Assembly (NCBI GenBank): GCA_030549905.1
Contig: JAUQQK010000013.1
Location: forward strand, 1 to 42,552
Direction: 5' to 3'
Source of the DNA: Aquificota bacterium
Lineage (GTDB): Bacteria; Aquificota; Aquificia; Aquificales; Aquificaceae
Length of the DNA stretch: 42,552 nucleotides
Shown here: positions 1-42,552 of the stretch, piece by piece
How the letters are laid out: each line of letters opens with the position of its first letter
Position numbering within the stretch: the first letter of the stretch is position 1
The notes under the pieces: generated by a model
What the model was told of the DNA's origin: nothing
Database searches by the model: none
The model's input: only the letters and a program-made list of their open reading frames with translations
Translations under genes and position numbers: made by a program

Positions 1-482
1 GTTTTAAGCCCACTATGAGGGATGGCGACCCCATGTAGTCTTTAAACCTTATGTGTCCCATCTCAGTTTTAAGCCCACTATGAGGGATGGCGACGTCAAA
101 TGCACTGCTCTTTTTTGACCTGCTTGTTGCTGTTTTAAGCCCACTATGAGGGATGGCGACATTTCATGAAGATGATTACCCTCCTGTTTTGGAAACTGTT
201 TTAAGCCCACTATGAGGGATGGCGACTGGCTTCTAATTCACACAGAAACTTAAATCCATCCAGTTTTAAGCCCACTATGAGGGATGACGACCTTTCTACG
301 AGGCTTCTTATTTCCTGAATTTTACTTCGTTTTAAGCCCACTATGAGGGATGGCGACAACACTGCACGGTGTTTTTTAGGCAGGCTGTCTATATATGTTT
401 TAAGCCCACTATGAGGGATGGCGACGCTGTAATGTGAGGACCTCCATCAATATAGATAGTTTTTAAGCCCACCCTAAGGGAC
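1..482 (+). CRISPR. CRISPR array, distal (trailer) end
   Basis: Seven 29-bp direct repeats that begin GTTTTAAGCC and end GATGGCGAC lie at 1-29, 66-94, 132-160, 198-226, 263-291, 329-357 and 397-425. Spacers between them are 36-39 bp and all differ. The fifth repeat has one substitution (G to A at 287). After a last spacer of about 34 bp, a decayed repeat at about 460-482 keeps only its first half, which marks the trailer end, so the leader and the newest spacers lie to the left of the window and the array reads rightward. No cas gene is in the window; the 29-bp length suits a Cas6-processed type I or III system, but the subtype cannot be told from this. The array is cut by the window edge. 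Confidence 0.97.
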
Positions 483-574
483 TTTTTCAAACCCTTTGAA
501 TCACCAAACTTACATAACAAAGAAAACAGCTTTATTACCCTCAGAAACCAAAAGCCTTACCCTTAATTTTTATC
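483..574. other. spacer DNA after CRISPR array
   Basis: This 92-bp A+T-rich stretch separates the decayed last repeat from the 3' end of the DUF523 gene. I see no gene, strong hairpin or further repeat in it. Confidence 0.5.
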
Positions 575-1516
575 CTACCCTTCCAGCTCCTCTGGATAAG
601 GCTCAAGGTATGTCTGGCTAATGAGGTATGTGTTTTCAAACCTGTAGGCGTAGCTCTTTAAAAACTCAATAAGAAGCTTTCTTTCCACCCTTCCGTGCTT
701 ATAGTCCTCCACAAGCTTTAAAAAGTGAGCCTTTTCGCCTTTGTTTAGGTTCCTTGAAAGGTGTCCAAAAATGTGGAGTATGGTGTTTGCATGCTGTCCT
801 CTTGAGGGCTTTCTTTTTATGGCTTGAAGGAAGAGCTGGCGGTATTCTTCAAGAGCTTCCTTTAAATTGCCCTTGCTGGCTTCAGCCACCTTTTTGCCCA
901 TAGCCTTTAGCCTTACCTGAGAGTGTGCCATGAGGAAGTATTTATACCGCTTGTGAAACTCCATGAGCTGGCTTACTTTCTCTATATTCTTGAGGCTCTC
1001 TCTCAGGTCTGCCACTGCAAAGAGCCTGCTAAGAAAGTGTTCTCTTATTTCTTTGTTTTTAAGCCTTCCTTCGTCTTCTACCGGCAGGTCTTCAAACCGC
1101 TTCAGCACCTCCATGGCAAAAAGACCCTTACCCTTTTTCAAAAACTCCTTTCCTTCCTCGTCCTTATATACCATCGTGTTAGAAACACCGCAGGAAGGGG
1201 ATTTGCTCTTGAGGATAAAACCATCTATCTCTGAAAGAGAGCCTATGAACTCCTCTGCAAAGGAAAGCATTCTTTCAGTTAGCTCAAGACCCGTGGCAGG
1301 TTGAAATAGCCTGTATTGACCGTCTTTTAGATAGACTATCACCTTCTCCCTTGGCACTCCCAGACCAATGGCTACCTCAGGGCAGACCTCTATTAGCTCA
1401 CAATATGGCGTGAGCTTTAGAACAAACTCATCTCTTACAAAAAGTCCGTTGTATCTGACGGGCTTTAAATTAAGGCAGGCACTCAGAACAAGCCTCGGAC
1501 GGGCAAAACTCCTCAC
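575..1516 (-). CDS. DUF523 and DUF1722 domain protein (YbgA-like fusion)
   Basis: About 313 aa. The N-terminal half is a DUF523 domain with the early SACL motif, RYNG, and the KSPSCG cysteine motif near the middle. The C-terminal half is a DUF1722/YbgA-type helical domain (FHKRYKYFLMAHS region). The cysteines suggest a metal or redox site, but the biochemical role of the family is not established. An ATG at 1525 is possible, but it overlaps a TATAAT box (1524-1529, minus strand) whose expected transcript start is 1517. I therefore prefer the GTG at 1516, which gives MRSFARPRLVLSACL, close to how DUF523 proteins usually begin. It is divergent from the nitrilase gene and runs toward the CRISPR array. 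Confidence 0.8.
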   Translation of the reverse strand: MRSFARPRLVLSACLNLKPVRYNGLFVRDEFVLKLTPYCELIEVCPEVAIGLGVPREKVIVYLKDGQYRLFQPATGLELTERMLSFAEEFIGSLSEIDGFILKSKSPSCGVSNTMVYKDEEGKEFLKKGKGLFAMEVLKRFEDLPVEDEGRLKNKEIREHFLSRLFAVADLRESLKNIEKVSQLMEFHKRYKYFLMAHSQVRLKAMGKKVAEASKGNLKEALEEYRQLFLQAIKRKPSRGQHANTILHIFGHLSRNLNKGEKAHFLKLVEDYKHGRVERKLLIEFLKSYAYRFENTYLISQTYLEPYPEELEG

Positions 1517-1523
1517 ATAAAGC

Positions 1524-1529
1524 ATTATA
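1524..1529 (-). promoter_or_regulatory. -10 box for DUF523 gene
   Basis: TATAAT on the minus strand. The expected transcript start (about 7 nt downstream, 1517) is one base before a GTG codon at 1516, predicting a leaderless mRNA. No clear -35 is seen. Confidence 0.5.
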
Positions 1530-1557
1530 GCAAAGCCCTCAAGGTGGCAGGCAATCG

Positions 1558-1563
1558 TATAAT
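1558..1563 (+). promoter_or_regulatory. -10 box for nitrilase-family gene
   Basis: TATAAT on the plus strand, with the ATG at 1570 exactly where transcription should begin. No Shine-Dalgarno site precedes the ATG, so the mRNA is predicted to be leaderless. Confidence 0.6.
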
Positions 1564-1569
1564 GTTTGT

Positions 1570-2310
1570 ATGCTCCACCTGTATGCCCTTCAGTTCAGAC
1601 CTCAGTTTGGAGCGGTGGAAAGAAACCTGTCTTCTGTCCTTGAATACCTCAAAGAGGTAAAAGAAGACTCTCTTGTACTTCTTCCTGAGATGTGGCAGTG
1701 TGGTTTTGACTATGAAAACATGAAAAAGCATGCACAGGCTACGGGAGAGGTTCTGGAAGAGATAAAAAGGGTTTCTGTGCAGAAGTCTCTGACGGTGGCA
1801 GGCACCTATCCTGTACAGGAAAGTGGTAGGCTATACAACATGGCTATCCTTGCTCATAAGGGCAAAGAGCTTGGAAGACGTGCCAAGATAAAGCTCTTCC
1901 CCCTCTATGAAGAGCAGAAGCACTTTAGCCCCGGCAAAGAGAAGGCTGTTTTTGAAAGCCCTTTCGGGAGGCTTGGCTTTCTTGTATGCTTTGAGCTGAG
2001 GTTTCCCGAGCTTTCTTTTGAACTAAGAAGAGCTAAGGTGCATATAGTTCTCGTGCCAGCCATGTGGGGCAGGAAAAGGAAAGAGCATTTCACCACCCTG
2101 TGCAGGGCAAGGGCTATAGAGCTTCAGTCTTTTCTTCTTTGTGCCAACGTCTGGGGCAAGGTGGGGGAGGAAGAGTATGCAGGCTCTTCCGCCATATACG
2201 GTCCCTGGGGTGAGCTTTTAGCCTTCTGTGAGGAAGGAGACAGCCTTCTGCATGCAAGGGTGGAGCTAAAGGAGGTGGAAAAGGTGAGGAGGCATATACC
2301 TATGCCTTAG
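1570..2310 (+). CDS. carbon-nitrogen hydrolase (nitrilase superfamily)
   Basis: 246 aa, a single nitrilase-fold domain. The catalytic triad is visible: Glu40 in LLPEMWQCGF, Lys106 in AKIKLF, and Cys140 in LVCFELRFPE. The CFELRFPE block resembles omega-amidase and Nit1/Nit2-type enzymes that hydrolyse small amides such as 2-oxoglutaramate or deaminated glutathione, but the substrate cannot be fixed from sequence. The protein should be cytoplasmic. The stop codon is 16 nt before pyrG, which has its own -10-like box. Omega-amidase and CTP synthase both touch glutamine metabolism, which is a weak hint only. Confidence 0.88.
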   Translation: MLHLYALQFRPQFGAVERNLSSVLEYLKEVKEDSLVLLPEMWQCGFDYENMKKHAQATGEVLEEIKRVSVQKSLTVAGTYPVQESGRLYNMAILAHKGKELGRRAKIKLFPLYEEQKHFSPGKEKAVFESPFGRLGFLVCFELRFPELSFELRRAKVHIVLVPAMWGRKRKEHFTTLCRARAIELQSFLLCANVWGKVGEEEYAGSSAIYGPWGELLAFCEEGDSLLHARVELKEVEKVRRHIPMP

Positions 2311-2312
2311 TG

Positions 2313-2318
2313 TAAAAT
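2313..2318 (+). promoter_or_regulatory. -10 box for pyrG
   Basis: TAAAAT lies 8 nt before the pyrG ATG at 2327, directly after the nitrilase stop codon. The expected leader is about 2 nt, with no Shine-Dalgarno site. Confidence 0.45.
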
Positions 2319-2326
2319 ATTAACAC

Positions 2327-3910
2327 ATGGCATATTACATCTTCGTCACTGGGGGTGTTCTCTCTTCCCTCGGCAAGGGTGTGGCTTCCGCCTCAGTGGC
2401 TTCTCTTCTTGAAGAGCAGGGACTTAGGGTAAATCTTCAGAAGCTTGACCCATACCTGAACGTGGACCCGGGCACCATGAGCCCCTACCAGCACGGAGAG
2501 GTTTATGTGACAGAAGACGGTGCGGAGACAGACCTTGACCTTGGACATTATGAACGTTTTACTTCTGTGGTGATGACGAAAAGAAACAACATAACCGCCG
2601 GCAAGGTCTATTACAACGTGATAAAGAGGGAAAGAGAAGGAGGATACTTGGGTGCCACCGTTCAGGTGATACCGCATATCACCGATGAGATTAAATCCCT
2701 AATAAGGGAGCTGGACAGGGACTGCGATGTGCTTGTGGTGGAGGTGGGTGGAACGGTGGGCGATATTGAGGGGCTTCCCTTTCTTGAGGCTGTCCGTCAA
2801 CTCTCCATGGAGGTAGGTAAAAATAGAGTGCTTTTCATTCACACCACCTACGTGCCTTACGTGAAGACAGCAGGGGAATTAAAGACAAAACCCACACAGC
2901 ACTCTGTAAAGGAGCTAAGAGCTATAGGCATACAGCCGGATATAATACTGTGCAGGTCTGAGTTTGAACTGCCAGAAGGTATAAAGGAAAAGATAGCCCT
3001 CTTTACCAACGTGGATAAGTCCGCAGTAATATCTGCAAAAGATGTGGAGTATATCTACGAAGTCCCTCTGCTTTTCAAAGAGCAGGGTCTTGACAGGCTC
3101 ATATGCGAACGTTTTTCCATACCCTACAGGCATGTGGAAAGCAAGTGGGAAAAGGTGGTGCATATCTTAAAGTCCGCAAGGGAGGAGGTAAAGGTTGCCC
3201 TTGTGGGCAAGTATGTGAGCCTCAAAGATGCCTACAAGAGCGTAGTGGAAGCTCTGAACCACGGTGGTATAGCCAACGGCGTCAGGGTCAGGATAATCTG
3301 GGTGGACTCAGAAAGGTGTGAGGAAGAGCTTCTTGAAGAGGCAAGCGGCATACTGGTGCCCGGTGGCTTTGGAGAGAGGGGAACAGAGGGTAAGGTGAAG
3401 GCTTTAAGCTACGGAAGGCTCTCAAAAAAGCCCACCTTTGGCATATGTCTTGGCATGCAGCTCATGTGCGTGGAGTTTGCAAGAAATGTGCTTGGACTTG
3501 AAAGGGCAAATTCCACAGAGTTTGACCCCTTTACACCCCACCCGGTGATAGACATTATGGAAAACCAGAAGAATATAAAGGAGCTTGGCGGTACCATGAG
3601 GCTTGGCTCTTATGCCTGCGTCCTCCGTGAAGGCACTAAGGCGAGGGAAATATACGGAAGGGAGGTGGTCTATGAAAGGCACAGGCACCGGTATGAGTTT
3701 AACAACACCTACAGGGAAGCCTTTGAAGCTAATGGGGCAGTCTTTTCTGGTCTGTCTCCAGATGGCAGGCTGGTGGAGATAATGGAGCTAAAGGACCATC
3801 CCTGGTATATGGGCTGCCAGTTTCATCCCGAGTTCAAGAGCAAGCCCTTTGAACCGCACCCCCTCTTTGTATCCTTTATCGGTGCCTGTCTGAAGGCAAA
3901 AGCTCAATAA
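2327..3910 (+). CDS. pyrG: CTP synthase
   Basis: 527 aa, the normal length. It makes CTP from UTP, ATP and glutamine, the last step of pyrimidine nucleotide synthesis. The N-terminal synthetase domain starts with the diagnostic [15 protein letters not shown] loop and contains GTVGDIEG. The C-terminal class I glutamine amidotransferase domain (from about residue 285) has the nucleophile Cys in GICLGMQ and the His/Glu pair in FHPEFKS. All catalytic parts are present. The last 35 nt overlap the 3' end of the convergent metallophosphoesterase gene. pyrH and pyrD of the same pathway are also in the window but not adjacent. Confidence 0.98.
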
Positions 3911-5018
3911 TAGCCACGTCGGGAGGAGAGAAGAGCCTTATGGGAGGTCCGCCCGTGCCTACGCCCTTGCTTATGTAGATGTATGAGCTTCCAAGCCTGT
4001 GGAGACCCCTGTCTGAGATAAAAAGGTGAGTGAGTATAAACCTACCTACTGGATAATAAACACCGCCGTGCGTGTGTCCTGAGAGCATAAGGTCAAAAAG
4101 CTTCTCAGAAGAGCCTTCAAGCCTTGGCTTATGCTTGAGGTATAGGATAAAGCTGTCCCTTCTTGCCTGAGTTAATACCTCCTCATCAGACAGACTGCCC
4201 TCGCAAGCCTCAAAAAACCTGCAGTCGTCGTCATCTATACCCACAAGGCTCATGTTTGGCTCTGGCAGGTATAAGGCTCTTCCTCTAAGGACCTTAAAGC
4301 CTGCCCTCTTTGTAAACTCTAAAGCCTGCTCCACGCCCCTGTAATACTCATGGTTTCCCAGTACTGCATACTTGCCCAGAGGAGGCTTCATGGAAGCTAA
4401 AGCCTCCGCAAGATATAGCTTATTTCTCATGTTTCCGTCCACCAGGTCCCCCGTGCTTACCACCAGGTCTGGCTTTTCTCTTTCATACACCTCTAACACA
4501 GCCCTCACCTTATCCATGCCCATGACAGGTCCCAGATGAAGGTCTGATATATGAAGCACCTTAACCCTTCTTTTGAGCTTTTCGCTGTGTAGAGAAAACC
4601 TCTCCACCCTCAGGTTTAAAGTCTCATAGTAGCCGTAAGCGGAAAGGCTCAGAGATAAGGCAAGCACAAAAGAAAGCACTGCCCTTCTTGAGGGGGTGGG
4701 CAGTGGGTTTATACCAAGAAGGCTTTTTGAAAGAAAAACAAAAAGCAGGTACAGGTCTGTAAAAAGCCCAAAGACCACCATGTAAAAGAGAAAGCCTATC
4801 CAGAGAAGACCCGAGAGGGCAAGCCAGTAGGCAAGGACAGGATGCCAGTGAAGGTCCGCATACCTCCATACGAGGGGTGAGAAAAAGCCCACAGCAAACA
4901 GCACCAGCAGAAACCTCTTAAGGTAAAGGCTTTTTACCGATGCTCTTATGAGCCTCAGGTATGCATAAAGATGCATCAGTAAAAACACAAAAAAGAATAA
5001 GGGTATGAACCACCTCAT
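3876..5018 (-). CDS. membrane-anchored metallophosphoesterase
   Basis: 380 aa. The first 130 residues hold about four hydrophobic segments. From about residue 145 there is a calcineurin-like phosphoesterase domain with the metal-binding motifs in order: [24 protein letters not shown] and SGHTHGG. This layout matches the YaeI/YkuE group, whose known members act on lipid-linked substrates such as UDP-diacylglucosamine; the actual substrate here is unknown. The ATG overlaps the TGA of the response regulator gene upstream (ATGA), so the two are translationally coupled. The 3' end overlaps pyrG by 35 nt on the other strand. Confidence 0.88.
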
Positions 5019-5686
5019 AGGCTTAGCTTATAACCAAATCCCCTGACCGTCTGTATGGCTTTTCCCTCCTCTCCCAGCTTTTCCCTGAGCTTTTTTATAT
5101 GCACATCTACCGTGCGGTCAAAGACCTCCCTTCTTAGCACCCTTTCTACTATGTATTCCCTGCTTACAGGTCTTCCGTAGTTTTCTGCCAGAGCCTGAAG
5201 TATCAGAAACTCGGTGGGTGTAAGCTCTATAAGCTCATCGCCCCTCCTTACTTCCTTCTTTTCAAAATCCACTGTTATGCTCCCGATGGTGAGCCTTTCC
5301 ATGCTCCTTTCCTTCTTTACACGCCTTAAGACTGCCCTCACACGGGCTAAAAGCTCTCTCATGGAAAAGGGCTTGGTAATGTAATCATCCGCACCGATGG
5401 AAAAGCCTTTTAGCTTGTCCCTCTCCATATCCTTGGCGGTAAGGAATATAATAGGCACTTCCTTTAGCTCTTCGCTGTTTTTAACATACTGGGCTATCCT
5501 AAAGCCGTCTAAGTCTGGGAGCATCACGTCAAGTATGATGAGGTCTGGCTTTTCCTCCTCAAGGGTTTTTATGGCATCCTTACCTCGCAGTACAGCACTC
5601 ACCTCATAGCCTTCCTTTGAAAGGTTATAACTTAAAAGCTCTAAAAGGTCCCTGTCATCTTCTACTATAAGCACCTTCAGGCTCAT
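5015..5686 (-). CDS. OmpR/PhoB-family response regulator
   Basis: 223 aa. The receiver domain (1-120) has the acidic pair Asp10/Asp11, phospho-acceptor Asp53 in LIILDVMLPD, Thr83 and Lys105. The C-terminal winged-helix DNA-binding domain (about 128-223) ends in TVRGFGYKL, typical of the OmpR/PhoB class. It should be a two-component transcription factor, most like PhoB/PhoP regulators. No histidine kinase gene is next to it: it sits between the carboxylase gene (4-nt overlap upstream) and the metallophosphoesterase gene (4-nt overlap downstream), so its partner must be elsewhere. The regulon is not deducible from the window. Confidence 0.93.
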   Translation of the reverse strand: MSLKVLIVEDDRDLLELLSYNLSKEGYEVSAVLRGKDAIKTLEEEKPDLIILDVMLPDLDGFRIAQYVKNSEELKEVPIIFLTAKDMERDKLKGFSIGADDYITKPFSMRELLARVRAVLRRVKKERSMERLTIGSITVDFEKKEVRRGDELIELTPTEFLILQALAENYGRPVSREYIVERVLRREVFDRTVDVHIKKLREKLGEEGKAIQTVRGFGYKLSL

Positions 5687-7521
5687 ATGCGAGATGGTTT
5701 TATCCTGACAGCCACCTCGTCCGGGTTTATCACATCGCCTACGGAGATGAATATCTCTTCCACCGTACCACTTACGGGGCTATGTACTTCATTTTCCATC
5801 TTCATGGCTTCCACCACAAAAAGCACATCCCCTTCCTTTACTTCCTGTCCTACGTTTACCTTTATATTTACCACTTTACCGGATATGGGTGATGCCACAT
5901 CTCCCACACCCACCGGCTTTGGTCTTCTGGGTTTTACCTCCATGCCGGCGGTTATTTCCCCGTAGGGTGAAGAGACACTTTCCACCTCCTTAAGAGGCTT
6001 TAAAAGGACCTCTTCCAGCTTTCCGTCAAGCCTTATAAAGAAGGGCTTTCCTTCCGCGGTGGGTTCCCCTCTTCCCGCTATCTGCACATGGTATTGTTCG
6101 CCGTGCACCGTTATTATAAATTCAACAGGAATGTTTTCCTTCTTTTCCTCCAAAAGCTCTTCTTCCGGTGGGAGCTTTTCACCCCTTTCTCTAAACTCAA
6201 AAAATTCTTTAGCCACTAAGGGAAACAGGGCATAGGAAAGCACATCTTCTTCGCTTTTTGCACCAGCCTTAAAGGCTTCTTCCCTTATCTTTTCCAGCTC
6301 AGGCTCCAAAAGGTCAGCAGGTCTTATATGATAAACAGGCTCTTCATCTCCAAGTATCTTCTTTATGACCTCCTCCTTTATAGGTGCGGGCGGTCTTCCA
6401 TACAGACCCTTTACATAATCCTTTGTTTCCTTCGTCGCCACCTTGTATCTTTCTCCGTGAAGCACGTTCAGGAAAGCCTGCGAACCCACTATCTGGCTTG
6501 TGGGGGTTACAAGGGGTGGATAGCCAAGGTCTTCCCTGACCCTTGCCACCTCTTCAAGCACCTGAGGAAGCCTGTCCTCCATGCCCTGTTCTCTTAGCTG
6601 ACTTATAAAGTTGGAAATCATACCGCCCGGTACCTGATGTATAAGCACTCCCACATCCGGGTATGGAGGTAGCACATCAAACTTTTTATACTTCTTCCTT
6701 ACGGAGACAAACAGGTCTCCAGCCCTTTGATAGAGTTTTTCGTCCACCTTTACCTCATAGCCAAATTCCCTCAGCACGTATATCATGGTTTCCCCCGGTG
6801 GGTGCGAGGTCTGGCAGGAGAGGGAGTAAAAGACCGTATCTATCATATCCGCACCCGCCTCTATGCCCTTGAGCTGAGCCATCTCCGCAAGGTCTGCTGT
6901 GGTCTGTGTATGAAGATGAACTGGATAATTGGGAAACTCAGCCTTTAAGGCACTTACAAGGTCATGAGCCATTTTTGGAGAAAGAAGCCCCGCCTGGTCT
7001 TTTATGGATATTATGTCTATACCCATATCCACAAGCTCTCTTGCTATCTTCACATAATACTCCACCGTATGCACGGGGCTTATGGTATAAGAAAGCACAC
7101 CCTTTACGATGGCACCCACCCTCTTGGCAGTCTCAATAGACTTTCTCATATTCCTTGTATCATTAAGAGCGTCAAATATCCTGAAAACCTCTATACCATT
7201 ATCAAAGGCTCTTTCCACAAAGGCGGACACCACATCGTCCGGGTAATGCCTGTATCCTACCACATTCTGCCCGCGCAGGAGCATCTCCAGCTTGGTATTG
7301 GGAGCATGCTCTTTAAACTTTCTCAACCTCTCCCACGGGTCTTCTTTGAGGTATCTAAGACACACATCAAAGGTGGCTCCTCCCCATACTTCTAAGGACC
7401 AAAAACCACATTTGTCAAGTACCTCTATGATGGGAAGCATATCCTCCGTGCGAACCCTCGTGGCAAGCAAAGATTGAATACCGTCCCTGAGCGAGACATC
7501 TGTTATAAGTATCTCTCTCAT
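5683..7521 (-). CDS. biotin-dependent 2-oxoacid carboxylase large subunit (PycB/OadA/CfiA type)
   Basis: 612 aa. The N-terminal part (about 1-300) is the carboxyltransferase TIM barrel shared by pyruvate carboxylase B subunit, oxaloacetate decarboxylase alpha and the 2-oxoglutarate carboxylase large subunit CfiA of Hydrogenobacter (MLLRGQN, DALND, KDQAGLL). The PYC_OADA domain follows. The C-terminal biotinyl domain carries the biotin lysine in VVEAMKMENEV. In Aquificaceae such proteins feed the reductive TCA cycle by ATP-dependent carboxylation of pyruvate or 2-oxoglutarate together with a separate biotin carboxylase, which is not in this window. Pocket motifs depart from ordinary pyruvate carboxylases: RDGIQSL for RDAHQSL, KDQAG for KDMAG, and TTAD for TTG after HxH. 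I cannot choose between PycB and CfiA. A TATAAT box over the thiL stop predicts a leaderless mRNA. Confidence 0.85.
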   Translation of the reverse strand: MREILITDVSLRDGIQSLLATRVRTEDMLPIIEVLDKCGFWSLEVWGGATFDVCLRYLKEDPWERLRKFKEHAPNTKLEMLLRGQNVVGYRHYPDDVVSAFVERAFDNGIEVFRIFDALNDTRNMRKSIETAKRVGAIVKGVLSYTISPVHTVEYYVKIARELVDMGIDIISIKDQAGLLSPKMAHDLVSALKAEFPNYPVHLHTQTTADLAEMAQLKGIEAGADMIDTVFYSLSCQTSHPPGETMIYVLREFGYEVKVDEKLYQRAGDLFVSVRKKYKKFDVLPPYPDVGVLIHQVPGGMISNFISQLREQGMEDRLPQVLEEVARVREDLGYPPLVTPTSQIVGSQAFLNVLHGERYKVATKETKDYVKGLYGRPPAPIKEEVIKKILGDEEPVYHIRPADLLEPELEKIREEAFKAGAKSEEDVLSYALFPLVAKEFFEFRERGEKLPPEEELLEEKKENIPVEFIITVHGEQYHVQIAGRGEPTAEGKPFFIRLDGKLEEVLLKPLKEVESVSSPYGEITAGMEVKPRRPKPVGVGDVASPISGKVVNIKVNVGQEVKEGDVLFVVEAMKMENEVHSPVSGTVEEIFISVGDVINPDEVAVRIKPSRI

Positions 7522-7528
7522 GGGAAAG

Positions 7529-7534
7529 ATTATA
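7529..7534 (-). promoter_or_regulatory. -10 box for carboxylase gene, overlapping thiL stop
   Basis: TATAAT on the minus strand contains the TAA stop of thiL (7530-7532). The expected start of transcription (7522) is one base before the ATG at 7521. No Shine-Dalgarno site is present. Confidence 0.6.
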
Positions 7535-8453
7535 ACCTAAAGTGGTCAAAGCCCTTAGGCTCTACCGGTATCTCGTCAAGGTATAGACCTTCCCCTTCAA
7601 TAACTACACCTACGGGTATCATGCTAAGGAAGGGGTTTAGTCTTTCAAAGACGTGGGTAAATAAAAGCTCGTAGTCTTCACCCCCCGCAAGGGCATATTC
7701 TAAGGGGTCTTTTCCATGCCTCTTACAGAATTCTCTAAGCTCTAAGGATACAGGAACCTTTTCTGAGTATAGCTTTATAGCCACGCCGCTTGCCTTTGCC
7801 ATTTTGAGGGCGTCGGAAGACAGACCATCGCTTATATCCATGCTTGCACTGGCATACTTAGAAACATGCCGGGCAAGGTCTATCCGTGCTGTTGGTCTCA
7901 GGTGTCTTTCAATAAGCCTTAATTCAAAGTCTTCGTAGCTCCTTTTTTCCATCAAAAGCAGTTCAAGACCAGCCCTCGCATCACCTAAGGTTCCGGATAC
8001 AAAAACCGTCTCGCCCACCCTTGCAGACCTTCTGCCTACAAACCTTTCTGCCTGACCCAGCATAAAGACATCAACGATTAGCCTTTCACCCCCGCTCACA
8101 TTACCACCCACCACCTCACAGCCATAAAACTCACAGGCTTTTTTGATACCCTCGTAAAGCTCCTCCACGTACTTGAGCTCCATATCAGGAAGCACCAGGG
8201 ACACCAAGGCATACTTAGGAAGCCCTCCATTGGCTACCACATCGCTCACATTTACCGATATAGCCTTCCAGCCTATGGCTGAAGCCGGATAGCTCAGTTT
8301 AAAATGCCTGTCCTGCACCAGAATATCACAGGTTAGCAAAACCGTAGTGTTTCCAACAGAAAGGGGAGCCGTATCGTCTCCTATGATGGAGCTGTTTAAA
8401 AGCTCCTTTAACCTTTCTATTAATCCAAACTCGCCGATTTCAGAAAGTTTCAT
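7530..8453 (-). CDS. thiL: thiamine-monophosphate kinase
   Basis: 307 aa. It phosphorylates thiamine monophosphate to thiamine diphosphate, the active cofactor. AIRS/PurM fold: GDDTAPL near residue 22 for metal and ATP binding, the GGNVSGG loop, SMDISDGLSSD and AGGEDYELLFT, all typical of ThiL. The ATG overlaps the TGA of the NIL-domain gene by 4 nt, so the two are coupled. No other thiamine genes and no TPP riboswitch are seen near it. The cofactor serves oxoacid oxidoreductases and similar enzymes. Confidence 0.95.
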   Translation of the reverse strand: MKLSEIGEFGLIERLKELLNSSIIGDDTAPLSVGNTTVLLTCDILVQDRHFKLSYPASAIGWKAISVNVSDVVANGGLPKYALVSLVLPDMELKYVEELYEGIKKACEFYGCEVVGGNVSGGERLIVDVFMLGQAERFVGRRSARVGETVFVSGTLGDARAGLELLLMEKRSYEDFELRLIERHLRPTARIDLARHVSKYASASMDISDGLSSDALKMAKASGVAIKLYSEKVPVSLELREFCKRHGKDPLEYALAGGEDYELLFTHVFERLNPFLSMIPVGVVIEGEGLYLDEIPVEPKGFDHFRL

Positions 8454-8692
8454 TCTGTAAATATCTGTCCTTCTATGGGCTGAACTATTACTCCAAACTC
8501 TTCCATAAACCTTATTGCCTTTTCTATTTCTTCCTCAGGACCGTCCAGTTCTACAGTTAATATGCCCGTATCTTTGGTCACCTTAGCAGTTCTTATGTTT
8601 ATAACCACCTGAAAGTTTTTACACACTATACATATTACTGGCTCCTTTACCTTTTCCTCAGGATATATAAGCTGTAGACGTATCTGGTTCAT
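8450..8692 (-). CDS. NIL-domain protein
   Basis: 80 aa, a complete stand-alone NIL domain (ferredoxin-like fold) with the usual pattern of an Arg/Leu-rich first strand, EPVICIVCKNFQVVINI, GILTVELDG, then EEEIEKAIRFMEEFGV. NIL domains occur at the end of methionine ABC transporter ATPases, where they bind methionine, and in small proteins fused to or next to ferredoxins. Here there is no ferredoxin part. Coupling to thiL (ATGA) may reflect a link to sulfur or cofactor metabolism, but this is a guess. Confidence 0.82.
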   Translation of the reverse strand: MNQIRLQLIYPEEKVKEPVICIVCKNFQVVINIRTAKVTKDTGILTVELDGPEEEIEKAIRFMEEFGVIVQPIEGQIFTE

Positions 8693-8699
8693 GGCAAAA

Positions 8700-8705
8700 A
8701 TTATA
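8700..8705 (-). promoter_or_regulatory. extended -10 box for NIL-thiL
   Basis: TGATATAAT on the minus strand is an extended -10. The expected start at 8693 is one base before the ATG at 8692, so the mRNA is predicted leaderless. The box abuts the stop codon of the HDOD gene (8706-8708). Confidence 0.6.
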
Positions 8706-9956
8706 TCAGACCTTGATTATATGCTCTACAAGATTGAAGGCATCTCTTGCTATGGATACAAGAACTTCTCTGTTAATACCACTGAGTTTTTCTAATTGTA
8801 TAATAGCATCGTGCTTAGCCGGGTCCTGCATGCCTATAGCTTCCGAGTATTTTTCCTCTAAGGTAATAGCATAGTCAAGTATGCTTCTCAATTCCTTATT
8901 ACGTCCAGTAAAACCATCTATTATTATCTGTTCTATTTTTACATACTTAAGAAATGATATCTTATCTACACCTAAAATTTCATCTATTAATGAGAATAAA
9001 CCCATTAAATATGCCTCAGATTCATACTTTGGATTGATTATTTCAGCTATTTTTTGAGCAATAATTGCCCTTGCTAAGGATTTTTTCCATAACTGTGGGT
9101 TTTCAACGGATATATAATCGTTCATAGCAAGAACAAGAAATATGTTTTTAAGGTTTTTTAATCCCAACATAGCACACGCCTGCTCAATACTGCTTATTTC
9201 CTTTATAGGAGAGTAGTAGGCTGAATTGACGAGCCTGAGAATTTTGGCGGACATACCCACATCTGTAGATATAACATTTGCTATCTCCTTTGGGCTCTGA
9301 GCTGTATGAATTAGAGCCATTAGTTTCAGCAGGGTATTTTTTAAATAAGGTGCTATCTGGAATTCTTTAAGAATAAAAGGCTTTTCTAAGAACATGCCTT
9401 GAAAGAGGTCTCCACCCTCGGAAAGGGCTTTTTTGTAGTCCTCTTCCTTTTCAATTCGGGTTATTAGAAGTGTTTTACCGTTGGCTTTGACCATGTTTAC
9501 TAAGGAGCTATTCAATCTTCTTACATCAACGGAGACTATGTGCACCTTACTCAGTAAATCCTGCATCTTTTCCTTTTTTAACACAGATTCATCTATGCTA
9601 AACAAAACACCACTTTCCGTGTATTTATCAATGGTACTTAGAACCTGCCTGTAGACTATATCACCCACCGGAACCTGCGGTTCTATTATGTCTATTATGA
9701 GTTTCTTTGGGTCCAGAGCTGTTAGCGCTTTGTTAACGATAGAATCAAAAGACACGTTTATCATAACCCTTTTTCCCTCGCCAACCCTATCTATGCTCTG
9801 CTCCAACAGTATTTCTATAATTATGTAGGTAGCTCTGCTATAGGGTACTTCCTTTGGGTACTCATACATATTATCTTTTTTTCTGAGAAACACTTCAAAG
9901 GCTATTCTTTTCCCCTCTTTATTAAATATGGGCTGTTTGGCTATGAGAAAACTCAT
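8706..9956 (-). CDS. degenerate EAL plus HDOD signalling protein (YuxH-like)
   Basis: 416 aa. Residues 1-200 resemble an EAL domain but the motif reads FEVFLRKK, and later metal and catalytic positions ([16 protein letters not shown]) are altered, so cyclic-di-GMP hydrolysis is unlikely. Residues 200-400 form an HDOD domain ([28 protein letters not shown], then [23 protein letters not shown]). Such proteins take part in signal relay and motility control, often with type IV pili. The ATG lies 35 nt inside the end of glyA and is preceded by a good GGGAGGTG site, so the overlap is real. Its A+T content looks higher than its neighbours'. Confidence 0.85.
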
Positions 9957-11217
9957 TAAGCACCTCCCTTATTTCTGGATATAGGGGGAACTGCTCACAG
10001 AGCTCTTTGACCTGCTCTCTAACACCACTTATGACCTTTTCATCTCCCATGTTTCTAATCACCGTATCTATAAGTCTTGCTATATGCTTCATTTCTTCTT
10101 CCTTCATACCCCTTGTGGTCATGGCTGGTGTTCCTATCCTTATACCGCTCGTTTTTGTGGGTGGTAGCGGGTCAAAGGGGACTGCGTTTTTATTAACCGT
10201 TATGTTAGCCTTTCCAAGAGCCTCCTCCACCTGCTTTCCTGTAAGTCCCTTGTCTCTTAGGTCAAGAAGCACTATGTGGCTGTCTGTGCCTCCGGACACC
10301 ACCTTGTAGCCAAGCCTTATAAACTCCTCAGCCATAGCCTTGGCGTTTGCTACCACCTGCTTTGCGTAGGCTTTAAACTCCTCGCTCATAGCCTCTTTGA
10401 AGGCAACCGCCTTTGCAGCAATTACATGCATGAGGGGACCACCCTGTATGCCGGGAAATACGCTTTTGTCTATGTCTTTGGCAAACTCTGCCTTGCAGAG
10501 TATAAAGCCACCCCTTGGACCACGCAAAGTTTTGTGGGTGGTCGAGGTAACAAAATGAGCATAGGGTACCGGGTTAGGATAGATGCCACCTGCAATAAGA
10601 CCCGCATAGTGAGCCATGTCCACCATAAGATAGGCTTTAACCTCCTCAGCAATTTCTGCAAGCCTTGCCCAGTCAATTACCCTTGGATAGGCGGAGGCAC
10701 CAGCCACTATAAGCTTAGGCTTATGCTCCTTTGCAAGCTCGTAGAGCCTGTCGTAGTCTATAAGCTCCGTATGTGGGTTAAGTCCGTAATAGACCACATT
10801 ATAAACCTTTCCGGAAAAGTTTACCTTAGAGCCGTGCGTCAGGTGTCCGCCGTGGGCTAAGTCCATGCCCATTATGGTGTCTCCCGGCTTTAGAAAAGCC
10901 ATATAAACCGCCATGTTTGCCTGAGAGCCCGAATGGGGTTGCACGTTGGCATGCTCCGCACCGAAGAGCTTTTTAACCCTCTCTATGGCAAGGCTTTCCG
11001 CCACGTCCACAAACTCACATCCTCCGTAGTATCTCTTTCCCGGCAATCCTTCCGCATACTTGTTGGTAAGCACAGAACCCTGAGCACACATTACTGCCGG
11101 GGAAGTGAAGTTTTCAGAGGCTATAAGCTCAAGGTGGTAAAACTGCCTTGCATACTCGTCCACAACCGCCTGATAAATTTCTGGGTCCGTCTCTTTAAGA
11201 TATCTCAGTTCAAACAT
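9922..11217 (-). CDS. glyA: serine hydroxymethyltransferase
   Basis: 431 aa, full length. This PLP enzyme interconverts serine and glycine and loads one-carbon units on tetrahydrofolate. Motifs visible: the N-terminal ELIASENF block, [15 protein letters not shown], the PLP lysine in [14 protein letters not shown], and the C-terminal [13 protein letters not shown]. It follows guaA by 12 nt with no Shine-Dalgarno site. A TAAAAT box overlapping the guaA stop could start a nearly leaderless transcript. The one-carbon units feed purine synthesis, and purN and purC are elsewhere in the window. Confidence 0.98.
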
Positions 11218-11226
11218 AGTTATTAT

Positions 11227-11232
11227 ATTTTA
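11227..11232 (-). promoter_or_regulatory. -10 box for glyA, overlapping guaA stop
   Basis: TAAAAT on the minus strand includes the guaA TAA (11230-11232). The expected start at 11220 leaves 2-3 nt before the ATG. A second box, TATAAT at 11222-11227, is too close to the ATG for the usual spacing. Confidence 0.45.
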
Positions 11233-12759
11233 CTCCCATTCTATAGTTGCCGGTGGTTTAGATGATATGTCATAAACCACCCTGTTTATGCCCACTACCT
11301 CGTTTATTATCCTTCTCATCACATGGTCAAGGAACTCATAAGGTAGCCTTGACCAGTCCGCCGTCATACCATCCACACTGTCAACAGCTCTAAGACCCAC
11401 CACCCTTTCGTAAGTTCTCACATCTCCCATCACACCCACGCTTTTAACGGGCAAAAGCACCGCAAAAGCCTGCCATACCTTCTCATAAAGCCCCCATTTT
11501 TTAAGCTCCTCAATGAAGATGGCATCTGCCCTTCTTAGGAGCTCCAGGTCCTCCCTCTTTACCTCGCCCAGTATCCTTATGGCGAGCCCGGGTCCCGGAA
11601 AGGGATGCCGGTTCAGGACTTCTTCCGGCACGCCTAAGAGCCTTCCCACCTTACGCACCTCATCTTTGAAGAGCTCCCTTAAGGGCTCCACAAGTTTTAA
11701 GTTCATCCTTTCTGGCAGGCCACCCACGTTATGGTGGGTTTTTATCACCTTTGCTCCAGCTATGCCTGCGCTTTCCACCACGTCTGGATATAGGGTTCCC
11801 TGAAGCAGGAAATCCGCTTTTATCTTCTTTGCCTCTTCCTCAAAAACTTCTATAAAGGTCCTGCCTATTATCCTTCTCTTTTCCTCAGGGTCTTCCACGC
11901 CCTTCAATCGCTCAAGGAAGAGCTCTTCCGCATGGACTGTGTAGAAGGGAAGCCCCATTTTCCTGAAATATCCTTCCACCTCTTCTACCTCCCCTTCTCT
12001 AAGAAGCCCGTGGTTAACAAAGATGCATGTTAGCCTGTCTCCTATAGCTCTGTAGGTGAGCACTGCGGATACGGTAGAATCCACTCCACCAGAAAGGGCA
12101 CACACAACCCTGCCATCACCTACCTGAGTCTTGATTTCTTCCACCTTCTCCTTTATAAAGTCCCCCATGTCCCAGTTTTTCTCAGCCTTTGCTATAAGAA
12201 AAAGGAAATTGGCAAAAAGCTCCATTCCATAACTGGTGTGTGCTACCTCAGGATGGAACTGGACGCCGTAAAAGGGCTTTTTGACGTGCCTTATGGCAGC
12301 ATAGGGCGAGTTTTCTGAGCTGGCTATAACTTCAAAATCCTCTGGCATATCAACCACCTTGTCCGCATGGCTCATCCACACGTCAAACTCTCTTGGCAAG
12401 CCGTTGAACAGGGGGTCATCCTTCAATACCTTTAGCCTTGCCCTTCCGTATTCCTGCTTTGTTGCCCTTTCTACCTTCCCTCTTAGCTGATGTGCCATAG
12501 CCTGTAGCCCGTAGCATATGCCAAGTATGGGTATGCCAAGCTCGTATATACGTATGTCTGGAAGTGGAGCCTTTTCTTCATACACGGAGGCTGGACCTCC
12601 AGACAGAACAAGAGCAAAAGGGTTTTTCTTCTTTATTTCTTCTATGCTGATATGATAAGGCACTATTTCACTGTATACTCCAAGCTCCCTTATCCTCCTC
12701 GCTATAAGCTGAACATACTGGGAACCAAAATTAAGCACAAGAACAGAACGCCTTAGCAC
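11230..12759 (-). CDS. guaA: GMP synthase (glutamine-hydrolysing)
   Basis: 509 aa, the usual length. It converts XMP to GMP with glutamine nitrogen and ATP. The N-terminal class I amidotransferase has GGPASVYE, nucleophile Cys in LGICYGLQ and the His in VQFHPEVAH. The ATP pyrophosphatase domain has the PP-loop ALSGGVDST, and the C-terminal dimerisation domain ends in [13 protein letters not shown]. The start is a GTG with no Shine-Dalgarno site. A TATAAT box at 12767-12772 puts the transcript start at 12760, one base upstream, so translation is probably leaderless from GTG. Confidence 0.98.
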
Positions 12760-12766
12760 AGTAAAT

Positions 12767-12772
12767 ATTATA
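12767..12772 (-). promoter_or_regulatory. -10 box for guaA
   Basis: TATAAT on the minus strand, 7 nt before the GTG start at 12759. A one-base leader is expected. No good -35 is present on this strand. Confidence 0.6.
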
Positions 12773-12777
12773 AACTC

Positions 12778-12806
12778 TTGACTTGGTTGTGGGTGCGGAG
12801 TAGTAT
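12778..12806 (+). promoter_or_regulatory. sigma70-type promoter for cfa
   Basis: TTGACT at 12778-12783, a 17-bp spacer, then TAGTAT at 12801-12806. The expected start near 12813 gives a leader of about 15 nt that contains the GAGGAGGG ribosome site before the ATG at 12828. This is a classical promoter, unlike the leaderless type opposite it for guaA. Confidence 0.65.
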
Positions 12807-12827
12807 ATAGATGAGGAGGGCTATCAA

Positions 12828-14020
12828 ATGGTAGAGAAAATCATTGAAGATATAAACAGAAACTTTCCCGAGGGTATATGCGTTGAACTTCCCGATGGTC
12901 TTTGTATTGGGAAGGGTTTACATCGCATCAAGGTTATTAAAAAGAGTGTGGTTGCTGAGATAATGAGAGACCATGAGATGGGTTTTTGTGAAGCTTACAT
13001 GAGGGGAGATATAAGGATTGATGGTGATTTAGAGAAGGTTCTATTGGTTTGTATGGAATATGTAGATTCAAAGAAAAGAAGGAGTCTAAAGGATGCATTT
13101 GTGTATCTTTTGAGGATGTTTTTAAAACCCTTTGGTCTTTTAAAACTTCTTGAGGGCAGGGAAGTAAGAAGGCATTATGACCTGGGAAACGACTTTTATG
13201 AAAAGTGGTTGGACAGCTCCATGACCTATTCCTGTGCCTTTTTCACAAGCCCAGAGATGAACCTTGAAGAGGCTCAGAGGGAAAAGAGAAGGATAATATA
13301 CGAAAAGCTTCAGCTCAAAGAGGGTGACAGGCTTTTAGACATAGGCTGTGGATGGGGTTCGCTTATTATAGAAGCTGTTTTAGACTATGGCGTTAAGGCG
13401 GTAGGTATAACGCTGTCGAAGAACCAGTATGAGTATGTGAAGGCTAAAATAAGGGAGCTGGGCTTGGAAAAAGCACGGAAGTCTACTTCATGCACTATGA
13501 AGACTTACCAAAGCTTGGTATGACCTTTAATAAGATAGTTTCCGTAGGCATGTATGAACATGTGGGTAAGGGAAGGCACAGAAGGTTTTTTGAGACGGTG
13601 GCGAGCCTTCTTGATAAAGGGGGTCTGTTTTTACTTCATACTATAGGCAAGGTGCATCCCTCAAGCCAGAGCAGGTGGATTAGAAAGTATATATTTCCCG
13701 GAGGTTATTTGCCCTCCATAGAAGAGGTCTTAAAAGCCAGCAGGGACTTGGGTCTTGAATTTATAGACCTTGATGACTGGAGGCTACATTACTATTACAC
13801 TTTAAAGGAGTGGAAAAGAAGGTTCTTCATGCATAGAGACTGGGTTATTAGCACCTATGGTGAAGAGTTCTTTAGAATGTGGGAGCTTTACCTAACAGCC
13901 TCTGCGGTCTCCTTCTATATAGGCAGTAATCATTTGTTCCAGTTTCTTTTTTCCAAGGGTGTGCTGAACGACTATCCTGTCATGAGAAGGAGCCTTGGTC
14001 AGCCTCTGCTGAGGGCTTGA
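12828..14020 (+). pseudogene. cfa: cyclopropane-fatty-acyl-phospholipid synthase, frameshifted
   Basis: The enzyme adds a methylene from S-adenosylmethionine to unsaturated phospholipid acyl chains. The first frame (12828-13523) gives the N-terminal lipid-binding part, RRHYDLGNDFYEKWLDSSMTYSCAFF and the SAM motif LLDIGCGWGS, then runs off frame after GLEKA. The rest continues in the -1 frame (through 13490-14020) with VYFMHYEDLPKLG, GMYEHVG, FPGGYLPS and the C-terminal region. One extra A in the run of five A (13468-13472) would restore GLEKSTEVYFMHYEDL and a protein of about 397 aa. So this is either a one-base deletion in the strain, a sequencing indel, or less likely recoding; all other family motifs are intact. 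It has its own promoter and a good ribosome site. The 3' end overlaps mlaF by 22 nt. Confidence 0.88.
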
Positions 14021-14763
14021 AAGTTGCCCAAACCCTTCTTTAAAAACTCCCTTACAAAGGGTATATTTGAGTTTAGAATCTCCTCCTTACTGCCTACCTG
14101 CACCACCTGACCTTCTTTTAACACCATTATGCGGTCGGATATGGTAAAGGCTGAAACCATATCGTGAGATACCACAATGGCGGTAGAGTTTGTTTTGTCT
14201 CTAAGGCTTATGATAAGCTCATCTATGAGCCTGCTGGTAATGGGGTCAAGCCCAGAGGTAGGCTCATCGTAGATTATAAGCTCTGGGTTGGTGGCTATTG
14301 CCCTTGCTATGCCTACCCTTTTCTTCATGCCACCGGAAAGTTCAGAAGGATAGAGGTCAAGCACCTCTTCAGACAGTCCTACCATCTGCAGGTATTTTAA
14401 AGCCTTCTGTCTTAGCTCTTCTTCCTTCATATTATCGTGCTCAAGGTGGTAGAAGACTACATTCTCCCACACCCTCAGACTGTCAAAGAGGGCAGCACCC
14501 TGAAAAACATAGCCTATTTTCCTTCTCACCTCGTCCAGCTCCAGCAGTCTCAAAGTGCTCAGGTCCTTGCCAAACACCTCAACCCTGCCGGAGGTGGGTT
14601 TATACAGCCCAACGAGGCACTTTGTTATGGTGGTTTTCCCGCTCCCGCTCCCGCCAAGTATGGTAAATATCTCACCGCGTTTAACATTAAAGCTTATATC
14701 CTTGAGTATATGCCTGCCCTGAAGGTGTAAGTTTAGACCCTCAACCCTTATTATGTATTCCAT
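13999..14763 (-). CDS. mlaF: ABC transporter ATPase of the Mla lipid system (MlaF)
   Basis: 254 aa. Walker A is GGSGSGKTT (about residue 37), signature LSGGMKKRV, Walker B LIIYDEPTSG and switch His in VVSHD. The segment FQGAALFDSLRVWENV is characteristic of MlaF/Ttg2A ATPases, which drive phospholipid transport between inner and outer membrane. The partner permease (MlaE) and substrate-binding MlaD are not adjacent here; upstream genes are a flavin-type protein and a CDP-alcohol transferase. The ATG overlaps the TGA of the upstream gene (TGATG). The presence of this gene supports a diderm cell. Confidence 0.88.
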   Translation of the reverse strand: MEYIIRVEGLNLHLQGRHILKDISFNVKRGEIFTILGGSGSGKTTITKCLVGLYKPTSGRVEVFGKDLSTLRLLELDEVRRKIGYVFQGAALFDSLRVWENVVFYHLEHDNMKEEELRQKALKYLQMVGLSEEVLDLYPSELSGGMKKRVGIARAIATNPELIIYDEPTSGLDPITSRLIDELIISLRDKTNSTAIVVSHDMVSAFTISDRIMVLKEGQVVQVGSKEEILNSNIPFVREFLKKGLGNFQALSRG

Positions 14764-15197
14764 CAGAGTTTGAGGGCATCAAGCACAAGCTGGTCTAACT
14801 CTCCAGCCTTCTGAAGGTCTCCAGTATGCATGAAGGGTATGGTGCCCGTTATGGTTCCACCGGGGAACAGATTGTTCTCAACCCTGTTAAGTTTTATCTC
14901 AAAAACGGAGACGGGAAATTTCACTTCTTCAATTCTCTCAAGCACAAGCTGGGCATCGCCATAACAGGCAAGAGCCTTACCGGGTGCTATCAGGAATAGG
15001 CATGCGGCGTTTGTTTGAAGCATATTTTTTGCGCTCTTTGCATTGGAGCTAACTGCTACCCTTAGGGTTCTATCATCAACCGGATATATCCAGGTTATGA
15101 AGGTAAGGTGGACCTCACCCTCCTTGTCGGTGGTGGCAAGCACAGCAGGGAAAACACCCACATCTCTCATGAGGTCCGCAAGGTCCTTCGGAAGCAT
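14763..15197 (-). CDS. pyridoxamine-phosphate-oxidase-like flavin split-barrel protein
   Basis: 144 aa. The N-terminal two thirds look like the FMN-binding split barrel of the pyridoxamine 5'-phosphate oxidase superfamily: VFPAVLATTDKEGEVHLTFITWIYPVDDRTLRVAVSSNAKSAKNML, then a strand-rich region. The family includes oxidases, haem-utilisation proteins and many of unknown substrate. The C-terminus carries a GTITGTIPFMHTGD segment that I do not recognise. A clear AGGAGGT site lies before the ATG. It sits between the CDP-alcohol transferase and mlaF genes, both lipid-related, so a link to the membrane is possible but unproven. Confidence 0.65.
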   Translation of the reverse strand: MLPKDLADLMRDVGVFPAVLATTDKEGEVHLTFITWIYPVDDRTLRVAVSSNAKSAKNMLQTNAACLFLIAPGKALACYGDAQLVLERIEEVKFPVSVFEIKLNRVENNLFPGGTITGTIPFMHTGDLQKAGELDQLVLDALKL

Positions 15198-15200
15198 CTG

Positions 15201-15776
15201 CTACCTCCTCTGAAGTTTTTTAAAAGTATAAGCCCTTTGTAGTGTGGTTATCAAGGAACCAATCGTGATTATGCTCAGGGTTATAAGCAGCTGTTGAAGA
15301 ATAATACCCACAAGCAGGATAGTCCACCTTTCGGGTCTTTCAAAAAGCCCCACCTTTAGCTCGTAGCCCAGACCCTCAGCCCTCGCCCTTGAATAGCTCA
15401 CCGTGTAAGAAAAGACCAGAGAAGTGAGGGCAAGTAAAGAGAGTAGCTTATCCTGAGCGGAAAGGGCTATGGCAATGAAGGGTATAGCATCTGAAACCCT
15501 GTCTAAAAGCGAGTCAAGAAAGGCTCCGAAGTCCGAGCTTTTACCAGCCCGCCTTGCCAGAGAACCGTCTATGGCGTCTGACAAGGCGCCCACAAGCAGG
15601 AAAATAAAGCTCAGAAAATATTCCTGCAGGTATAGAAAGTAGGAGCCTATTACAACAAAAACCAGACCAGCTACGGTTATTGCGTTTGGCGTGGCACCCA
15701 GTTTTTTGAGTAGCATGACCAAAGGTTCTATCAGCCGTTCAAAGGTGGGTTTCAGCTCTCTTGCTATGTAGCTCAT
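15201..15776 (-). CDS. CDP-alcohol phosphatidyltransferase family protein
   Basis: 191 aa with about five or six hydrophobic segments. It has a perfect catalytic signature: Asp67-x2-Asp70-Gly71-x2-Ala74-Arg75-x8-Gly84-x3-Asp88-x3-Asp92. Enzymes of this family make phospholipids by joining a CDP-activated lipid to an alcohol phosphate such as glycerol-3-phosphate or inositol phosphate; which alcohol is used here cannot be told. The ATG is 13 nt after the 3' end of tRNA-Ser, and an AAGGAG ribosome site fills that trailer, so the gene is probably expressed as the 3' part of a tRNA-mRNA transcript. Confidence 0.9.
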   Translation of the reverse strand: MSYIARELKPTFERLIEPLVMLLKKLGATPNAITVAGLVFVVIGSYFLYLQEYFLSFIFLLVGALSDAIDGSLARRAGKSSDFGAFLDSLLDRVSDAIPFIAIALSAQDKLLSLLALTSLVFSYTVSYSRARAEGLGYELKVGLFERPERWTILLVGIILQQLLITLSIITIGSLITTLQRAYTFKKLQRR

Positions 15777-15789
15777 TCTATACTCCTTA

Positions 15790-15879
15790 CGGCGAGGGAG
15801 GGATTCGAACCCCCGGTGGGCCCCAAGGACCCACAGCGATTTTCGAGACCGCCCCGTTCGACCACTCCGGCACCTCGCC
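15790..15879 (-). tRNA. tRNA-Ser (anticodon CGA)
   Basis: A 90-nt class II tRNA on the minus strand. The 5' and 3' acceptor halves GGCGAGG and CCTCGCC pair fully, with discriminator G. The anticodon stem GCGGT/ATCGC holds loop CTCGAAA, giving anticodon CGA (codon UCG). There is a long variable arm (GGGTCC...GGCCC) and a T-arm with GTTCGAAT. CCA is not encoded. A TATAAT box at 15890-15895 puts the transcript start at about 15883, so the 5' leader is only about 4 nt. It is followed by the CDP-alcohol transferase gene. Confidence 0.97.
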
Positions 15880-15889
15880 TTAAAGGATA

Positions 15890-15897
15890 ATTATAAT
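15890..15897. promoter_or_regulatory. overlapping divergent -10 boxes (tRNA-Ser / O-antigen ligase)
   Basis: The 8-bp ATTATAAT contains TATAAT on the minus strand (15890-15895, for tRNA-Ser) and TATAAT on the plus strand (15892-15897, for the gene at 15905). Expected starts are about 15883 leftward and 15904 rightward. Confidence 0.65.
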
Positions 15898-15904
15898 ATT
15901 TTGT

Positions 15905-17056
15905 GTGCTGTTTATACTTACTCTATGCGCCTTGCTTTCTATAAGCCTCTTTGAGGCAGTAGTTATTTTGCTTCTTCCCTATACTTTTTATAGGATATAT
16001 AAACTCAGGGTTTATGGAAGTTTATTTCCACCACTTTTGATACATGCCTTTGCAGTCCTTCTATCAACCCTTCTTTACTTTCCTTCGCAGATTGGTAAGG
16101 CGGTGGAAAGAGGTCTCTTTTTACTACTTTATCCTCTTGGGGGCATGTGGAAAGTCAGCCATCATACCCTATACAGGCTTAACCTCTTGCTTGTCTGGGC
16201 AGGCTTGCTATTACTTCCTGTGGTTTTTTACAGATTTTATAAAACGGGACAGCCAGCCATGTTATGGGGTGGGTGGTTTGAGGTGGGAGCTTTTTATACC
16301 CTCTTTGCGTTAAGCGCTGTATCTCTTCTTCTGTTTTCCAGACGATGGTTTTACATATTGCCTTTACTTACCTTTACTATTACCGTCTTTTTTACCATGA
16401 GAAGGTCTGCCATGCTGGGCTTTGCCTTTGCCCTGCTGGCATTGTTATACCTGCTAAGAAGAAGACTTTCTTTCAAGTTCAGAATGAGCCTCCTGTTTCT
16501 TGTTGTGCTTGCTTTCACAGTAAGCACTTACCTGCTCGTGCATAAGGACCCACGGTATGCCACCTTCTGGCAGGTACTTACAGGAAGACAAGCTCTTACT
16601 GAAGAGGCTCTCAACACCATATCAAGCTTAAGGTGGCAGATAGCCAAGGCAGGCATTGAAGTGTTAAGTAAGGACGTCAAAGAAGGGCATATTCTACCCC
16701 TGCTTATAGGTCATGGCATAAACTCAGGCTTGTATTTGGAACCTAAAAGCCCTACGGGAGGTGTATATGAATCTGTTTTTATCCTTTCAGAGCTTATAGA
16801 GAAGGGTCTGGTGGGGCTTGTGGCGGTGTTGTGGGTATTTATTGCCTATTTTAGATTTCTTCTTAGGTTCAAGGTTGAAGACCAGAAGGACTACCTTCTT
16901 CTGCCCTTCCTCCTTATGCTTGGTGCCCACCTTGTAGGCTCTGTATTTACCTTTTTCTGGGATGCCATGCTTCCTCTTTACCTTGTCTATTTCAGGCTTG
17001 CGGAAGCCTTCAGCTCTTCACAAGCAGGCGGTGGGCACGACCCACAAGCTCCTTAA
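15905..17056 (+). CDS. O-antigen ligase / polymerase-like membrane protein
   Basis: 383 aa, with about ten hydrophobic segments. A hydrophilic loop around residues 210-290 precedes the last membrane helices and contains GRQ, SLRWQIAKAGIEVL and GHGINSGLYLEP; the RxxxW..A and GHG elements resemble Wzy_C-type proteins (WaaL O-antigen ligase and related polymerases), which attach or extend surface polysaccharide on the periplasmic side. The start is GTG, one base after the expected transcript start from TATAAT at 15892-15897, so translation is leaderless. The last 47 nt overlap pyrD on the other strand. The exact substrate is unknown. Confidence 0.75.
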   Translation: MLFILTLCALLSISLFEAVVILLLPYTFYRIYKLRVYGSLFPPLLIHAFAVLLSTLLYFPSQIGKAVERGLFLLLYPLGGMWKVSHHTLYRLNLLLVWAGLLLLPVVFYRFYKTGQPAMLWGGWFEVGAFYTLFALSAVSLLLFSRRWFYILPLLTFTITVFFTMRRSAMLGFAFALLALLYLLRRRLSFKFRMSLLFLVVLAFTVSTYLLVHKDPRYATFWQVLTGRQALTEEALNTISSLRWQIAKAGIEVLSKDVKEGHILPLLIGHGINSGLYLEPKSPTGGVYESVFILSELIEKGLVGLVAVLWVFIAYFRFLLRFKVEDQKDYLLLPFLLMLGAHLVGSVFTFFWDAMLPLYLVYFRLAEAFSSSQAGGGHDPQAP

Positions 17057-17942
17057 AGCTTTCTATTGATTTTCTCTCCATATACTCACCTATTCCCTCT
17101 ATTATCTTAAGCGGTGCGGTCGGGTCAAAGAAGTTGGCGGTTCCCACCTGCACGCAGACAGCACCAGCCAGTATGTGCTGCAGGGCTGAGTCCGTATCGT
17201 AGATACCCCCCACGCCTATTATGGGCACCGAATGCCCCAATTCTGAAAAGGCTTCCCAGACCATTCTAACAGCAACTGGCAAGATGGCAGGACCAGAAAG
17301 ACCTCCCATTATGGTGGAAAGCTCTGGCTTTTCAGACCACACGTCAATTTTCATACCAAGCAATGTATTTATCAGCACAAGTCCATCAGCACCAGATTCC
17401 ACGCAAACTTTTGCAAAACTCTTAACGTCGCCCGTATTGGGTGAAAGTTTGACAAGCACAGGCTTTTTTACCTTTGCCTTTACCCTCTCCACAAGTCTTG
17501 AAAGAACAAGGGGGTCGTGTCCAAAGAGCATGCCTCCCTTTTTTACATTTGGACAGGAGACATTTAGCTCATAGGCTACTATCTTCTTTGCATGCTCCAA
17601 GGCAAGGCAAACCTCTACATACTCTTCTTCTGTTTCTCCAAACACGTTGGCTATGAAGTGGGTATCTATATGCTCAATCTGCGGGTATATTTTTTTCAAA
17701 AAGCCCTCCACACCCGGGTTTTGAAGACCTATGGAGTTAAGCATACCGCAGGGTGTCTCCGCAATTCTCTCTGGCATGTTTCCTTCTCTTGGCTTTAGAG
17801 ATATACCCTTGGTGACTACCGCACCGAGCCTTGAAATATCGTATATCTCCACAGCCTCTATACCATAGCCAAAGGTGCCAGAAGCCACCCACACGGGGTT
17901 TTTAAACCTTATACCTAAAAGCTCCACAGAGAGGTCCATCAT
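17010..17942 (-). CDS. pyrD: dihydroorotate dehydrogenase, class 1B catalytic subunit
   Basis: 310 aa. It oxidises dihydroorotate to orotate, the fourth step of UMP synthesis, with FMN. The N-terminal TKGISLKPREGN and catalytic Cys in NVSCPNVKKGG, plus KLSPNTGD and the FMN-phosphate loop IIGVGGIYD, mark the class 1B enzyme. That class normally works with the iron-sulfur/FAD subunit PyrK, which is not in this window. The ATG overlaps the stop of the NDUFA9-like gene (4 nt). It ends a long leftward run starting near rpsB that also holds pyrH. Confidence 0.95.
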   Translation of the reverse strand: MMDLSVELLGIRFKNPVWVASGTFGYGIEAVEIYDISRLGAVVTKGISLKPREGNMPERIAETPCGMLNSIGLQNPGVEGFLKKIYPQIEHIDTHFIANVFGETEEEYVEVCLALEHAKKIVAYELNVSCPNVKKGGMLFGHDPLVLSRLVERVKAKVKKPVLVKLSPNTGDVKSFAKVCVESGADGLVLINTLLGMKIDVWSEKPELSTIMGGLSGPAILPVAVRMVWEAFSELGHSVPIIGVGGIYDTDSALQHILAGAVCVQVGTANFFDPTAPLKIIEGIGEYMERKSIESFKELVGRAHRLLVKS

Positions 17943-18883
17943 GCCTTTACTCTCCTACCAAACTCTTCCAAACTCCATCTTAAAGATTCTTCGTAATCTA
18001 TCGGCTCTCTACCGCAGAGTTTCCTCACTCCATCACCTTCTACATCTCCATCAAGCCCGCATATATTGTCCCTCCACATCATAAGAAGCTGGTCAGAACT
18101 AAAGGGTGGAGGTTGCAGGAGCCTTTCCACCACAAGACCGGAAAAATACATAAGAGCTTTGGGCATGGGCAGGAGTAAAACCTTTCTATTCCAGTAGCCA
18201 AATATATCCTCAAGAAGCTCTTTAAAGCTCACTTTTTTGTTTCCACAAAGCTCGTAGGTTTGGTTTTTAGCCTCTTCCTTCTCAATAGCCTTTAAGAAGG
18301 AGCAAACCACGTCTCTCACATCCACCGGCTGAAAGAGGTATCCACCTCCGCCCGGAAGTGCCACAACCCTTATAAACCTCGTTATTTTCCACATATCGTA
18401 AAAAAGCCTCTGTTCTGGTCCAAGTATGACAGAAGGTCTAAAAATGGTGTATGTAAGACCGCTCCTTTTTAGCTCCTCCTCCGCCATATACTTTGTGCGG
18501 TGACACATGGAGGGGGCATCCCTGTGGGTGCCCAAAGAGCTCATGTGAAGCACATGTTTTATGTTTCCATATGCTACCGCGGTTTCATAAAGGTTTTTTG
18601 AGTAAAGGTAATGAACCCTTATAAAGGTCTGTCCGTTCCTTTTATCTTCTACCAGAATTCCAACAAGATGCACAAGAACTTCAGGCTTGAAGTCTTCAAA
18701 GGCTTTAAGAAGACTGTTTTTGTCTTCAAGGCTTAATTCATAGGTCTTTACAGAAGGTCCGAAGAACTTTTGAGCCTTTGCAGAATTTCTAACAAGGCAG
18801 GCAACCTCATAGCCCTTATCAAGCAGTCCCATTACCAGATACCTTCCCACAAAACCAGTCCCGCCCGTTATAGCTACCCTCAT
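17939..18883 (-). CDS. NDUFA9-like NAD(P)-binding epimerase/reductase family protein
   Basis: 314 aa. Extended short-chain dehydrogenase fold with the N-terminal Rossmann motif AITGGTGFVGRYLV and SSLG followed by YMAEEEL rather than a clear YxxxK catalytic pair (HRTKYMAEEE). The protein matches the complex I NDUFA9 subunit type, in which the dinucleotide is structural rather than catalytic. No nuo genes are here. It overlaps tatC upstream and pyrD downstream by 4 nt each, so all three are coupled. Function is uncertain; quinone biosynthesis or respiratory complex roles have been discussed for relatives. Confidence 0.8.
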   Translation of the reverse strand: MRVAITGGTGFVGRYLVMGLLDKGYEVACLVRNSAKAQKFFGPSVKTYELSLEDKNSLLKAFEDFKPEVLVHLVGILVEDKRNGQTFIRVHYLYSKNLYETAVAYGNIKHVLHMSSLGTHRDAPSMCHRTKYMAEEELKRSGLTYTIFRPSVILGPEQRLFYDMWKITRFIRVVALPGGGGYLFQPVDVRDVVCSFLKAIEKEEAKNQTYELCGNKKVSFKELLEDIFGYWNRKVLLLPMPKALMYFSGLVVERLLQPPPFSSDQLLMMWRDNICGLDGDVEGDGVRKLCGREPIDYEESLRWSLEEFGRRVKA

Positions 18884-19638
18884 TCCTGTGCCACCTCTAT
18901 AGCCTTTTCCTTGCTTTTTCTCTTAGCCAGCCTGCCCGCCAGCAGGGAAGCCTCATACAGGAGTATCAGAGGAATAGCCATGAGCACCTGAGTAGTGACG
19001 TCTGGCGCAATTAAGGCTCCCGCCACAAAGGCTATAACTACAAAGTATTTCCTGAAGGCTTTTAGCTGTTCTTCGCTTACCACCCCAGCCCTCAGAAGTA
19101 GAAACATTATCACCGGAAGCTCAAAGGCTATACCAAAACCAATAATCATCTTTAGCAGGAAGGATATGTAGAGGTCCACAGATAAAAAGGGTGTGGCTTG
19201 TAGCTGGGAGAGTCCTATACCAAGAAGAAATTTTAAAGCCATTGGAAGGACAACAAAATAGGAGAAGGCTCCGCCCGTTAAGAATAAAAGTATGGAAAAG
19301 AGGGTAAGGGGTAGGACGAGCCTTTTTTCATTGGGATAAAGAGCAGGCTCTACAAAACGCCATGTCTGGTAAAGTATGACAGGCAGTGAAATTATAAAGC
19401 CAAAGACTATAGATATCTTCAGGAGTATAAAAAGGGGTTCGGTAGGTGATAGGGTAATTAGTTCTACCTTTGGGTAAGACCTTTTTACTGGCTCTTTTAA
19501 AATTTCAAATATGTAGGAAGCGAAATAGAAAGCCAGCCCGGTGCCTATCAGGAAGGCTACTATGGATTTAATCAGCCTGCTTCTTAGTTCCCTCAGATGC
19601 TCCGTCAGGGGCATCTTGGGAAGCTCCTGCTGCTCCAT
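18880..19638 (-). CDS. tatC: twin-arginine translocase subunit TatC
   Basis: 252 aa with six transmembrane segments. The cytoplasmic N-terminus has the signal-binding MPLTEHLRELRSRLIKS block; F..P motifs and LSPTEPLFILLKIS in the first periplasmic loop are typical. TatC recognises twin-arginine signal peptides of folded exported proteins such as hydrogenases. The reading frame starts 71 nt inside the end of tatB. Two starts are possible: the ATG at 19638 after AAGGA, or an ATG at 19614 after CAGGAG; both overlap tatB. The long overlap suggests tight translational coupling. Confidence 0.96.
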   Translation of the reverse strand: MEQQELPKMPLTEHLRELRSRLIKSIVAFLIGTGLAFYFASYIFEILKEPVKRSYPKVELITLSPTEPLFILLKISIVFGFIISLPVILYQTWRFVEPALYPNEKRLVLPLTLFSILLFLTGGAFSYFVVLPMALKFLLGIGLSQLQATPFLSVDLYISFLLKMIIGFGIAFELPVIMFLLLRAGVVSEEQLKAFRKYFVVIAFVAGALIAPDVTTQVLMAIPLILLYEASLLAGRLAKRKSKEKAIEVAQE

Positions 19639-19915
19639 CTTCCTTATCTACCTCCTCAACCTTTTCTTTTTCAACAAGGTCATACACCCCCTCCTCTTCC
19701 TTTATGGACAAATCCTCCTGAGGCTGGACTTCTTTGCTCTCTTCCATGATTTTTTTATTAATACTCTCTAAGTACATCTGATACCTTAGTTCATCCCATG
19801 TTTCTCTTATTTTACGCAAAAACTCACCGAGCTTTGTAGCCACCTCTACCATCTTCTCAGGACCGAGGAATATAAAGGCAACAGCCAGTATTAAAATAAG
19901 TTCGGGGAAATCCAT
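19568..19915 (-). CDS. tatB: twin-arginine translocase TatB/TatA-type protein
   Basis: 115 aa. One N-terminal membrane helix (about 2-18), then the hinge FLGPEKMVEVATKLGEFLRKIRETWDELR, an amphipathic helix, and a long acidic disordered tail. The FLGPEK hinge and length fit TatB better than TatA, but the two are hard to separate. Directly upstream of tatC and overlapping it by 71 nt. There is no Shine-Dalgarno site; TATATT at 19923-19928 places a transcript start at 19916, one base before the ATG, although it lies in a row of co-directional genes after frr. Confidence 0.88.
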   Translation of the reverse strand: MDFPELILILAVAFIFLGPEKMVEVATKLGEFLRKIRETWDELRYQMYLESINKKIMEESKEVQPQEDLSIKEEEGVYDLVEKEKVEEVDKEDGAAGASQDAPDGASEGTKKQAD

Positions 19916-19922
19916 GATATTA

Positions 19923-19928
19923 AATATA
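19923..19928 (-). promoter_or_regulatory. -10 box for tatBC
   Basis: TATATT on the minus strand between the frr stop and tatB ATG. The expected leader is one base. An internal promoter would uncouple tatBC from the upstream translation genes. Confidence 0.4.
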
Positions 19929-19934
19929 CACCAA

Positions 19935-20480
19935 TCATCCTCCCATTATCTCCTTTTCCTTCGCCTCCGTCAGTTTGTTTATCTCTTCTATGTATTTGTC
20001 CGTTAGCTTTTGAAGTCTTTCAAGAGCCCTCTTTATTTCATCTTCGGATACTCCTTCAAGCTCTTCGAGCATTTCCTTTGCGTCCCTTCTTATGTTTCTT
20101 ATGGCTACCCTTGCTTCTTCAGCCATCTTATGCAGCATCCTTACCAGCTCCCTTCTTCTTTCCTCTGTGAGGGGCGGAAGGTTGAGCCTTATTATATTGC
20201 CCTGCCTCTGCGGTGTGAGGTTCAGGTTCTCCATTATTGCCTTTTCTACGCTTGAGACTGCGTTGGCATCCCACAGCTGTATGGTGAGCTGATTAATATC
20301 TGACACGGTTATGTTTCCGAGCTGTTTGAGGGGCACCTTTGAGCCATAATAATCTACCTTAAGCTCTTCTACCAATGATGTGCTTGCTCTTCCTGTTCTT
20401 AGTCCTGCTATTTCACCTTTGAAATAGCTTACTGCCTTCTTCATGTCTTCCTCTGTGCTTTTGAAAATCTCCTCTAACAT
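19935..20480 (-). CDS. frr: ribosome recycling factor
   Basis: 181 aa, normal length. With EF-G it splits the post-termination ribosome. Motifs: FKGEIAGLRTGRAS near the start, PLKQLGNITV, NLTPQRQGNIIRLNLPPLTEERRRELVRMLHK and the C-terminal helix KLTDKYIEEINKL. A clean GGAGGT site precedes the ATG. It follows pyrH by 11 nt in the conserved order rpsB-tsf-pyrH-frr. Confidence 0.98.
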   Translation of the reverse strand: MLEEIFKSTEEDMKKAVSYFKGEIAGLRTGRASTSLVEELKVDYYGSKVPLKQLGNITVSDINQLTIQLWDANAVSSVEKAIMENLNLTPQRQGNIIRLNLPPLTEERRRELVRMLHKMAEEARVAIRNIRRDAKEMLEELEGVSEDEIKRALERLQKLTDKYIEEINKLTEAKEKEIMGG

Positions 20481-20491
20481 CTTGCCACCTC

Positions 20492-22071
<1,580 letters not shown>

Positions 22072-22083
22072 ACTTTTACCTCC

Positions 22084-22911
22084 TTATTCTTCTTCTGCGC
22101 CCTTGTCAATGTATTCGTATTTTTCAGACATCTCCATAGCCTTTTCAAAGAGCACCTTTTCCTCCTCTTCTACCGTTATGACCCTTCTCTTTGGCACTTC
22201 TACCTGCGCAAGCTCGCCTATGCTCTCTCTTCTTTGCTTGCCTTCTAACACGGCATCCGCTATCTTGGAAGTGAGAAGTTTTATAGACTTTATCGCATCG
22301 TCGTTGCCAGGCACAGGATAGTCAATAAGGTCAGGGTCGCAGTTAGAGTCCGCTATGGCAACCACAGTTATGCCAAGCTTTTTTGCCTCCTGAACCGCTA
22401 TGGCTTCCCGAACTGTATCCACAACCCACAGTATAGAAGGAAGCCTGTCCATGTTTCTTATACCGCCGTACAACTTTCTTAGCCTTTCCATCTTTCTTCT
22501 CAGGGTTCTTACTTCCTTCTTGGGAAGCACATCAAAAACGCCTTCCGCCTCCATCCTCTCTAAGGTTTGTAGTTTTAGCAGGCTTTTACGGACGGTCCTG
22601 AAGTTGGTAAGAAGTCCTCCAACCCATCTTTCATTTACATAAGGCACTCCAGCCCTTTCTGCCTCTTCCCTTATAACATCCTTAGCCTGCTTTTTGGTGC
22701 CTACAAAAAGCACCTCCGCTCCCTGAGCCACGCTATCAGCCACGTAATGATAGGCTTGCTCCAAATATACAACCGTTTTGTTGAGATCTATTATGTGGAT
22801 ACCGTTGCGCACCCCATACAGGTAGGGTGCCATTTTGGGGTTCCATCTACCTTTGGAATGTCCAAAATGCACTCCTGCTTCCAGCAGGTCTCTCATGGAA
22901 ACTACTGCCAT
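22084..22911 (-). CDS. rpsB: 30S ribosomal protein S2
   Basis: 275 aa from the ATG at 22911, which follows a strong AAGGAGGT site at 4 nt spacing; the longer frame up to 22935 has no such site. Motifs: [54 protein letters not shown] and [23 protein letters not shown], all classical S2. It begins the rpsB-tsf-pyrH-frr operon. A structured leader of about 74 nt lies before it. Confidence 0.97.
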
Positions 22912-22985
22912 ATTTACCTCCTTGGGTTTTGCCACCCTTTCCCTAACCCTTGAAAGGGCAACCCTTCTGGGAAAGGTGCGGTCTT
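22912..22985 (-). promoter_or_regulatory. structured rpsB leader, possible S2 autoregulatory element
   Basis: The expected transcript start at 22985 (from the TATAAT at 22992-22997) gives a 74-nt leader. It can form a 10-bp stem with one bulge: CACCTTTCCC (22978-22969) with GGGAAAGGGTG (22943-22933), enclosing a smaller CCCT/AGGG hairpin (about 22955-22946). The structure ends about 10 nt before the AAGGAGGT site. S2 leaders that repress rpsB-tsf are known in other bacteria, so feedback control is plausible. Confidence 0.5.
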
Positions 22986-22991
22986 GGTAAT

Positions 22992-22997
22992 ATTATA
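22992..22997 (-). promoter_or_regulatory. -10 box for rpsB operon, overlapping hslO stop
   Basis: TATAAT on the minus strand contains the hslO TAA (22993-22995). Unlike the leaderless genes it drives a long leader. Confidence 0.55.
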
Positions 22998-23844
22998 ACA
23001 TAAGCTGGTCTCTGCTAAAGCGATAAACCCTTTTACAGAACTTGCAAACCACTTCCGCAGGTCCCTCCCTCAGTATATCTTCAAGCTCTTCCTCCTCAAG
23101 CAATAAAAGGCTTGCCTTAGCTATATCCTCGTTGCAGGGGCAGTAGTATTCTACCTCTTTAAGCCCTATCAGTCTTGGTTCCATTCCCTTCAGTATCTCT
23201 GTAGCCACTTCCTCAGGTCTTTTATTTTCAAGGCTAAGATTTTTAATGTTTTCTTCCACCTTTTCTATGCTCTTTTGTGAGACGCTTGTGAGCACCTGCA
23301 CAAGGTAGCCGCTTGCCTGCAGGGTTTTACCTTCCTCATCAAAGGAAAGGTAAAGGTCCAGATAGCTTCTTGTCTGTTCTGACTGTTCAAAGTAGAAGGA
23401 AAGACTATCCTTGAGGTCAAGACCCACAAGGGGCACTATGCTTGTATATGGAGTGCCAAGTCTTAATTCTTTGACCACCATAAGGGTTCCATCTTCCATA
23501 CAATCGGTGGGTTCTCCTTCAATAAAGCCCCTTACCCTGCCCTTGCCGTCCGCTTCCACTGCCACCACACCGCAGGGTGTTTCCACCTTAAGAAGCACCT
23601 TCTGTTCTGTGGCATGCTTTACCAAGGAGGTCAAAAGTAGAGCGGACATTACCGCCTGACCCATGGTGTGAGCGGACCTGCCTTCAAGGTGGTGCAGGCG
23701 TCTGGCAGTCTCCACCGTTCTTGTAGCCCTAAGGGAATATACTCTTATAAGCTCGTCTTTTGGAACAGCTACCACCATATAATCCCTGTCCTGAAAGTAC
23801 TCAGCCAGCTCCTTTTCTGTTCTGTTGTCAAGCTCTCTATACAT
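22993..23844 (-). CDS. hslO: Hsp33 redox-regulated chaperone
   Basis: 283 aa. A holdase chaperone activated by oxidation and unfolding. The C-terminal zinc site is complete: CPC in EYYCPCNED and CKFC in VVCKFCKRVY. The core has HHLEGRSAHTMGQAVMSALLL-like and GVVAVEADGKGRVRG segments of the family. It follows ychF by 11 nt. There is only a weak AAGAG before the ATG, and a TATAAG box overlapping the ychF stop could start a short-leader transcript. Confidence 0.95.
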   Translation of the reverse strand: MYRELDNRTEKELAEYFQDRDYMVVAVPKDELIRVYSLRATRTVETARRLHHLEGRSAHTMGQAVMSALLLTSLVKHATEQKVLLKVETPCGVVAVEADGKGRVRGFIEGEPTDCMEDGTLMVVKELRLGTPYTSIVPLVGLDLKDSLSFYFEQSEQTRSYLDLYLSFDEEGKTLQASGYLVQVLTSVSQKSIEKVEENIKNLSLENKRPEEVATEILKGMEPRLIGLKEVEYYCPCNEDIAKASLLLLEEEELEDILREGPAEVVCKFCKRVYRFSRDQLML

Positions 23845-23854
23845 CTCTTATAAA

Positions 23855-23860
23855 CTTATA
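23855..23860 (-). promoter_or_regulatory. possible -10 box for hslO, overlapping ychF stop
   Basis: TATAAG on the minus strand includes the ychF TAA (23856-23858). Expected leader about 4 nt. The match is weaker than at other genes. Confidence 0.35.
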
Positions 23861-24962
23861 CATTAAACCTGAAATACACAATATCTCCATCTTTTATCTC
23901 ATATTCCTTACCTTCAAGCCTTACCATACCAAGCTCCTTAGCCTTTCCCATAGAACCTACCCTTATGTAGTCCTCATAGTTTATCACCTCCGCAGCTATG
24001 AAACCCCTTTCAAAGTCCGAGTGTATCTTTCCCGCCGCCTGAGGTGCCTTTGTACCTCTTTTAACCGTCCAGGCTCTTGCCTCCTTCTCACCAGCTGTGA
24101 AGAAGGTTATAAGTCCAAGAAGCTCGTAGGCAGACCTTATGAGTTTATTAAGTCCAGGTTCTTCAAGACCGTATGACTTTAAAAGCTCTTCCTTTTCCTC
24201 CTTTTCAAGCCCTATGAACTCTTCCTCTAACTTTGCACAGACAAGAACCGCCGGAGCCCCCTCCTCTTTGGCGTACTCAAAAACCTTCTTGCTCAGCGCA
24301 TTCCCCTCCGGAAGGTCCTTCTCGCTCACATTAGCTACATACATGAGAGGCTTAAGGGTAAGCAGGAACAGGTTTCTTAAGGCATATTCCAGTACCTCCG
24401 GAGGCATTTTCCTCACGTGCCTTCTTAAAGGCTCCATGCTCTCAAGGGAAGAGTTAAGAAACTCAAGCCATTCAAGCTCCTCCTTAGCTTTTTTGTCTCC
24501 GAGCCTTGCCATCTTTTCCACCTTCTCAAACCTTTTTTTGACGGTTTCCAAATCCTTTGCTATAAGCTCCAGGTCTATAATCTGAGCATCTCTTATGGGG
24601 TCCACAAAGCCTTCCACATGCACCACATTGGGGTCTTCAAAACACCTTAGTACCATGGCAATGGCATCCACCTCCCTTATATGGGCTAAGAACTGATTGC
24701 CAAGACCCTCACCTTTGCTGGCGTTTCTTACAAGTCCTGCAATATCTACAAACTCTATGAAAGTGGGCGTTATTTTTTTTGACTTTTCAAGCCTTGCTAT
24801 CTCATAGAGCCTTTTGTCCGGTACCTCTACTGTGCCCACATTGGGCTCTATGGTACAGAAGGGGTAGTTGGCGGCGGCTGCCTTTGCAGATTGCAGTAAG
24901 GCGTTAAACAGGGTGGATTTGCCCACATTGGGAAGACCTACGATGCCTACGCTTAAAGCCAT
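23856..24962 (-). CDS. ychF: redox/ribosome-linked ATPase YchF (Obg family)
   Basis: 368 aa, normal length. P-loop GLPNVGKST at residue 9, G3 region FVDIAGLVRNASKGEGLGNQFLAHIREVDA, altered G4 motif NVSEKD (NxxE instead of NKxD, the reason YchF prefers ATP), a helical insert, and a C-terminal TGS domain (LITFFTAGEKEARAWTVKRGTKAPQAAGKIHSDFERGFIAAEV). It binds ribosomes and affects stress responses in other bacteria. A TATAAT box 9 nt before the ATG and no Shine-Dalgarno site point to a nearly leaderless mRNA. Confidence 0.97.
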   Translation of the reverse strand: MALSVGIVGLPNVGKSTLFNALLQSAKAAAANYPFCTIEPNVGTVEVPDKRLYEIARLEKSKKITPTFIEFVDIAGLVRNASKGEGLGNQFLAHIREVDAIAMVLRCFEDPNVVHVEGFVDPIRDAQIIDLELIAKDLETVKKRFEKVEKMARLGDKKAKEELEWLEFLNSSLESMEPLRRHVRKMPPEVLEYALRNLFLLTLKPLMYVANVSEKDLPEGNALSKKVFEYAKEEGAPAVLVCAKLEEEFIGLEKEEKEELLKSYGLEEPGLNKLIRSAYELLGLITFFTAGEKEARAWTVKRGTKAPQAAGKIHSDFERGFIAAEVINYEDYIRVGSMGKAKELGMVRLEGKEYEIKDGDIVYFRFNV

Positions 24963-24971
24963 AAGCTATTA

Positions 24972-24977
24972 ATTATA
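24972..24977 (-). promoter_or_regulatory. -10 box for ychF
   Basis: TATAAT on the minus strand between the pilC stop (24989) and the ychF ATG (24962). The expected leader is about 2-3 nt. Confidence 0.5.
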
Positions 24978-24988
24978 TTCCTCAGAGC

Positions 24989-26215
24989 TTACTTTATCAA
25001 CTCTCCCAGCTTAAAGATGGGCATGTAGAGGGCAATAAGTATAGCACCCACTATGCCACCTATAAACACTATAAGCATGGGCTCTATCAGCTTTATCATA
25101 CCCTCCACCGCCTTATCAAACTCGTCTTCGTAAAAGCGAGCTATTGTGTCAAGCATTTCATCAAGGCGACCCGTGTCCTCTCCCACCCTTACCATTGCTA
25201 TAACCAGCTTCGGAAACATGCCGGTCTTTTCCAGAGCTCTGTGCATTGGTTCACCTTCTATGACCGCCTTCTTAGCCGATTCAAGGGCTTCCTTTATGAC
25301 CACATTACCCGTAACCTGTCCTGCTATTTCAAAAGCCTTTTCCAGAGCCACACCGCTTGAGAAAAGGGTTGCCATAGTCCTTGCAAACTTTGCCATGGTG
25401 CTTTTCATGACCAGCTCACCCATCTTGGGAGCCCTTAACATAAAGCTGTGCACAGACTTTCTAAACTGATAGCTTTGAGCCATAAGGAATCTGAATATAA
25501 GGGTAAAACCTACTATAAAAAGTATGATGAAGAGCAGGTTATTTCTTAATGCATTTGAGGCGGCTATCAGCATCTGGGTCGGTGCTGGAAGCTGACCGCC
25601 CAGGCTTGCGTATATCTCCGCAAAGGTAGGCACAAGAAAGTAGAGTATGCCTGAGACTATGGCAGTTGCCACTATAACCACAAAGGTGGGGTAAAAGGCT
25701 GCGCTTTTTATCTTGCTTTTAATCATTGCAAGCTTTTCATAGTAGTCCGCAGCCCTTATAAGAGCCACATCAAGACTGCCCGTTTCTTCACCCACCCTTA
25801 CAAGATTTATAACAAATTCGGGAAAAACCTTCGGAAACTCAGCCATGGAGCTGGATATGGGCCTTCCTTCGCTTACCATCTGGGCTACCTTCTTTGAAGC
25901 CTCCGCAAGATTTTTATTCGGCAACTGCTCGCTAAGGATGTTTAAAGCATCTATTATGGGCAGTCCTGCGTTCACCATGGTGCCAAGTTGTCTACAGAAG
26001 ATGGATATGTCTCTATCGCTGACACCACCGCCAAGTTTGAAGGGTAAGCTAAATGCCTTTTTTTCCTTTTCTTCCCTATCCACTTTTACAACTTCTACAA
26101 GGTTCAGGCCTCTTCGCTGAAGCTCAGCTATAAGGGCTTCCTGTGTAGGATAGCTTTCCTCACTTTCTATCAAAGCACCATTTTCATCGAAGGCCCTGTA
26201 TCTGAACCTTGCCAT
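24989..26215 (-). CDS. pilC: type IV pilus inner-membrane platform protein PilC
   Basis: 408 aa. Two T2SF/GspF domains with the three expected membrane segments (about 170-200, 220-245 and 375-400). The start MARFRYRAFDENGALIES and repeated blocks GLPIIDALNILSEQLPNK / GVALEKAFEIAGQVTGN and VRVGEETGSLD / VRVGEDTGRLDEML are diagnostic. It forms the membrane base of the pilus machine that PilT drives. It begins one base after the pilT stop and has a GAGAGG site. pilB and pilin genes are not in the window. Confidence 0.96.
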   Translation of the reverse strand: MARFRYRAFDENGALIESEESYPTQEALIAELQRRGLNLVEVVKVDREEKEKKAFSLPFKLGGGVSDRDISIFCRQLGTMVNAGLPIIDALNILSEQLPNKNLAEASKKVAQMVSEGRPISSSMAEFPKVFPEFVINLVRVGEETGSLDVALIRAADYYEKLAMIKSKIKSAAFYPTFVVIVATAIVSGILYFLVPTFAEIYASLGGQLPAPTQMLIAASNALRNNLLFIILFIVGFTLIFRFLMAQSYQFRKSVHSFMLRAPKMGELVMKSTMAKFARTMATLFSSGVALEKAFEIAGQVTGNVVIKEALESAKKAVIEGEPMHRALEKTGMFPKLVIAMVRVGEDTGRLDEMLDTIARFYEDEFDKAVEGMIKLIEPMLIVFIGGIVGAILIALYMPIFKLGELIK

Positions 26216-26216
26216 T

Positions 26217-27311
26217 TTAAATCTTCCTCTCTAACATTTTTTCAAGCTCCTTAGGGTCTGGCGAGTACTTATAGGCGTCCTCAAGGCTTATCAACCCAGC
26301 CCTGTAGTGTCCGTATAAGGACTGGTTCATGGTCTGCATACCCGTCTGAGCCTGTCCGCTCTGCATTATAGAATATATTTGCTGAAGCTTATTTTCCCTT
26401 ATCAGGTTCCTTATGGCTGTATTAGGCACCATAAGCTCATAGGCAAGCACTCTACCTCCCCCAATCTTGGGCACTAACCTTTGAGATATAACACCCTGAA
26501 GCACAAAGGAAAGCTGTATACGTATCTGCTCCTGCTGTTCTGGAGGAAATACATCTATAATCCTTGTTATAGTGGAGATGGCCGTGTTTGTATGAAGGGT
26601 TCCAAAGACCAGGTGTCCTGTTTCCGCAGCTCTTAATGCAATCTCAATGGTTTCCAAATCCCTCATCTCGCCCACAAGGATAACATCAGGGTCTTCCCTG
26701 AGGGCCGCCCTGAGTGCATCAGCGAAGCTATGCACATCCTCACCTATCTCCCTCTGATTGACTATGCTCTTTCTGTGGTAAAACACGTACTCAATAGGGT
26801 CTTCTATGGTGATTATGTGATGTGGAAAGGTTTCGTTTATGTAGTTTATCATTGCCGCTAAGGTGGTTGTTTTACCAGAACCAGTGGGACCCGTCACTAG
26901 CACAAGACCCATGCTTTTATGACATAATTCAAGCACTTTTTCTGTAAGACCCAGCTCTCGCACGCTCATTATCTTATTGGGCAACCGTCGGAAGACAGAA
27001 GATATAGAACCCCTCTGCACAAAAACATTTGCCCTGAACCTGCCTATGTCTTTAACTCCAAAGGAAAAATCTACCTGCCCCCTTTCTTCAAGTACCTTCC
27101 TATGCTTTTCTGACATAACCGAGTACGCTATCCTTTGAGTCATCTCTGGAGTTAAGGTAGGATATTCTATCAAGGGTGTTATCTTTCCATCTATACGCAG
27201 GCAGGGCTTTGCTCCCGCGGTGATGTGAATATCCGAAGCGTTTAATTGAACAGCCTTTTGCACTATGTCAATAAGCTTTACATCCGCAGTACCGCCTACT
27301 GTGGGTGTCAA
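26217..27311 (-). CDS. pilT: type IV pilus retraction ATPase PilT
   Basis: About 364 aa starting at a TTG (27309-27311) preceded by a strong GAGGAGGG site; the frame is open further upstream but that extension would cross the purC start and adds non-homologous residues. Motifs: NASDIHITAGAKPCLRIDG, Walker A GPTGSGKTTT, Asp box ITIEDPIEYV, Walker B VILVGEMRDLETIE, His box TGHLVFGTLHTNTA and the PilT-specific AIRNLIRENK. It powers pilus retraction and twitching motility. It is divergent from purC, with overlapping -10 boxes, and is followed at once by pilC. Confidence 0.96.
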   Translation of the reverse strand: MTPTVGGTADVKLIDIVQKAVQLNASDIHITAGAKPCLRIDGKITPLIEYPTLTPEMTQRIAYSVMSEKHRKVLEERGQVDFSFGVKDIGRFRANVFVQRGSISSVFRRLPNKIMSVRELGLTEKVLELCHKSMGLVLVTGPTGSGKTTTLAAMINYINETFPHHIITIEDPIEYVFYHRKSIVNQREIGEDVHSFADALRAALREDPDVILVGEMRDLETIEIALRAAETGHLVFGTLHTNTAISTITRIIDVFPPEQQEQIRIQLSFVLQGVISQRLVPKIGGGRVLAYELMVPNTAIRNLIRENKLQQIYSIMQSGQAQTGMQTMNQSLYGHYRAGLISLEDAYKYSPDPKELEKMLERKI

Positions 27312-27325
27312 TTCCTTCCCTCCTC

Positions 27326-27338
27326 TATAATTATTATA
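27326..27338. promoter_or_regulatory. symmetric bidirectional promoter core (purC / pilT)
   Basis: The 13-bp TATAATTATTATA holds TATAAT on the plus strand (27326-27331, for purC; expected start 27338, the A of its ATG) and TATAAT on the minus strand (27333-27338, for pilT; expected start about 27326, leaving a leader of about 15 nt with the ribosome site). Confidence 0.65.
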
Positions 27339-28036
27339 TGAAATTTTTGTACGAAGGCAAGGCAAAGAAGGTTTATGAACTGGACGAAAGGACATGCGTG
27401 ATATATTTTAAAGACACTGCCACAGCCTTTGACGCCACAAAGAGGGCTGAAGTGGAGGGTAAGGGTATTATTAACAATGCCATTTCCAGCCTGCTCTTTG
27501 CTCTCTTAGAGGAAAGGGGAATAAGAACCCACTTTATTAAAAAACTTTCAGATAGAGAAATGCTCGTGTGGAAGGCTAAAAGGCTTGACATAGAGGTAGT
27601 GGTTAGAAACATCACCGCTGGAAGCCTGTGCAAAAGGCTTGGTCTAAAGGAAGGTGAAAGGCTAAAAAAGCCCCTTGTTGAGTTGTTCTACAAGAAGGAC
27701 GAGCTTCATGACCCGCTTATATGCGCGGAACATATTCTAATGATGGGGCTAACAGACGCAAAAAGTCTCAGGGCGATAAGAAGAACAGCTCTTAAGGTTA
27801 ACAGCATTCTTAAGAACTTCTTCAGGGAACATGGGCTTTTGCTGGTGGATTTTAAGTTAGAGTTTGGTTTTTTGCCAGATGGCACCCTTGCGGTTATTGA
27901 TGAGATATCCCCAGATACATGCAGGCTTTGGGATGCAAAAACGGGGGAAAAGTTAGATAAGGACCGCTTCAGGTTTGACCTTGGAGACCTACTTGAAGGC
28001 TACAAAAAGGTGCTTGAGCGTCTTCAGGGCGGGTAG
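27338..28036 (+). CDS. purC: phosphoribosylaminoimidazole-succinocarboxamide synthase
   Basis: 232 aa from the ATG at 27338, giving the usual MKFLYEGKAKKVYE start. SAICAR synthase joins CAIR and aspartate with ATP in purine synthesis. Motifs: YFKDTATAFD, NAISSLLFALLEERGIRTHF, VVRNITAGSLCKRLG, KLEFGFLPDGTLAVIDEISPDTCRLWD. No ribosome site; the ATG is exactly 7 nt beyond a TATAAT, so the mRNA should be leaderless. The last 13 nt overlap the convergent peptidase gene. Confidence 0.97.
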   Translation: MKFLYEGKAKKVYELDERTCVIYFKDTATAFDATKRAEVEGKGIINNAISSLLFALLEERGIRTHFIKKLSDREMLVWKAKRLDIEVVVRNITAGSLCKRLGLKEGERLKKPLVELFYKKDELHDPLICAEHILMMGLTDAKSLRAIRRTALKVNSILKNFFREHGLLLVDFKLEFGFLPDGTLAVIDEISPDTCRLWDAKTGEKLDKDRFRFDLGDLLEGYKKVLERLQGG

Positions 28037-28503
28037 ACAATAAGCATGACCTTCCCCATCTTTGACCACATGCCCTCAAGCTTTTCTTCTTCAAAGGCTT
28101 TTTTAGCTTCATAGCCCGTATGGGCATAAAAGACCCTTCCCTCGTAGCCTACTATTACTATATAATGTGGCACGCTTACCCACAGCTTCCCCATATCTAT
28201 CAGTAATATGGGTGGAATACCTCTATCTATCAGTGCTTTGACTTCTTCAAGACTGCCCTGTTTCAGCTCTGTTTTAAATCCCTTTTTCCTGGCATAATTT
28301 TCTAAGTCTGTTATCAATGCCCCTTTGAGTTTTGGGTTATAAACGCTCTTAGCTATCTCTTCCTGTGATACATCAAGCCCATAATATTTTAGAAGGGAAC
28401 TTAAAGAAGCTGGACCGCAAAAATGGTCTCTTTGCTGGACAAATGGCACGTCAATCAGCTTAAAAGATAAAAGAAAGGGCAGGAGAAGGAAAATTAAAAT
28501 CAA
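28024..28503 (-). CDS. C39-like cysteine peptidase (PA2778-like)
   Basis: 159 aa. A hydrophobic N-terminus (2-15) acts as signal peptide or anchor. The papain-like C39 core has the nucleophile Cys29 in QQRDHFCGPASL and the catalytic His113 in VPHYIVIVGYEG; the third catalytic residue is not obvious. The pattern (IDVPFVQQ...CGPASL...GALITDLENYARKKG...PHYIVIVGY) fits the PA2778 family of exported cysteine peptidases, here without the TPR part some members have. The start appears to be a TTG at 28503. It directly follows a PA2779-like gene, the same pairing seen in proteobacteria. Function unknown; a processing protease for a secreted product is a reasonable guess. Confidence 0.78.
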   Translation of the reverse strand: MILIFLLLPFLLSFKLIDVPFVQQRDHFCGPASLSSLLKYYGLDVSQEEIAKSVYNPKLKGALITDLENYARKKGFKTELKQGSLEEVKALIDRGIPPILLIDMGKLWVSVPHYIVIVGYEGRVFYAHTGYEAKKAFEEEKLEGMWSKMGKVMLIVYPP

Positions 28504-28504
28504 T

Positions 28505-28897
28505 TTATCTTATTATTATCTCCTTATTGAGCAGTTTTAGAAGTATAACAAGCAGTATGGCTACTATAAGCACCCCTATTAACAATCCAAGCCCATCTCC
28601 TCCTGCCAAAACTTTGTCGGAGGCTTTTGCAAGCATATGTATCTGCTCATCGTTCATCTCAGAAAGCTTCTTTTCTATTTCTTCCTTTGTAAGCCCATAG
28701 GCTTTTAGCTTCTCTTCTACCAGTTTGTTTTCAAGGGCTCTTTTTATCTTTGCAACTTCCTCATCTCTTTTCATAGACAATTCCTCGCTGGCTGGCTTGG
28801 AAGATACAAGCCCAGCAATGGCTGGAGCTGAGTTAAAGGTGAAGAACCATCCTGCAACCGCCAAGGCCACTGCAGGTTTTCTTAGCTTCCTCAACAT
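28505..28897 (-). CDS. PA2779-like small membrane protein
   Basis: 130 aa. N-terminal hydrophobic signal or anchor (about 8-29), a charged helical middle with KRDEEVAKIKRALENKLVEEKLKAYGLTKEEIEKKLSEMNDEQI, a GGDGLG linker and a C-terminal transmembrane helix (about 104-123) ending in NKEIIIR. This arrangement matches PA2779-family proteins, whose job is unknown. It has a good AGGAGGT site and its own promoter, with a 14-bp palindrome between the two. The next gene is a PA2778-like peptidase, one base away. Confidence 0.75.
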   Translation of the reverse strand: MLRKLRKPAVALAVAGWFFTFNSAPAIAGLVSSKPASEELSMKRDEEVAKIKRALENKLVEEKLKAYGLTKEEIEKKLSEMNDEQIHMLAKASDKVLAGGDGLGLLIGVLIVAILLVILLKLLNKEIIIR

Positions 28898-28910
28898 ATC
28901 TCCACCTCCT

Positions 28911-28924
28911 ATAACTTAAGTTAT
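28911..28924. promoter_or_regulatory. 14-bp perfect palindrome, possible operator
   Basis: ATAACTTAAGTTAT is a perfect inverted repeat at about +2 to +15 of the PA2779-like transcript, just before its ribosome site. Position and symmetry suit a repressor site; no regulator is assigned. Confidence 0.45.
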
Positions 28925-28932
28925 GCTTAACA

Positions 28933-28938
28933 ATTATA
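28933..28938 (-). promoter_or_regulatory. extended -10 box for PA2779/PA2778-like pair
   Basis: TGATATAAT on the minus strand, directly after the purN stop. The expected start near 28926 gives a leader of about 28 nt with a ribosome site. Confidence 0.6.
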
Positions 28939-29586
28939 TCAAAAATCTTCAAGGTCAGGGTTAAAGGGCAGCTGCCCGTATCTGGCGCCTTCTACTATCA
29001 CTTTTCTTCCATAGACCTTTACCCTGCCCTCCGATATCCATTTTATAGCCTGTGGCAGGATTCTGTGCTCATATCTCAGTATCCTTTCTGACAGGCTTTC
29101 TTCCGTATCTCCAGGAATTACAGGCACGCATGCCTGAATGATTACAGGCCCATTATCTACCTCCTCCGCGACAAAATGAACAGTGCAACCACTATAGAGC
29201 ACTCCGTATTCAACTGCCTGCTTTTGGGCCCTGAGTCCCTGAAAGGCTGGTATTAAAGATGGGTGTATGTTTATGACTTTCATGGGAAAGGCGGACAGGA
29301 AAGTTTTTGTGAGAACACGCATAAAACCTGCGAGAACCACCAGCTCTACACCCTCCGCCTTCAGGGCGGAAACCATGGCTCTTTCAAAATCCTCCTTTGA
29401 TGCATAATCCCTTCTCTTGATGACCTTATATGGAACCGCATGCCTTTTGCACCTTTCTATAGCCTGAACACCTTCTCTGTCTGATATTACAAGAGATATT
29501 CTGTCCTTTAGCTTTCCAAACCTAACTGCGTCAATTATAGCTTGAAGGTTAGAACCCCTACCCGATACAAGAATACCTAAATTCAT
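28939..29586 (-). CDS. purN: phosphoribosylglycinamide formyltransferase
   Basis: 215 aa. It transfers formyl from 10-formyltetrahydrofolate to GAR in purine synthesis. Motifs: the N-terminal [15 protein letters not shown] phosphate loop, [10 protein letters not shown], catalytic Asn and His in [11 protein letters not shown], and [17 protein letters not shown] with the catalytic Asp. No ribosome site; a TAAAAT box 8 nt upstream predicts a leader of 1-2 nt. Divergent from hpf with only 43 nt between the starts. Confidence 0.97.
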
Positions 29587-29594
29587 GCTATCAT

Positions 29595-29600
29595 ATTTTA
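29595..29600 (-). promoter_or_regulatory. -10 box for purN
   Basis: TAAAAT on the minus strand; expected start 29588, two bases before the purN ATG. Confidence 0.45.
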
Positions 29601-29629
29601 CTCTGAAAACAGGTTAAAGGAGGCATAGG

Positions 29630-30232
29630 ATGAACATAGAGTTCATCGGAAAGGGTATTGAATGGACGGAAGCAATGAAAGCCTTTGTGGAAGGCAAGCT
29701 TGAACGTTTAAGCAGGTTTTTAAAGGATGCAGAAGAAGACCAGGTGGAGGTAGTGGTCACTTTGTCCACTTCCAGGGCTAAACAAAAGGATTATGCGGGT
29801 GATAGCAGGCCTACCCTTTACAGGGTAGACATAGACATATACCTGAAAACCTGGGGTGGTGGTGCTTTGCACGCTTGGGAAGAAGATACAGATACCTTTT
29901 CAGCCCTTGACAGGGTTATGGACGAGATAGAAAGACAGCTTATAAAGCTAAAGCAGAGAAGGCATGAATTAAGAAGGAAGGGACACAAAATAAAAGAGGA
30001 ACTCATAATGGAAGAGATATTGCCACACGAAGAGAGAGAAAGACCCCTTATAGTAGATGAGGAGCTGGTAATAGAAAAACCTATGAGCGTGGAGGATGCG
30101 GTTTTTGAGCTTCAAAACTCTGGCGTTTACTTCTTACCCTTTATTGATGTAGAAACAGGAACGCTTAAGATAGCCTATAGAAAAAGGGGAGGCAATTTTG
30201 GAGTGATAAACACAAAATGCAAAGGCTTTTAA
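29630..30232 (+). CDS. hpf: ribosome hibernation promoting factor, long form
   Basis: 200 aa. N-terminal RaiA/HPF domain (1-110: MNIEFIGKGIEWTEAMKAFVEGKLERLSRF, then VDIDIYLKTWGGGALHAWEEDTDTFSALDRVMDEIERQL) and the C-terminal dimerisation domain (about 148-200: IEKPMSVEDAVFELQNSGVYFLPFIDVETGTLKIAYRKRGGNFGVI). The long form makes 100S ribosome dimers on its own when growth slows. A strong AAAGGAGGC site precedes the ATG. It converges with the lipoprotein gene, separated by a terminator hairpin. Confidence 0.95.
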   Translation: MNIEFIGKGIEWTEAMKAFVEGKLERLSRFLKDAEEDQVEVVVTLSTSRAKQKDYAGDSRPTLYRVDIDIYLKTWGGGALHAWEEDTDTFSALDRVMDEIERQLIKLKQRRHELRRKGHKIKEELIMEEILPHEERERPLIVDEELVIEKPMSVEDAVFELQNSGVYFLPFIDVETGTLKIAYRKRGGNFGVINTKCKGF

Positions 30233-30251
30233 AAAAGGGGTAGCCCCCTTA
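30231..30251 (-). terminator. Rho-independent terminator of the lipoprotein gene
   Basis: On the minus strand AAGGGG-GCTA-CCCCTT is followed by TTTT. The stem (30235-30240 with 30245-30250) starts inside the lipoprotein stop codon. On the plus strand there is no U-run after the hairpin. Confidence 0.75.
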
Positions 30252-30647
30252 GGGGCATACCTCCTTCTCTTCCACCTTTACTACCTTTCCATCTTGATAG
30301 TAGGTGGTCTTCACTATTTTACAGTTGCCCTTTGATGCCACAGGCTCCGCATAAACTTTTTCTCTACCATCTTCTGACCTGTATTCCACAGGCTTGTTTT
30401 GCATAGCAGCTTCCCTGGATGCCCTGCTGGCTATTTCAGTTATTGTGCCACCTATAACTGCACCAAGCACTCCACCTATTACAGCTCCTCGCCACCTGTT
30501 GTTTTTATCAATCAAGGCTCCGGCAATAGCACCGCCCACACCACCTACCGTGGCACCTTCATAGGTTCTTTGAGTTGTTACCTGACCGCAGGAAAAAACT
30601 AAGCCTGTGCAAAAAACTGCAAGCAAAACCAAGGGTTTCCTTCTCAT
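30249..30647 (-). CDS. glycine-zipper lipoprotein
   Basis: 132 aa. Signal peptide with lipobox LVFSC (Cys20), so the mature protein should be a lipid-anchored envelope protein. Residues 30-75 form a two-helix glycine zipper (GATVGGVGGAIAGALID ... GAVIGGVLGAVIGGTIT), as in 17-kDa antigen / SlyB-type outer-membrane lipoproteins. The C-terminal part is short and charged. A strong AAGGAGGT site precedes the ATG. It follows mqnA on the chromosome only in the sense of distance; mqnA ends 19 nt upstream on the same strand. Confidence 0.85.
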   Translation of the reverse strand: MRRKPLVLLAVFCTGLVFSCGQVTTQRTYEGATVGGVGGAIAGALIDKNNRWRGAVIGGVLGAVIGGTITEIASRASREAAMQNKPVEYRSEDGREKVYAEPVASKGNCKIVKTTYYQDGKVVKVEEKEVCP

Positions 30648-30665
30648 CCTCTTACCTCCTTATGT

Positions 30666-31394
30666 TTATAATATATTCTCCTTTATTAAAATTTCCTTAA
30701 AAAGTTTCAAACTTTCTCTTTCCGCTGTATTGAGCTCATAATGCAGGCACTCATAAAAATATTGTTTTAAGAATGTGTCCGTATAACCCTCTATGTGTAG
30801 CTTGCCTTCCTCTAGGTCTTTAAAGAACTTTTCCTTAGAAGCTTTACATTGTCCTTCTATATATTCATCAAGCCACTGTGGAGCCCACTTTTTAACTATG
30901 AAAAGTGCAAAGACAAAGGGTAGTTTATAAAGCTTATACCACTCTTCTCCAAGGTCGTATAAATAGGGCCACCTGTTTGCTTCCTTTAGAGCTTCATCTC
31001 CAATAAGCAGGACCGCGTCCGCCTCCTCTCTTGTTTTCACAATATCAGGGTTTGCTTTATACACTCTTCTGACTATATATAGAGCTAAAGCCTGGGAGGT
31101 CATAGAATCCTGTGTTAGGTAAAGTTTATTTATACTATGAATAGGTTTCTTCGAAAGTATAACTACAGAACAGGCTTTTATCCTTGAAGATATGGATATG
31201 TTTGGAACAAGCCTGTATTCTTCCTCCTTTAATAGATACTCAATTGAAGAAACTATCCCACCCTGTATTAGGTTTTCTCTAAGCATCTTCACAAGCTCTG
31301 AAGGAACGCCTTCTACAAGTTTAACCCTGCTTTCATCCCATGCGTAGAATAAGGGTAGCGTATTTAAATACCTTACCCTGCCGATTTTCACCAT
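30666..31394 (-). CDS. mqnA: chorismate dehydratase MqnA (futalosine pathway)
   Basis: 242 aa. It makes 3-enolpyruvylbenzoate from chorismate, the first step of the futalosine route to menaquinone-type quinones. Family pattern: IGRVRYLNTLPLFYAW at the start, GVPSELVKML, GIVSSIEYL, LVPNISISS, and the SMTSQALALYI loop. Aquificaceae use a naphthoquinone (methionaquinone), so the route fits. The ATG overlaps the TGA of trpD (TGATG), linking two enzymes that draw on chorismate-derived metabolism. Confidence 0.85.
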   Translation of the reverse strand: MVKIGRVRYLNTLPLFYAWDESRVKLVEGVPSELVKMLRENLIQGGIVSSIEYLLKEEEYRLVPNISISSRIKACSVVILSKKPIHSINKLYLTQDSMTSQALALYIVRRVYKANPDIVKTREEADAVLLIGDEALKEANRWPYLYDLGEEWYKLYKLPFVFALFIVKKWAPQWLDEYIEGQCKASKEKFFKDLEEGKLHIEGYTDTFLKQYFYECLHYELNTAERESLKLFKEILIKENIL

Positions 31395-32407
31395 CAGACC
31401 TTGTTGGACAGCTCTATAAACTCCTGAAGCTTCTTGTAGGCTTTACCCGAATGTATGGAATCCTTTGCTATTTCAAGGGCTGCAGTTCTATCCTCTGTGA
31501 TGCCTGAAGCAAGCACGCCAAACATGGCATTTATTAAAACCATGTAGTAAGCGGGTGAAACCTCTCCCTTTAACACATCAAGAACCATTTTTGCGCTTTC
31601 TTCCACCGATGAGACTCTAATATACTCCACGGGGTAGGTTTTAAAGCCCACCTCCTCTGGATGGAAATCGTAGAGGATTACCTCCTTATCTTTAAGCTCC
31701 GCTATGCGGGTGGGTGCGGATATGGAAACCTCATCAATGCCATCTTTACCATGCACCACAAAGGCTCTTTTAATATCCATCTTTTTAAGAGCCACAGCCA
31801 CCTTATCCACAAGATGGTCGGAAAAAACCCCAAGCAACTGCCTGCGAGCGCCCGCCGGGTTAGAAAGAGGTCCTACAAGGTTGAATATGGACCTTATGCC
31901 CACCTCCCGCCTGGGACCTATAACCCTCTTCATGGCAGGGTGAAAGAGGGGTGCAAACATGAAGCCAATGCCCACCTCTTCAATCATCAGGCTTACCTTT
32001 TCAGGGGCGAGGTCTATCTTTGCCCCTAAGAATTCCAGGAGGTCCGCACTTCCGCTTTTAGAGGAGACGGAACGGTTCCCATGCTTTGCCACCTTTATGC
32101 CAGCTCCAGCAAGCACAAAGGCAACGGTAGTAGATACATTAAAGGTTTCCGCCATGTCGCCGCCGGTACCGCAGGTATCTACTAAATTTTCAGGATCTTT
32201 TACCTCAACATGCGTTGCCCTTTCCCTGAAAAAACGTGCAGCACCAAATATTTCTTCCGGCGTTTCACCCTTAATCTTTGTTCCCATAATAAAGGCACCT
32301 ATCTGAGCATCTGTTGCTCTGCCCTCCACTATGTCTTCAAGAGCCTGCTCCATTTCCTCCGCAGTGAGGTTTTGAAGCTCGGAGAGTTTTTTTAAGACTT
32401 CCTTCAT
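31394..32407 (-). CDS. trpD: anthranilate phosphoribosyltransferase
   Basis: 337 aa, normal length. It joins anthranilate to PRPP, step two of tryptophan synthesis. Motifs: GAFIMGTKIKGETPEE, VDTCGTGGD (PRPP loop), KHGNRSVSSKSGSADLLE and FAPLFHPAMKRV, RREVGIRSIFNLVGPLSNPA. Other trp genes are not adjacent. No ribosome site; a TAAAAT box 8 nt before the ATG predicts a leader of about 1-2 nt. Confidence 0.97.
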   Translation of the reverse strand: MKEVLKKLSELQNLTAEEMEQALEDIVEGRATDAQIGAFIMGTKIKGETPEEIFGAARFFRERATHVEVKDPENLVDTCGTGGDMAETFNVSTTVAFVLAGAGIKVAKHGNRSVSSKSGSADLLEFLGAKIDLAPEKVSLMIEEVGIGFMFAPLFHPAMKRVIGPRREVGIRSIFNLVGPLSNPAGARRQLLGVFSDHLVDKVAVALKKMDIKRAFVVHGKDGIDEVSISAPTRIAELKDKEVILYDFHPEEVGFKTYPVEYIRVSSVEESAKMVLDVLKGEVSPAYYMVLINAMFGVLASGITEDRTAALEIAKDSIHSGKAYKKLQEFIELSNKV

Positions 32408-32415
32408 GGGTTAAA

Positions 32416-32421
32416 ATTTTA
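32416..32421 (-). promoter_or_regulatory. -10 box for trpD
   Basis: TAAAAT on the minus strand within the palindrome TTAAAATTTTAA (32411-32422). Expected start 32409, two bases before the ATG. Confidence 0.45.
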
Positions 32422-32422
32422 A

Positions 32423-32587
32423 CAAGGGTAAGGTGGAAACTGTCTGAGTTTATGAATGGGAGGAAACCCTGTCTATAGATACTCTATACAGCATGGAGTG
32501 GCTTGCGCCAGTCATATGTTTGAAACTATAGAAGTTATTCAAGAATAAATTTGAAAAAATCAAAGAATATAACAAGGGCATACCCCT
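32423..32587. other. intergenic stretch without recognised gene
   Basis: About 165 bp between the trpD promoter and the selD promoter, the largest unexplained gap in the window. It has only very short open frames. A small hairpin TGGC-TTGC-GCCA lies near 32503-32514. I recognise no gene, repeat or known RNA in it. Confidence 0.5.
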
Positions 32588-32593
32588 AATAAT
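32588..32593 (+). promoter_or_regulatory. possible -10 box for selD
   Basis: AATAAT (within TAATAAT) on the plus strand, 8 nt before the ATG at 32602. Expected leader about 2 nt, no Shine-Dalgarno site. Weaker match than most. Confidence 0.35.
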
Positions 32594-32601
32594 GAAAAAT
32601 T

Positions 32602-33612
32602 ATGGAACTTCTGAAACTTGTAAGAGCTTCAGGTTGAGCAAGCAAGTTGGGTCCGGCGGACCTGGAGAGGCTTGTTAAGGGTCTGGACCTATATACGGAC
32701 GAGAGGACCCTTCTGGGTGTGGGTGATGATGCGGGAGTCTATGTCTACGGCGGGCATGTGTTTGTGCATACGGTGGATTTTATAACACCCGTGGTGAACG
32801 ACCCATACCTCTGGGGAGCCATATCTACCGCCAACTCCCTCAGCGATGTTTATGCCATGGGAGGAAAGCCCCTTAATGCCCTTGCCATAGTGGGCTTTAA
32901 CAACTGCGAGCTTGATGTGGGCCTTTTAAGGGAAGTAATGAGAGGCTGTGCGGATAAACTGCGGGAGGCAAAAACTGTTCTGCTGGGCGGGCATACGGTA
33001 GATGACAAAGAGCCCAAGTTTGGTCTTGCGGTAATGGGTGTTTGTCCCTCTGGCAAGTTCTTATCGCAAGAAGGAGCAAAGCCTGGCGAGCTTTTAGCCA
33101 TAACAAAGCCCGTAGGCGTGGGCATACTAACAAAGGCTATAAAGGAGGGCATGCTAACAGAAAGGGACATACAGGATGCTGTAGGCTATATGCTCATGTT
33201 AAACGATAGAGCCTCCGAGCTTGCCCTTCACGTAGAGGCAAGTGCCTGCACAGATACAACAGGCTTTGGTCTTCTCGGGCATGCCTATAACATAGCCAGA
33301 AGGTCAAAGGTCAGGCTTTCCATAAAGTTTTCAAAGGTGCCCGTTTATGAGGAGTCTGTGTTTTTTGTGAAGCGGAAGCTTTATCCAAAGGGTGCGATGG
33401 AAAATTACAACTTTATAAAGGAAAATCTGATAAACGAGGGACTTGACTGGTGGCAACTTCTTTTGCTTACAGACCCCATAACCTCTGGAGGTCTTCTTTT
33501 TACCTTCTCAGAGGAAAAAAGGCAGGAGCTTGATAAAAAGGCTCAGGAGCTTGGCATTAATGTGTGGGTAATAGGCAGGGTGGAGGAAGGGGAAGGGCTC
33601 CGGGTATGTTAG
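32602..33612 (+). CDS. selD: selenophosphate synthase, selenocysteine-containing
   Basis: 336 aa if the UGA at 32635-32637 is read as selenocysteine (Sec12). The frame runs [11 protein letters not shown][15 protein letters not shown], exactly the active-site block of SelD where Cys or Sec is followed by the essential Lys (Lys15 here). Downstream: [49 protein letters not shown] and [11 protein letters not shown]. It makes selenophosphate from selenide and ATP for Sec-tRNA synthesis. A GGTCC-GGC-GGACC hairpin 12 nt after the UGA can serve as the SECIS. Automatic calling would start it at the TTG at 32647 and lose the catalytic residue. selA and selB are not in the window. The 3' end overlaps leuA by 4 nt. 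Confidence 0.95.
32635..32662 (+). promoter_or_regulatory. selenocysteine UGA with bacterial SECIS-like hairpin
   Basis: UGA at 32635-32637; stem GGTCC (32650-32654) with GGACC (32658-32662), loop GGC. The loop starts about 17 nt after the UGA and has G in its first positions, as bacterial SECIS elements usually do. Confidence 0.75.
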
Positions 33613-35168
33613 ACGGTGCCTTCCCTTCTGAGCTCTTCTCTTGAGAGTATGTAGTTTTTCCTCAGAATGGCTCTGTTGAGAGCATCCACAAAACCCGCCA
33701 CGCTTGCCTTTATTATATCCACATCCACACCCCTACCGCTTGCCTTTACACCATCCAGCTCTATCACAAGCCTTGATTCCGCCTGTGCATCTGTGTTGGG
33801 TGTAAGAGCCTTTATGGAAAAGTCAAGGAGCTTTGGCTCAATGCCAAGGGCTTTCTGTATGGCTTTTATTACCGCATCTACTGGACCGTTCCCTGTGGCT
33901 GTGGCGGTTCTTTCTTCACCCCTGAAGATCAAAACCACTGTGGCAGTGGGCAGGAGTTTGTCTCCTGTCTGCACCTGATAGTGAAGGATTTTTATCGGCT
34001 CTTCCAGTTCATGCCTTGCGAACTCCTCATACACAAGAGCTTCCAAATCCTCTTCATAAACTTCCTTCTTTTTGTCTGCTAAAGCCTTAAACTTTTCAAA
34101 AAGTCTGTCTAAGTCTTCTTCTGAAAAGTCAAAACCCATCTCTTTGAGTTTAGACTTCAGGGCATGCCTGCCTGAGTGCTTACCAAGTATTATGCGTGTA
34201 GAGGGAAAGCCCACGTCCTCTGGAGACATTATCTCGTAAGTGAGGGGATTTGCCAGAACTCCATGCTGGTGTATGCCAGACTCGTGAGCAAAGGCGTTGT
34301 CTCCTACTACAGCCTTATTGGGTTGAACAAAGGAGCCCGTTATCCTGCAGAGCAGTCTGCTGGTTCTGTATAGCTCCTTCGTGTTTATGGTGGTGTATAG
34401 TCCTCCAAAAAAGTCCTTTCTAACCCTTAGTGCCATTACTATCTCTTCAAGAGCTGCGTTGCCCGCCCTTTCGCCTATGCCGTTTATGGTGCATTCTACC
34501 TGCCTTGCCCCATGCTTTACCGCCATCAGAGAGTTTGCCACCGCCATACCAAGGTCATCATGACAATGAACGCTTATTATAGCCCTGTCAATGTTGGGCA
34601 CCTTGTTCCTTATGCCCTCTATAAGGTCAGCAAACTCCTCTGGAACCGTATAGCCTACCGTGTCGGGAATGTTTATAACAGTAGCACCAGCCTTTATGGC
34701 GGTTTCTATTACCTTGTAGAGAAAGTCTCTCTGGGAGCGTGTAGCATCCTCGCAAGAAAATTCCACATCGTCGGTGAAACGCCTTGCAAACTCTACCGCT
34801 TTCTTTGTCCTTTCTAAGACTTCCTCCGGAGACATGCGGAGTTTATACTTCATGTGTATCTCAGAAGTGGCTATAAAGGTGTGAATTCTTTTCCTTTCCG
34901 CAGGAGCAAGTGCCTGACCCGCCAGCTCTATGTCTTTTTCTAATGCCCTTGCAAGGGAGCATATGACGGGGCCTTTTACCTCCTGTGCTATCAGATTTAC
35001 CGCCTCAAAGTCTCCCTTAGAAGCGGCTGCAAAGCCCGCCTCTATCACATCCACTCCCAGCTTTGCCAGCTGGTGTGCCATCTGCAGCTTTTCCTCTGTG
35101 GTCATGGAAAAGCCCGGTGCCTGCTCACCATCTCTCAAGGTGGTGTCAAAGATATAAACCTTTTCCAT
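33609..35168 (-). CDS. leuA: 2-isopropylmalate synthase
   Basis: 519 aa from the ATG at 35168. It condenses 2-oxoisovalerate with acetyl-CoA, the first committed step to leucine. The TIM barrel has [40 protein letters not shown] and [14 protein letters not shown]; the C-terminal third (about 370-519) is the LeuA regulatory domain that binds leucine. The chosen start has GGAGG 8 nt upstream. An in-frame ATG at 35183 would be at +2 of the mRNA, so a leaderless start adding five residues is also possible. A full sigma70 promoter lies just upstream. Confidence 0.96.
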
Positions 35169-35190
35169 CTCTCCTGCCTCCATGTAAATG

Positions 35191-35219
35191 ATAATAGTTT
35201 GCAATTCCTAAAAAGTCAA
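35191..35219 (-). promoter_or_regulatory. sigma70-type promoter for leuA
   Basis: On the minus strand TTGACT (35219-35214), 17-bp spacer, TATTAT (35196-35191); expected start 35184. It fits the 18-nt gap after the DUF429 gene. Confidence 0.7.
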
Positions 35220-35222
35220 GCC

Positions 35223-35792
35223 CTAACCCACCACTATGAGCCCATCTTTACCTTCAAGCAAAAGAGCCCTTCCCTCCATGTATGCCATTCCAGAAAGAAG
35301 GCATGCAATGGCATCCAGCTCATCCTGAAGGTATTCTCTGTCCTCAAGCCTTAGCCCCAGGCTTCTGTATAGCTCAAGAAGTACCTTCTTATCCTTTCTC
35401 CTAACGCCACGCCTATCGTAGAAGGCACCGGGAAAGGTTTCAAGGACATGCTTACCCTTCTGCCTCAGCATCCTCGCAAGCCTCATGCCCCTCTCTGTTA
35501 GCTTCCTCATGGGTCCAAGGCTTATGGGAAAGAACTTATAGCCAAGTTTTCTGAGCATGAGGTCGCACTCTCTGAAATGGGGTCCCATCTCTTCTATGCT
35601 CTTTCTGCCTTCTGGCAGGGAAAGGGGAGCATCCATCATGATAAGGCTAAAACCCTCCGCAAGCTCTAATATTTCCGTATCTTTGTATAGAACTCCCACT
35701 TTCAGCTTTTCTCCGTGAAAATACGCATACCCTGTAGGTCTTTTTTCGCTTCCTGCCAGGTCAAGCCCTAATATCTTCTCCAAGCCTTTCAA
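35223..35792 (-). CDS. DUF429 family protein (predicted RNase H-like nuclease)
   Basis: About 189 aa. N-terminal GLDLAGSEKRPTGYAYF, central IMMDAPLSLPEG and C-terminal DELDAIACLLSGM place acidic residues as in the RNase H-like fold of DUF429 proteins. No activity has been proven for the family that I can name. The first possible start is a TTG at 35792, 32 nt inside the end of hldD, and another TTG at 35783 is also possible; neither has a convincing ribosome site, so translation is probably coupled to hldD. Confidence 0.75.
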   Translation of the reverse strand: MKGLEKILGLDLAGSEKRPTGYAYFHGEKLKVGVLYKDTEILELAEGFSLIMMDAPLSLPEGRKSIEEMGPHFRECDLMLRKLGYKFFPISLGPMRKLTERGMRLARMLRQKGKHVLETFPGAFYDRRGVRRKDKKVLLELYRSLGLRLEDREYLQDELDAIACLLSGMAYMEGRALLLEGKDGLIVVG

Positions 35793-36693
35793 GGTATTCT
35801 CTTATGCCTTCCTCAAGGCTATACTGAGGCTCATAGCCCAGAAGTTCTTTTGCCCTGCTTATATCCGCCTGCGTAAAACTCTGATAAAAGTCATAGGGAC
35901 AGTCAAAGTATTCGGGCTCGTAGCTGGTGCCTAAGTATCTGTTCAGAATATCAACTATCTCGTTGAAGCTCCTTGCCTGACCTGTGGCTATGTTGAATAC
36001 GCCAGAAAGGTCCTTTTCAAGAGCGAGCAGGTTTGCCCTTATTACATCCTCTATATAAACCCAGTCTCTTTTCTGCTCCCCCCACTTGAAGAGCCTTGGT
36101 CTCCTGCCCTCTTTTATTTGCCTGTATAGCTGATAGACCATGCTGGCAGTTTTTCCCTTGTAATGCTCACCCTGTCCATATACGTTGAAGTATCTGAAGC
36201 CTATAACCTTTATTTCCGAATGCTCTTTTATGAAATCTAAGGCTATGTGGTCCATCATAAGTTTGGAAAAACCATAAACATTTTCTGGCACAAGTCCTTC
36301 CTCCTCCCTCATGGGGGGTGGGCTGTTTCCATAAACTCCTGCAGAAGAGGCGTATATGAGCTTTGCCCTCCAGTAGAGGCAGGCGTCAAGAATATACCTC
36401 ATGCTGTCTGAGTTTACAAGGAGCATTCTCTTCTGGTCCTGAACTGTTGTGTCTGTGATGGCACCTTGATGAAAGACCGCATCAAAGTGAAACTTCTCCT
36501 TCAGCCACTCCCATAGGCTTGGGTCTGAGAGGTCTCCCGTTATCACCTGACCCTTAAAGCCTATCAGGTTTTTAAAGTGTCCTGAAGAAAAGTCGTCAAG
36601 CACATAAACCTTAGCCTCTGGATAAAACCTTTCTAAAGCCTTTGCTAAATTAGAACCTATAAAGCCCGCACCGCCCGTTATTAAAAATCTCAT
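35761..36693 (-). CDS. hldD: ADP-L-glycero-D-manno-heptose 6-epimerase
   Basis: 310 aa. Extended SDR epimerase with ITGGAGFIGSN at the N-terminus, HQGAITDTT (typical of HldD), SSAGVYG, the YGFSK catalytic pair and FRYFNVYGQGEHYKGKTASMVYQL. It makes the ADP-L-glycero-D-manno-heptose precursor of lipopolysaccharide inner core, which supports a diderm envelope together with mlaF and the O-antigen ligase-like gene. The ATG overlaps the yidC stop by 4 nt. Confidence 0.9.
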   Translation of the reverse strand: MRFLITGGAGFIGSNLAKALERFYPEAKVYVLDDFSSGHFKNLIGFKGQVITGDLSDPSLWEWLKEKFHFDAVFHQGAITDTTVQDQKRMLLVNSDSMRYILDACLYWRAKLIYASSAGVYGNSPPPMREEEGLVPENVYGFSKLMMDHIALDFIKEHSEIKVIGFRYFNVYGQGEHYKGKTASMVYQLYRQIKEGRRPRLFKWGEQKRDWVYIEDVIRANLLALEKDLSGVFNIATGQARSFNEIVDILNRYLGTSYEPEYFDCPYDFYQSFTQADISRAKELLGYEPQYSLEEGIREYLERLGEDIRA

Positions 36694-38195
36694 TTCTTCT
36701 TGTCCTTCTTTTTCTGTGGTTGAGGTTTTTTGCCTGTGCCGGTGAGCCTCTTTATCACATAGGTCTGTCCGAGGTTGAATATGTTGTTCAAAGTCCAGTA
36801 TAGCACAAGACCCGCCGGGAAGTTGGCAAAGAGGAAGGTAAATACCACAGAGGTTATTATCATCATATAGTTCTGCGTCCTTTCAGGACTTGGGCTTATA
36901 AACTGCTGGGCTATCATGGTGGCACCCATGAGAAGGGGAAGTATGTAATAGGGGTCCTTTTCTGCCAGGCTATGAACCCATAAAAAGCCTGCCAGCTGCA
37001 GGTCTGCAGTGATGGTTAAAACCTTATAGAGGGCAAAGAAGACAGGAATTTGCAAAAGTATGGGAAGACAGCCAGACATAGGGTTAAAGCCAGCCTCCGC
37101 ATAGAGCTTCATCATCTCTTCTTGAAATTTGACAGGGTCATCCTTGTATTTTTCTTTTAGCTCCTGCATCTTAGGAGCAAGCTCAGACATCTTGGACATG
37201 GCTACCGTGCTTTTGTAGGTGAGAGGGAACATAAGGAGCCTCACCAAGAGCGTAAGCACGAAGATAGAAATTACCCATGAGTGAAGGTGTTCGTATATCC
37301 AGTGCATGAAAATAAATAGAGGTTTTACCAAGAGTTTCAGGCTCCCATAGTCTAACACATCAGAAAGACCTATATTCCTTAGCCTTGCGTACTCTTTTGC
37401 ACCTGCATAGAAAAGAAGGTTTTCACCCTTTACTGCCATAAGGCTGTCCTGACCTTCTCCGACCCTGTATATGGCAACCGCCTGAAGGCTTCCTGCAAAG
37501 CCCTTAAAGAAGTACCTGCTTTCCTCTCCTGCAAACTTTATATCGCCTGTGATAAGCTCCTTGCCCTTCAGGTCCTTCACCTCAAGCCTCTGAACCTCAT
37601 CACCTATCTTTAAAACAGGTCCCGCATGCGTGTAGAATTCATCTTCCTTTACCCTCATGCCCGCAAGCACAAAGGGTTTTGGAATACCTTCCACCCTAAG
37701 CTCCAGCTTAAAGTAGTCTCCCTTATACTCAAGGGTCTTCACCACCTGAAGCTTTTCCCCTTTAAGAGTAGCCCTTATCCTGTTTCCTTCCTGAAGGATT
37801 TCATACCTTGAGAAGTTGAGAAGCTGGTCTGTGCTTGGGTCTCCGGTAAAAAGCTCAAGGGGGTATATACCATACTTCTTCTCTTCTTCTGTTATCAACT
37901 CCCTTTTGTATTTTTTGTCGTATATGCTTACAAGCCTTGCACCTTCTTCAGAAACAGATATCCTGAATTTTTCAAAGTCGTAGGTCTTTATATGCTGAGG
38001 CTTTTGAGCCTCCCTGCCTGAGCCTAAAAGGAGGTTTGGCACTTCCTTGGGAAGCTCCTGTGTTTGCTGTTGAGCCTGCTTCGGTGTTTCTTTTGGAGCA
38101 AACAGGATAAGGTATGCCTGATAGCCGAAAAAGAAAAGGGTAGTAGCTAAAAATATTATCAAAAGTCCCTTTATATCTAAGTCCTTTCTTTCCAT
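36690..38195 (-). CDS. yidC: membrane protein insertase YidC
   Basis: 501 aa, the long Gram-negative form. An N-terminal membrane anchor (about 10-30) is followed by a large periplasmic domain (about 45-300) and the Oxa1 core with five helices: HSWVISIFVLTLLVRLLMFPLTYKSTVAMSKM holds the conserved groove Arg, then the cytoplasmic coiled coil PKMQELKEKYKDDP, and PVFFALYKVL. The tail is Lys-rich (PQPQKKKDKKK). It inserts membrane proteins, including ATP synthase c-subunit, whose gene atpE lies just upstream. ATG overlaps the yidD stop (TAATG). Confidence 0.97.
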   Translation of the reverse strand: MERKDLDIKGLLIIFLATTLFFFGYQAYLILFAPKETPKQAQQQTQELPKEVPNLLLGSGREAQKPQHIKTYDFEKFRISVSEEGARLVSIYDKKYKRELITEEEKKYGIYPLELFTGDPSTDQLLNFSRYEILQEGNRIRATLKGEKLQVVKTLEYKGDYFKLELRVEGIPKPFVLAGMRVKEDEFYTHAGPVLKIGDEVQRLEVKDLKGKELITGDIKFAGEESRYFFKGFAGSLQAVAIYRVGEGQDSLMAVKGENLLFYAGAKEYARLRNIGLSDVLDYGSLKLLVKPLFIFMHWIYEHLHSWVISIFVLTLLVRLLMFPLTYKSTVAMSKMSELAPKMQELKEKYKDDPVKFQEEMMKLYAEAGFNPMSGCLPILLQIPVFFALYKVLTITADLQLAGFLWVHSLAEKDPYYILPLLMGATMIAQQFISPSPERTQNYMMIITSVVFTFLFANFPAGLVLYWTLNNIFNLGQTYVIKRLTGTGKKPQPQKKKDKKK

Positions 38196-38401
38196 TATGG
38201 GTAATCCACGCCGCCTTTAGAGAGTGGGTTGCATCTAAGGATTCTCCAGAAGGCCTTTATCAAACCCTTCAAAGGTCCATGCTTCTGAACGGCCAGCACC
38301 GCATATTCAGAGCAGGTGGGATAATACCTGCAGGAAGGAGGATACAGGGGCGAGATAAAGACCTGCCAGCCTCTCAGAAGCTTTACCACAAACCACCTCA
38401 A
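38195..38401 (-). CDS. yidD: membrane protein insertion efficiency factor YidD
   Basis: 68 aa, normal length. An amphipathic N-terminus, then the family signature [54 protein letters not shown]. It aids YidC-dependent insertion. The start is a TTG that overlaps the TGA stop of rpmH (TTGA); a GTG at 38389 is an alternative. In most bacteria rnpA stands between rpmH and yidD; here there is no room for it. Confidence 0.95.
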
Positions 38402-38541
38402 GGTGCAAGCCTCTTCCTGCCCTTCTGCCTTCTTCTCTTTATTATCTTCCTTCCGCTTTTTGTTGCCATTCGTGCAAGAAAACCGCTTTTGCGTTTCCTT
38501 TTAAGGTTTGAAAGCCTTGTTATGTTCCTCTGCGTTGCCAT
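38398..38541 (-). CDS. rpmH: 50S ribosomal protein L34
   Basis: 47 aa, found by reading the minus strand between atpE and yidD. The sequence runs [18 protein letters not shown], then [20 protein letters not shown] and ends QKGRKRLAP, which has the L34 signature (SN.KRKR..GF.ARM.T..GRK.....R.KGR.RL). A GGAGG site lies 8 nt before the ATG. The stop overlaps the yidD start. A terminator hairpin for atpE lies between atpE and this gene, so rpmH may need its own promoter, which I could not identify. Confidence 0.96.
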
Positions 38542-38554
38542 CCTTTACCTCCAG

Positions 38555-38577
38555 AAATAAAAGGGGCAAAAGCCCCC
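38555..38577 (-). terminator. Rho-independent terminator after atpE
   Basis: On the minus strand GGGGGC-TTTT-GCCCC followed by TTTTATTT, starting 4 nt after the atpE stop codon and ending 14 nt before the rpmH ATG. Confidence 0.8.
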
Positions 38578-38581
38578 ACTA

Positions 38582-38911
<330 letters not shown>

Positions 38912-39568
38912 TCAATGTTCTTCATGAGCTACCGCACCGGCAAGATAGACGGTGGAAAGTATCATAAATATGTATGTTTGTATAAAAACTGCCAGAAACT
39001 TTATGGCTATTATGAAAATGAGAAATACAGGAGATACAGGCATAACCATCTTATACTCCACCACAAGACCCACAAGCGTGGCAAGGAGCATGGCTCCCCC
39101 CTTCATGTTGGCAAAAAGCCTCAAGGTGAGGGTGATGGGTCTTGCCAGGTGAGAGATTATCTCTATTATGAAAAAGACAGGCGCTAAGTATGGGCTTGGT
39201 CCCATAAAGTGCTTCAGATACCCTATGCCATGGAGCCTAAAGCCTTCTATGTTGTAAAAGAGAAAAACGATAAGGGCAAGGGCTAAGTTGGTATTTACGT
39301 TGGCGGTTGGCGCTTCCAAGCCCGGCACCATACCCAGAAGGTTTGAGAAAAACACAAAAAGCCCTATGCTGGCGATTAAAGGCACATACCGAAGACCTTC
39401 ATGACCCATGTTTTCCAACACCATAGAACGCACAAACCTCACATAGCCTTCCCAGAGAGCCTGAAACCTAGTAGGTTTTACGGAAGGCTTGCCGGCAAGA
39501 GTAATTAGTCCGAGGGCTATAAGCATTGCCACCACACCAAGATACACATGCATAAGGCTTACTTCCAT
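38912..39568 (-). CDS. atpB: ATP synthase F0 subunit a
   Basis: 218 aa from the ATG at 39568. Five or six membrane helices, with the essential Arg in ITLTLRLFANMKGG (a variant of RLFGNM) and conserved residues near IFMILSTVYLAGA. It forms the proton half-channels against the c-ring. The frame is open up to 39616, but the TATAAT box at 39579-39584 lies inside that extension and the added residues are not typical, so I use the later ATG, which would have a leader of about 4 nt and no ribosome site. Confidence 0.93.
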   Translation of the reverse strand: MEVSLMHVYLGVVAMLIALGLITLAGKPSVKPTRFQALWEGYVRFVRSMVLENMGHEGLRYVPLIASIGLFVFFSNLLGMVPGLEAPTANVNTNLALALIVFLFYNIEGFRLHGIGYLKHFMGPSPYLAPVFFIIEIISHLARPITLTLRLFANMKGGAMLLATLVGLVVEYKMVMPVSPVFLIFIIAIKFLAVFIQTYIFMILSTVYLAGAVAHEEH

Positions 39569-39578
39569 GGTGAAAACT

Positions 39579-39604
39579 ATTATAGCATAACAGCACATTA
39601 AAAT
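39579..39604. promoter_or_regulatory. divergent -10 boxes for atpB and the P-type ATPase
   Basis: Minus strand TATAAT at 39579-39584 (expected start 39572, atpB ATG at 39568). Plus strand TAAAAT at 39599-39604 (expected start 39611, the A of the second ATG of the P-type ATPase). Confidence 0.5.
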
Positions 39605-39610
39605 ATGCTT

Positions 39611-42094
39611 ATGCACTACAAAAGCCCGGAGGAAGCCCTCAAGGAGCTAAAAAGCTCTTACGAGGGCATAGGTGAGGAAGAAGCTACGGTAAGGCTAAAA
39701 CTCTACGGTGAAAATACTGTAGAGGAGGAAAAGGAAAGCACCATAAAGGTGTTTGTAAGACAATTTACAAACCCATTTGTGCTTATACTGATGGTGGCAG
39801 GTTTTTTAGCTCTGCTCTTAGGAGACCCACAGGATGCACTTGTTGTATATGGACTTATACTGATAAATGGTCTTATAGGCTTTTATCAAGAGATGAAAGC
39901 TATAACTTCTATAGAAGCTTTAAAGTCTCTGACAGCTTTAAAAAGCAGAGTAATAAGGGAAAGAAAGGAAAAGGAAATAGATAGTAGATTTCTTACGGTG
40001 GGAGACATAGTGCTTCTGAGAGAGGGAGATGTGGTGCCGGCGGACATAAGGCTTCTGGAAGCGTGGGGTCTTCTGGTGGACGAGTCGCTTCTTACTGGTG
40101 AGTCTCTGCCTGTGGAGAAAGATGCGGGCAGGGTGCTTTTTGAAGATGCACCTATATATGAACGTGTAAATTGTCTGTTTAAAGGGACGGTGGTGGTAAG
40201 GGGTAAGGCTATGGGTGTGGTTTATGCGGTAGGTAGAAACACGGAGCTTGGGAAGATAGCAAGAAGGATTCAGGAAAAGACGCCAGAAAGCCCTCTTACT
40301 AAGGCTTTAAGCTCCTTTGGTAAAAGGTGGGTGGGAGTGCTTGTGCTTGTTTTGTCAATCCTTTTGCTTGTGGGTGTCTGGCAGGGGAGGGACCTCAAAA
40401 GCCTTGCCTTTTTCGTGGTGGCACAGCTGGTCTCTGCAGTTCCAGAAGGGCTTCCCATAGTGGCAACTATAGCCCTTGTGGTGGGAGCTATAAGGCTATC
40501 AAGGGAAAAAGTGCTTGTTAAATACCTGCCTGCGGTTGAGACCTTGGGAAGTGCTACCTACATATGCACCGATAAGACAGGAACCATAACGGAAGGCAAA
40601 CTCACAGTAAAAGATTACGTAGCCTACGATAAAAAAAGACTCTTTTTAGCTTCCGCTCTATGCAACGATGCGGACGTTGAGAAGGGAGACCCGCTTGAGG
40701 TAGCTCTTTTAAGGTGGCTCGAGACACAGAAAGTAAATTGGTCTGCCTTGAGAAAAGCCTATGAAAGGGTCTGGGAACATCCTTTTGATACTAAAAGAAG
40801 GCTGATGGCGGTAGTGGTGTCCGATGGAAGTCATTTAGAGTTATATGTAAAGGGAGCCTTTGAGAGCATAGTGGGCTTGTGTGGGGAACTTCCTGAAGGG
40901 GTTCATGAGACGCATGACTACATGGCTGAAGAAGGTCTTCGTGTTCTTGCCTTTGCATATGCAAGGGTTGAAGAAGTACCAACCGCTATAGAAAAAGTAA
41001 AGGTTCAGCTTATGGGTTTTGTGGGCTTTCTGGACCCACCTAAGGAAGGAGTAAAGGAGGCGGTAAAGCAGGCAAGGTCTGCGGGCATAAGGGTGATAAT
41101 GATAACAGGAGATAACCTGCTTACTGCAAAAGCGGTGGCTAAAATGGTAGGCATATACCAAAAGGGAGATATAGCTGTAGAAGGAAAAGATTTAGAAAGG
41201 TATTCAGACGAAGAACTCTACCAGCTTCTAAAAAGGGTTTCCGTGGTGGCAAGGGCTACACCCGAGGACAAATACAGGATAGTGAAGGTGCTTCAATCAA
41301 AAGGTGAGGTGGTGGCTGTCACGGGCGATGGTGCTAACGACGCACCCGCTTTGAGGGTGGCAGACCTTGGTATTGCCATGGGTTCAGGCTCTCAGTCAGC
41401 CAAAGAAGCCAGCAAGATGGTAATACTGGATAACAATTTAGCGGTTATAGTCAATGCCGTAAGAAGGGGAAGGCTTATAACCAAGAATATAGCCAAAGTG
41501 ATAAGATACCTGCTTTCCACCAACGCCTTTGAGATAATATACAACTCCCTTGCCATACTGAGCGGTCTTCCTCTACCCCTCTATGCTACCCAGATACTCT
41601 GGATAAATCTTGCGACGGACGGCGTTCAGGACAAAGCCTATCCCTTCACCAAGTATGAAGGAGACCCAATGAAGGAAAAGCCAAGGCATCCTGCTCAGGT
41701 CTTTACAGATAGAGACCAGTTTATTAAAGTGGCTTATAACGGTCTTCTGATGGGCATAGCACACTACTTTCTCTTTCTGCACCTTCTTAAGCTATACCCT
41801 TACGAGGTAGCCCTCACCATAAGCTTTACCTCTGCGGTCATAAGCCAGTGGTCTGTAGGCATTCAGGAGGTTGGGGAAAGACCTTTCTTCAAAAACCCCA
41901 TAGAATACATAAAACTAAACCCTTACCTATATCTTGGAATAAGCGTGGGATTGCTCCTGCACCTTATGGTCATTACCTTAGTCCCTCACTATCTGCATGC
42001 GGTAAGGCTTTCTGTGGAGCATATACCCTACCTTCTTTTTGTGCCTGCTTTGACTTTTTTTGCTGTAGAGCTGAGAAAGTGGCTTTTTAGATAA
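39611..42094 (+). CDS. P-type cation-transporting ATPase (P2, calcium-pump-like)
   Basis: 827 aa from the ATG at 39611 (an ATG at 39605 is also in frame). Domains in order: cation ATPase N domain (MHYKSPEEALKELKSS), actuator with LLTGESLPV, membrane helix 4 with VPEGLP, phosphorylation Asp in ICTDKTGTIT, nucleotide-binding region, MITGDN and VTGDGANDAPAL hinge, then six C-terminal helices. PEGLP in M4 and Asn/Glu in M5 (STNAFEIIYN) suit a calcium-type pump, but M6 reads NLATDGVQDKAYPF where known calcium pumps have NLVTDGLPA. The ion is therefore uncertain. Predicted leaderless from TAAAAT. Its 3' end overlaps the hemerythrin gene by 8 nt. Confidence 0.9.
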   Translation: MHYKSPEEALKELKSSYEGIGEEEATVRLKLYGENTVEEEKESTIKVFVRQFTNPFVLILMVAGFLALLLGDPQDALVVYGLILINGLIGFYQEMKAITSIEALKSLTALKSRVIRERKEKEIDSRFLTVGDIVLLREGDVVPADIRLLEAWGLLVDESLLTGESLPVEKDAGRVLFEDAPIYERVNCLFKGTVVVRGKAMGVVYAVGRNTELGKIARRIQEKTPESPLTKALSSFGKRWVGVLVLVLSILLLVGVWQGRDLKSLAFFVVAQLVSAVPEGLPIVATIALVVGAIRLSREKVLVKYLPAVETLGSATYICTDKTGTITEGKLTVKDYVAYDKKRLFLASALCNDADVEKGDPLEVALLRWLETQKVNWSALRKAYERVWEHPFDTKRRLMAVVVSDGSHLELYVKGAFESIVGLCGELPEGVHETHDYMAEEGLRVLAFAYARVEEVPTAIEKVKVQLMGFVGFLDPPKEGVKEAVKQARSAGIRVIMITGDNLLTAKAVAKMVGIYQKGDIAVEGKDLERYSDEELYQLLKRVSVVARATPEDKYRIVKVLQSKGEVVAVTGDGANDAPALRVADLGIAMGSGSQSAKEASKMVILDNNLAVIVNAVRRGRLITKNIAKVIRYLLSTNAFEIIYNSLAILSGLPLPLYATQILWINLATDGVQDKAYPFTKYEGDPMKEKPRHPAQVFTDRDQFIKVAYNGLLMGIAHYFLFLHLLKLYPYEVALTISFTSAVISQWSVGIQEVGERPFFKNPIEYIKLNPYLYLGISVGLLLHLMVITLVPHYLHAVRLSVEHIPYLLFVPALTFFAVELRKWLFR

Positions 42095-42497
42095 GACCTT
42101 TCTCTCTTGCATACTCACCGTACCTTTTATCCACCTTTCCTATATGTCCTGCAAGCCAGCCCCATGCAAGAGCTAAAGCTTCTTTAAAAGCATTAGGGTT
42201 TCCCGTTTCTATGTGCTTTGCGAGGTCAGTTATAACCCTTCTAAAGTTTTCATGAGCCTTCCTGTGCCTTTCACGCTCTGGATAGCCGATAGACTCCATG
42301 AATTTTTCTTCCCTCGTAAGATGATAATCCACATACCAGAGGATTTTTTTCTGAAAGAATTCTTCTGCTTCCTGTTTTTTACCTTCGTATAGGAGCTGGT
42401 AGGTGTGATTTAGCATACTTACAAGCTCAGCATGGTCTTTATCCATTTCTTCCACGCCCGTTAAAAGGTCTTCTGTCAGTTGGATAAGTTCCTTCAT
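42087..42497 (-). CDS. bacteriohemerythrin
   Basis: 136 aa from the ATG at 42497, which has GGGAGG upstream at 8 nt; a GTG at 42506 overlaps that site and is less likely. A single hemerythrin domain binds a di-iron centre and O2. The ligands are visible: His in MDKDHAEL, His and Glu in YHLTREEKFM, two His in HRKAHENF, and His plus Asp in GHIGKVDKRYG. In microaerophiles such proteins store or sense oxygen. TATAAT at 42526-42531 gives a leader of about 22 nt. Confidence 0.93.
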   Translation of the reverse strand: MKELIQLTEDLLTGVEEMDKDHAELVSMLNHTYQLLYEGKKQEAEEFFQKKILWYVDYHLTREEKFMESIGYPERERHRKAHENFRRVITDLAKHIETGNPNAFKEALALAWGWLAGHIGKVDKRYGEYAREKGLI

Positions 42498-42525
42498 GCC
42501 TTCCACCTCCCGTGTGTGAGCATAT

Positions 42526-42531
42526 ATTATA
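42526..42531 (-). promoter_or_regulatory. -10 box for hemerythrin gene
   Basis: TATAAT on the minus strand; expected start near 42519, leaving a short leader with a GGGAGG ribosome site. Confidence 0.5.
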
Positions 42532-42552
42532 TTTTTATATTTCTCAACATAC

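Follow-up and report, generated by a model that had tools for sequence, protein, structure and literature searches.

The closest described counterpart of the locus analysed here is the PA2778/PA2779 gene pair (NF033920, NF033919, DUF6627), which is known and unexplained. In the passages of the literature where the pair is named, a transposon insertion between PA2779 and PA2780 is followed up as a PA2780 effect (PMC3985676), a PA2779 family gene of P. stutzeri DSM4166 appears in a table of strong-promoter candidates (PMC10155442), and the PA2778 start codon is recorded as lost in one clone (PMC3697988). A search of open-access full texts, which leaves most subscription papers outside, found no functional study of PA2778/PA2779, DUF6627 or the family accessions, and in the same kind of text no paper was found on a C39 peptidase with a tetratricopeptide (TPR) lipoprotein in the periplasm. 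A second point of reference is provided by the peptidase domains of the AMS/PCAT transporters (ComA, PCAT1, LahT). According to the sections of one study that deal with specificity, double-glycine substrates end in GG, GA or GS, Ala at position -3 is almost invariable in the peptides studied, substrate positions -4, -7 and -12 occupy a hydrophobic groove of LahT150, and Asp at -7 strongly impairs cleavage by that enzyme (PMC6363468). A third is FapD of the Pseudomonas Fap amyloid system, described in the relevant part of its report as a periplasmic C39 enzyme carrying a Sec signal peptide; its active-site Cys mutant abolishes secretion of FapC (PMC5557850). For C39 enzymes at work in the periplasm, FapD is the closest precedent.

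The window, by which we mean the whole stretch of 42,552 nucleotides that was analysed, from a bacterium with thermophilic relatives, carries two minus-strand open reading frames that, as the original prediction had it, lie one base apart: a 130-aa frame at 28505-28897 and a 159-aa frame with a TTG start at 28024-28503. The pair is real and beyond chance, with profile-search matches to NF033919 at 1.8e-23 and to NF033920 at 1.8e-24. The 130-aa product is a PA2779-family small membrane protein, with 83 bits to NCBIfam PA2779_fam (NF033919; cut-off 40) over profile positions 4-116 of 123 and 31.6 bits to Pfam DUF6627 (cut-off 27), and a PA2778-type C39 gene adjoins it, in this case one base away. 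By sequence reading, AAGGAG within the last PA2779 codons (28520..28525, minus strand), 16 nt from the TTG, is a possible ribosome site for the C39 gene, and the junctions of relatives are similar. The small protein family, the C39 domain, and the order and direction of the genes, PA2779 then C39, are common to this locus and to the annotated records from Azoarcus and Eleftheria. The peptidase scores 86.6 bits against C39_PA2778_fam (NF033920; cut-off 150), falling below the cut-off because only positions 2-147 of the 255-position profile are matched. Thus, the proposed kinship with PA2778/PA2779 holds at full strength for the small protein, and for the peptidase extends only to the catalytic half of the profile, at a score below the curated threshold.

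Two Pfam families recognise the peptidase, Peptidase_C39_2 (PF13529; 52.3 bits, cut-off 24) and Peptidase_C39 (PF03412; 49.2 bits, cut-off 22). Cys29 (codon at 28417..28419, minus strand) and His113 (28165..28167, minus strand), the catalytic residues that had been named beforehand, were read from their codons; like the oxyanion residue Gln24, they show no variation among the 20 aligned homologues. In the alignment with ComA, Cys29 falls on the Cys of 'CGPA' and His113 on the ComA His. Gln24 and Cys29 are 5 residues apart, compared to 6 for Gln21 and Cys27 in the account given of LahT (PMC6363468). The third residue of the triad, an Asp, is replaced by Thr129 in the window, and the corresponding column, in a register taken from the ComA alignment, holds Thr in 14, Asp in 3, Asn in 2 and Ser in 1 of the 20 sequences. 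An AlphaFold model built from the 20-sequence alignment has a mean pLDDT of 94.4, and its best Foldseek match in the PDB is ComA (3k8u, TMt 0.84), with LahT150 and its bound leader (6mpz, TMt 0.82-0.84, rmsd 1.8) and PCAT1 also matched; over isolated transporter domains as a whole, TMt is 0.74-0.86. More distant matches include the C39-like protein 3erv (second by E-value, TMt 0.62), PeiR and staphopains, and since the fold also occurs in these other papain-like enzymes, it is no proof in itself of specificity for Gly-Gly. In contrast to the transporter domains, which it resembles in fold and in the positions of Cys and His, the window peptidase is a stand-alone protein with no ABC transporter attached, its triad Asp is mostly Thr in enzymes of its type, and it is apparently exported. 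Export is suggested by an N-terminal hydrophobic segment that reads as an export signal, and most of the 20 aligned homologues, judged by eye, begin with a segment of this type, that of L129 being lipobox-like. The resemblance to FapD does not extend to the FapD profile (NF058616), against which the peptidase scores 14.1 bits (cut-off 330).

The beginning of the C39 frame varies among relatives. Nine of 42 junctions, five in Thermocrinis-like and four in Hydrogenobaculum-like genomes, offer the frame no ATG, GTG or TTG over a span of 40 to at least 100 open codons before the catalytic Cys (100 being reached in two). The codon overlapping the PA2779 stop is ATA or GTA in all nine, and GTG or TTG in several relatives. 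Values of pN/pS in the start-less frames are 0.06-0.32, and the C39 frame is therefore under selection as a protein. In the Hydrogenobaculum-like genomes a signal-like sequence begins at the codon overlapping the PA2779 stop. In the five Thermocrinis-like genomes the frame lacks an export segment, so that the C39 protein would stay in the cytoplasm.

What sets this locus apart from the described pair is a split between the C39 and TPR parts. In two betaproteobacterial plasmid records, from Azoarcus sp. KH32C and Eleftheria terrae, both halves form one protein, which matches NF033920 with 296.6 bits over positions 23-252 and 303.3 bits over positions 1-253 of 255, respectively. The half of the profile left unmatched by the window peptidase is a TPR region at about positions 165-254, and in this genome it is found not at the C-terminus of the same protein but in a separate TPR lipoprotein gene (G000:C4:66209-66640), on contig C4, the window being contig C6. 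The gene lies elsewhere in the genome throughout the window's family, whose named relatives are Thermocrinis, Hydrogenobacter, Hydrogenobaculum and Aquificaceae MAGs, and in nine single-contig genomes of that family it is at least 270 kb from the pair. In a second family of the phylum (Persephonella, Sulfurihydrogenibium and Hydrogenothermaceae MAGs among its named relatives), and at many deltaproteobacterial loci, it directly follows the C39 gene. Among 29 deltaproteobacterial loci, which are the best-scoring matches of a search of that phylum and no random draw, C39 and TPR lie directly downstream of PA2779 in the same order in 28, of which 13 have the two fused and 15 have them as separate genes; the twenty-ninth (L184) stops at a contig end. 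In the window's family, 10 of 15 TPR loci are flanked by a gene for an EAL domain (33.4 bits, cut-off 31.3) and a gene that we take to be ffh-like. The TPR lipoprotein was also considered as the type IV pilus pilotin PilW, and this was rejected because its scores of 54.3 and 67.2 bits fall short of the cut-off, 154.

The three genes are associated across genomes regardless of linkage. In the window's phylum, 101 genomes were sampled: 43 have an intact PA2779 gene scoring over the cut-off, and in one more (G075) the gene is broken. Full-strength C39 genes (at least 145 bits) occur in exactly the same 43 genomes, lying on another contig in G086. Pairs of this kind, which the original prediction had placed in proteobacteria, are also a feature of the window's own phylum; in a sampled deltaproteobacterial phylum, the PA2779 family is present in 73 of 297 genomes. 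A full-strength TPR lipoprotein (at least 160 bits) accompanies the pair in 40 of the 43 genomes and is found in none of the other 58. Within the window's family, in which the TPR gene is unlinked, the figures are 26 of 28 genomes with the pair and 0 of 18 without. The exceptions among the 43 are G014 and G021 (99% complete), and G096, which is 83% complete and whose C39 match begins at a contig end. The genome with the broken PA2779 has no full-strength C39 or TPR match. In 18 further genomes of the family, all three genes are present in one (G114) and none at full strength in 16, and G113 (69% complete) has a partial TPR match of 110.8 bits without the pair. These counts took full-strength matches, other C39 matches (up to 45.8 bits) and TPR matches (up to 66.4 bits) being treated as other proteins, and because related genomes are not independent, they show association and not a number of events. 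As the TPR gene is unlinked in the window's family and yet is distributed like the pair, the connection rests on more than operon structure. The earlier description of a two-gene system was therefore incomplete: with its third gene separate and unlinked, this is a dispersed three-part system.

Neighbourhoods of up to 18 kb, some cut much shorter by contig ends, contain no gene beyond the trio that is conserved from one family to another. The purN and purC genes often flank the pair in the window's family, and these, like the EAL-domain and ffh-like genes, are read as bystanders. A defence function was considered and rejected, since searching PADLOC with either window protein gave nothing at E up to 0.01; for the TPR lipoprotein there were three low-scoring matches (20-26 bits), to TPR and PrimPol models. 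Spread by plasmids was likewise rejected: at E up to 0.01, query P0002 matched none of 72,556 plasmids. Query P0001 matched 6 records in the same set, two of them annotated as PA2778 family, and a betaproteobacterial pair used as query returned only its own record, plus Azoarcus for the peptidase.

The region upstream of the pair had also been proposed to carry a specific regulatory element. A 14-bp perfect palindrome, ATAACTTAAGTTAT, is indeed present in the 5' leader at 28911..28924, between a -10-like TATAAT directly after the purN stop codon (28933..28938, minus strand) and an AGGAGG ribosome site read from the sequence (28905-28910, minus strand). This position, and the absence of a second exact copy from the 1.65-Mb genome, are what would be expected of an operator dedicated to the pair. 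Counting the window's own genome, 10 of 12 genomes of the genus keep the TATAAT no more than 1 base past the purN stop. The palindrome, however, is absent upstream in 11 of 11 same-genus relatives, 9 of which keep the -10 element beside the purN stop, so the conservation expected of it in close relatives failed at 0 of 11. Furthermore, perfect palindromes of at least 14 bp number 3 in the window against a mean of 2.7 expected and a largest count of 7 in 60 first-order Markov shuffles, and at up to 2 mismatches the site occurs in 5 places genome-wide against 7 for a reversed control pattern. With no conservation, a chance-level count and no enrichment in the genome, a conserved palindromic operator was rejected and a specific one is very improbable; the palindrome looks like a chance feature.

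The small protein (28505..28897, minus strand) had been described as having two membrane anchors. The C-terminal one stands: a transmembrane helix at residues 103-123 (28529..28591, minus strand) is both hydrophobic in sequence and helical in the AlphaFold model, at pLDDT 78 for residues 101-110 and 89 for residues 111-120. The N-terminal one is doubtful. The hydrophobic segment at residues 1-28 (28814..28897, minus strand) ends in an AxA-type site, AIA|GL, whose last Ala is retained by 94% (by weight) of the 97 relatives aligned, and it looks like a cleavable signal peptide, leaving a single anchor. Just ahead of the membrane helix lies Ala-Gly-Gly-Asp (residues 98-101; 28595..28606, minus strand), which is the candidate C39 cleavage site, the predicted cut falling after Gly100. 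The site forms a loop between a helix at 83-97 and the membrane helix in a model of low overall confidence (pLDDT 66.3, pTM 0.27), and no solved structure matches PA2779 at E up to 1.

Among 97 distinct PA2779 sequences, forming 35 clusters at 62% identity and remaining after five fragments (L132, L133 twice, L047 twice) were left out of 102, the residue pair at the site is GG in 91, GA in 4 and AG in 2, and Ala precedes the Gly pair in 91% by weight. The two Gly columns rank 2nd and 4th in conservation of 114 ranked columns when three PAGA rows are counted as Ala, and 2nd and 3rd when the gap in those rows is ignored. PA2779 thus carries an AGG/AGA-type site, like the substrates of AMS/PCAT peptidases, and agrees with the LahT150 substrate pattern at -1 to -3 and at -12. 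It differs in its leader-like helix, which is shifted by one residue, its hydrophobic positions being -5, -8 and -12 compared to -4, -7 and -12 for LahT150, and in position -7, which is mostly acidic (Asp 69%, Glu 15% by weight).

The acidic residue at -7 would be more at home if PA2779 were a membrane partner that the C39 domain binds and does not cut, with Gly-Gly as a hinge that lends flexibility ahead of the helix. Type 1 secretion offers a parallel in C39-like domains that bind substrates although they are catalytically inactive, and the replacement of the triad Asp in 17 of 20 homologues and the conservation of the PA2779 tail together with its helix would fit such a role. Set against it are the invariance of Cys29, His113 and Gln24 in 20 of 20 sequences, which an inactive domain would not need, and a usage of GG and GA at the site that follows that of C39 cleavage sites. 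The balance of gene copies, taken up below, also speaks against binding alone, which we regard as unlikely.

Some genomes hold more PA2779 genes than C39 genes. A survey of all 15 genomes with more than one PA2779 match found a single C39 match in 10 of them. In the other five, a second C39 match is weak in two (64.6 bits in G332, 51.8 in G283), broken by an internal stop in one (G208), partial in one (two partial matches at contig ends in G285) and substantial in one (G306), in which the second PA2779 match is below cut-off (27.9 bits). Thirteen PA2779 copies have no adjoining C39 gene, two of them (L208 and L219) with less than 440 bases of contig downstream, and at another locus (L222) two tandem PA2779 genes are followed by one C39 and one TPR gene. 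The PA2779 proteins of multi-copy genomes (28 matches, 27 loci) have GG in 21, VAGD in 6 from three genomes, and VGKD in 1 (L216). An excess of presumed substrates over enzymes is predicted by a processing system and not by a fixed 1:1 complex. The suggestion that the peptidase may process its small partner, put forward before these comparisons were available, has been strengthened by the conserved Gly-Gly or Gly-Ala site, the matching gene distribution and the surplus of PA2779 copies in several genomes.

The same lone copies bear on a different possibility, namely that the C39 enzyme processes some other exported substrate and that PA2779 and the TPR lipoprotein act as anchors or chaperones, like the accessory proteins around FapD. 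FapD is itself a periplasmic C39 enzyme, whose own target is left unclear in the passages that describe it (PMC5557850), and the gene for such a substrate may sit elsewhere in the genome. The neighbourhoods surveyed nevertheless held no further conserved gene next to the trio, and PA2779 copies with no C39 gene beside them are difficult to reconcile with an accessory role, so that this arrangement seems rather doubtful.

A further alternative stems from the way PA2779 ends. Ala-Gly-Gly-Asp, a helix and a tail with K and R resemble a sorting signal, and the acyl-enzyme chemistry of Cys peptidases is compatible with transfer; the C39 enzyme might then be a sortase-like transferase that cuts after Gly-Gly and passes the Gly end to lipid, peptidoglycan or the TPR lipoprotein, with PA2779 as its sorting substrate. 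No acceptor was identified, however, and to our knowledge the known C39 enzymes are hydrolases. The tail of PA2779, KEIIIR, is moreover conserved in sequence, unlike disposable sorting tails, and we consider transfer improbable.

The preferred reading is that an exported C39 enzyme cuts PA2779 after Ala-Gly-Gly just outside the membrane helix, and we give it a probability of about one half. Counted for cleavage are the presence pattern, the gene order, the GG/GA site, the fold, the lone PA2779 copies and the precedent of FapD. Counted against it are the acidic -7 of PA2779 and the hydrophobic register at -5, -8 and -12; the triad Asp column that is mostly Thr; the VAGD and VGKD copies of multi-copy genomes; a conserved KEIIIR tail, needless for a mere anchor; the poor PA2779 model and a C39 fold common to other papain-like enzymes; two genomes with the pair and no full-strength TPR gene (G014, G021) and one with a partial TPR match and no pair (G113); the second C39 matches in 5 of 15 multi-copy genomes; and the five Thermocrinis-like C39 frames without an export segment.

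Under cleavage, PA2779 would be exported, lose its signal peptide, and be held in the inner membrane by its single C-terminal helix. The C39 enzyme, likewise exported and with a predicted fold like that of double-glycine peptidases, may recognise the amphipathic helix preceding the membrane helix and cut after Gly100, which would free the helical periplasmic domain of PA2779 from its anchor. The TPR lipoprotein, encoded on another contig here and fused to C39 in betaproteobacteria, could tether or dock the enzyme and its product at the envelope. Family membership, the predicted fold, the conserved site, gene order and the matching distribution were computed here; we infer that the proteins are exported and how they sit in the membrane, that the cut follows Gly100, that the TPR lipoprotein acts as a tether, and what becomes of the freed domain. 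For that domain a role in envelope structure is more likely than one as a toxin, because the set is conserved within whole genera. On balance, there is an even chance that the PA2779 and C39 genes of the window are two members of a three-part set for envelope processing.

PA2778 and PA2779 have so far been named by locus tag only, and the present analysis gives them a predicted scissile bond, a predicted enzyme and a predicted third partner. If cleavage is true, it would explain a family that, in the samples taken, reaches 73 of 297 genomes in a deltaproteobacterial phylum and 43 of 101 in the window's own. Stated more broadly and with somewhat less assurance, short of an even chance, the trio may represent a widespread type of envelope system, whose exported C39 enzyme would cut membrane-anchored small proteins of one family at Gly-Gly, right where they emerge from the inner membrane on its periplasmic side. 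In some genomes one enzyme would serve several substrates, and the partner TPR lipoprotein can be fused, adjacent or unlinked. Double-glycine processing would then come in a third kind, next to the removal of leaders by transporters and the case of FapD.

The C39 reading frames, which encode the presumed exported peptidase, lack an ATG, GTG or TTG start at five Thermocrinis-like loci (L024, L033, L036, L038 and L040) and at four Hydrogenobaculum-like loci (L015, L017, L019 and L043). The frames at these nine loci are conserved and under purifying selection, and the stop codon of PA2779, the gene for the small membrane protein, is overlapped in each case by ATA or GTA. It is possible that the startless frames reflect non-standard initiation or a frameshift.

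In genome G086, PA2779 (locus L028) has no adjoining C39 gene, which is found on a different contig of the same genome. PA2779 is broken in the Thermocrinis-like genome G075 (loci L047 and L151), where searches for full-strength matches to C39 (at least 145 bits) and to the TPR lipoprotein (at least 160 bits) recovered neither. Aquificaceae-type PA2779 and C39 also occur on RFFP01000014.1 (L100), a contig titled 'Acidobacteria bacterium' that is probably a mislabelled MAG; its PA2779 is 75% identical to that of the window.

At L075, the TPR lipoprotein gene is unlinked, and its start is overlapped by a gene for an EAL-domain protein (7560-8216; 33.4 bits against a cut-off of 31.3), a neighbour present at 10 of the 15 TPR loci. 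The TPR lipoprotein itself bears a weak resemblance to PilW. Type IV pilus-type genes, which we take from their sequences to be PilC-like and PilT-like, adjoin purC in the window (24989-27395).
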